Made by a program: the position numbers and the translations under genes
Notes under the pieces: model-generated
What the model was told of the DNA's origin: nothing
Database searches by the model: none
The model's input: only the letters and a program-made list of their open reading frames with translations
Shown: positions 1 to 34,686 of the stretch, piece after piece
Numbering within the stretch: position 1 is the first letter of the stretch
How the letters are laid out: the number at the start of each line of letters is the position of its first letter
Assembly (NCBI GenBank): GCA_021646415.1
Contig: SOEU01000030.1
Location: 1-34,686, forward strand
Length of the DNA stretch: 34,686 nucleotides
Direction of reading: 5' to 3'
Source: Candidatus Brocadia sp.
Lineage (GTDB): Bacteria; Planctomycetota; Brocadiia; Brocadiales; Brocadiaceae

Positions 1-395
1 CCTTGGTTCTATTTTGGTTCTATTGAAGATATTTGATTCGTAGGAAATTATACCGTATTTGAGCCTCGTTTCATCAATAAATACTGTATATAGACAAATT
101 TTTTCATTTGACCCAGTCTGAAAGTTTGTCCATGCCACCCTGTAACCCGCATAAATAAAATGAAAATTCCTATACAATCAAGTTATGAATAGGGTGGACT
201 TCGTCATGAGCGCTCAACTGAACGATGCAGGGGGTTGCTTTTTTCATACCACTCTCTTAGATTTTTTCATATTACAAACATCCTAATTCAGAGTTTTCAA
301 ACGATTATGATGGGGGCATTCTTAAATCAATGTGTAGGGAGATCTGCCATTCGCCCTTTAATATTATTTCTTCAGACTTTTCTGTGGCTCTATCA
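1..395. other. Intergenic, no gene seen
   Basis: No convincing coding frame. There is a short tandem duplication of an 11-bp unit at about 3-24. A stretch at about 119-176 shares two short segments with other gaps: the end of a 'tttgtccatgccaccc' repeat, also at about 2919-2935, and 'ataaaatgaaaattcctata', also near 28095. These look like fragments of dispersed intergenic repeats. Confidence 0.5.
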
Positions 396-617
396 TTAAC
401 TTCCCCTCCCTCGATGGGAGGAGTTAGGGGAGGGTGAGTCAAGCAATGCTTTTCTTATGGCTTCCCATACTCCCTGAGTATTCTTCAAAACTTCATTATT
501 CCAGAATCTTAGGACTTTAAAGCCTTGCCCTTCAAACCATTGATCCCTTTCGCTATCCTTTTCTTTACAATGTTGGCTTCCGTCAACCTCCACTATTATT
601 CTTTTTTCAATTCTTAG
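396..617 (-). pseudogene. DUF559 endonuclease-like domain, C-terminal fragment
   Basis: The frame encodes the end of a DUF559 (very-short-patch-repair-like, PD-(D/E)XK fold) domain. Visible are RIIVEVDGSQH, then D-x3-RD and the family hallmark VLRFWNNEVLKN. The full domain is about 110-120 residues; only about 55 are present. The frame opens directly after a TGA at 618-620 that lies inside a C-rich repeat, so the N-terminal half is missing. The only start-like codon is a GTG at 593, in the middle of the motif, with no upstream ribosome-binding site. The last dozen residues (DSPSPNSSHRGRGS) are translated from a second C-rich hairpin repeat. I read it as a decayed gene whose both edges were replaced by repeats. 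The family call is recognition of the motif and has not been searched. Confidence 0.65.
401..437. repeat. C-rich hairpin repeat, copy
   Basis: A short inverted repeat of the cccctccc...gggaggag type, followed by a ttaggggaggg arm. Similar elements occur at about 616-659, 5335-5390, 13727-13795, 16298-16380 and elsewhere in the gaps of this window. This copy forms the 3' end of the DUF559 fragment. Confidence 0.6.
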
Positions 618-659
618 TCACCCCCACCTTAATCCTCCCCCATCAAGGGAGAGGGAATT
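616..659. repeat. C-rich hairpin repeat, copy
   Basis: Contains cccccaccttaatcctcccc followed by tcaagggagaggga, which can fold on itself. It separates the DUF559 fragment from the next gene. It supplies the in-frame stop upstream of the former and the stop codon plus last residues of the latter. Confidence 0.55.
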
Positions 660-813
660 TTGTTATCACGATCTTCCCGTCTTTCCATGACGTAATAGGG
701 TTGCCTGCTGTTTTATGCTTTAAGAGAGACTCTTTTACAGCTTGTTGTAAAGCCTCGTCTATTTCACTGCCATTACTGAAAAATTCATCAATACTCTTTT
801 TTGTTTTACTCAT
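643..813 (-). CDS. Small protein, antitoxin-like, function unknown
   Basis: A 56-residue protein starting at the ATG at 813; a GTG four codons upstream at 825 is less likely. It is mostly helical and charged (SIDEFFSNGSEIDEALQQAVKESLLKHK) and ends with AGNPITSWKDGKIVI. This pattern, a short helical protein ending in a 'GNP-x3-WKDGKIV' segment, is familiar from small conserved hypothetical proteins in genomes rich in toxin-antitoxin genes, but I know no proven function. The final KFPLP and stop are encoded by the adjoining C-rich repeat, so the natural C-terminus may have been replaced. No partner gene is visible beside it. Confidence 0.55.
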   Translation of the reverse strand: MSKTKKSIDEFFSNGSEIDEALQQAVKESLLKHKTAGNPITSWKDGKIVITKFPLP

Positions 814-842
814 AATATTTTTCACTAATTATAATCCATAAA

Positions 843-1319
843 TCAGTTTTTACTCTGCTTGCCGGTTCCGAGCTTTATATCCAGGTGTTTGTGGCAGTCA
901 GCGCAAGTCTGTCGCAATAGCCCGACTTGCCAGAGTACATCTTCCAGCGTGACAGCCTCATTCTTATCTCTCAAAACACCATCTATATTTTCAGATGCCG
1001 TCAGCATCGCATGGTTAAGTTCCTGATATTTGTCGTCGTCCAGTCGGGCAAATTTCGTTGTAGCGGTTTTACAGAGCGCCACGAGATTAGCGCTTGCATC
1101 GTCGTATAATTTCTGCTCTTTTTCCACTTCTTCAAAGGAGAAATAGGTCGAAAGCCGTTCCAGAACTTTATAATGCTTATCTATTTCACCCATAAGCTTT
1201 GCCAGTTCGCCTTTTTCCTTTTCTTCTCCTTTTACCGGTTCCCCTCCTGCAAAGCCATTGAAAACTGTGCAAAACAACATAACCACCAAACTTGCTAAAA
1301 ACACCTTCATCAATAACAT
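843..1319 (-). CDS. Secreted class II-type c-type cytochrome
   Basis: Encodes about 158 residues. A hydrophobic signal peptide (MKVFLASLVVMLFCTVFNGFAGG) is followed by a charged linker and an all-helical body. A single haem-binding motif, CADCH, sits near the C-terminus. That arrangement (four-helix bundle, CxxCH at the end) is characteristic of the class II cytochrome c / cytochrome c' / c-556 family. The likely place is the periplasm or, in an anammox cell, the anammoxosome or paryphoplasm, and the likely role is electron transfer or small-ligand binding. The start at 1319 is preferred because GGAG lies 8 bases upstream; an ATG at 1343 would place that ribosome-binding site inside the gene. 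It stands alone, with no obvious redox partner next to it. Confidence 0.8.
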   Translation of the reverse strand: MLLMKVFLASLVVMLFCTVFNGFAGGEPVKGEEKEKGELAKLMGEIDKHYKVLERLSTYFSFEEVEKEQKLYDDASANLVALCKTATTKFARLDDDKYQELNHAMLTASENIDGVLRDKNEAVTLEDVLWQVGLLRQTCADCHKHLDIKLGTGKQSKN

Positions 1320-1493
1320 CAATTTTCTCCAACAAATAAACAAAACCGATAATTTAAAAATATCGTATCAATTAAGTTTTTTGAAATTATACCATTCAAA
1401 ACTACGTCAGGAGCAACATAATTAATAGAAAACCTACAATCCCTTCTTTATTTCCGTTTGACATGCTGAAAAACATTATGTTACATTTGTTTC

Positions 1494-1670
1494 ATGGATA
1501 TCGCTGATATACGCAATGCTTTTGCTGAAAACAAATTTCGTTACACTAAACACGGTGCTGAACAATATGAATACCTGTTCTGTATGTCATGGAAAAACCA
1601 TCCAGAAATATATTACCTACACTCAATGGTATCAGGGGGAATTGGTTGCAGTAGAACATGTGCCAGCTGA
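1494..1670 (+). pseudogene. DUF4258-type toxin remnant
   Basis: The frame starts MDIADIRNAFAENKF and continues RYTKHGAEQ, the N-terminal signature of DUF4258 RNase-like toxins (an R/F-x-TxHA-x2-R type motif; here KHGAEQ). About 25 codons match. The frame then runs straight into the sequence that encodes the YgiT-type protein in another frame and loses all family resemblance. Normal members are about 80-100 residues and are followed by a YgiT zinc-finger antitoxin gene, as here. An internal deletion that removed most of the toxin and brought its start against the antitoxin start is the simplest reading. The assignment rests on one short motif and the operon context. Confidence 0.55.
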
Positions 1671-1758
1671 GGTATGTGAAAACTGTAATGAAGAATATTT
1701 TTCTCCTGAAACCGTTGATAAGCTTCAAAATACAATTGACAATCAATTTATAGCTTGA
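1567..1758 (+). CDS. YgiT-type zinc-finger protein (MqsA N-domain-like antitoxin)
   Basis: A 63-residue protein, MNTCSVCHGKTIQKY and onward, with two CxxC pairs (CSVC near residue 4 and CENC near residue 39). They are separated by a beta-rich segment ending in VPAEVCENCNEEYFSPETV. This is the YgiT/MqsA N-terminal zinc-binding fold, found as antitoxin of DUF4258 or MqsR-like toxins. The ATG at 1567 matches the family start; the longer frame from 1516 only adds toxin-remnant codons read out of frame. The matching toxin upstream survives as a stub, so this would be an orphan antitoxin. It is somewhat shorter than usual at the C-terminus. Confidence 0.75.
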   Translation: MNTCSVCHGKTIQKYITYTQWYQGELVAVEHVPAEVCENCNEEYFSPETVDKLQNTIDNQFIA

Positions 1759-1783
1759 TACTTGTTGAGCATGGCGAGTAAAT

Positions 1784-1865
1784 CCTATAATGTGCCTCTG
1801 GTGCTCCCTTCCATCGGTTGGCAATGAGCCAGAGGAAATAGGCATTATAGGGGCCGCTTTTTTTG
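1784..1865. terminator. Large hairpin with T-run
   Basis: An imperfect inverted repeat pairs CCTATAATG-TG-CCTCTGG (1784-1801) with CCAGAGGAAATAGGCATTATAGG (1829-1852). It is followed by ggccgcttttttt. It lies 26 bp after the YgiT-type gene and directly abuts the stop codon of the convergent DUF3800 fragment. It could terminate both genes, or be a mobile palindromic element that truncated the DUF3800 gene. Confidence 0.55.
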
Positions 1866-1867
1866 TT

Positions 1868-2185
1868 TCATCTTAAATACTCTGTTTCAAATCTGACCTT
1901 ATCACCATAAACTTTATACCATTCCATGTCATTGTTTTCGTACTTTCTGAAAAAGTACCTTTTTATTTCTAGTGTAGTATTAATTCCTTTAAGTTCTGTT
2001 ATCTGTCGTGAGTTTTTCTTTTTCTGATTCAATTTGTTTTTGAGAGTACGCCTTACTGCTTTTGTAAACTCTTTTCGTGCCATATCAGAATTACAGACTA
2101 AAAGAGTAATAACAAACTTTTTTGTTGTCTTTTTCTTACTAAAATCAAAACCAAGATCACCCGATTCATCGAGATAAATAAACAT
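1868..2185 (-). pseudogene. DUF3800 protein, truncated after the N-terminal half
   Basis: The 105 residues begin with MFIYLDESGDLGFDFS, the typical opening of DUF3800 proteins (an RNase H-like fold with the acidic DESG motif). They continue through FVITLLVCNS and an ELKGINTTLEIKRYFF segment. Full-length members are usually over 200 residues and carry further conserved acidic residues in the missing half. The frame ends exactly where the hairpin at 1784-1865 begins, so the 3' part has probably been lost. DUF3800 genes are common in defence and mobile regions but their role is not established. The start codon abuts the stop of an HsdM-like stub (taaatg). Confidence 0.7.
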
Positions 2186-2299
2186 TTACTTCCTTATCTT
2201 CGGTATCATAACATTGTCCACATAACCACTATAACTCATCCCATCAATGCGAAGAACGTTACGGTAATTCCAGAGGGTGGTAATGGGGGTCAAATCTTT
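2186..2299 (-). pseudogene. Type I restriction methylase (HsdM) N-terminal stub
   Basis: Translating this strand gives TLWNYRNVLRIDGMSYSGYVD before the frame ends in IPKIRK and a stop. The segment W-x2-RNVLR-DGMSY-x2-YV closely resembles the first conserved block of HsdM/N-6 DNA methylases (LW-x-CNVLRDDG-SY-DYVE). Only about 25 codons are left; a normal gene is about 500 codons. An in-frame stop (2300-2302) precedes the segment. This suggests a type I restriction locus once lay here and was deleted. Confidence is moderate because the match is short. Confidence 0.5.
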
Positions 2300-2483
2300 T
2301 TAAATGACAAATCAGCTTCGATTTTTTCGAGGAGCGCCGAAAGATTCTTGCTCCCTTTTCGTTTTTCTCTTAACCGTTTTCTTCCTTAACCAAATGAGGG
2401 ACACATCCCTTTTTGAGTTCACCTTTATATCAGTAAGAAAATTCCAGGTTTTCAATATTTTGAATTTTCAAGGAATATAAAAA

Positions 2484-2610
2484 CAGATATTTCAATGGAA
2501 AATTCGTTTGAGGAAAAACCTTACTCGCGAATGTTTGTCTTCTTGTCACGACTGCCGGGAACAATGGATCAAATATTTAAGGAATGCAATGAAAACCACT
2601 GTTCTTCTAT
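2484..2610 (+). repeat. Dispersed repeat, copy 1 (partner 10853-10980)
   Basis: About 125 bp, starting agatatttcaatggaaaatt and ending aatgaaa..ctgttcttc, occurs again at 10853-10980 in the same orientation with scattered mismatches. In both copies an ATG opens a frame reading MENSFE, but the frames diverge, so neither copy is a convincing gene. It may be the relic of a transposon or an old duplicated coding segment. Confidence 0.65.
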
Positions 2611-2841
2611 CAATTGAATTTGAGTCCGTACCATATTAGCCTCCTGTGATTACCGTTTTGGCTCGATGATAGCAGTTTTAATCAGGCATGACGAAAGGGT
2701 ATATTGTTACTTCTAAAAAGTAAACAGTCACTAACTTTTTCGACAGAAATCACAAAGTCACAAAGAAAAACATTGGTCTCTTAGTGCCTTTGTGGCAACT
2801 GTAAAATGAAACATCAAACCAGGCCTTCGGCAACTTTTCAA

Positions 2842-2870
2842 TGTAGAGCGAAGAGCCTCTTCGCTCTACA
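2842..2870. repeat. 29-bp palindrome
   Basis: A perfect 14+1+14 inverted repeat with arm TGTAGAGCGAAGAG. There is no T-run after it, so it is more likely a REP-type intergenic repeat than a terminator. Confidence 0.7.
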
Positions 2871-2978
2871 ACAGCAACTTTGAAATTCCTTAGCATCAAG
2901 CTAAACACGGACAAACAAGTTTGTCCATGCCACCCAAAAACCAGCTTAATTAACAGGGAAATTCATATTCATTAATCC

Positions 2979-3380
2979 TCAGACAGTCCAGTCCACAACC
3001 TTTAAGCTCTTTATACGCTTAAATTCCCTGATATTGTTAGTAATAAGGGTTACGCCGACACTCAGGGCATGCGCCCCAATCAATGTATCCAGAGAGCCGA
3101 TAGGTTTACCGGTCTTTTCAAGTTGCGAACGGATTATTCCATAAGTTTCTGCCGCCTTCTCGTCAAAAGGGACAATTTCAAGAGGCAGGACAAATTCTTC
3201 AAGGGCAATTCTATTTTGTTTCTTGTGCTGACTTTTGGCAACACCGTATTGAAGTTCTGCGAGAGTAATAGAAGAGATGCCTATTTCACCTGCGGTATAT
3301 TTTTTAAGATTTTCTATAATTTTCTCAGACCGGCGTTTGATGAGGTAAATACAGATATTGGTATCAAGCATGAACTTCAT
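2979..3380 (-). CDS. vapC: VapC-family PIN-domain ribonuclease toxin
   Basis: A 133-residue PIN protein. It opens with [17 protein letters not shown], which carries the first catalytic aspartate in the LDTN motif. It continues with [15 protein letters not shown] (the conserved glutamate) and ends with [26 protein letters not shown], which supplies the later acidic positions (the aspartate of LDT; the usual final TxNxxDF motif reads TNNIREF). Length and motifs match type II VapC toxins of the FitB/VapC-4 kind, which cleave RNA and are blocked by a VapB partner. The start at 3380 overlaps the vapB stop by 17 bp, the usual translational coupling. An upstream start at 3425 would put the PIN motif too far in. 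No damage is visible, so the pair may be active. Confidence 0.9.
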
Positions 3381-3609
3381 CAAACATTCCCTCGCGCTTT
3401 TGCGTTTCAGGCTGAGTTCTTTCACTCATAAAATCATCAGAAAATTTTTCGAGACTCTTGATAAGTGTGTCCCATATCTTTTTTTCGGGAATAAGGAGAA
3501 CGATGTCCCCTTCTTTTTTAATAAAAACATGATCGCCTTTGAATCTGAACTCTTTTGGCAACCGCACAGCCTGGCTCTCGCCATTTTTAAAAAGCTTTGC
3601 CGTCTTCAT
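3364..3609 (-). CDS. vapB: VapB antitoxin, AbrB/SpoVT type
   Basis: An 81-residue protein with the AbrB-type swapped-hairpin signature [20 protein letters not shown] at the start, then [19 protein letters not shown]. The N-terminal half binds operator DNA. The charged C-terminal tail (residues about 50-81) should wrap around the VapC toxin. A strong ribosome-binding site (GGGAGGTG) lies just upstream of the ATG at 3609. A palindrome at 3627-3647 is a good candidate for autoregulation. It is the first gene of a two-gene operon with vapC, overlapping it by 17 bp. Confidence 0.9.
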
Positions 3610-3626
3610 ATTTCACCTCCCTAATA

Positions 3627-3647
3627 GTATATACGATAAATATATAC
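3627..3647. promoter_or_regulatory. Possible VapB operator
   Basis: An inverted repeat GTATATA - 7 bp - TATATAC sits 18 bp upstream of the vapB start. VapBC complexes usually repress their own promoter through such AT-rich palindromes. The assignment is by position and symmetry only. Confidence 0.5.
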
Positions 3648-3981
3648 CGTTCATGCATGAGTTACAAGGATAAATTCAAAATGAGATATGTCTCATCGCT
3701 CATGGTTGAAGAGCGATTCTGTGGCATGTTTCTCTCTGATGTGAAAAACATGGTTCTCAGGTTTCAGTTGCCAGAGGTCAGGGGTGAACGGCAAGCTGTC
3801 AACTATCGGGCAAATGTCCAGATTAAGCGGCGCAGAGGACAATACGCATAAATGCCCTTGACAATTTTGACACAATACATCTTATTGTTTATAGGCAGTA
3901 CGTTATGAGGAGTGGCACGGTTATTTGAAAAGCGGAAATAAAGAAGCACACACGCTCATTATTTACAAAAAAGGAGAATAC
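3648..3981. other. Gap between divergent vapBC and the peroxidase locus
   Basis: Frames exist on both strands but none has a family match or a ribosome-binding site. The ribosome-binding site of the following reading frame (AAGGAG) is at about 3970-3976. Nothing else recognised. Confidence 0.5.
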
Positions 3982-4086
3982 ATGAAGATTATTAAACTTG
4001 CTGCGATGACCTGTTTGTCGGTCTTTGTCGTTGTCAATGGCGTGATACCAACGGCTACGATTGCCGATGATCGCAGCGGCATATAG
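3982..4086 (+). pseudogene. Signal peptide of the c-type peroxidase, cut off by a frameshift
   Basis: A good ribosome-binding site (aaaaaaggagaat) precedes ATG at 3982. The 34-codon frame encodes a classic signal peptide with basic start, hydrophobic core and ADD cleavage region (MKIIKLAAMTCLSVFVVVNG and onward). It stops at a TAG in GGCATATAGGG. Dropping one of the two AT dinucleotides there gives GGC ATA GGG TAT GGC, which continues in frame through GYGRGGRMQGGA into the peroxidase. The signal peptide and the downstream enzyme are therefore most likely one broken gene, or one gene with an assembly error. Confidence 0.7.
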
Positions 4087-4106
4087 GGTATGGCAGAGGC
4101 GGAAGG

Positions 4107-5057
4107 ATGCAGGGTGGCGCTGTATCAGAACGTTCAAAGGAACCTATCCAGCCAATTCGTATCAGCTTTGATTACGACACCGCAAACATAGAATTAGGAA
4201 AGAAATTGTTTTTTGAACCCAGATTGTCCAAATCCGGCTGGATCACATGCAATTCCTGCCATAATCTCTCAACGGGCGGTGTGGATAATTTGCCCACCTC
4301 AATCGGACATAAATGGATGCTTGGCCCGATAAACTCATCCACCGTCCTGAATGCAAAATTCAGTCTGGCACAATTCTGGGATGGACGTGCCAAGGACCTG
4401 AAAGAACAGGCAAAAGGTCCCATAGCCAATCCTATGGAAATGGCTTCAAACCATGAGCTTGCCGTGGGCGTATTGCAATCGATACCGGCATATGTGCACT
4501 GGTTTAAAGAAGTGTATAAAGATGATAAAATTACCATTGATAACGTCGCTGACGCTATTGCGGCATTTGAAGAGACGCTAACTACACCAAACTCAAGATT
4601 TGATGCGTGGTTAAACGGCTACGATGACAAAATTTCAGAATCGGAAAAGGAAGGATATGATCTCTTTAAGGCTAAAGGGTGTATAACCTGCCATAACGGT
4701 TTTGGTGTAGGCGGAAACTCTTTTCACAAATTTGGAGTTGCAAAACCGTACGACAAGGACACCCAGACCCTTGGCAGATACAACGTAACAAAAGAGGAAA
4801 AAGATAAATACGCGTTTAAAGTGCCCCTGCTGAGAAATATCGAATTAACAGCCCCCTATTTCCACGACGCAAGCGCATGGAGCTTGCATGAGGCAGTTAA
4901 AATCATGGCAGAATATCAGCTGGGAGGAACATTTACTGAGGATGAAACCGATAAAATTGTTGCTTTCCTGAGAACCTTAACCGGAGACCAGCCGTCTATT
5001 CTTTTTCCCATTCTGCCGCCTTCAACTACTAATACTCAGAAGCCGGATAGGAATTGA
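4107..5057 (+). CDS. Di-haem cytochrome c peroxidase / MauG family
   Basis: The 316-residue frame has two haem c motifs: CNSCH at about residue 48 (LGKKLFFEPRLSKSGWITC context) and CITCH at about residue 193. It also has the family pattern FWDGRAKDLKEQAKGPIANPMEM, AAFEETLTTPNSRFDAWLNG and PLLRNIELTAPYFHDAS. Bacterial enzymes of this family reduce hydrogen peroxide or oxidise protein side chains in the periplasm, taking electrons from small cytochromes. The protein needs export for haem attachment, yet the ATG at 4107 gives no signal peptide. The missing one is in the frame just upstream (3982-4086). The true gene is probably 3982-5057 with a 2-bp insertion near 4081. An 80-residue flanking linker of this type is not part of the enzyme core. 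There is no operon partner. Confidence 0.85.
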   Translation: MQGGAVSERSKEPIQPIRISFDYDTANIELGKKLFFEPRLSKSGWITCNSCHNLSTGGVDNLPTSIGHKWMLGPINSSTVLNAKFSLAQFWDGRAKDLKEQAKGPIANPMEMASNHELAVGVLQSIPAYVHWFKEVYKDDKITIDNVADAIAAFEETLTTPNSRFDAWLNGYDDKISESEKEGYDLFKAKGCITCHNGFGVGGNSFHKFGVAKPYDKDTQTLGRYNVTKEEKDKYAFKVPLLRNIELTAPYFHDASAWSLHEAVKIMAEYQLGGTFTEDETDKIVAFLRTLTGDQPSILFPILPPSTTNTQKPDRN

Positions 5058-5611
5058 TTTTGTGCTCTTATTCTGTCCCCTTTGTTCTGTGCTGTTGAAT
5101 AATTGTCGAAGGAGCAGCCGGGCGAGGGGTTTTGATGGGATATTTGACATGAACAGGTTTTTGAAAAACTCCATTTAAGGTCAATAATGATTACAAAAAA
5201 ACGCGTCCACCCCGTTCTTCTTGTTATTTTTCAAGTATAATCAAGTCTGTTATCTTGTTATAGGAAAGGTTAACGTTTAATATCAAATCATTGTTTCCTT
5301 TTTAAGGTTCGGGAAATACATGAAACAAATAACACACCCCCCGTCCCTCTTGATAGAGGGGAGATATGGTGACCCCTTTCCCTCCTCCATATGATTATAT
5401 CGGGCGTCGGAGGTGTTCATAGTACCTTATGAGGACAAGGGACAATATAATCCTATTTGAGGAAGAGACCGTGCTTTTTCACTCTTTCCTGGCATTCAAT
5501 TTAGCTGAAAAGAATTAAATACCTTGCAATGTTCTTCATTTTTATTTTATTATTTATCTACAAGAGAAAAAGCAATTTCCTATCATCTTTCTATTATCTC
5601 GTGAGGTACCA
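5058..5611. other. Gap before the PurD-like gene
   Basis: No gene seen. A C-rich hairpin repeat (cccccgtccctcttgatagaggggag) lies at about 5337-5365. The last 60 bases are very AT-rich and end in the ribosome-binding site GAGGT at 5603-5607 of the next gene. Confidence 0.5.
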
Positions 5612-6922
5612 TTGAACGATCAGAAAACACTTACTCCGAAGAATTTTCTCTTCGTCACCATCGACGCTTTGATTGCTGACATCGCTTGGCACGTCGCCAG
5701 GGAAGGACACAACGTTAAGTTTTACACTGAAAGCGAAGAGGACAAAGAAGTCGGCGACGGATTTGTACAAAAAGTAGACAATTGGGAAGCCGAAGTCGCC
5801 TGGGCAGATGTGATCGTCTTCGACGACGTGCTCGGACAAGGAGCTAAAGCACAACGATTACGGCAACAAGGAAAAAATGTGATCGGAGGAACACCATACA
5901 CGGACAAGCTCGAAGACGATCGCACCTTTGGACAAGAAGAACTCAAAAAGTATGGCATACCCATTGTCCTCTACAAAGAGTTCACAAACTTTGAAGATGC
6001 CGTGATCTACGTCCATCAAAACCCCGGACGTTACGTCATCAAGCCAAGCGGAGAATCACAAAACACGAAAGGACTCCTCTTCGTCGGAGAAGAAGAAGAC
6101 GGAAAAGACGTCATACAAGTACTCGAAGATTACAAAAAAACACTTGCGAAAAAAATACCTGTCTTCCAACTCCAAAAACGCATCACGGGAGTAGAAATCG
6201 CAGTCGGAGCATTCTTCAACGGAAAAGAATTTGTCTACCCCATCAACGTCAACTTCGAACACAAAAAACTCTTTCCGGGAAACCTCGGACCATCAACAGG
6301 AGAAATGGGAACTTCGATGTTCTGGTCAGGACCGAATAAAATCTTCAACGCAACGCTCAAAAAATTCGAACAAAAACTTACAGAAGAGCAGTACGTAGGC
6401 TATATCGACATCAACTGCATCGTGAATAATAACGGCATCTACCCACTCGAGTGGACTTCGCGCTTTGGCTACCCCACCATCAGCATACAACAAGAAGGAA
6501 TGCTCACACCCATCGGAGAATTTCTCCATGGCATTGCAACAGGAAGACTCAAAGAATTCAAAACCAAGAAAGGATTCCAAATAGGCGTACGACGCGTCGT
6601 ACCACCATTCCCCTTCAACGATAAAGAAACATTCAGGATCAAATCAAAGGACTCCATCATTCACTTCAAGAAAAAACCAGCAGAGGGAATACACATAGAA
6701 GACGTTAAACTCGTCAACGACGAATGGATTGTCACAGGAAACACAGGAGTCGTGCTCATCGTATGTGGAACAGGACAAACAATGAAAGAAGCACAAGCAC
6801 AAGTCTACAAAAGAATCAAAAACATCATCATACCGCACGTCTACTACAGAGACGACATCGGCGAGCGATGGTTCGAAGATTCAGACAAACTCCACACCTG
6901 GGGATATTTGAGAGAAACATGA
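5612..6922 (+). CDS. PurD-like ATP-grasp ligase with altered motifs
   Basis: The 436-residue protein has the full domain order of phosphoribosylamine-glycine ligase (PurD). A Rossmann N-domain (about 10-95) is followed by an ATP-grasp core (about 100-320: ELKKYGIPIVLYKEF, YVIKPSGES, LFPGNLGPSTGEMG, YPLEWTSRFGYPT) and a C-domain ending in the typical VYYRDDIGERW. Several catalytic segments differ. The PurD N-terminal G-x-GGREHA loop that contacts phosphoribosylamine is absent. The EFN-x-RFGDP motif reads EWTSRFGYP, replacing the metal-binding Asn. IKADGLAAGKG reads IKPSGESQNTKG. It is therefore a PurD relative that may join other substrates. The start is a TTG with GAGGT 4 bases upstream. It is monocistronic. 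Its codon choice (many gga, aca, atc, ctc) looks unlike the neighbours and suggests transfer, perhaps from an archaeon or candidate-phylum bacterium. Confidence 0.75.
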   Translation: MNDQKTLTPKNFLFVTIDALIADIAWHVAREGHNVKFYTESEEDKEVGDGFVQKVDNWEAEVAWADVIVFDDVLGQGAKAQRLRQQGKNVIGGTPYTDKLEDDRTFGQEELKKYGIPIVLYKEFTNFEDAVIYVHQNPGRYVIKPSGESQNTKGLLFVGEEEDGKDVIQVLEDYKKTLAKKIPVFQLQKRITGVEIAVGAFFNGKEFVYPINVNFEHKKLFPGNLGPSTGEMGTSMFWSGPNKIFNATLKKFEQKLTEEQYVGYIDINCIVNNNGIYPLEWTSRFGYPTISIQQEGMLTPIGEFLHGIATGRLKEFKTKKGFQIGVRRVVPPFPFNDKETFRIKSKDSIIHFKKKPAEGIHIEDVKLVNDEWIVTGNTGVVLIVCGTGQTMKEAQAQVYKRIKNIIIPHVYYRDDIGERWFEDSDKLHTWGYLRET

Positions 6923-7104
6923 GCAGAGACCAGAAGCCCAGAGGTCAGATCCCCGAAGACAGAAGATTGCAGGCAGAAGCGGGTGGCGAATCGTGCGAAG
7001 TGGGAAATCCGGGTAGCGTAGGGAACTGGCTATCGAATAATAGAGATTGCGACTATTTTGCTGTCAAATCATTCATGTTAAAATGCCCCGTCGTCTACTC
7101 TTTT

Positions 7105-8031
7105 TTAAATCCGTGAGCCGATTGCCCGATAGTGTGCTTCCCTGTCACTTTCCGGAAGTGCAAGGAAGGCGTCAATTTTTGCAAGCATCGCTTGCTTGTC
7201 CTCATCTACCCTGCCGGATACCTGGACATAGTTGTTTCCATGATCGCAGGTGACAAACGTGGAAAGGTCGTGAAGCCGTTCAATCAGCAGCCTGAGTTCC
7301 AGGACGGTGCCTTCCGGGGTTTGCGGAATAAAATTACCGGTTCGTATTTCATGGAGAAGCGGGGATTCCGGTCCGGAAGACGAGTTATTGTTTTCATACG
7401 GCCACAGTCTCCTGATGCGCACGAATTCAGGTTCGGTTTCATTGATGATCCTTGCCGTCTCCTGAATGTGCCGCTGCCAATGATCCCTGCCACTCAGTCC
7501 CAGGAGTACATAAAAGGATATTTCGATGCCCGCTTCCTTAAGCCAGGCTGCTGTTTCCTTCACCATTTCAGGCGTTTGCCCTTTCCGGTGAAAGCGCAGG
7601 GTTTCGGCGTCTCCGGATTCAAGACCGATATGTAACCTGTTCAGACCTGCCTGCGCAAGCATCGTGATTGCATCTCTTTTGAATTTCCAGAGTGTCGATA
7701 CCCGGGCATAACAGGTAAGCCTCTTAATCGGCAAGGCATTGCGAAGGTATCCGGCAATTTCGACAAAGGTATCAACACCTGCCTGCAGAGGGTCGGCATC
7801 ACCGAAGAATGCAGTTTCCGCATCGGGATGGCGAAGTTTGAGAAGATCGATATCGCGTTTGATCTCAGCCACCGACCGAACGGAAAATCCCGGCTCTCCA
7901 AGGTAGGGATAGATGCCGCAGAAACGGCATCGGTTCCATTTACACCCCCTCGTAATACGCACGAGCAGGCTGCGCCACTCGCTTGGCGGACGAATGATCG
8001 GTATTTCAGGAACGTCGTTTCTTATACCCAT
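7105..8031 (-). CDS. Radical SAM protein
   Basis: A 308-residue radical SAM enzyme. The cluster motif is C-x4-C-x2-C in RITRGCKWNRCRFCGIYPY (residues about 27-42). The barrel follows with the glycine-rich GDADPLQ, the LHIGLESGD motif that binds S-adenosylmethionine, and FYVLLGLSGRD. The usual C-x3-C spacing is replaced by C-x4-C, a variant seen in a B12-independent group common in anaerobes. The C-terminus (TFVTCDHGNNYVQVSGRVDEDK and beyond) is conserved in that group, but I know no assigned reaction. The ATG at 8031 fits the family start; no clear ribosome-binding site precedes it. It is alone in its orientation, convergent with the PurD-like gene. Confidence 0.85.
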   Translation of the reverse strand: MGIRNDVPEIPIIRPPSEWRSLLVRITRGCKWNRCRFCGIYPYLGEPGFSVRSVAEIKRDIDLLKLRHPDAETAFFGDADPLQAGVDTFVEIAGYLRNALPIKRLTCYARVSTLWKFKRDAITMLAQAGLNRLHIGLESGDAETLRFHRKGQTPEMVKETAAWLKEAGIEISFYVLLGLSGRDHWQRHIQETARIINETEPEFVRIRRLWPYENNNSSSGPESPLLHEIRTGNFIPQTPEGTVLELRLLIERLHDLSTFVTCDHGNNYVQVSGRVDEDKQAMLAKIDAFLALPESDREAHYRAIGSRI

Positions 8032-8048
8032 GGATACGTTTTTCTAAC

Positions 8049-8118
8049 TATAAAGGCAACTATTCATCGTACCTTTGCTCACAATCACTACGAGGGAACA
8101 AAATGTTGGTTCTGTAAT
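8049..8118 (+). repeat. Dispersed ~70-bp repeat, copy 1
   Basis: Shares about three quarters of its bases with 11078-11147 (common core cacaatcactacgag-aacaaaat). It lies just upstream of the radical SAM gene. Origin unknown. Confidence 0.6.
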
Positions 8119-8533
8119 CCCGAAGGGATGTCATTATTATAGCATATCGTTATACGGTTATTGTTAACCCCGTAAAGGTGGCATGGTATCATTCATTTTC
8201 GCGTTATTTCACCCCTACGGGGTTAATTATTGTGGTGTGCCTTTTCTATAATCATGTCATCCCTTTGGGATTTTCCGGTCTGTCCGTTTTTCCCTATTGG
8301 CTCTTAGCTATTCGGAGAAAACACCATCTGGCAGTTTCGCTGAATAGCCAAGTAGGGCAGGTATTACCTGCCAATTAATCTTACAATTAAAAACGATAGA
8401 TACCTGAATATTTAACGTAGAAGTGGATACGATCATCACTCCAATTACAGATCTTTCATGCAAGGACTATCCTGATTGATCAATTTTGGTAGGCAGTGCC
8501 TACCCTACTTTACTAAATCTACCGCCAATCATA

Positions 8534-8568
8534 TATAATCACAAATCAAGGTGTGACACCTTGCCCCC
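8534..8568 (+). repeat. 35-bp direct repeat, left copy
   Basis: Identical over 35 bp to 9476-9510. It includes the palindrome CAAGGTGTGACACCTTG. The two copies bracket the PIN toxin-antitoxin pair at 8798-9384. Confidence 0.85.
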
Positions 8569-8797
8569 TGTTAGCTGCCCCCTGGACACTTTCCCCTGCC
8601 CCCTTTTTCATGCTTCCCATATCCGCACAAATTGTCCACATAAATCAAAATATATGACAGGCAATCCCTGCTCTACCCGACTGTTTGTATCCCTTATTGA
8701 CTATTTCTTATTATCAAAGTAAAATTCAAATGGTTTCATGAAAAACCATTATGACGATATTAGATTTAAATCTCTTAATAATTTAAGGATGACTGTT

Positions 8798-8995
8798 ATG
8801 CATAAATCAAATTTATTAAACGAAATCAAATTGATAGAATTAAAACTCCAGGCACTTAAAACTCAGGTGAAATCTAAAAAACCTAAAGTTAAGATTCATA
8901 CTTCAGCGACTCTTTACGGTTTGATCAAAGGAAGCCAGGATATTACCCCCAAAGATATAGAAGCCGTTAAGATAAAACTAAAGGAGTCTATTTAG
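8798..8995 (+). CDS. Antitoxin of a PIN toxin pair
   Basis: About 65 residues from the ATG at 8798: a leucine-rich amphipathic helix (NLLNEIKLIELKLQALKTQVK), a lysine-rich linker and a C-terminal segment (SATLYGLIKGSQDITPKDIEAVKIKL). The ATG at 8798 is preferred because AAGGA lies 8 bases upstream; the frame also opens at 8738. The small acidic-basic protein ending in 'YGLxKG...DIxxxKxKL' directly upstream of a PIN gene, with the two overlapping by one base (TAGTG), is the usual layout of this VapBC-like group. No AbrB or ribbon-helix-helix motif is visible, so its DNA-binding mode is unknown. Confidence 0.7.
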   Translation: MHKSNLLNEIKLIELKLQALKTQVKSKKPKVKIHTSATLYGLIKGSQDITPKDIEAVKIKLKESI

Positions 8996-9384
8996 TGCAT
9001 ATAGTAACTGACACACACCCATGGGTATGGTTCCTCACAGCAAATCCTCGACTATCTTTAAAGGCAAAATCAGCATTATCTGACTCTTCCAATATCATTA
9101 TCATTCCATCAATAGTCATGATGGAAATAAAATACCTTTATCACCGTAAACGTATATCACTACCCTTTGAAGAGGTCATGCAACAATGTGAAACGGCTGA
9201 AAATGTCCTTTTCCATCCAATGGACCTTTCTATTGTATCCATTGCACCCACCAGCTTTGACATCCACGACGCTATCATTGTCGGTACCGCAATCCAGTTT
9301 GCCGAAGAGCTTGGGCAAGCAGTGTCACTTGTTACCGCAGATAGTGCAATAACCGAATCTCATCTCGTTCCGGTAATATGGTAA
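8995..9384 (+). CDS. PIN-domain ribonuclease toxin, VapC-like
   Basis: The 129-residue protein starts with GTG: M-HIVTDTHPWVWFL carries the first catalytic Asp in the 'DTHxWxWFL' form of the PIN superfamily. It continues with SIVMMEIKYLYHRKR (the conserved Glu), PTSFDIHDAIIVGTAIQ (the later Asp residues) and LVTADSAI. This is the compact bacterial subgroup of PIN nucleases found behind small helical antitoxins. GTG overlaps the antitoxin stop, so translation is coupled. All acidic residues needed for metal binding appear to be present, so it may be functional. Confidence 0.85.
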   Translation: MHIVTDTHPWVWFLTANPRLSLKAKSALSDSSNIIIIPSIVMMEIKYLYHRKRISLPFEEVMQQCETAENVLFHPMDLSIVSIAPTSFDIHDAIIVGTAIQFAEELGQAVSLVTADSAITESHLVPVIW

Positions 9385-9475
9385 ACATTTCTTCATCTGT
9401 CAAATAGCAGACACAAGCATTCCTGTTTTTCAAAAGTTGTCAGTTGTCAGGTATCAGTTTTCAGCCTGTATCCTG

Positions 9476-9510
9476 TATAATCACAAATCAAGGTGTGACA
9501 CCTTGCCCCC
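9476..9510 (+). repeat. 35-bp direct repeat, right copy
   Basis: Identical to 8534-8568. It lies exactly at the point where the IS3-type orfB frame loses its homology, so it or its flank cut that gene. Confidence 0.85.
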
Positions 9511-9570
9511 ACCTTGCCCCTTGCTTTTGATACGTACCTGTTGAGCAAGAGATTCAGCGGCACGCATCAT
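9481..9570 (-). pseudogene. IS3-type orfB, N-terminal stub
   Basis: Frame starts ATGATG overlapping the orfA stop (ATATGATG), the normal layout for IS3 elements. It reads MMRAAESLAQQV, similar to the opening of orfB transposases that accompany this orfA type. After about 17 codons it runs into the 35-bp repeat and stops. The DDE catalytic domain is entirely missing. Confidence 0.6.
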
Positions 9571-10125
9571 ATCTTCTCTCCTGTTGGATCGAGCGGTATC
9601 TGAAGTATTTCCGAGAGTTTTTTTTGGACGTCAATAATGGTTTCTGCCTGTTTGAGTTTCTCTTTCAGTTGCAGGTTTTCTTTTTCCAGTTCAGCAATAC
9701 GACAAACGGAAGGATCCATGTTTTTCGCCTTTGGACCACGATGTTTTGGGGAAAGCGCTTCCCGGGCGCCTTTCTCCTGTTGACGACGCCATGTGGTGAG
9801 GTTAGACGAGTAGAGTCCTTCACGGCGTAAAAGCGCCCCAATTTGACCCTGTGTAGTACATGCTTCCGCCTCTTGAAGGATGCGGAGTTTGTATGTTGCG
9901 GTGAATTTCCGGCGAACAGCCTTCTCGGTTACCTCAGGGTCAGGAAAATGACCGCTTTGGATTGCGCCGCCAGGGGAAACTCCAGTCGCCCTACGGGCTC
10001 CTTCCGTTTCCACAGACAGGTTATCTGTTTTCAGACTTATTGTATTACTGTTTTTCATAGTTTTTCTCCTTTACGCCCTACACTAAACTATATGGGGTAA
10101 AGTGTCCAACTATTATTGACACAGA
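9511..10125 (-). mobile_element. Remnant of an IS3-type element
   Basis: Contains complete orfA and about 17 codons of orfB. The left end probably lies in TGTCAATAATAGTTGGACAC, reading leftward from about 10118. The right side is cut at the 35-bp repeat. It abuts, and most likely truncated, the group II intron at 10126-10691. Boundaries are approximate. Confidence 0.65.
9567..10058 (-). CDS. IS3-family transposase OrfA
   Basis: A 163-residue protein. A variable N-terminus is followed by a helix-turn-helix (RRKFTATYKLRILQEAEACT, then IGALLRREGLYSSNLTTWRRQ) at about 50-90 and a coiled coil rich in Leu/Glu/Lys (IAELEKENLQLKEKLKQAET) at about 120-150. This is the DNA-binding OrfA of IS3-type elements. 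Upstream lies a good ribosome-binding site (AAAGGAG). The catalytic orfB downstream is reduced to a stub, so the element cannot move by itself. The N-terminal extension before the helix-turn-helix is longer than in most OrfA proteins but appears in relatives from anammox-type genomes. Confidence 0.85.
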   Translation of the reverse strand: MKNSNTISLKTDNLSVETEGARRATGVSPGGAIQSGHFPDPEVTEKAVRRKFTATYKLRILQEAEACTTQGQIGALLRREGLYSSNLTTWRRQQEKGAREALSPKHRGPKAKNMDPSVCRIAELEKENLQLKEKLKQAETIIDVQKKLSEILQIPLDPTGEKI

Positions 10126-10691
10126 GGGTCCCTTGCAAAATAACAAGTTTGCATAAATTGTTAAGGTTCCTCCCACTTCTGGTTGACCTATATTTATTTT
10201 GGACATGTCAGCCCCTTCGCTCCATTTCCATTACAGAAACTTCTACACTACTACGAACTGATCCGCCCCTGTGCGCTGCATTAGTACTCAAAGCCTTACA
10301 GGGCTTCTGCTTGGCTCGCTCCCTTAGCATCAACACGACAGGTTCCCAAGTTCCATATAAAAGCCCATATTTGATTCACGCCACCTCTATGCCGGTTGCC
10401 GTTTGGACAGTAAAAGGTTTCCTCCAAACTTATCCCAAAAGCACCCTAGTCCTCTGGTTTTGACAACACCGGTCTTACTTTCGACACCTCATCAGTGGTT
10501 CACTTGCGTTCGTCTCTCAAATACACACCTGACTAAATCGTTGTTTTGTCTTTTTCCACAACGCTTACCACCATGACTCTTTACCACAGCAGCTTGGGAA
10601 GGTTTGGAACCCACGCCTTTACATCGATTCCGAGAGGCCTACTCTCATCTTTTATATAGTATAAACAGCTTTGCTATTCTTCTTGGCACAC
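10126..10691 (-). mobile_element. 5' part of a group II intron, reverse transcriptase lost
   Basis: On the minus strand the sequence starts GTGTGCCAAG (10691 downward), matching the GUGYG 5' consensus of group II introns. It then has the conserved structural stretches usually found just before an ltrA-type gene: GAACGCAAGTGAACC, GGGAACCTGTCGTGTTGATG, GCAGAAGCCCTGTAAGGC, TTTCTGTAATGGAAATGGAG and AGTGGGAGGAACC. The length of about 560 nt is right for domains I-III. The ribosome-binding site GGAGG and an ATG about 12 bases on are present, but after about seven codons (MQTCYFA) the IS3-type element begins. The maturase/reverse transcriptase and domains V-VI are absent. The 5' flank is a small hairpin (10695-10718). 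Recognition is from memory of such RNAs; a covariance search would settle it. Confidence 0.75.
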
Positions 10692-10852
10692 TAAGGTTGA
10701 GTAAAGCGAAAACCCAACAAATCAAATTATTCATGCCTACTTTTACATCAAATTTAATCAACCGAGGAAGACGTCTTTTTTTAGTCTACTTTTACATATA
10801 AAGGATAATTTCCATGTATAACCATTTTGCATTTTTTCAATGGATGTATTAA

Positions 10853-10980
10853 GAACGGATATTTCAATGGAAAATTCGTTTGAGAAAATAACCCTACTTG
10901 CGAATGATTGCCTTCGTGTCCCTACTGCCGGGAACAGTGAATCAAGTATTTAAGGAATGCAATGAAAGCCCTGTTCTTCA
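10853..10980 (+). repeat. Dispersed repeat, copy 2 (partner 2484-2610)
   Basis: Same orientation as 2484-2610, beginning gatatttcaatggaaaattc. The ATG frame in this copy reads MENSFEKITLLANDCLRVP before stopping, which looks slightly more protein-like than in copy 1. Confidence 0.65.
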
Positions 10981-11077
10981 AAATGGGCATCAAAGGTGAA
11001 AATGGTTTTTATTCCTGAATTGCGCATAATTTCGAAACTTATGCAATCAACAAATATTCTCATTTGCCAAATGCCTT

Positions 11078-11147
11078 TATAAGGGTAACTACTCAGCGTA
11101 CTTTCGCCCACAATCACTACGAGCAAACAAAATATTGATTATGAAAT
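11078..11147 (+). repeat. Dispersed ~70-bp repeat, copy 2
   Basis: Partner of 8049-8118. Shared core cacaatcactacgag. Confidence 0.6.
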
Positions 11148-11498
11148 CATGGAATTTATTTTGGTGGGCAGTACCACCTACTTGACTGAAGTCATGGCAC
11201 GCATACGACTTATCAGACCACCACGGGTTAAACCCGCGGAGTACACCAAGAACCTCAGTTTGATTAAAAAATTGCCCCACATTTAACATCAAAAGTGATA
11301 TAATATGTCAAATATGTATAGTATGCTATGCTTATATTAGTAAATATATCGTTTTTTTTGCAATCATAAAAGTTATGCCGTCAATACCTTATTCCTCTCT
11401 TCCAGCAAATCAAATTATCCGTGCCGTACTGTCATATCAGATTTAATTAGGCCTTCGGTGACATTGTTTGCGGCCACACGTAGAAGTAAATGGAAGTT

Positions 11499-11531
11499 AA
11501 CACTGTCAGGGTGCTAAACCCTGACAGTGTT
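11499..11531. repeat. Perfect 14-bp hairpin
   Basis: Arms AACACTGTCAGGGT and ACCCTGACAGTGTT are separated by GCTAA. There is no T-run behind either side, so this is a palindromic repeat rather than a standard terminator. Confidence 0.75.
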
Positions 11532-11680
11532 CTGATTTCAACAAACATTGAAATTCCTTTAATTCTAATCGTATGGAACTATCGTGATTGGCTGTTTTTT
11601 CGTGGTTCAATTCTTTTGATTGCAGCGTTAGGGATTATTATGCCACAAAATTTCTTTTGTATGAATACCCATACCCTCGC

Positions 11681-12253
11681 TTATCTGAAAAAGGGATTGG
11701 TGTATTTTTCAATACCCACGGTAGTCATGGGCCCGTGGGCAGGAAATACCATGGTCTCGTCCGGCAAGGAAAAGATGTGCTTGCGGATATGGTCGATCTG
11801 GCGTTTGGCCTCTTTTAATGAACCGGTGCCACCCACCGTACCGCAAAAAAGGGCATCACCGGTAAACACGCAACCGGACACGTAGTACGAGATGCCACAC
11901 GGTGTGTGCCCCGGGATGGGGAGTGCATGAATTCGTAAATGTCCGACCTTGATGGTCTCGCCACCCCGCAACGAATGGCTGACAGTATCTACCTCCCCCT
12001 CTCCGGCATAGCTTTGTAGCTGGTAGCGGCTGGTAAACTCCGTTAACCCTTCGGTATGGTCCCAGTGGCCATGCGTAATAAAAAGATGCTGCAGTAGGAT
12101 TTTTCGCTCTTTAACAAATGCCTCAATCTCTTCGCTGAAACCGCCCGGATCGATAAATGCCCCGACCCGTGTCATGGGATCGGCCACCAAATACCCGTTA
12201 ATCGGGAAGCTCCCTACCGTAAAGCGTTTCAATATCAGATCGTGTATCATCAT
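11681..12253 (-). CDS. Metallo-beta-lactamase-fold hydrolase (glyoxalase II-like)
   Basis: About 190 residues from MMIHDLILKRFTVGSFPINGY. The metal-binding motif is THGHWDHTEG (HxHxDH), followed by PIPGHTPCGISYYV, FTGDALFCGTVGGTG and the last histidine in FPAHGPMTT. Together these supply all usual zinc ligands of glyoxalase II-like and thioesterase-type hydrolases. Length matches the single-domain bacterial form often annotated YcbL/GloB-like. Likely cytoplasmic hydrolysis of a thioester; the substrate is not readable from sequence. The frame is open to 12325, but a start at 12253 or 12250 puts the N-terminus where the family begins and leaves out a hydrophobic extension. No clear ribosome-binding site is visible. 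Confidence 0.8.
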   Translation of the reverse strand: MMIHDLILKRFTVGSFPINGYLVADPMTRVGAFIDPGGFSEEIEAFVKERKILLQHLFITHGHWDHTEGLTEFTSRYQLQSYAGEGEVDTVSHSLRGGETIKVGHLRIHALPIPGHTPCGISYYVSGCVFTGDALFCGTVGGTGSLKEAKRQIDHIRKHIFSLPDETMVFPAHGPMTTVGIEKYTNPFFR

Positions 12254-12325
12254 GCGATACCCAATGGACAATGTGTATATGACATACAAGCACAGAATGA
12301 GTAAATTAGCGAAAAGGCATTTCAA

Positions 12326-12410
12326 TTACCCCCCATAATCCCCCCGTAAACGGGGGGAGACGCTTTTTGTCCCTCCTGTTTTACGAGGAGAAGAAACAGG
12401 GGGGGAGTCG
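12326..12410. repeat. C/G-rich hairpin repeats
   Basis: Contains CCCCCCGTAAACGGGGGG and a ccctcctgttt...aaacaggggggg arm pair. It separates two leftward genes. A 'gttcgtggttcggcaggctc' intergenic repeat motif follows at about 12430. Confidence 0.55.
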
Positions 12411-12490
12411 CCAGTGGCCTCATTTAATGCGTTCGTGGTTCGGCAGGCTCACCATGAACGGTGTTATTTATATTGGCTCAGGAGATCCGG

Positions 12491-13144
12491 CTAATCATAC
12501 CGAACCCGCTCCAGGTTGGCCGCCTGCTGAATGTCGGTGTCAATCCACTTCGTGTCGATAAATCTGGCCTTGTGGAATACCGATTCGTTGAGTGTGCATT
12601 TCTCAAAAGTGCAGCGGATGAAGGTTGCCGCACGGAAAATGGCCTTTTGCAAACGGCATCCCGCGAACGTTGTTTCAATAAAGACCGACGAGGGAAATCG
12701 GGCAAAGAAATAATCTTCCTCTTCAAACCGGCAGCCTTGCCACCAGGTGCCGCTCAAGGAGACCTCTCTGAGCCGGGAACCACGGAGTTTGCAGCCGGAA
12801 AAAACTGATAGGCCAAACGAACTGAGTTCTCCCTTTGTCGCCTCAAACGTACATCCGGAAAAATGACTTTCGCTAAAAAAAGAATTCCGTACTTCCAAAC
12901 CTGTCCATGCGCAATCCTGATAATGTCCCTGATCACACAGGACGTGGTCAACGGAAAAATTTTGGAAACGGGTATCCTGCGCTCGGAGATAACGGCAACG
13001 CCCATCCTGCATCTTGAAGGACTGAACTGTACTACCAATCAGGCGCCGGTTAGAGAAATCCTCCTGCGTTAGGTTCAACCCGGAAAGGGTTTCCTGAATA
13101 AATATCGTTTTATCCTGATGTTGATTTTCTTCCGTATGACTCAT
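12491..13144 (-). CDS. Pentapeptide-repeat protein
   Basis: A 217-residue protein built of five-residue repeats of the A(N/D)Lxx type in a relaxed form: SFKMQDGRCRYLRAQDTRF, FFSESHFSGCTFEATKGEL, VFIETTFAGCRLQKAIFRAA, TFIRCTFEKCTLNESVFHKA. These make a right-handed quadrilateral beta helix covering residues about 30-210. The Cys-rich version with large aromatic residues is common in bacteria of unknown phenotype. Some relatives mimic DNA (Qnr/MfpA), but nothing here points to gyrase. It follows the zinc-ribbon gene by 42 bp and is probably co-transcribed with it. No signal peptide. Confidence 0.8.
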   Translation of the reverse strand: MSHTEENQHQDKTIFIQETLSGLNLTQEDFSNRRLIGSTVQSFKMQDGRCRYLRAQDTRFQNFSVDHVLCDQGHYQDCAWTGLEVRNSFFSESHFSGCTFEATKGELSSFGLSVFSGCKLRGSRLREVSLSGTWWQGCRFEEEDYFFARFPSSVFIETTFAGCRLQKAIFRAATFIRCTFEKCTLNESVFHKARFIDTKWIDTDIQQAANLERVRYD

Positions 13145-13186
13145 AATTTATTGCAGAAACAGGAATCCAAAACTCCCTCTCCTTTT

Positions 13187-13693
13187 TCATGAAGGAGTTT
13201 TCTTTCTGCCTTTCAGATATTTCCGATACCGCTCTTCACCAACACACTCGCTTCCCACCGGGCACTTTTCAATACAACTCTCCGGCACTTCACGCTGCAC
13301 CGTTTTCCCGCAAAGCTCACAGGCAAACTCATGCTCGAAACCGGCCACCGACGCCGTACTCTGCTTATGACAGTGCGGACACGTTACATCGATAATCTCC
13401 ACCCTTTTTATCTTCTCCGCACCGGGACACTGAAAGATGCCAGGTTTTTTCAATCTCTCTGCAGGAGGCGGAGTATACTCCTTTATTTGCGAAATGATTT
13501 GGGTCGCCAAAATGCGAAGGGGCATACGGTGTTCTCTTCTCAAAAATTCCTGAAGCGCCTTCATGGCTTCCTGATTTCCTTTTCCAATCCTGCCAATCTC
13601 TTCAAGGGACTGCTTTACAGTCTCAGCGTTCCCATGATATAATTTCTGCAAAAACACGGTAATATCTGTGATGTTTGAGGTAAGGTCTTTCAT
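13187..13693 (-). CDS. Zinc-ribbon protein of unknown function
   Basis: The 168-residue protein is not recognised. The first 85 residues are helical and repeat-like (TVFLQKLYHGNAETVKQSLE, then MKALQEFLRREHRMPLRIL), reminiscent of a HEAT-type or four-helix segment. After a proline linker comes a zinc ribbon (CPHCHKQS, then FACELCGKTV) and two further cysteines (CIEKCPVGSECVGEE). The basic C-terminus (RYRKYLKGRKK) could bind nucleic acid. The ATG at 13693 is chosen over an upstream GTG at 13702. It is the first gene of the leftward group that includes the pentapeptide-repeat gene. Confidence 0.65.
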   Translation of the reverse strand: MKDLTSNITDITVFLQKLYHGNAETVKQSLEEIGRIGKGNQEAMKALQEFLRREHRMPLRILATQIISQIKEYTPPPAERLKKPGIFQCPGAEKIKRVEIIDVTCPHCHKQSTASVAGFEHEFACELCGKTVQREVPESCIEKCPVGSECVGEERYRKYLKGRKKTPS

Positions 13694-14350
13694 TAATAGC
13701 ACTATAGTATTGGTACGAAAATACCCCTCACCCAGACCCTCTCCCTCAAGGGGCGAGGGAGCTTTCCCTCCCTTGAGGGGATTAAGGGAAGGTGACGATT
13801 TTCATGCTCTTTTGTGAGCCTTTTGCTCATGAGGGTTTATCTTGCAAAATCTTCCCTTCCCCATTCCCCGCTTTTTCAAGAACGAGTTTCACGAGGACAT
13901 GTTTTAACAAGTTATTTTACAACCCCCTTCACCCCTTTCCTAAGGGGGATTTGGTTGCAGCTTTGCTGCGTTATGTCATAATATCCTTGTTTAAGAAAAG
14001 ATTCACAATTTACGTGATTAAGAACTGCAACTATTTCAACGCATGCAACACCACCGGGCGATTACCTGGAAGAGTCTCAGTGGGGCTGAAAACATGGATT
14101 GCATTTCTGTCGGTGACTGGAAAATACGGTATTTTATGCAACAGGTCAAGAGAAATTTTGGGAGATGTACAACCAATTTATTGCAAATGGGCTGCATATA
14201 TTTCCCTATCTTGGATTTTAAGACATTCCGGGTAAAATTATCGTAGCATTTTTAAAAATTGGTTGCAGACAATTGCATTCCTTGTCATTATCCTTGATTC
14301 TGAGGAATTTCAATATAGAGTCGTTTGGAAATTATGTCAGGAGGATATAC
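13694..14350. other. Gap between divergent gene groups
   Basis: Contains a C-rich inverted repeat at 13727-13795 and another near 13920-13955. The stretch 14040-14270 is open in some frames but shows no family match. It should contain the promoters of both the leftward zinc-ribbon gene and the rightward ABC-F gene. The ABC-F ribosome-binding site AGGAGG is at 14339-14344. Confidence 0.5.
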
Positions 14351-16165
14351 GTGGCATTGTTAAGCTTACAGGATGTAACGATGGGCTTTGGAAGGCCATT
14401 GTTGATCGAACATGCGAATTTGCAGATAGAACGGGGCGAAAGGGTATGCCTTCTTGGTCGCAATGGCACAGGTAAGTCTACCTTGCTCAAGCTGATCAAT
14501 GGAGACCTGACTCCCGATTCAGGCGAAATTGTCAGGCAAAAGGGGCTGCACACCGCTTATCTTTCTCAGGAAATTCCCGGGGAATTACAGGGTACCGTAT
14601 TCAACATCGTATCCGGCGGGTTTGAGATGCCGGATCGTAGTAAGTCTACACGGAATATCGCTCCGGAGTCGAAAAAACAGCATCAGGTCAAAAAGGTACT
14701 TTCGCAGATGCAATTAGATGCCGATGCCGAATTCAATACACTTTCGTCTGGTCTCAAACGCCGGGTGTTGCTTGCCAGGGGTCTGGTGTGTGATCCCGAT
14801 ATTCTGTTGCTTGACGAGCCTACCAATCATTTAGACGTTGATTCAATCAGCTGGCTGGAGGAGTTTCTCCTGCGTTACGGAGGCACGCTACTCTTTGTTA
14901 CCCACGACCGTACGTTTCTGAAAAAACTGGCCACCCGCATTATTGAACTTGACCGGGGAAGGCTTTCAAGCTGGGCGTGTGATTATGAAACCTTTCTCGT
15001 GCGCAAGCAGGCAGTCCTCGATGCAGACGAGAGTCAGCAGGCCGTTTTTGACAAGAAACTGGCGCAGGAAGAGATATGGATCCGCCAGGGGATCAAGGCC
15101 AGACGTACCAGGAATGAAGGGCGTGTGCGGGCACTGGAAGATATGCGTAATGTCCGGCGGGAACGGCGCCAGGTCATGGGCACGGTGCGCATGCAGACCC
15201 AGGAAGCTGAACGATCTGGTGCCCTTGTGATAAAGGCTGAAGATGTCACCTACGGTTACGATACCAAACCGGTTATCAGCAGCTTTTCCGCAGCAATTAT
15301 GCGGGGTGATAAGATCGGGATTATTGGTCCCAACGGATCGGGCAAGACCACGCTTCTGCGACTTCTGTTAGGAGAATTGGCTCCCCGGCAGGGCAATGTG
15401 CGCCATGGTACCCGTCTCAACATTACCTATTTCGACCAACTCCGCGCTCAATTGAAAGAGGATAAATCAGTTTTTGATAATGTCGGGGATGGAAACGACA
15501 TCATCATCTTTAACGGCAAACCACGGCATGTTATCGGTTATTTGCAGGATTTTCTGTTTTCCCCGGATCGTGTATGCATACCAGTGAATGCCCTTTCGGG
15601 TGGGGAGCGTAACCGTCTCCTGCTGGCACGGCTATTTGCAAGGCCGTCCAATGTCCTTGTGATGGATGAACCCACGAACGATCTGGATTTAGAGACCTTA
15701 GAGCTTTTAGAAGAATGGCTTTTAGACTATAAGGGTACTCTTCTTCTCGTCAGCCATGATCGAACCTTCCTCAATAATGTAGTAACCAGTACCTTTGTGT
15801 TTGAAGGGGAAGGAAAGGTCTGTGAGTATATTGGCGGGTATGACGATTGGCAGCGTCAGAACGAAGGAAAAAAGAAAGATGTTCCGGAGAAAATTCCGGC
15901 AAAGACAGAACCGGTGCGCAGGCAATGCGAACGGCCCCGTAAGCGCACCTTTAAGGAACAACGTGAACTTGATGCCTTGCCACAACGTATTGAAGCCCTG
16001 GAAGCAGAACAGCAGCAACTCTACCAAACCATGAGTGACCCCATGTTTTTTCAAAAGGGGAAAGACGAGATTGCGAATGTCAAGGCCAGGGCATTATCCC
16101 TGGAACGCGAATTGGCAGAAGCCTATCAACGATGGGAGACTCTGGAAAAGTTACAGAATACGTAG
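14351..16165 (+). CDS. ABC-F family ATPase (Uup-like)
   Basis: A 604-residue tandem ABC ATPase without membrane segments. The first cassette has Walker A GRNGTGKST (about residue 36), signature LSSGLKRRVLLARGL and Walker B DILLLDEPTNHLD. The second has GPNGSGKTT, LSGGERNRLLLARLF and NVLVMDEPTNDLD. The two are joined by a charged linker (the ribosome-contacting P-site tRNA interaction motif region). A C-terminal coiled coil (KEQRELDALPQRIEALEAEQ and beyond) marks the Uup subgroup. Members act on the translating ribosome; Uup also affects transposon excision. The GTG at 14351 has a near-perfect AGGAGG 6 bases upstream. The longer frame from 14273 includes that site and is rejected. It is a stand-alone gene. 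Confidence 0.9.
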   Translation: MALLSLQDVTMGFGRPLLIEHANLQIERGERVCLLGRNGTGKSTLLKLINGDLTPDSGEIVRQKGLHTAYLSQEIPGELQGTVFNIVSGGFEMPDRSKSTRNIAPESKKQHQVKKVLSQMQLDADAEFNTLSSGLKRRVLLARGLVCDPDILLLDEPTNHLDVDSISWLEEFLLRYGGTLLFVTHDRTFLKKLATRIIELDRGRLSSWACDYETFLVRKQAVLDADESQQAVFDKKLAQEEIWIRQGIKARRTRNEGRVRALEDMRNVRRERRQVMGTVRMQTQEAERSGALVIKAEDVTYGYDTKPVISSFSAAIMRGDKIGIIGPNGSGKTTLLRLLLGELAPRQGNVRHGTRLNITYFDQLRAQLKEDKSVFDNVGDGNDIIIFNGKPRHVIGYLQDFLFSPDRVCIPVNALSGGERNRLLLARLFARPSNVLVMDEPTNDLDLETLELLEEWLLDYKGTLLLVSHDRTFLNNVVTSTFVFEGEGKVCEYIGGYDDWQRQNEGKKKDVPEKIPAKTEPVRRQCERPRKRTFKEQRELDALPQRIEALEAEQQQLYQTMSDPMFFQKGKDEIANVKARALSLERELAEAYQRWETLEKLQNT

Positions 16166-16849
16166 CTTTTTGATATTGCAAAATACCAGCTCACCTGTAT
16201 AATTTATATCATTTGCTATTGAAAATATTAGTGTTTTGTGGTAAAAGTAAGTTACCGAAGGTTTACTTTAAAGTAAAGGAATTTAAAGTTGGTTATTTCC
16301 CCTTTAGAAAGAGGGGATTAAGGGGTGTGTAAATCTGCTATAACCCACCCCCAGCCCCCCTTGTTGGAGGGGGGGCTTAAAAGTTGCTGCCAAAGGCAGC
16401 ATGACTAATAGTATCATCTTTTTGGAGTCTAACCTATGATCTGGAAAAATTGCAGCTCATTCAAATACGGGTGAGTGTACTTACTGAAGTGGCGGCGCCA
16501 TTTCCAGGTTAAGTGGATAAGGTATAGGCTCTTACAGGATTGCCCGTAACGAACTTCCTAAAGGAGCAAGGTCTCTATATTACCTTGCTGTATACTTACC
16601 ATTCCCGCAAGAAGTCTTAGCCTTCATCCATCGCAGCTTCATCTTACCAGGAAAAGATACCGTCACTTCGTCCAATAGTTAATTGGGCAATCTGTTTTCA
16701 TGGTGACGCACTTCAGATATACACAGACCTCTTCTCGGTTCTTTTGCGCAAGCTCAGTCGAACGTTGAAGGGGGTGGACTGCCATTGCAAAATAATATCT
16801 TAAGTCGTCGAAGGCCTAATTTAAGGTTTTTTCAATGGAGGATGTAATC
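16166..16849. other. Gap before fdhA
   Basis: Contains C-rich hairpin repeats (16298-16380), then an unexplained stretch at about 16480-16690. Its minus strand reads GQSCKSLYLIHLTWKWRRHF in one frame and FRKFVTGNPVRAYTLST in another. Such overlapping coding-like frames often come from a structured RNA or an old mobile element. A truncated 'agctcagtcgaacgttgaag' repeat lies at about 16750-16775. The fdhA ribosome-binding site GGAGG is at 16837-16841. No complete gene. Confidence 0.45.
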
Positions 16850-19537
16850 ATGGTATCTTTGTTAATCGATGGGAAAAAAGTGGAGGCTGAATCTACTCAA
16901 ACCATTTTACAAGCTGCACAAAAAGTGGGAATTCGTATTCCCACCTTGTGTCACGACCCACGGCTCGCCCCTTCCGGGGCCTGTCGGATGTGCGTGGTAG
17001 AGGTAGAGGGTGCGCGATCCCTGGTCGCTTCCTGTGCAACCCCTGTCTCAGAAGGAATGAAGATCTCTACCCGGAGTGAATCAGTAACACGTGCACGAAA
17101 ACTCAATCTGGAGCTTATCTGGTCTAACCATCCCAATGATTGTCTGACATGCGACAAGGCAGGGGAATGCCAGCTTCAAAAATTTATGTATGAATATGAT
17201 GTAAAGACCTCACGGTTTGTCGAACAAAATCCGCCCCCAACGCCAGACGATTCAAACCCCGGCATCTACCGGGATATGAACAAATGCATTCTCTGCGGAA
17301 AATGCGTCAGGATTTGTGATGAGGTTCAAAACCAGCACATCTGGGCATTTTCAAACCGCGGGATGCAAACCTCAATCGCAACGGCCTTTGAAAAACCCTT
17401 AAAAGATGCAGGTTGTGTATTTTGCGGGCACTGCGTTTCCGTATGTCCGGTAGGCGCCCTCATGGATAAACCTGCTGCAAAAAAGGGTCGCTCCTGGGAA
17501 ACCAAGAAGGTGCGCACGGTTTGCAGTTACTGCGGTGTGGGGTGCAGCCTCGTGCTTCATGTGAAAGGGGGTGAAATTCTCAAGGTAACGGCCGATACCC
17601 ATGATGCCCCAAATTATGGCAGTTTGTGTGTCAAGGGTCGATATGGATACGAGTTTTACAAGAGCCCGGACCGTTTAAAGTCCCCATTGATTCGAGATCG
17701 TATTGACCAGCCCTTTCGGGAGGCAAGCTGGGATGAGGCGATCAGCCTGGTAGCCGGGAAACTGATAGAGATCAAGCAGAAATATGGTGCAGATACAGTT
17801 GGATGCCTCAGTTCCTCAAGAGGTACAAACGAAGAAAATTATCTGGCTCAAAAATTTGCCCGTGCCGTGATAGGAACCAACAATATGGATAACTGTGCAC
17901 GGGTATGCCACGGTCCGTCAGTAACAGGCCTTAGGGCCTCGTTAGGAAGCGGAGCGGCTACCAATTCTCTGGCTGATATTGAGGGCGCAGAAGTCCTTAT
18001 CGTCAGCGGTTCCAATACCACAGAGGCACATCCTGTCGCAGCCTTAAAAATCAAAAAAGCGGTACGGCAGAACGGGGCAAAACTCATCGTAATTGATCCG
18101 CGGGAGATAGAACTCGTCCAGTACGCAACCGTGTGGTTACGTTTAAAACCGGGCACCAACGTAGCCCTTATCAACGGACTGTTGCATGTTATTTTAAAAG
18201 AAGGTCTGGAAAACAGGGAATTTATCCAGCAACGGACAGAGAACATAGACATGTTACGACAGGTAGCAGCCCAGTATACCCCTGAAAAGACAGAGGAAAT
18301 TACAGGGGTACCAAAAGAGGATATCATTAAGGCTGCCAGAATTTACGCCGGCACTCGGAAGGGTATGATTGTCTACGGATTGGGAATGACCGAACATAAG
18401 GCCGGCTCTCATGGCGTCATGTCCCTGGCCAATTTGGCTTTGATTACGGGCAATGTGGGCAGACCAAATACCGGGATCAATCCGCTTCGCGGACAGAATA
18501 ACGTCCAGGGTTCGTGCGATATGGGGGCATTGCCGGACGTATACAGTTGTTACCAGAAGGTAGATGATCCTGTTGCCAATAAGAAATTTTCTGAGACATG
18601 GAATTGCCAACTTCCCACAAAACCCGGCTTAAAAGAACCCCAGATGTACAGGGCTGCCCTGGCAGGAAAACTAAAAGCAATGTATATCATTGGATATGAC
18701 CCCGCTGCGACACAGGCCAATATCCATCATGTGCGGTCAGCCATAAAAAAACTTGATTTCCTTGTAGTACAGGAGCTTTTTATGACGGAGACGGCAAAAC
18801 TGGCCCATGTGATACTCCCCGCTGGCTGTTTCTTTGAGAAAGACGGCACCTTTACCAACGCAGAAAGAAGGGTCAGGCTGCTGAATCAAGCCATCCCATT
18901 GCCTAAGGGGACAAAACATGATTGGGAAATCATATGCCTGATAGCCAGCGCTATGGGTTATCCCATGCAGTATAACCATCCAGGAGAAATTATGAGGGAA
19001 ATTGCCAGCCTTACCCCGGAGTTTGCGGGAATTGATTACGAGCGGCTTAAAGGGGATGGATTGGTTTGGCCTGTGTGGGACAAGAAACATCCTGGCACAC
19101 CCATTTTGCATAAAGACACATTCACAAGGGGAAAAGGAAGGTTTAACGACCTCTTGTACACCCCTTCGGAGGAATTACCCGATGACAACTATCCTTTATA
19201 TCTGACCACAGGCCGTCGCCTTTACCATTACAACAACGGCTCCATGTCATTACGAAACCCGGAAATTTATTCAATCAGTTCTGAGGAATTCGTCGAAATC
19301 CATCCCGGCGAGGCTGAAGCATTGGGAATAAAAACAGGGGATACTGTAAGGGTAAAATCAAGACGTGGTTCTTTGGAAGTAAAGGCACATGTTACACCAA
19401 AGTCTCGACCCGGGAGCGTATTCCTGTCCTTCCATTTCCCGGAAACCCCAACGAATGTTCTGACGGGTCCAGGGGAAGACCTATTGGCGCTTACCCCCGA
19501 ATATAAGGTGTGTGCTGTAAAGGTAGAGAAGATTTAG
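16850..19537 (+). CDS. fdhA: Formate dehydrogenase catalytic subunit (NAD-linked type)
   Basis: The 895-residue protein has a NuoG-like N-terminus. A [2Fe-2S] ferredoxin domain (Cys34, Cys45, Cys48, Cys62) precedes a His-Cys3 cluster (HPNDCLTCDKAGEC, about 94-107) and two [4Fe-4S] motifs (CILCGKCVRIC and CVFCGHCVSVC). The molybdopterin domain then has its own cluster (CSYCGVGC) and an MGD-binding C-terminal barrel. The catalytic motif is CARVCHGPS with Cys353 where E. coli FdhF has selenocysteine, next to the conserved His. It oxidises formate to CO2 and passes electrons through its clusters toward NuoE/NuoF encoded downstream. The start at 16850 is chosen because GGAGG (16837-16841) lies 8 bases before it. 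In an autotrophic anammox-type cell the enzyme could also run toward CO2 reduction. Confidence 0.9.
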   Translation: MVSLLIDGKKVEAESTQTILQAAQKVGIRIPTLCHDPRLAPSGACRMCVVEVEGARSLVASCATPVSEGMKISTRSESVTRARKLNLELIWSNHPNDCLTCDKAGECQLQKFMYEYDVKTSRFVEQNPPPTPDDSNPGIYRDMNKCILCGKCVRICDEVQNQHIWAFSNRGMQTSIATAFEKPLKDAGCVFCGHCVSVCPVGALMDKPAAKKGRSWETKKVRTVCSYCGVGCSLVLHVKGGEILKVTADTHDAPNYGSLCVKGRYGYEFYKSPDRLKSPLIRDRIDQPFREASWDEAISLVAGKLIEIKQKYGADTVGCLSSSRGTNEENYLAQKFARAVIGTNNMDNCARVCHGPSVTGLRASLGSGAATNSLADIEGAEVLIVSGSNTTEAHPVAALKIKKAVRQNGAKLIVIDPREIELVQYATVWLRLKPGTNVALINGLLHVILKEGLENREFIQQRTENIDMLRQVAAQYTPEKTEEITGVPKEDIIKAARIYAGTRKGMIVYGLGMTEHKAGSHGVMSLANLALITGNVGRPNTGINPLRGQNNVQGSCDMGALPDVYSCYQKVDDPVANKKFSETWNCQLPTKPGLKEPQMYRAALAGKLKAMYIIGYDPAATQANIHHVRSAIKKLDFLVVQELFMTETAKLAHVILPAGCFFEKDGTFTNAERRVRLLNQAIPLPKGTKHDWEIICLIASAMGYPMQYNHPGEIMREIASLTPEFAGIDYERLKGDGLVWPVWDKKHPGTPILHKDTFTRGKGRFNDLLYTPSEELPDDNYPLYLTTGRRLYHYNNGSMSLRNPEIYSISSEEFVEIHPGEAEALGIKTGDTVRVKSRRGSLEVKAHVTPKSRPGSVFLSFHFPETPTNVLTGPGEDLLALTPEYKVCAVKVEKI

Positions 19538-19548
19538 TCTGCAGGCAG

Positions 19549-19583
19549 GGGCTAAGCATTTGCTCAAAATGCTTAGCCCTTTA
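19549..19583 (+). terminator. Hairpin terminator after fdhA
   Basis: A perfect 13-bp stem (GGGCTAAGCATTT / AAATGCTTAGCCC) with a 5-base loop, followed by TTTAT, begins 11 bp after the fdhA stop. The T-run is short, so it may attenuate rather than stop transcription into the downstream genes. Confidence 0.7.
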
Positions 19584-19740
19584 TCCAGATTGATAAAGGT
19601 ACAATCTCATGTCTATCGAAACTTTTTAAAAATTAATTTGTTATAAAAAATGAATAATTTCTTGTTGTCTTTTTGCTAAAAAAATGTATCTTGTACAGAC
19701 TTATATACCGCTTTTTAAATTCGACCTAGCGCAACCAATC

Positions 19741-19815
19741 AACCACCCCTCTTTCCCCTCCTTCGCAAGGAGGGGACTTCGTCGTGAGCCCAGTCGAACG
19801 ATGAAAGGGAGGTAA
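19741..19815 (+). repeat. Family A repeat, copy 1
   Basis: Shares 'accacccctctttcccctcc', a CCCCTCCTTCGCAAGGAGGGG hairpin and a 'cttcg-cgtgagc-cagtcgaacgatgaa' tail with 27960-28032. The first part is shared with 20736-20792. It lies between fdhA and purQ, with another C-rich hairpin just after it (about 19825-19865). Confidence 0.8.
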
Positions 19816-19917
19816 AGTATAAAAAACCCTTCCGATTTCTCCTTCGGAAGGAGGGAATGATGGGGGTAAAAATACTTACTAAAAAAGGCAAAATTCAATA
19901 ACTCAATTTATAACAAC

Positions 19918-20703
19918 ATGTTAACACCAAAGGTATTAATCCTCAGAACGGCTGGTACAAATTGCGATTACGAAACCCGATACGCCTTCGAAAAGGCAGG
20001 GGCAAAGGTGGATGTTGTTCACATCAACGTCCTCCTTGCCAACAAGAAACTATTGAAAGATTATCAAATATTAACCCTGCCGGGCGGGTTTACCTATGGC
20101 GATGATGTTTCCGCAGGTAAAATACTGGCAAACCAGATCAAATACAATTTGGAAGAAGATATTAAAACCTTTATTCATGAGAAAAAACTCATCCTTGGTG
20201 TATGTAACGGATTTCAAACACTGACAAAGGCCGGGTTATTGCCATTTATTAATAAAAATCACCAGGAGGCCACTTTAACCTTTAACGACTCGAACAAATT
20301 CGAAGATCGATGGGTGTATTTAAAAGTTTGTTCGAATAAATCTGTCTTTATCAAGGATACTGACATTCCGGCAATATATCTGCCCATAGCACACGGGGAA
20401 GGGAAGTTTATCACAAAGGACGAAACAGTCCTGAATAAAATCACAATGAATCATCAGGTCGTCTTTAAATACGTAAACGAGCGTGGTGAAGAAGCAGGCT
20501 ACCCATGGAATCCCGCCGGTTCCATTCAAAATATAGCAGGTATCTGTGACCCGACCGGTCAAATCCTGGGTATGATGCCCCACCCTGAAAGACACGTAGA
20601 ACCGACACAGCATCCGCATTGGACACGCAACGGACTCAAGGAATGGGGAGACGGGTTTTTCATTTTTAAAAATGCAGTTCAATATGTGAAAACGAGTTTC
20701 TGA
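19918..20703 (+). CDS. purQ: Phosphoribosylformylglycinamidine synthase, glutaminase subunit
   Basis: The 261-residue class I glutamine amidotransferase of the purine pathway. It supplies ammonia to PurL for converting FGAR to FGAM. The nucleophile is Cys96 in LGVCNGFQTL and the catalytic pair is His-Glu in MMPHPERHVEP. The start PKVLILRTAGTNCDYETRYA is typical of the longer PurQ form with a C-terminal extension (HPHWTRNGLKEWGDGFFIF), which matches stand-alone PurQ of many deep-branching bacteria. No purL or purS lies nearby. The gene sits between fdhA and nuoE, flanked on both sides by copies of the same repeat family, so it looks like an insertion into the formate dehydrogenase operon. No obvious ribosome-binding site precedes the ATG. 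Confidence 0.9.
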   Translation: MLTPKVLILRTAGTNCDYETRYAFEKAGAKVDVVHINVLLANKKLLKDYQILTLPGGFTYGDDVSAGKILANQIKYNLEEDIKTFIHEKKLILGVCNGFQTLTKAGLLPFINKNHQEATLTFNDSNKFEDRWVYLKVCSNKSVFIKDTDIPAIYLPIAHGEGKFITKDETVLNKITMNHQVVFKYVNERGEEAGYPWNPAGSIQNIAGICDPTGQILGMMPHPERHVEPTQHPHWTRNGLKEWGDGFFIFKNAVQYVKTSF

Positions 20704-20735
20704 ATATCTGGTACTGCATAGCCGTAACCAAAGAT

Positions 20736-20792
20736 AACCACCCCTCTTTCCCCTCCTTTCCTTGTGAAGGAGGGGATAAAGGGGAGGTAAAA
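20736..20792 (+). repeat. Family A repeat, copy 2
   Basis: Same opening as 19741-19815 and 27960-28032 (aaccacccctctttcccctc), then a CCCCTCC...GGAGGGG hairpin. It lacks the gtcgaacga tail. It lies between purQ and nuoE. Confidence 0.75.
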
Positions 20793-20855
20793 CTTTATAT
20801 AAAAAGATATATTTACCGGATAATGCTGTAAAGCAATAAAAGGAGATATGACATT

Positions 20856-21350
20856 ATGCAGAAAACTGTTACCATAAACAAAGAAAATACATCTGCGGTT
20901 GATTTATCCAAATGTCGGTCCATACTTTCAAAATATAACAACGCAACCCCTGCAGACCTTATCCCTATCTTACAACAAGTGCAGGATGCGTATGGATATT
21001 TACCCCAAAACGCTTTGGAAGAAATAACAACCGGAACACGCATCCCCCTGAGCAAGATTTACGGCGTCATCACCTTTTACTCACAATTTTCTTTGGAACC
21101 CAGGGGCAAACATACGATTAAGGTTTGTACCGGTACGGCATGCCATATCAAAGGTGCACCTGATATAAAGAAAAAAATCACGGAAGTCCTTCGGATCAAT
21201 GAGGGAGAAACAACACAGGATTACAAATTCTCGTATGAACCGGTAGCCTGTCTGGGAACATGTTTTCTGGCACCGGTCATGATGATTGACGATAGATATT
21301 ACGGAAAACTGACTGTTGAAAAAACAGAGACTATTCTTAAGAGCTATTAA
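20856..21350 (+). CDS. nuoE: NuoE-like subunit of NAD-linked formate dehydrogenase
   Basis: A 164-residue thioredoxin-like [2Fe-2S] protein. After a helical N-domain (CRSILSKYNNATPADLIPIL, then LQQVQDAYGYLPQNALEEI) come the cluster ligands CTGTACH and, about 40 residues later, CLGTC, in the NuoE order C-x4-C...C-x3-C. It passes electrons between the catalytic subunit and the FMN/NADH subunit encoded by nuoF. The ribosome-binding site AAAGGAG precedes the ATG. It is separated from nuoF by a toxin-antitoxin pair, unlike the usual direct neighbourhood. Its companions in this order (FdhA, NuoE, NuoF) indicate a soluble NAD-dependent complex rather than respiratory complex I. Confidence 0.9.
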   Translation: MQKTVTINKENTSAVDLSKCRSILSKYNNATPADLIPILQQVQDAYGYLPQNALEEITTGTRIPLSKIYGVITFYSQFSLEPRGKHTIKVCTGTACHIKGAPDIKKKITEVLRINEGETTQDYKFSYEPVACLGTCFLAPVMMIDDRYYGKLTVEKTETILKSY

Positions 21351-21411
21351 AAGAATTTAGATAAAACAAATTGAATTGTACCGCCGAGACTTTTTTTAAT
21401 TGGGGTTTTTT

Positions 21412-21636
21412 ATGGCAAAGGCAAAAGAGGAAGCTATTAAACTCATTCAGAAATTACCAGATGAATGTACGATTACTGACATTATGGCAGAACTCTATTT
21501 CAAACAGAAGGTAGAGCAGGGTTCAAAAGACATTGAGGAAGGAAGAACTATGACTCATGCAGAAGTCAGAAAAAGGATGGCTAAATGGGTAAAATCCATT
21601 GGTCAAAAACAGCACAACGAAATCTTGAAGAAATAG
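21412..21636 (+). CDS. ParD/RelB-like antitoxin
   Basis: About 74 residues from MAKAKEEAIKLIQKLPDE; a TTG start at 21400 is also possible. The N-terminal CTITDIMAELYFKQKVEQG and the central TMTHAEVRKRMAKW are typical of antitoxins paired with RelE/ParE toxins in anammox and cyanobacterial genomes. Close relatives usually end shortly after 'MAKW'; this one runs on with VKSIGQKQHNEILKK inside the toxin gene, giving a long 52-bp overlap. A frameshift near the 3' end is therefore possible. It should bind the ParE-like toxin and repress its own promoter. Confidence 0.7.
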   Translation: MAKAKEEAIKLIQKLPDECTITDIMAELYFKQKVEQGSKDIEEGRTMTHAEVRKRMAKWVKSIGQKQHNEILKK

Positions 21637-21977
21637 CTGACTATATTGCACAAGATTCTCCTTTCTATGCAATAAACTTTATTGAAAGGGTTTTGCAAGA
21701 TATTGAAAAGCTTGGTGATTTCCCAAAAATCGGGAGAATAGTGCCGGAATTTAAAAAAGAAAATATCAGAGAAATAATATTTCATAATTACCGGATTGTT
21801 TATAAGGCAAAGATTGCATATTTATTGTTTCATTATGTCATGGAAGTATTGATATCGTTAGAAAGGCAAAAACTGAAAGTTGGGAAATCAAATAATCTTA
21901 CAGGAATATATGGAGAAATTGAAAACGACTTTATTTCTTTATTTAAAAGCCTTATAAAAAGGCCAAAGGAAATATGA
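21585..21977 (+). CDS. RelE/ParE-type toxin, 3' part frameshifted
   Basis: The first 75 residues (IHWSKTAQRNLEEIADYIAQ, YAINFIERVLQDIEKLGDFP and IGRIVPEFKKENIREIIFHNYRIVYK) are a clear ParE/RelE toxin. After IVYK the frame reads AKIAYLLFHYVMEV with no family resemblance. The expected ending is present in the frame two bases on: GKDCIFIVSLCHGSIDIVRK, stopping at 21895. One extra G in TATAAGGCAAAG would restore it, giving about 103 residues. The toxin is thus probably inactivated by a 1-bp deletion near 21810, or there is a sequencing error. It lies between nuoE and nuoF and would be transcribed with them. Confidence 0.75.
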   Translation: MGKIHWSKTAQRNLEEIADYIAQDSPFYAINFIERVLQDIEKLGDFPKIGRIVPEFKKENIREIIFHNYRIVYKAKIAYLLFHYVMEVLISLERQKLKVGKSNNLTGIYGEIENDFISLFKSLIKRPKEI

Positions 21978-22011
21978 AAAAGTTTTTGCAATTAAAAAAG
22001 GAGAATGTAAC

Positions 22012-23694
22012 GTGGAAAAATTAAAAAACCCTGATGATCTCCAGAAGTTCAGGAAATCCCTTGAATCGAAACATCGCCCTGACACGGTACGCATATTTAT
22101 CTGTACCACAGGTTGCAGGGCACTGGGAGCGGAAGAAGTATGCAAGGCATTCAAGACTGAGATTGAAAGGCAATCACTTACAGATAAGATAGAAATTGTA
22201 GACACGGGTTGTCAGGGTCTCTGTGCCAGAGCCCCCGTCATGACCATAGAACCCATGGGCGTTTTCTATGGACGGGTAACGGAAACCGATGTCCCGGAAA
22301 TTATTTCCCGAACCATCCTGAAAGGGGAAATTATTGAACGTCTCTGTTATGTGGAGGCAGGCAAACGCGTCCCTTATATCCGTGATATCCCTTTTTACAG
22401 CAAACAAAAAAAGATTGTCCTTAAAAATTGCGGTACTATCGATCCAAAAAATATAAATGAATACATCCTGAGGGAGGGATATTTGGCATTTTCAAAGGTA
22501 CTCTCCGGCATGACACCAGACCAGGTCATCGATGAGATTAAAAACTCAGGTCTGCGGGGCAGGGGTGGAGCAGGGTTTCCAACAGGAAACAAATGGGAAT
22601 TCGTCAAAAAGGCACAGGGAGATATAAAATATTTAATCTGTAATGGAGACGAAGGAGATCCGGGCGCCTTTATGGACCGGGCAGTTCTCGAAGGCGACCC
22701 CAACTCAGTTATCGAAGGAATGCTTATCGGTGCTTATGCAATTGGGTCACGAAAAGGAATTATCTATGTACGCGCAGAATATCCCATCGCCGTGGAGCAT
22801 CTGAAAATTGCCATAGAACAAGCAAAATCACTCGGTCTCTTGGGTGAAAACATCCTCGGATCAAATTTCAGCTTTGATCTGGACATCAAGATGGGTGCCG
22901 GTGCATTCGTATGCGGGGAAGAAACCGCCCTCATAGCCTCCATAGAAGGGAAGAGAGGCATGCCGCGTCCCCGTCCTCCATTCCCGGCAACCAGTGGTCT
23001 TTGGGGAAAACCTACAAACATTAATAATGTAGAAACCTTTGCAAATGTACCCGTCATCATCCTGAAAGGTTCTGAATGGTATAAGGCCATTGGCACAGAA
23101 ACCAGTAAAGGTACAAAAATATTTGCCCTGGCAGGCAATGTGAAAAATACCGGCCTTGTTGAAGTTCCAATGGGAACAACACTCCGTGAGATTGTCTTTG
23201 ATATCGGGGGAGGTATTCCGGGTCGGAAAAAATTCAAGGCTGCACAGATGGGTGGTCCTTCCGGTGGGTGCGTACCCGCCCAGCATCTTGACCTTCCCAT
23301 CGATTATGAAACCGTTAAAGAGGTGGGGGCTATTATGGGTTCCGGTGGTCTTATTGTAATGGATGACTCAGCCTCCATGGTCGATATTGCACGGTATTTT
23401 ATGGAATTTTGTCAGGATGAATCCTGCGGAAAGTGTGTGCCGTGCAGGATCGGAACAAAGAGAATGCTCGACATCCTCACACGGATTACCAAGGGGCAGG
23501 GCAAGAAAGAGGATATTGGTTTATTAAAGGAACTGGCCGAGGTCACCAAAACAGCGTCCTTATGTGGTCTTGGACAAACGGCAGCAAACCCGGTACTTTC
23601 TACCATCCGTTACTATCTTAATGAATACGAGGAATTAATCGATAAAAAAGGCGTCCACACTTCACCGCAACAGAATCCCACAACACAACCTTAA
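22012..23694 (+). CDS. nuoF: NuoF-like FMN/NADH subunit of formate dehydrogenase
   Basis: The 560-residue protein has a thioredoxin-like [2Fe-2S] N-domain (CTTGC...DTGCQGLCARAP, about 30-75). The NuoF core follows, with FMN loop GLRGRGGAGFPTGNKWEF (about 180), NADH-contact region CNGDEGDPGAFMDR, GAGAFVCGEETAL and the [4Fe-4S] ligands ESCGKCVPCRIGT plus a later Cys. It reduces NAD with electrons from formate. The C-terminal 2x[4Fe-4S] domain found in HydB/HndC of bifurcating hydrogenases is missing. Plain NAD reduction is therefore more likely than ferredoxin-based bifurcation. The GTG start has AAAGGAG upstream. It follows the toxin gene by 34 bp and is followed by the sensor kinase after 8 bp. 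Confidence 0.9.
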   Translation: MEKLKNPDDLQKFRKSLESKHRPDTVRIFICTTGCRALGAEEVCKAFKTEIERQSLTDKIEIVDTGCQGLCARAPVMTIEPMGVFYGRVTETDVPEIISRTILKGEIIERLCYVEAGKRVPYIRDIPFYSKQKKIVLKNCGTIDPKNINEYILREGYLAFSKVLSGMTPDQVIDEIKNSGLRGRGGAGFPTGNKWEFVKKAQGDIKYLICNGDEGDPGAFMDRAVLEGDPNSVIEGMLIGAYAIGSRKGIIYVRAEYPIAVEHLKIAIEQAKSLGLLGENILGSNFSFDLDIKMGAGAFVCGEETALIASIEGKRGMPRPRPPFPATSGLWGKPTNINNVETFANVPVIILKGSEWYKAIGTETSKGTKIFALAGNVKNTGLVEVPMGTTLREIVFDIGGGIPGRKKFKAAQMGGPSGGCVPAQHLDLPIDYETVKEVGAIMGSGGLIVMDDSASMVDIARYFMEFCQDESCGKCVPCRIGTKRMLDILTRITKGQGKKEDIGLLKELAEVTKTASLCGLGQTAANPVLSTIRYYLNEYEELIDKKGVHTSPQQNPTTQP

Positions 23695-23702
23695 GGTGAA
23701 AT

Positions 23703-25640
23703 ATGAAGGTACTTCTCATCGGGGCAGGGAAAGGCGGATCTGCCCTTTTATCCATCCTGTACGAAGATAAGGAAATTGAGATTGTTGGAGTGGTGGATAA
23801 CAATCAACATGCTGAAGGACTAAAGATTGCAAGGCAATACAATATCCCTGCCTACTCCCATTATGAAAACCTGATAAAAAGGGAAGATCTCGATGTTATC
23901 ATCGATGTTACAAAAAATCCACAAGTACTCATTGATATAGAAAAAAATAAACCTGCAAACACTGAGATTCTGGGTGGTTTGAGTGCCAAACTTATATGGA
24001 GCCTGGTAGAGGAACGGAAGAAAAAAGAGGAGGAAATCCAAAAAAGTCTTTCTGAACAGAAGGCCCTTTACCGTATTGGGATTATGCTTTCCTCCGCGCG
24101 GGAAATGAATGAAGTGTTTCAAACCATCGTGAGAAGCGGCCTGGAAATAACAAACACTCCTGCCGGAAGCCTTGCTTTGTATGACGCAGAAAAAAACGAA
24201 CTGGAACTCACCGCTGTACATGGTTTCAGCCCGGAGTTTTCTTTAAAAGCAACACGATGGAAGGTAAGACCCGGTGGCCTTACCAGCAAAATCCTTTCAC
24301 AAAAACAGCCATTTGTGGTACCCGACATCAGCGGGGAGTCTTCAATCGACACAAAAGTTATTATGGCTGAAGGCATTCGCTCCCTGGTAGCCACCCCTCT
24401 CACCACTGAAAACAGGATTGTGGGTATCCTTTATGTAGACGATTACAAACCACGTACCTTTACCAAACGAGACATTTCTATCCTGGGACTCCTGGCAACA
24501 CAAGCAACCATTGCTATCGAAAAGGCAAAAATACAAGAGCAGCTTGAATTGAAAAATCAGAAACTCAAGCATACCATGGATTACCTGCAAAATATCCTGG
24601 ACAATTCTGCTGATATGATCATCACCACAGATATAGAAAATAATGTGGTAGAATTTAATAAATGTGCGGAAGAGATCCTGGGATACTTACAAAATGAGAT
24701 TGCAGGAAAGCCGCTCGCTGGATTATTTACTAACCCAGATCAATGCAGAATGTTATTAGAAAAGATTAAAAGAGAAGGGAAAGTCTCCAATCAGGAAACC
24801 CAGTTTATCACAAGGGAAAGGAAGATCGTTGATATCAGCCTTACCCTGTCTCAGCTCAAAGATACTGCGGGGAATATGATCGGAACCGTTGGAATTAGCA
24901 AAGATATTACGGAATTTAAGAGAACCCAGGCACAACTCATCCAGGCTGGAAAACTTGCCGGTATAGGTCAATTGGCTGCCGGCATTGCCCATGAAATTAA
25001 CAACCCGCTGAGTGGCGTATTAGGATACGCCAAAAGGCTTATGAAAAAGGCAGAGGACGAAGAACTCCGGAAAGTCCCGGCCTTCAAGACCTTCCCCAGA
25101 GAAATGAAACTGATCGCCGATTCCGCCCTGCGCTGCAAGAAAATCATCGAAGGCCTCCTGAAATTCTCCCGCACATCGGAGACAGAAAGTATGAACGTAA
25201 ATGTGAATGAAGTAATTGATGAATCTCTGGTACTGTTCGGGAATCAGTTATCATCCCACAACGTTGAACTAAACAAGGTTTTAAACCCCGACATTCCCAC
25301 GATTCGTGCAAATCATACTCAGATACAACAAGTTTTTACTGATATAATTATCAATGCACTGCAGGCCATGCCACAGGGAGGCAAACTGACGATCGTTACG
25401 AGGCCTATAAATTCTTTTGCTGTTGAAATTGAATTTACTGACACAGGGGAAGGTATCTCCAAAGAAAATTTAACAAAGATATTCGAACCATTCTTTACTA
25501 CCCGCGAACCAGGCAAAGGAACAGGTTTGGGACTCTACATGATTTACAGGATTTTACAAAACCATCACGGACGTATCGATGTAAAAAGCGAGGTAGGGCA
25601 AGGTGCAACTTTTACGATAACCTTACCCTATAGCCATTAA
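23703..25640 (+). CDS. Rossmann-GAF-PAS hybrid sensor histidine kinase
   Basis: The 645-residue protein begins with an NAD(P)-binding Rossmann domain: [20 protein letters not shown] (GxGxxG), then [12 protein letters not shown] and DVIIDVTKN. It covers about 110 residues and resembles dihydrodipicolinate reductase/homoserine dehydrogenase N-domains. A GAF domain (about 140-275), a PAS domain (about 290-405) and the transmitter follow. The phosphorylated His is His430 in [17 protein letters not shown], and ATP-binding motifs are [21 protein letters not shown] and [11 protein letters not shown]. There is no membrane segment, so it senses an internal signal. Its place 8 bp after nuoF, with ribosome-binding site AAGGTG, suggests that it monitors the NAD(H) or redox state produced by the enzyme. 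Confidence 0.88.
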
Positions 25641-25851
25641 ACAAACACTAGAGAAAATTCAAGAGCGACGTAACAACGAAAAAGATTGCAGCGGGCAGTA
25701 AGCAGTGGGCAACAAATCCCGTTGCGAATTATCAACTGCCTAATCCGAACGAATCGGAAGGGTAAAATGAAAAGTGATCGATGGAAGACATCCCCTTCAT
25801 CTTATCTTACGAAGGGGGAAAGAGGGGTGATTAAAAGTTCAATGCCTATAG

Positions 25852-25898
25852 TACCTTGCAAAAAATATTTTGACATTTTCAGCAAAAATATTTTTTGT
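25852..25898 (+). repeat. AT-rich repeat, copy 1
   Basis: The core caaaaaatattttgacattt is found in inverted orientation at 29738-29785. Two arms of the type aaaaatatttt flank a small central part. Unknown origin. Confidence 0.65.
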
Positions 25899-25924
25899 AG
25901 TGGCAAGGCGCGCCTTGCCACTAC
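25897..25924. repeat. 28-bp perfect palindrome
   Basis: Arms GTAGTGGCAAGGCG and CGCCTTGCCACTAC with no loop. It is followed by ggtcttttcc. It may act as a terminator for the upstream genes or as a REP element. Confidence 0.75.
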
Positions 25925-26025
25925 GGTCTTTTCCGATTCATTCGGGTTAGGCTAAAAATAGACATAAAATAACTTACAGAATGAGAAGTTCTTAATACTA
26001 TCGATTAAAATAGGGAGGATTTGCC

Positions 26026-27216
26026 ATGCCAGGCGAAAGAATCTTAGTTATTGACGACGAAGAAATTATCTGCAGTTTACTCAAAGACACCCTGACCGAT
26101 GAAGGATATCAGGTGGAAACAGTAACCGACAGCAAAGAAGGGCTTGAGAAGATTCTCAGGGGGGAACCTTTTGACGTACTCCTGACGGACATTCGTATGC
26201 CGAAAAAAGACGGGATGCAAATACTCAAGGAATCAAAAAGTCGCATGCCGGACATGATCGTTATCATCATAACCGGGTATCCGAGTATCGAAACCATTCG
26301 GGAGGCAAGTGAATACAATGCCTTTGATTATATTACAAAACCCCTCGATCCTGACGAGGTATGTGATTGTATTAAACGTTCCCTGGAAGCACGAAAATTA
26401 TCCAGAGAACTAAAAATCCCCGAAAAACCGCCCAGGATACTTGTGGTAGACGACATGCAATCGGCATTGTTTCTGGCAGAAGGCGTATTGGAAGACGAGG
26501 GTTATCATGCAGAAATCGCACAAAACGGTCAGGAAGCCCTCGAAAGGTTCAAACAAAAACACTTTGATATCGTAATCGCCGACCTCCACATGCCTGGCAT
26601 GGACGGCATCGAACTCCTGAACAACATCAAAAAGCTGGATATCAAGACGCTGGTCATCATCATGACGGCACGCCCCAGCATAGAATCGGCCATCCAGGCC
26701 TTCCGGCATGGTGCCTACGACTATATTACAAAACCTATCGACCCCGATACGATCATTAACACCATCCAGCGGGGATTTGAAAAACACCAACTCGAGATCA
26801 ATACGGATAAATTACTAAAACGCCTTCAGGACTTACGCCAACAATTGATCGATGAAAATACATCGCTCATGAAAGAAAGAGACTCTGCGAATAACATCAT
26901 AAATGCCGCACCGGACCTTATTATCACAACAGACGAGCATGCCAATATACGCACCATTAATAGCGCAACTGTAGGACTTCTGGGCTATAAAAAGGAAGAA
27001 CTCCTGGGAAAATCCATTGATAGTATCTTTGACGAAAAGAAAAACTTTTTTACGGGAATGGATTTTGAGAAGATGTTAAAAGAAGGCCCCGTTTACAACT
27101 ATCCCCTGACCTGCATCACAAATAAAGGTAGTAAGATAAAGACCGTCTGGTCTGGCGCTCCTATCCTCGACAAGGAAAAAGTGGCAAAAGGTGTTGTGGG
27201 AATCGGGAGAAAATAG
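26026..27216 (+). CDS. Tandem-receiver response regulator with PAS domain
   Basis: The 396-residue protein has two receiver domains and a PAS domain. The first receiver (about 5-120) has DDEE, phospho-Asp55 in LLTDIRMP, and the conserved Lys in YITKPLDP. The second (about 137-250) has VDD, Asp186 in IADLHMPGMDG, Thr in MTARPS and YITKPIDP. After a helical linker (about 262-290) comes a PAS domain (INAAPDLIITTDEHANIRTI and onward). No DNA-binding, GGDEF or kinase output domain follows, so it probably relays phosphate or interacts with another protein. It lies 385 bp after the sensor kinase and is the obvious partner. Ribosome-binding site GGGAGGA. Confidence 0.88.
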   Translation: MPGERILVIDDEEIICSLLKDTLTDEGYQVETVTDSKEGLEKILRGEPFDVLLTDIRMPKKDGMQILKESKSRMPDMIVIIITGYPSIETIREASEYNAFDYITKPLDPDEVCDCIKRSLEARKLSRELKIPEKPPRILVVDDMQSALFLAEGVLEDEGYHAEIAQNGQEALERFKQKHFDIVIADLHMPGMDGIELLNNIKKLDIKTLVIIMTARPSIESAIQAFRHGAYDYITKPIDPDTIINTIQRGFEKHQLEINTDKLLKRLQDLRQQLIDENTSLMKERDSANNIINAAPDLIITTDEHANIRTINSATVGLLGYKKEELLGKSIDSIFDEKKNFFTGMDFEKMLKEGPVYNYPLTCITNKGSKIKTVWSGAPILDKEKVAKGVVGIGRK

Positions 27217-27230
27217 TATACTTAATAAAT

Positions 27231-27869
27231 ATGAGAATAATATCTATTACCGGTACAGCCAGTGGCGTAGGGAAAACAACCGTTGCACGGTTTTTACTGC
27301 AACACCTGGAAGATTTTTCCGCCTTAAAAATCACCACAAAACACGAAGGTAATTGCCCCAGACACTCCGACTGCGATGTGTGTGAGACCATGAAGCGTCC
27401 GTACATAATCACTATTGACCCGCTTCTGATCAACCAATCTGGCAAAGACACCGCCTTATTTAAAAATGCCGGAGCCCGGAAGGTCGTCTGGCTTCAAGCC
27501 CACTCCGAATATCTGAACGTTGGCATTGCAGAAGCACTAACATACTTCAACAAAAACGATTCAATCATCGTGGAAGGGAATAGTTTTTTGCACGTTCACG
27601 ATGCCGACCTCAGCATCCTTGTTGCCACACCCAGAGAAACGAAGATCAAGCGTTCGACAAGGCAAATCGTTTCCAGGATCGATCTGGCAGTAATTAACAT
27701 ATATGCAGATGACAATACAGACGACATCATGAAGACACAGGAAAGATTACATCAGATCGGTTGCTATGCACCTGTCCATATCATAAATCCGTTACAAGAA
27801 GATTATCCCCCAAACGAAATCTTCCTCACCCACATCAAAGAAATGATTGGGCAACCAGTCCGGTCCTAA
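27231..27869 (+). CDS. mobB: MobB-like P-loop GTPase (molybdenum cofactor)
   Basis: The 212-residue P-loop protein starts RIISITGTASGVGKTTVARF (Walker A G-x4-GKTT). It has KITTKHEGNCPRHSDCDVCE, including a CPxHxDCxVC cysteine cluster, then FKNAGARKVVWLQAHSE and SIIVEGNSFL. These resemble MobB, which helps attach GMP to molybdopterin. Dethiobiotin synthetase (BioD) is a related fold, but its substrate motifs are not evident. The start is 14 bp after the response regulator stop, so the two are probably co-transcribed. FdhA needs bis-MGD cofactor, so a co-located MobB-like gene makes sense for its maturation. No other moa/mob gene is in the window. Confidence 0.7.
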   Translation: MRIISITGTASGVGKTTVARFLLQHLEDFSALKITTKHEGNCPRHSDCDVCETMKRPYIITIDPLLINQSGKDTALFKNAGARKVVWLQAHSEYLNVGIAEALTYFNKNDSIIVEGNSFLHVHDADLSILVATPRETKIKRSTRQIVSRIDLAVINIYADDNTDDIMKTQERLHQIGCYAPVHIINPLQEDYPPNEIFLTHIKEMIGQPVRS

Positions 27870-27959
27870 TAGAATTTTCATTTCTGGATAAAAAGCTGTT
27901 AAATAATGCCAACTGGATAATTTTTTCCAAACTATGATCAGCTAATGTTATGAACTTAT

Positions 27960-28032
27960 AACCACCCCTCTTTCCCCTCCTTCGCAAGGAGGGGACTTCG
28001 CCGTGAGCTCAGTCGAACGATGAAGGGTAGGT
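27960..28032 (+). repeat. Family A repeat, copy 3
   Basis: Nearly identical to 19741-19815 over 70 bp, including the CCCCTCCTTCGCAAGGAGGGG hairpin and the gtcgaacgatgaa tail. It lies after mobB, so copies of the family bracket the whole formate dehydrogenase tail. Confidence 0.8.
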
Positions 28033-28128
28033 CTTCCGCCAATTATGTAAGTAAATACATAATCGGTTAACACGTATCCCAGAAATCCGCATGATAAAAT
28101 GAAAATTCCTATACGATTGAATTATTAT

Positions 28129-28923
28129 TTATTTGGGCAGTATAGCCCAAATACGGCACTGCCCGCCTGATCCACCCTCAATCTTAATTGGTGCTATAAT
28201 AAGCATGGCCCCCTTTGGGGGCAACTTGTCAAGGTTGGCCACATTCTCAAGGATGAATTTCCCGGCGCCATTGATACTATGATGAACAGGAAAGTCCGAG
28301 CAATTTCCACAATCCCCACTGAGGGTATCGATACCGACACCTTTAATATGCCTCTTTTCTACCAGGAAACCGGTTGCTTCTTTTGAATAGCCAGGAAAGT
28401 GCATCCATCCGTTATTGTCCTTGTTTTTGTAATCTTCAAAACTATTCCACCGCTTACTCCACCCGGTATGTAATAATACAATAGACCCATGGGGTATTTG
28501 TCCGTTTGCCTTTTCCCATAACAAGATGTCCGATTGTGAAAGGGTATAATCAGGATTTCGCTCCGCCTTGTCTGTTATATCGATGACAATAGCAGGACCG
28601 ACCAGTTGTTCAAAAGGAATTTGATCAACTGAAGGTTGGTTTAGTTCAAAATGGTTGGGTGCATCGATATGCGTTCCCAGGTGTTCCGGTGTACTGTACC
28701 TGCCGGAAAATACCATATCCTTTTTGATATTGGCAATGACCTCGAACTTAAATGGGGTATAGTTCCCTACCGGCCAGTAGGCATTCTTTTCATTCAGGGG
28801 ATAGGTCAAGTCAATAACCGCTGCCTTACCTTCCATGACATCTTCAAGTATGCCTGCCCATAAGCATGGTCCTTGTAAAAAGAATATTGTCCCCAACATA
28901 ACCACTTTCAGAAATATTTTCAT
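28129..28923 (-). CDS. Secreted cyclase-family hydrolase
   Basis: About 264 residues: a signal peptide (MKIFLKVVMLGTIFFLQGPC and onward), then the cyclase/kynurenine formamidase fold. The metal-binding motif is HLGTHIDAPNHF (HxGTHxDxPxHF), followed by IPHGSIVLLHTGWSKRW, VGIDTLSGDCG and FPVHHSINGAGKFILENVAN. Enzymes of this family hydrolyse formamides or related amide/ester bonds using zinc or manganese. Export makes a role in tryptophan breakdown unlikely, and the substrate is not readable. The start is at 28923, with AAGGAG about 9-14 bases upstream; the frame continues upstream to 29001 without a good start. Its place after mobB is convergent, not in the same operon. Confidence 0.85.
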   Translation of the reverse strand: MKIFLKVVMLGTIFFLQGPCLWAGILEDVMEGKAAVIDLTYPLNEKNAYWPVGNYTPFKFEVIANIKKDMVFSGRYSTPEHLGTHIDAPNHFELNQPSVDQIPFEQLVGPAIVIDITDKAERNPDYTLSQSDILLWEKANGQIPHGSIVLLHTGWSKRWNSFEDYKNKDNNGWMHFPGYSKEATGFLVEKRHIKGVGIDTLSGDCGNCSDFPVHHSINGAGKFILENVANLDKLPPKGAMLIIAPIKIEGGSGGQCRIWAILPK

Positions 28924-29008
28924 CCTGCTATTCTCCTTTTCATTATTAACTGCGTATCGATAAAAACTCGTATGGCGTTTCATGAAAATGCATACATACA
29001 TGCATTAT

Positions 29009-29146
29009 CGTCATTGCGAGCGACAGCGAAGCAATCTTAAGCCTTTTAGGAACAAGAGATTGCGGAGCCTGTTCTGAGCGTATCAGCGAGAAATCTCCGG
29101 GTTTGTTTCAGCTCCGCTTCGCAACCGCTCTACTCCTCGCAATGAC
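29009..29146. repeat. 138-bp inverted-repeat element (REP/MITE-like)
   Basis: Terminal 11-bp inverted repeats GTCATTGCGAG and CTCGCAATGAC enclose a self-complementary core (gcgacagcgaagcaatc...). The sequence type 'CGTCATTGCGAGCGAAGCG' is widespread as a small non-autonomous element in several bacterial phyla. It lies just upstream of the cyclase gene start. Confidence 0.75.
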
Positions 29147-29458
29147 TTTTTTTACGAATACACTTTGCTGAATATTAATTGTTATTAAACATACTTACAT
29201 TAATTATTGCCAGAAGATTTTGCATAGTGGCCGCAACACTATGAAACGGAACAATTGCGGTTCTATGGCAGGTGAAAAGGAATAATTACTTTCGTTTAAA
29301 ATCAATTGAAAATAAATAAATTTAAGTGACAATGGAAAAGAAATAGAATTTCAGGGTCTCCACCAAACCAAGAGTACATTTGAACAATTTCATTTGTAAA
29401 ACGTTATCTGATCATATTAACTATAGCTATTGATAAGTAAGAATTGTGCGAGGGGAAG
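29147..29458. other. Gap, nothing recognised
   Basis: AT-rich, with no gene, no clear repeat and no terminator. The last bases include GAGGGG at about 29449-29454, the ribosome-binding site of the small ORF. Confidence 0.4.
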
Positions 29459-29722
29459 ATGATTGAAAGTGGGAAATTCGGCATAGGTTATTTCAAAATA
29501 GACATGCAAGATGGAATGGAAATTTTCCTATCCGTTAGTCTACATTTCGAATATGGACCGGGAATTCAGAGAGATGGTATTACTGCACCGAGAATGACTG
29601 ATCCAAAATCAGTAGATTATATAGCTAGTAATAATCCTTCGAATTTGCTCATCAAAAATCTAAATGCGACCTTTGCCATTTTATCATTTAAAAGCCTAAA
29701 TGAGGACATAATTTTATTCTGA
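29459..29722 (+). CDS. Hypothetical protein, 87 residues
   Basis: Starts at the ATG with GAGGGG 5 bases upstream: MIESGKFGIGYFKIDMQDGM and onward. A beta-rich N-terminal half (FLSVSLHFEYGPGI) is followed by a central loop (RDGITAPRMTDPKSVDYI) and a hydrophobic tail (LIKNLNATFAILSFKSLNED). I do not recognise the family. No signal peptide or membrane helix. The alternation of charged and hydrophobic residues and the ribosome-binding site favour a real gene, but no close neighbour supports it. Confidence 0.45.
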   Translation: MIESGKFGIGYFKIDMQDGMEIFLSVSLHFEYGPGIQRDGITAPRMTDPKSVDYIASNNPSNLLIKNLNATFAILSFKSLNEDIILF

Positions 29723-29737
29723 GATCATTTTCTCATG

Positions 29738-29785
29738 TGCCCTTTAAAAATATTTTTACTGAAATGTCAAAATATTTTTTGTAAG
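29738..29785 (-). repeat. AT-rich repeat, copy 2 (inverted)
   Basis: Reverse complement shares about 40 bp with 25852-25898 (core tacaaaaaatattttgacat). It lies after the hypothetical ORF. Confidence 0.6.
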
Positions 29786-29953
29786 GAACTACAATCTTGG
29801 TATTATATCGTTTAAGAAACTTTCGATTTGATGCAAAAATTGGCTGCCAGCTTGTTTAAAATCATCGAACAATCCCGGCTTTTTGGAAGAGGACATATGG
29901 CAAGCTGACCTATCCGATGAGGTAGCACATTACAGGAGGTAAAATACACTAGA

Positions 29954-30010
29954 ATGGACTTGCAAGATTACCAGGGTAAGCAGATCACGCTCTCAAACGA
30001 CCGCAGGTGA
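29954..30010 (+). other. 18-codon ORF before the starch synthase gene
   Basis: AGGAGGT (29934-29940) precedes ATG at 29954. The frame reads MDLQDYQGKQITLSNDRR and stops 6 bp before the glgA-like start. It could be a leader peptide. It also looks like the opening of nuclease-like proteins that start with a 'Y-x-GKxIxLTDERxxHI' segment, in which case it is a stub left after deletion. Confidence 0.4.
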
Positions 30011-30016
30011 TTCTCC

Positions 30017-31945
30017 ATGGAAGCTAAAAAGGTTCTCAGTCAGCTAAAGCAGTCCTTTGAAAAAAAGGAGGCTTCTGCGAAGGTCATTTTTTTCATCGCC
30101 ATGGAAGGTTGGTCGCAGAAGGGCGGACAGGGTGATTATGTGCGTGAACTTTCCCAGGCCCTGGCCAATCACGGGCACCAGGTGTTCGTTGTCAACCCGT
30201 ACTACGTACGCCCCCATGCGGATCTCTCACCGGATAGAGGCCAGTGGCTATTCGATACCGAGGTCCCTGTCGGGGGAGGTACATTGCCCTTTGGCGTCTT
30301 CTATAACAAAATAGGGGCGGTTCATTATCTGCGGTTCAGGGAGTCAGGCGGACTGCTTTACCCGGAGGTTTATCCGTCCATCAAGATCAACCATAGCATT
30401 TATTCCGATACTATGTATGCCTACATCGAGGCGATCATACTGTCCCGGATTGGCATGCATATAGCTGCGCAACTCCAGGTCAGGCCCGATATTCTGCATT
30501 TTAATGACTGGCAATCCGCGCTTGGACCGGTCTATGTGGAACAGGTCTACCGCCACCACCCTGCCTTTGCTCCATATCTCGCTGACACAGGCACCGTCTT
30601 TGTTGTTCACAATCTGGCCTATCAGGGGATGTTCCCTGGTACCTGGCTGATGCCGGAGAATGACCCGCTAACCAGGGAGTTGCTCGATCGCTGGATCATT
30701 CCACTGGGCGCCACTCATTATCATCGGGATGCCGTAGAAATTGATCCGTTCAGCCTGACACGGATGCCAGGTTATCTCCAGAGTACCACAGAAGGTGGTT
30801 TAGAGTACTGGTCTCATCTGATGCCTGGCAGGCATAACCTGCTGAAGGGTGGGCTTGAATTCGCCGGCATGCTCATAGCCGTCAGCAAGGGAAATCGCGA
30901 CGAAATACAGTCTGATAGCCTCGGCTTCGGGCTGGGCGGGGTCATCGCCCGGCGGGCGGCTGCAGACGCCGTAGACTACGTGTACAACGGCGTGGACACT
31001 ACGGTGCATAGGCCCGACCACCTCGGTGAACTTCTTGAAGTGGTGGACAAAGAAAAGGGCATGGAATTTGTCCAGTATGGCGCTGCAAGCCAGGACCTGC
31101 TGAAACGTCGGGCGCAAAACAAGGCGGCATTGAGGGCCAAGGTGAATAGATTGATCTCCACAGAACAGAGTAAGCCTGCCCCGGAGGAGGGTATATATTT
31201 TGGTCAAATTGATAGCAGCAGTCCCGGCGACCTTCTTGTTGCATCCGTGACCCGCATCGTACGGCAGAAGGGTCTGGATATCCTTCTCGTGGCCATGGAC
31301 GAGGATAGAGAATTCGGCATCCATCAGGACGAGCGCCTGATCGACGTCCTGCTGCGTCTGCGGGGTTCGCAGGGTGAGAAGTTACAGTTCCTGGTACTGG
31401 GTAGCCCGGGGGACGCCCAGGGCGAAGCGCTGACGGCAGAACTCCGGAAGATAGCCAGACAATACGCATCGACAGGGCAGTTTGCCTCCATCCTCAGATT
31501 TGATCGTCGGCTTGCCAATCAGATCCGCTGCGCGACCGACCTGTTCTTCATGCCTTCCCAGTACGAACCTGCTGGTGTGGCCAACATTCAGGCGGCCATG
31601 GCAGGGGCCCTTTGCGTCGTTACCCGCACGGGTGGGCTGATCGATTTTGTGGAGAGCGGAGGGACGCACCCTGCCTTCACGGCGCCTGCATTTGATTATG
31701 ATTATCCTCATACCATAAAGATTACAGCCAGGGAACTGGTAAGGGCATTCAGAACGGCCCTCAGCCTTTACGACGATAAAAGGAAATGGGAACGGTGCGT
31801 GCGCATCGCCATGCAGTTTGAGGGTGGCTGGTCTGCCCGGGTAGGTAAGTATATTGACATCTATACACGCTGTAAGGAATTGAAGAAGAACAATCACACA
31901 TCACCGGTTAATACAGATCAAAAAATGGGAGTATTAAGACCATGA
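30017..31945 (+). CDS. glgA: Starch/glycogen synthase-like glycosyltransferase (GT5)
   Basis: The 642-residue GT5 enzyme has the ADP-glucose-binding motif QKGGQGDYVRELSQAL in the N-terminal domain (GlgA: KxGGLGDVxxxLP). It also has the conserved LHFNDWQSALGPVYV and VFVVHNLAYQGMF. In the C-terminal domain are VTRIVRQKGLDILL and FMPSQYEPAGVANIQAAMAG followed by RTGGLIDFV. GlgA is usually about 480 residues; this one carries extra segments at about 255-275 and 330-375, and a polar tail. The same gene type, with its GGLGD variant, is common in Planctomycetes-like genomes. Ribosome-binding site AGGTG is 6-8 bases upstream. It overlaps the HD-domain gene by 4 bp, suggesting co-translation. No other glg gene is nearby. 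Confidence 0.85.
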   Translation: MEAKKVLSQLKQSFEKKEASAKVIFFIAMEGWSQKGGQGDYVRELSQALANHGHQVFVVNPYYVRPHADLSPDRGQWLFDTEVPVGGGTLPFGVFYNKIGAVHYLRFRESGGLLYPEVYPSIKINHSIYSDTMYAYIEAIILSRIGMHIAAQLQVRPDILHFNDWQSALGPVYVEQVYRHHPAFAPYLADTGTVFVVHNLAYQGMFPGTWLMPENDPLTRELLDRWIIPLGATHYHRDAVEIDPFSLTRMPGYLQSTTEGGLEYWSHLMPGRHNLLKGGLEFAGMLIAVSKGNRDEIQSDSLGFGLGGVIARRAAADAVDYVYNGVDTTVHRPDHLGELLEVVDKEKGMEFVQYGAASQDLLKRRAQNKAALRAKVNRLISTEQSKPAPEEGIYFGQIDSSSPGDLLVASVTRIVRQKGLDILLVAMDEDREFGIHQDERLIDVLLRLRGSQGEKLQFLVLGSPGDAQGEALTAELRKIARQYASTGQFASILRFDRRLANQIRCATDLFFMPSQYEPAGVANIQAAMAGALCVVTRTGGLIDFVESGGTHPAFTAPAFDYDYPHTIKITARELVRAFRTALSLYDDKRKWERCVRIAMQFEGGWSARVGKYIDIYTRCKELKKNNHTSPVNTDQKMGVLRP

Positions 31946-33129
31946 TAAGGAAGGCGTTGCTTTTAAAGATTTTTGATGCTGCTTACATGCAAAGATGGAA
32001 CGATAAGATACGCCCTATAGAGTTGATAGAATTGGATAAGCAAGCCCACAAGATGGTCATTGCCTATTTTTTAGGTAAATTTGAGGAGGGGAAAAATGAA
32101 TTTCATTGGATAGACATCATTGAAGGGGGAATTTTTGAACTTTTGCAGCGCCTGGTTATTACTGATTTAAAGCCGCCCATTTTTTATGAAATAAAAAAAG
32201 ATGCTGCAAAGTATAAACGATTAAATGAATGGGTGTATGGCGAGTTAAGGTCGATTCTGTCTCCTTTGGGAGAAGATCTTTGCAAAAGATTTAACGGTTA
32301 TTTTCTCAAGACCGATGATACTTTAAATAAGAGGATCTTAAGCGCTGCGCATTTTTATGCCACAAAATGGGAATTTGACATTATAGAACGGGCAAACCCC
32401 AATGGCTATGAGATAGACAGGATAAAGAAAGACCTGCAGGAAAAACAGGAGAAATATTACGACCTAAAAGGTATGGAACAACTGACGAAACATATGAAAT
32501 ATGAAAATTTCATTAACTTATGCGGTCAACTCAGATTCCAATTACGATGGTCTCATCTCCACAGAATACCAAGGACATCCGTTTTGGGGCATTCGTTATT
32601 TGTCGCGATACTTTCTTATCTGTTTTCCCTGGAGATAAAAGCATGTTCACGAAGATGTGTAAACAATTATTTCACTGGCTTATTTCACGACCTGCCAGAG
32701 GTGCTTACCAGGGACATCATCTCTCCGGTAAAAAGATCCGTTGAAGGGCTGAGTGATCTCATAAAAGAATACGAGAAAGAACAGATGGAGAAAGAAGTAT
32801 ATGGCCTGATTCCAAGGGAATGGCACTCAGAAATTACCATGTTTACTGAAAATGAATTCGACAGTATTGTAACCATACAGCAGAAAAAGAAGAAAGTGAC
32901 CAGCGAGGATATCCATGTTAAGTATAATGAGGACAAATTTAATCCGAGAGATGGAGAACTCGTTAAGGCATCTGACAGTCTCGCCGGATTCATAGAGGCA
33001 TCAGCCGCAATACGGAACGGGAGCGCCAGTCCGGAACTTCAGGAGGCGAGATTGTCCTTAAAAAAAGAATATGAGAAAAAGAGCATTGCTGGGATAAATT
33101 TTGGAGAAATCTACGCAGATTTCGATTAA
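31942..33129 (+). CDS. HD-domain protein (YfbR-like phosphohydrolase)
   Basis: A 395-residue protein with an HD-type phosphohydrolase domain in its second half: VLGHSLFVAILSYLFSLEI, then FTGLFHDLPEVLTRDIISPV (the HD pair), and a final Asp in LVKASDSLAGFIEAS. The first 180 residues are helical with no recognised domain. YfbR and other HD hydrolases dephosphorylate nucleotides, but the substrate here cannot be told. It starts at ATGA overlapping the stop of the starch synthase-like gene, so the two are co-expressed. In that setting a signalling nucleotide or sugar phosphate substrate is possible, as inference only. Confidence 0.75.
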   Translation: MIRKALLLKIFDAAYMQRWNDKIRPIELIELDKQAHKMVIAYFLGKFEEGKNEFHWIDIIEGGIFELLQRLVITDLKPPIFYEIKKDAAKYKRLNEWVYGELRSILSPLGEDLCKRFNGYFLKTDDTLNKRILSAAHFYATKWEFDIIERANPNGYEIDRIKKDLQEKQEKYYDLKGMEQLTKHMKYENFINLCGQLRFQLRWSHLHRIPRTSVLGHSLFVAILSYLFSLEIKACSRRCVNNYFTGLFHDLPEVLTRDIISPVKRSVEGLSDLIKEYEKEQMEKEVYGLIPREWHSEITMFTENEFDSIVTIQQKKKKVTSEDIHVKYNEDKFNPRDGELVKASDSLAGFIEASAAIRNGSASPELQEARLSLKKEYEKKSIAGINFGEIYADFD

Positions 33130-33226
33130 GACACTAAGGTGTTTCTCTGCCGGACAATCTGAGGAAAGTACAGGGGTCAGAAGGTACTGGGGTCATCAAA
33201 CCTTCATTTTTCAATTGCCGCAACAC

Positions 33227-33502
33227 TTTAGTTTTTTGAAAAACTATCAAGGCAAAGCCTTGTGCTGATTTCGCCCCGGAGGGGCAAATTGCTCATAGGC
33301 AGGCAATTTATTGCCTGTGTTAAGAGAAAGATAAAAATAAGCCCTGTAGGGGCGAATGAAGATTATGGATACAAAATCGTCTCAATCGTCCCTACGGGAC
33401 TGTATTTCTCTTTGATAAAAATACAGGCAATAAATTGCCTGCCTATTGCCTCACGTCCCTATAGGGACTTAAAAAGCACAACTCATCTTTCAAAAAACTA
33501 AA
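33227..33502. repeat. 276-bp imperfect inverted-repeat element
   Basis: Outer arms TTTAGTTTTTTGAAA (33227-33241) and TTTCAAAAAACTAAA (33488-33502) are perfect 15-bp complements. Inner arms 33295-33318 and 33423-33446 are perfect 24-bp complements. A smaller pair, ccctgtaggggcga near 33342-33355 and tcgtccctacggg near 33387-33399, lies further in. The whole can fold into one long hairpin. No coding frame is evident. It resembles a MITE or REP array. Confidence 0.75.
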
Positions 33503-33731
33503 CTGTTTCCAATTGCCAAATATATCCGAATTAGGTCTGTGTTATCAATACTAATAGCAAAACGTTTTTTGGCAGTGTTCATCGTTATTAATTCAAGTTA
33601 CGTACGTTGGGTTGAGTTAAGTAGGATGGGTTAAACGAAGTGAACCCATCGGCACAATGATCTTGTTGGGTGCGCTTCGTCCCTTCGACAAGCTCAGGAT
33701 ATGCTTTACTCAACCTATAAAACTTACGACA
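33503..33731. other. Gap with a 'gttgggtt' repeat
   Basis: Contains gttgggttgagttaagtagg and a gggttaaacgaagtgaaccc hairpin. The sequence is like the hairpin that flanks the group II intron at 10695-10718. No gene. Confidence 0.45.
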
Positions 33732-33812
33732 TCACTTTAAGAAAACAATTCCCTCTTTCTCCGCAGTATGGTTCAGTCTTGTGTCATTACTTGAAAAATA
33801 CACATCTGACCT
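33732..33812 (-). pseudogene. PIN-toxin C-terminal remnant
   Basis: The last 26 codons read RSDVYFSSNDTRLNHTAEKE and end in GIVFLK. This is the typical end of VapC-type PIN proteins ('fvSsDxRLnxaAexEG'). It starts only a few bases after the stop of the Phd-like antitoxin frame, so the whole front of the toxin gene has been deleted. The frame continues upstream only as noise read through the antitoxin. Confidence 0.6.
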
Positions 33813-33816
33813 GATT

Positions 33817-34047
33817 TTATTCTTTAATCTTAACAGGATGTCTACTTCCCGCTGGTTTACCACCTTTCCACTTGGCAAAACCCTCATTAACAAGGGAAAG
33901 CAATCTGGAGTCTTCATCCGCCCTCTCCATGGGAACAATAGCAGCAATCACCTTCTCCCTTTTCTGAATAAGCGGGATTGCACAGGCGTCCGTCTTTCTC
34001 GAACTGGTCTCAGCAAGAGCATAAAGATCCCGAAGAGATTGACCTTC
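33817..34047 (-). pseudogene. Phd/YefM-type antitoxin, N-terminus lost
   Basis: The frame reads YALAETSS, then IPLIQKREKVIAAIVPMERA, then LVNEGFAKWKGGKPAGSRHP and a stop at 33817-33819. The 'vPLIxxgKxIAaIVPxE' and 'GLAxWxGGKPxG' blocks are those of Phd/YefM antitoxins paired with PIN toxins. There is a TAA at 34048-34050 and no usable start codon between, so the N-terminal end is gone. A junction with the rightward DUF5615 fragment lies at about 34020-34030, where the two frames overlap on opposite strands. Confidence 0.65.
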
Positions 34048-34283
34048 TTATAAAGCAAAACGAAAAGAGATGCCTTGTAACACGCAATAGGAATGTGTTT
34101 ATCTGCCTGACCACTCAACTCTTTCATAAGTATCATTCTCGTAGCGGAATGCTCATAATTCCCCATACATTACCAGATGATAATTTCTCACGTATAGCAA
34201 GAGCCATTATGAAATATGATTCAAATTTCGACGACGTGAAGAGGGAAATACTCCCCACATTTCCATTGACATGCAAGCCATAA
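34026..34283 (+). pseudogene. DUF5615 PIN-like protein, C-terminal fragment
   Basis: From DPEEIDLLIKQNEKRCLVTR through SGMLIIPHTLPDDNFSRIAR to the stop, this matches the C-terminal two thirds of DUF5615 PIN-like proteins (usually 110-125 residues, with 'D-x-Eil-x2-A-x5-R-LVTxNxxDF'). The 5' part is missing; upstream codons are the antisense of the antitoxin fragment. The DF position reads VF, so the active site may be lost as well. Normally paired with a DUF433 antitoxin, not seen here. Confidence 0.6.
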
Positions 34284-34301
34284 TAGGGATAATCTCATCT
34301 T

Positions 34302-34686
34302 ATGCCGAGAACTGATATAAACGATAAGCTAAAAACCGCATGGATCAGGCAATTGAATGAAGACTGGAAGACGGCAAATTTCCTTTACTTTAAAGACTCT
34401 ATGCGTCCCCCAAACTTTGAACTATCGTATTCAGGGGTGGCGTTGGGCAGATGGAAAGGCGGTTGTCACCGGCGTCTCTCCATCAGCATTGTTCTGATCA
34501 ATATATATGCCTGGGAATACGTCCAGGAGGTCCTTTACCACGAAATGGTGCATCAGTATGTGGAGGAGGTTTTGGGCATCCGCGAAGAACTTCCTCACGG
34601 AGAGGCATTTAAGAGGATTTGCCAGGAAAAGGGGATTGATCCAACGGCTACGGGTGACGTTCAAACATGGATGAAAAAACGCAAAA
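34302..34686 (+). CDS. SprT-like zinc metallopeptidase domain, partial
   Basis: The gene starts at ATG 34302 and continues past the window end; 128 codons are visible. The product begins MPRTDINDKLKTAWIRQLNE and contains a WKGG-x-H-x2-LSISIVL segment followed by VLYHEMVHQYVEEV, which holds the HExxH zinc motif. A likely third ligand is His in LPHGEAFKRIC. This is the SprT-like fold (as in SprT/Spartan). Bacterial members are poorly characterised and may be cytoplasmic proteases. The C-terminal part is outside the window. No strong ribosome-binding site is visible. Confidence 0.8.
   Translation, partial: MPRTDINDKLKTAWIRQLNEDWKTANFLYFKDSMRPPNFELSYSGVALGRWKGGCHRRLSISIVLINIYAWEYVQEVLYHEMVHQYVEEVLGIREELPHGEAFKRICQEKGIDPTATGDVQTWMKKRK

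Follow-up and report, generated by a model that had tools for sequence, protein, structure and literature searches.

A truncated group II intron at a REP-like palindrome of Candidatus Brocadia and the apparently mosaic family of its ORF-less relatives

The window, a stretch of 34,686 nt from Candidatus Brocadia sp. (contig SOEU01000030.1), contains a group II intron of which only the 5′ part is left, broken by an IS3-family element that is itself cut. This stack of mobile DNA is dead and truncated twice, and loci of its kind are common. The explanation that best accounts for the observations as a whole, and that we hold to be very probable, is an intron inserted at a REP, the landing of an IS3 element, a deletion and a dead remnant, with non-autonomous relatives that have exchanged halves. 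At the base of a REP-like palindrome, a small, maturase-less group II intron would have inserted through pairing of EBS1 with IBS1; both the pairing and the palindrome are observed. Later an IS3-family element landed 5–8 nt before domain V, as the alignment shows, and a deletion from the IS orfB may then have taken domains V-VI and the 3′ exon together with what remained of the IS. The lost parts of intron and IS were not found elsewhere. Among the intact relatives, a shared 3′ module on unlike 5′ halves implies repeated exchange of intron halves. This ORF-less family is of more interest than the window fossil, itself ordinary: one ORF-less module is seen across genomes whose names span five phyla, most of the assemblies examined contain no close helper, and a sharp switch of ancestry lies inside the intron. 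If this is confirmed, modular exchange is a way in which group II introns evolve, and intron parasites can renew their targeting by recombining with helpers.

Intron and IS remnants at the locus

The features of the locus are collected in Table 1. As the sequence-only reading had proposed, the intron starts with GTGTGCC on the minus strand, and a search with Rfam models detected the conserved D1-D4 RNA structure of group II introns, with D1D4-2 as the best Rfam class (the gathering score of RF01999 is 36). In the source genome (3.8 Mb) this is the only RF01999 match. Neither a complete copy of the intron, including one with ltrA for which a search had been advised, nor another D1-D4 of its kind was found in that genome.

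Table 1. Features at the intron-IS locus (window coordinates)
Feature	Position	Strand	Remarks
41-bp repeat beside IS break	9470..9510	.	second copy at 8528-8568, 95%
IS3-family remnant	9525..10128	minus	left end, orfA and the initial ~45 nt of orfB; right part missing
IS orfA	9567..10058	minus	163 aa; HTH_Tnp_1 (Pfam); weak NF033516 IS3 match
Group II intron, 5′ part	10129..10691	minus	563 nt; domains I-III and short domain IV; RF01999 match
Shared ORF-less domain III/IV segment	10129..10210	minus	tgacatgtccaaaata...ggtcaacc...gggaggaac...atttatgcaaacttg.ta; alignment
EBS1 UAGGGU	10443..10448	minus	covariation scan
Rfam group-II-D1D4-2 (RF01999)	10527..10646	minus	97.4 bits, E 5.7e-19
IBS1 ACCUUA	10697-10692	minus	pairs with EBS1
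5′ exon, REP-like palindrome	10692..10720	minus	TTGTTGGG...CTCAACC-TTA; intron placed after (C)TTA

The intron has no domain V, no domain VI and no 3′ splice site. The domain V model RF00029 had no match at the locus, which marks the intron as a fragment and not a complete one, and no domain V was detected in window 8000-13500 even at E 10. Six domain Vs are present in the source genome and none is of the ORF-less type; the nearest, in contig C29 (80% over 60 nt), lies downstream of another intron's RT. A missing domain V would also be expected of a split or circularly permuted intron acting in trans with its domain V elsewhere, and circularly permuted bacterial introns exist, as a passage of PMC8637638 describes. 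These same searches, at the locus and among the six genomic domain Vs, make such an arrangement extremely improbable. Two lone domain Vs, at C6:105575 and C1:76797, were considered as the missing part and rejected, as their sequences differ. A 3′ intron half beside the IS copy in contig C1 was likewise rejected as the missing half, since it belongs to a different class (D1D4-4; 96% to C1:78717-79228). Judged from its sequence, the truncated remnant, lacking the catalytic domain, should neither splice nor move.

The sequence that takes over from the intron is an IS3-like end, as had been read from the letters. This left end, CCCTCTGTGTCAATA at 10128, recurs in contigs C14, C1 (one change), C24 and, reversed, C20, and over 604 nt C1:378301-378904 is 94% identical to the whole remnant. 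The longer C1 copy remains homologous up to a point near 9525, in the first codons of orfB. That copy has both ends and is about 1.5 kb long, with an orfB that is itself defective. Of the IS3 hallmarks, which are an orfA with HTH, an orfB with DDE and imperfect inverted ends, orfA and the left end are in the window, and orfB and the right end only in other copies; at the locus both the IS right end and the 3′ exon are lost. The proposed double truncation, of the intron by the IS and of the IS near 9525, was supported. The IS does keep orfA and only the start of orfB, as had been claimed, while the repeat beside the break, read as 35 bp, measures 41 bp. A contig mis-join at this multicopy IS may underlie the intron-IS junction.

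In C1 a copy of this IS lies against a second intron, at the 3′ part of the latter: the IS right end is followed by the maturase and domain V of the D1D4-4-type intron mentioned above. This could be taken as a preference of the IS for introns. Other IS ends are in C14, C24, C20, C6 and C31; no Rfam intron was found in the C14, C24 and C20 loci, the flanks in C14, C24, C6 and C31 had a single 46-nt match by blastn, the sites are few, and the preference is quite improbable.

Further elements were observed. The C1 locus (L008 1501-3604, that is C1:378301-380404) is the one in which the IS abuts the second intron class, domain V-VI pieces of which are also present in C13, C16 and C5. L008 also has a c-di-GMP-I riboswitch at 1048-1163 on the minus strand (56 bits). 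In the window, a small ORF followed by a PIN-domain ORF, VapBC-like, is located on the plus strand at 8738-9384, between the two 41-bp repeat copies with palindrome AAGGTGTGACACCTT, and a DUF3800-V RNA motif (RF02964, 50.3 bits) is located at 1766-1864 on the plus strand.

ORF-less domain IV and helper reverse transcriptases

The closest relatives of the window intron are intact ORF-less introns (from a Methylomonas plasmid, Scalindua, Methylobacter and others) in which a short domain IV is followed by domain V. Among plasmids, the window query found its best match in an unannotated intron of Methylomonas sp. AM2-LC (CP157007.1, L054), with 76.7% identity over query positions 68-591. In that intron D1-D4 is followed by a short domain IV and then by domain V-VI, and no RT frame lies between them. 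The window tracks this intron via GGGAGGAAC...ATTTAYGCAAACTTG.TA.TTTGCAAGGG up to L054 base 4020. Domain V begins there near 4026-4030, and the window homology ends about 5–8 nt before it, where the IS starts. With the Methylomonas 3′ part as query, a contiguous ORF-less copy was obtained in an apparent Scalindua genome (G060, 83%), while the match of the window to that query stopped at position 141 of 236, at the start of the IS. The pattern of the 3′ part of the shared domain III/IV segment occurred at 12 loci in 7 named genomes, six of these loci in one Methylobacter MAG, and at all 12 domain V follows directly; viral contigs gave no match to the ORF-less domain IV pattern.

The sequence-only reading had placed the cut at the reverse transcriptase, after about 560 nt of intron RNA up to a GGAGG before the maturase gene. 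An ordinary RT-bearing intron that was broken at the maturase gene or ahead of it would indeed show the GGGAGG that the window (10174-10169) has in common with RT-bearing relatives, and in the window ATG CAA ACT TGT comes after it. The sequence 3′ of GGGAGG is nevertheless of the ORF-less type, a compact domain IV unlike the RT start of 11 RT-bearing relatives, which in the alignment diverge right after GGGAGG into the RT reading frame; the corresponding frame in Methylomonas is ACG CAA ACT TGG TAA. The RT-bearing alternative is therefore very improbable and a cut at the reverse transcriptase is unsupported. No RT frame is present between domains III and V, in the window as far as domain IV reaches and in the relatives through domain V. 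As the window follows its ORF-less relatives to within about 5–8 nt of domain V, the part lost is the catalytic domain and not a maturase gene.

ORF-less introns of Neochlamydia and Rhizobium leguminosarum were considered as products of the same loss and rejected; they have other domain IV remnants, which indicates separate losses. In the Neochlamydia plasmid (L181, NZ_AP017978.1 39942-42564) ORF-less introns are arranged head to tail with a 645-nt period, each start being annotated as a hypothetical protein. Another independent ORF-less intron (L162, G117:C137) has kept, ahead of domain V, a remnant that resembles the start of an RT.

Of the 12 genomes that have ORF-less copies, the window genome among them, only two (G066 and G062) yielded a close helper RT, defined as one at least 50% identical to an RF01999-type RT. 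In the remaining genomes the best RT was 35-48% identical or there was none (G209, G167), absences that are weakened by incomplete assemblies. Two genomes in few large contigs (G266, G067) had only 34-41% RT relatives. According to PMC4424553, bacterial ORF-less introns are rare and nearly always housed with a close related IEP/helper; they are also a class counted in a genome survey (PMC8919778). The maturase of other introns probably drives the intact ORF-less relatives, which would be non-autonomous retroelements.

A shared 3′ module on unlike 5′ halves

The relatives without an ORF, named from five phyla (for several copies the name is that on MAG contigs of 3-16 kb, and mis-binning could inflate the spread), have one domain III-VI module common to unlike 5′ halves. 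In a D1-D4 tree of 26 of the 31 introns (L110 and L123 were out as duplicates of L124 and L111, and L049, L133 and L043 as partial or unclear) the ORF-less copies did not form one clade, and a single clade was rejected with p-AU 1.3e-8. For a split-tree test the alignment was divided at the conserved GTAGTAG and 20 of the 31 introns were used, L035, L036, L066, L158, L162 and L174 being further left out; the window intron, L156, L039 and L042 entered the 3′ tree without domain V-VI. The 378 columns of the 5′ part rejected grouping of the ORF-less introns in a single clade, with a delta lnL of 210. At the 3′ part (191 columns, domain V-VI where present) 9/9 ORF-less rows fell in one clade (96/93). 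The 3′ columns adjoin the ORF-less trait itself, and thus the 3′ clade describes the module and not the intron as a whole. Between nt 430 and 488 of the intron, mean identity was 91.4% between ORF-less introns, 73.7% between ORF-less and RT-bearing introns and 71.9% between RT-bearing introns; at nt 35-371 the three classes differed by no more than about 4 points.

The switch is seen most clearly within one Desulfurivibrionaceae genome, where the ORF-less intron L098 and the RT-bearing intron L111 are 96, 98, 76, 96, 98, 98 and 97% identical in successive 60-column bins up to about nt 430, and 75 and 50% beyond it; in that region L098 is 97% identical to a Bacteroidales copy. The risk of mis-binning is least for L098, because its partner is in the same genome, on a long contig. 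By eye, L098 is once more similar to L111 in parts of domain V-VI, so that the exchanged piece may have two ends. From the aligned sequences, the L098/L111 switch suggests a non-autonomous intron exchanging halves with helpers.

A single ORF deletion, with the ORF-less copies as one clade and without exchange of halves, would account for the one domain III-VI module and its single 3′ clade. It has a precedent in the ORF-less introns of Thermosynechococcus elongatus (TeI3 series), which, according to PMC2882425, use a maturase in trans and arose by a single deletion in one genome, one sister intron being broken by an IS. The likeness extends to the short domain IV after ORF loss and to the fit of EBS/IBS to the site. 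In contrast to that single deletion within one genome, the present family has one ORF-less module, unlike 5′ halves and host genomes named from five phyla. The cost of 210 log-likelihood units at the 5′ part, and the 96-98% identity of L098 to L111 in 6 of 7 bins followed by 75 and 50%, render the single-deletion alternative unlikely. Exchange of halves is thereby supported; DNA recombination or template switching during reverse transcription would be the candidate mechanisms. More tentatively, it is possible that a horizontally spreading, non-autonomous ORF-less domain III-VI module persists by swapping in the 5′ half and targeting loops of any resident RT intron, perhaps by RT template switching, and settles at REP palindromes. 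No earlier description of this mosaic family or of a REP-homing intron family was found among open-licence papers.

The insertion site and known systems

In a covariation scan of 31 introns, in which columns were ranked by pairing their own 5′ exon better than shuffled exons, EBS1/IBS1 gave the peak (z 11.6; next unrelated column 4.5). In the window intron EBS1 pairs with IBS1 at 6/6 positions, one of them a G-U. The 5′ flank folds as a 7-bp hairpin. It had been likened to sites at terminators or palindromes; the hairpin and the palindrome stand, and what forms the hairpin is not a terminator but a REP-like palindrome that is dispersed in the genome. Eleven uninterrupted relatives of it were seen in the source genome, nine ending in CTAC, one in CTTAC and one in CTTC, and REPs are dispersed palindromes ending GTAG/CTAC. 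The window copy ends in CTTA because the intron follows.

Taken alone the window hairpin is unremarkable, its stem score being reached by 7.5% of control positions. Stems with a score of 6.5 or more abutted the splice site in 10 of 26 ORF-less copies and near kin, against an expectation of 1.81 drawn from the remaining positions of these loci, and in 2 of 16 YADD-type and other kin, against 1.04; the groups were chosen after some hairpins had been seen, some copies share a genome, and L107 (only 7 nt of 5′ exon) and L114 (not alignable) were left out of both.

Group IIC introns insert after terminators or attC. The window intron resembles them in the hairpin just 5′ of its insertion point and differs in its best Rfam class (D1D4-2), in the six-pair EBS1-IBS1 and in the hairpin being a REP. 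REPs are described as targets of IS and other elements, and for Pseudomonas putida a table lists a group II intron with 2/9 in REP (PMC1525189); the accompanying passage, unlike the present case, contains no intron family or site rule.

RT-bearing RF01999 introns nested in YADD codons of RT genes have the same Rfam class and the 5′ end GTGYGCC; unlike these, the window copy is without an RT and is located at a REP. A reference title in PMC8919778 concerns archaeal introns, ORF-less and RT-encoding, that home into the ORFs of introns. Among the introns compared here, RF01999 introns at YADD codons of other introns' RT genes were observed at L037, L039, L040, L042, L049, L105 and L121.

Follow-up and report, generated by a model that had tools for sequence, protein, structure and literature searches.

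A mini-Rossmann domain found on a Brocadiaceae histidine kinase and on many other bacterial signalling proteins is a candidate NAD(H)-sensing input module

A small N-terminal Rossmann domain, first noticed on a histidine kinase encoded in the window (the whole stretch of 34,686 nucleotides that was analysed), is often used as an input module by bacterial signalling proteins of many types, among them histidine kinases, diguanylate cyclases, chemoreceptor-type proteins, sigma-54 activators (BkdR-like) and LuxR-type proteins. The nearest named relatives of the source genome are Candidatus Brocadiaceae, and the genome looks like that of an anammox planctomycete. We favour, with moderate confidence, the interpretation that residues 1-100 of the kinase derive from a dehydrogenase, bind NAD(H) with their Rossmann fold and serve as an input module in the cytosol, through which the kinase would read NAD(H) state.

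The ORF at 23703-25640 of the forward strand is a single open frame encoding 645 amino acids, in which a mini-Rossmann domain (residues 1 to about 100) precedes a GAF-PAS-HisKA-HATPase histidine kinase (Table 1). Within the N-terminal domain, the GAGKGGS loop occupies residues 7-13 and DVIIDVTKN residues 64-72; Pfam matched GFO_IDH_MocA at residues 1-72 (32.8 bits against a cutoff of 24) and DapB_N at residues 1-75 (29.4 bits against a cutoff of 25.6). Pfam and motifs together identify the remainder as a histidine kinase, with the H box in HisKA and the N, G1, F and G2 boxes in HATPase_c. Other Brocadiaceae keep the fusion as a single ORF, with 79-97% identity in the domain. Pfam, AlphaFold2 and this conserved single ORF confirm the earlier note's description of a Rossmann domain fused to a GAF-PAS histidine kinase. 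That the fusion arose by chance or as an annotation artefact is an explanation for which we found no supporting points and which we give practically no credence; it is already refuted by the conservation of the fusion, as the single open frame is kept in about a dozen Brocadiaceae genomes and the same domain occurs on signalling proteins in several phyla.

Table 1. Coordinates in the window of the kinase, its domains and motifs, and neighbouring genes.
Feature	Coordinates	Strand	Evidence
FdhA, formate dehydrogenase alpha subunit	16835..19537	+	TIGR01591, 843.9 bits (cutoff 666.25)
NuoE-like subunit	20856..21350	+	2Fe-2S_thioredx 9.4e-52; NuoE equivalog model passed
NuoF-like diaphorase subunit of formate dehydrogenase	22012..23694	+	Complex1_51K, NADH_4Fe-4S
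N-terminal Rossmann domain, residues 1-100	23703..24002	+	Pfam above curated cutoffs; AlphaFold2; VIA
GAGKGG loop, residues 7-12, GxGxxG dinucleotide-binding signature	23721..23738	+	Conservation in the 65-protein set
Asp32, end of strand 2, NAD-type acidic residue	23796..23798	+	Conservation; aligned to Asp of Rex
Thr70-Lys71-Asn72 after strand 4; family consensus T-G-[DSN]	23910..23918	+	Family residue frequencies
Linker helix, residues 93-124, begins directly at strand 5 end	23979..24074	+	DSSP on AlphaFold2 model
GAF domain, residues 133-273	24099..24521	+	Pfam GAF_2 2.9e-19
PAS domain, residues 295-404	24585..24914	+	Pfam PAS_9 2.2e-14, PAS 6.1e-13
HisKA, residues 422-491, phospho-acceptor His430 in HEINNP	24966..25175	+	Pfam 2.4e-11; motif
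HATPase_c, residues 538-643; N, G1, F, G2 boxes intact	25314..25631	+	Pfam 8.4e-25; motifs
Putative partner: two receiver domains and C-terminal PAS	26026..27216	+	Pfam Response_reg x2, PAS_9; motifs

Given 41 related domains as input, AlphaFold2 modelled the Rossmann domain with a mean pLDDT of 93.4, and the strand-helix alternation of a Rossmann fold was evident in the model and in Foldseek and VIA comparisons. The modelled strands span residues 2-6, 26-31, 65-68 and 88-91, with a short extended stretch near 49-50. The last strand (strand 5, EILGG) is followed directly by one continuous helix, residues 93-124, and then by the GAF domain (AlphaFold2, Pfam). A chemoreceptor-type member of the family, modelled separately (pLDDT 91.9), likewise has a helix right after its last strand. 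Neither the Gfo/Idh/MocA C-terminal catalytic domain nor its EKP motif was found in the protein by Pfam or AlphaFold2, and the earlier note was right that the domain has no catalytic part, with strand 5 running straight into the helix.

Fold neighbours at Z 10-12 were Gfo/Idh/MocA enzymes, acylating acetaldehyde dehydrogenases, Rex and other Rossmann proteins (Foldseek, VIA), and in searches against sequences the domain profile matched acetaldehyde dehydrogenase at 3.5e-8 and Rex at 4.8e-4. With the acylating acetaldehyde dehydrogenases (DmpF/BphJ type) and the Gfo/Idh/MocA enzymes the domain has in common the fold, the GxGxxG loop and the strand order, and with acetaldehyde dehydrogenase also a G-L-x-x-A segment after strand 2; unlike these enzymes, it leads from strand 5 into a signalling helix. 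Rex, the best known bacterial NADH sensor, resembles it in having a regulatory Rossmann domain with GxGxxG and an Asp at the end of strand 2. Rex is, however, a winged-helix repressor with a C-terminal Rossmann domain, whereas the domain described here stands at the N-terminus of kinases and other outputs; by Pfam, a Rex-type N-terminal winged helix is absent from the kinase, in which all that follows the N-terminal Rossmann domain is GAF-PAS-HK.

Our initial scan of relatives (80 loci) used the glycine motif as its search pattern and was therefore uninformative on glycine conservation. For that test we instead used a profile (A4) that starts at residue 15 and omits the glycine loop, searched in 247 genomes from the phylum of a Deltaproteobacterial record and in 249 genomes from the phylum of Bacillus siamensis. 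A set of 65 proteins was taken from the higher-scoring matches in both phylum searches and one further search. In this set, recovered with a loop-free profile, Gly7 was present in 65 of 65, Gly9 in 61 and Gly12 in 52 (by weighted frequency, Cys replaces Gly at residue 12), and among the proteins found with A4 a GxG was still present upstream of the profile start in 61/65. The earlier note had named poor conservation of these glycines among homologues as the result that would tell against it; they are conserved.

Residue 32, which ends strand 2, was acidic in all 65 proteins (Asp in 63, Glu in 2); Rossmann dehydrogenases with an acidic side chain in this place usually bind NAD and not NADP. Ala43 was likewise present in 65/65, and weighted frequencies in the strand-4 loop were 0.90 for Thr and 0.84 for Gly, with Lys71 standing in the Brocadiaceae kinase where the family usually has Gly. 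Residue 10, mostly Lys or Arg in this set, appears to be the equivalent of Ala12 in B. subtilis IolG. The title of 4l8v, among the fold matches, describes a B. subtilis IolG A12K/D35S mutant crystallised with NADP, and the Lys or Arg at residue 10 may leave some room for NADP as the ligand. The positions expected to contact NAD, set from general Rossmann topology and not from a ligand complex, showed higher conservation than the remaining positions (2.39 against 1.79 bits on average; permutation p = 0.008). Minus the glycine loop, the contact positions of the 65-protein set were not significantly more conserved (permutation p = 0.13), so the pattern is also compatible with other ligands or a structural role. 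Three divergent GAF-array members (L108, L109 and L110) carry GANREG or GANKDG in place of GAGKGG, and their nucleotide binding may have been lost or changed.

On present comparisons, NAD(H) appears to be the best explanation of a domain that in sequence and fold lies nearest to NAD-dependent enzymes and to Rex, a sensor of NADH; counting against it are Lys71 in place of the family Gly, the Lys or Arg at residue 10, the occurrence of the formate dehydrogenase in relatives that lack the kinase, and the loci read outside Brocadiaceae, where no NADH gene neighbour was apparent (see below). The pocket could instead sense NADPH, an adenine nucleotide, a CoA ester or some other metabolite, which we judge unlikely, if deserving of attention. 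Lys and Arg are common at position 10, a CoA_binding match is present (weak, below the Pfam cutoff), and VIA aligned the fold with TrkA bound to ATP-gamma-S, with KefC and with folate-dependent formyltransferases. Regulatory Rossmann domains of the RCK/TrkA type can sense ATP; they resemble the domain in using a Rossmann fold in a regulatory role (Z 10.4) and differ in gating ion transport proteins and in their ring assemblies. The control of branched-chain amino acid catabolism by BkdR, as given in an excerpt of PMC4428206, would also suit a metabolite ligand. Weighing against ligands of this kind, the acidic residue 32 in 65/65 proteins is an NAD-type signature that disfavours a 2'-phosphate, and by sequence the domain comes closest to NAD-dependent enzymes and Rex.

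We consider it more improbable still that the domain responds to no ligand, as a fold recruited for dimerisation or scaffolding whose glycines and Asp persist because folding, or a nucleotide that never leaves, requires them. Loops are altered in some members, such as GANREG in the GAF-array proteins, and outside the glycine loop conservation is not significantly focused on the pocket, both as this explanation would have it. Asp32 is not needed for the fold, yet it is near-invariant across very different outputs, and a module combined with so many outputs also speaks against a purely structural role; its wide use on different outputs is as expected for a sensory module.

At 1e-8, A4 matched 72 of the 247 genomes from the Deltaproteobacterial record's phylum and 74 of the 249 from the Bacillus siamensis phylum, placing the domain in about 30% of sampled genomes in two phyla. 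Pfam outputs among the 65 proteins were MCPsignal (21), HisKA (19), GGDEF (8), Sigma54_activat (7) and GerE (5), accompanied by many GAF and PAS domains; in our first set (n = 41), Sigma54_activat with HTH_8 was found in 14 and HisKA in 20. Deltaproteobacterial members of 453 aa were first read as kinases, a reading rejected on the presence of a GGDEF motif. A few family members stand alone, at 130-150 residues; two of these Rossmann proteins (L106 and L107; 135-139 residues) were noted as lacking an output domain. A quick tree of about 100 columns, in which the deep order is not resolved, gave at least 20 output-type changes against 52.7 when shuffled, and outputs are clustered on the tree but have probably been exchanged between members.

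This survey of neighbouring domains in other phyla, which the earlier note had suggested, thus returned kinase, GGDEF, MCP, sigma-54 and LuxR outputs. We rejected the idea that the domain is unique to the kinase studied here, as it is found across phyla on many output types. The new NAD(H)-responsive sensor class envisaged in the earlier note holds up as a Rossmann input domain with conserved glycines and an acidic residue 32, and does not hold up as a class confined to this kinase; that interpretation is, overall, partly supported. Searches of the open-licence literature turned up no paper that describes the domain as a family of sensors. We tentatively propose that these N-terminal domains may form a large NAD(H)-sensing family, as yet without a name, that couples the cell's dinucleotide state to all the main bacterial output types, is present in roughly three in ten of the genomes sampled from two phyla, and has gone unnoticed because Pfam takes it for a fragment of an oxidoreductase.

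Bacillus and Anoxybacillus sigma-54 activators of the BkdR type have the same N-terminal domain, at about 31-37% identity to that of the Brocadiaceae kinase, and differ in that their output is sigma-54 activation. We tentatively read the Bacillus activator loci found here as bkdR itself. An excerpt of the description of Bacillus thuringiensis BkdR (PMC4428206) gives its regulatory side only two PAS/PAC domains, with no mention there of a Rossmann domain.

In the window, the kinase start at 23703 follows the end of the nuoF-like ORF at 23694 by 8 bp, confirming the spacing given in the earlier note, and a Shine-Dalgarno-like AAGGTGA (23693-23699) ahead of the kinase overlaps the nuoF stop codon. 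The neighbouring genes encode an NAD-type formate dehydrogenase (FdhA, NuoE, NuoF), and a complex I cluster was ruled out, because the large subunit passes the FdhA model and does not reach the NuoG model TIGR01973 (420 against 470). Two further genes were assigned by eye: a PurQ-like glutamine amidotransferase gene (19918-20703) between FdhA and NuoE, its position kept across Brocadiaceae, and a RelE/ParE-like toxin gene (21585-21977) between nuoE and nuoF, an interval that in some relatives holds other small genes or nothing. Elsewhere in the same genome (G000:C27:639-3317) lies a second formate dehydrogenase homologue, with 52% identity and one in-frame TGA that is likely to encode selenocysteine.

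In the Brocadiaceae loci read, the kinase follows nuoF; the gap between them is 8-9 bp in six of these loci and about 145-325 bp in another four. Co-occurrence failed as support for a link to formate dehydrogenase, since the family survey found the domain in 14/33 genomes and a formate dehydrogenase homologue in 32/33. No NADH-related neighbour genes were apparent in nine loci outside Brocadiaceae inspected by eye. The nuoF adjacency, offered in the earlier note as a pointer to NAD(H), is therefore weak evidence on the ligand: it is seen only in Brocadiaceae, it involves a formate dehydrogenase gene, and that dehydrogenase persists in relatives that have no kinase.

A double-receiver protein with a PAS domain follows the kinase in Brocadiaceae relatives as well. 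Both receivers of the protein in the window contain the acceptor Asp and Lys motifs, and a DNA-binding output is absent from it. Two relatives (L181 and L182) keep FdhA, PurQ, NuoE and NuoF, and in both of them the kinase and the double receiver are gone. This joint loss supports the two proteins as one signalling unit, and retention of the dehydrogenase shows that it does not depend on that unit. The double-receiver protein is the putative phosphotransfer partner of the kinase.

Fold, conserved motifs, domain architecture, gene linkage and breadth of occurrence are established by the comparisons above. In the mechanism that we infer, for ligand identity, redox sensing, direction of control and phosphotransfer partner alike, NAD+ or NADH would occupy a site formed by the GAGKGG loop, Asp32 and the loop with Thr70 after strand 4, and the signal read would most likely be redox state or relative occupancy. 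The nicotinamide end would lie near the end of strand 5, where the catalytic part of an enzyme would start and where the chain here continues as helix 93-124 to GAF, PAS and kinase. A change in ligand or redox state could then shift this helix and alter kinase activity on His430, and the double-receiver protein encoded next to the kinase would receive the phosphate. For Brocadiaceae, this unit would track the NADH made by formate dehydrogenase.

If this reading of the domain as an NAD(H) sensor is true, an NAD(H) input module on kinases, cyclases, chemotaxis-type and sigma-54 proteins would link redox metabolism to signalling in a general way. It would account for part of the input to regulators such as BkdR and would be testable directly in Bacillus. 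For anammox bacteria, it would point to a way in which cells keep watch on formate oxidation and on their supply of NADH. The more interesting outcome of the analysis is that the domain is a widespread signalling module, with the Brocadiaceae kinase as one example.
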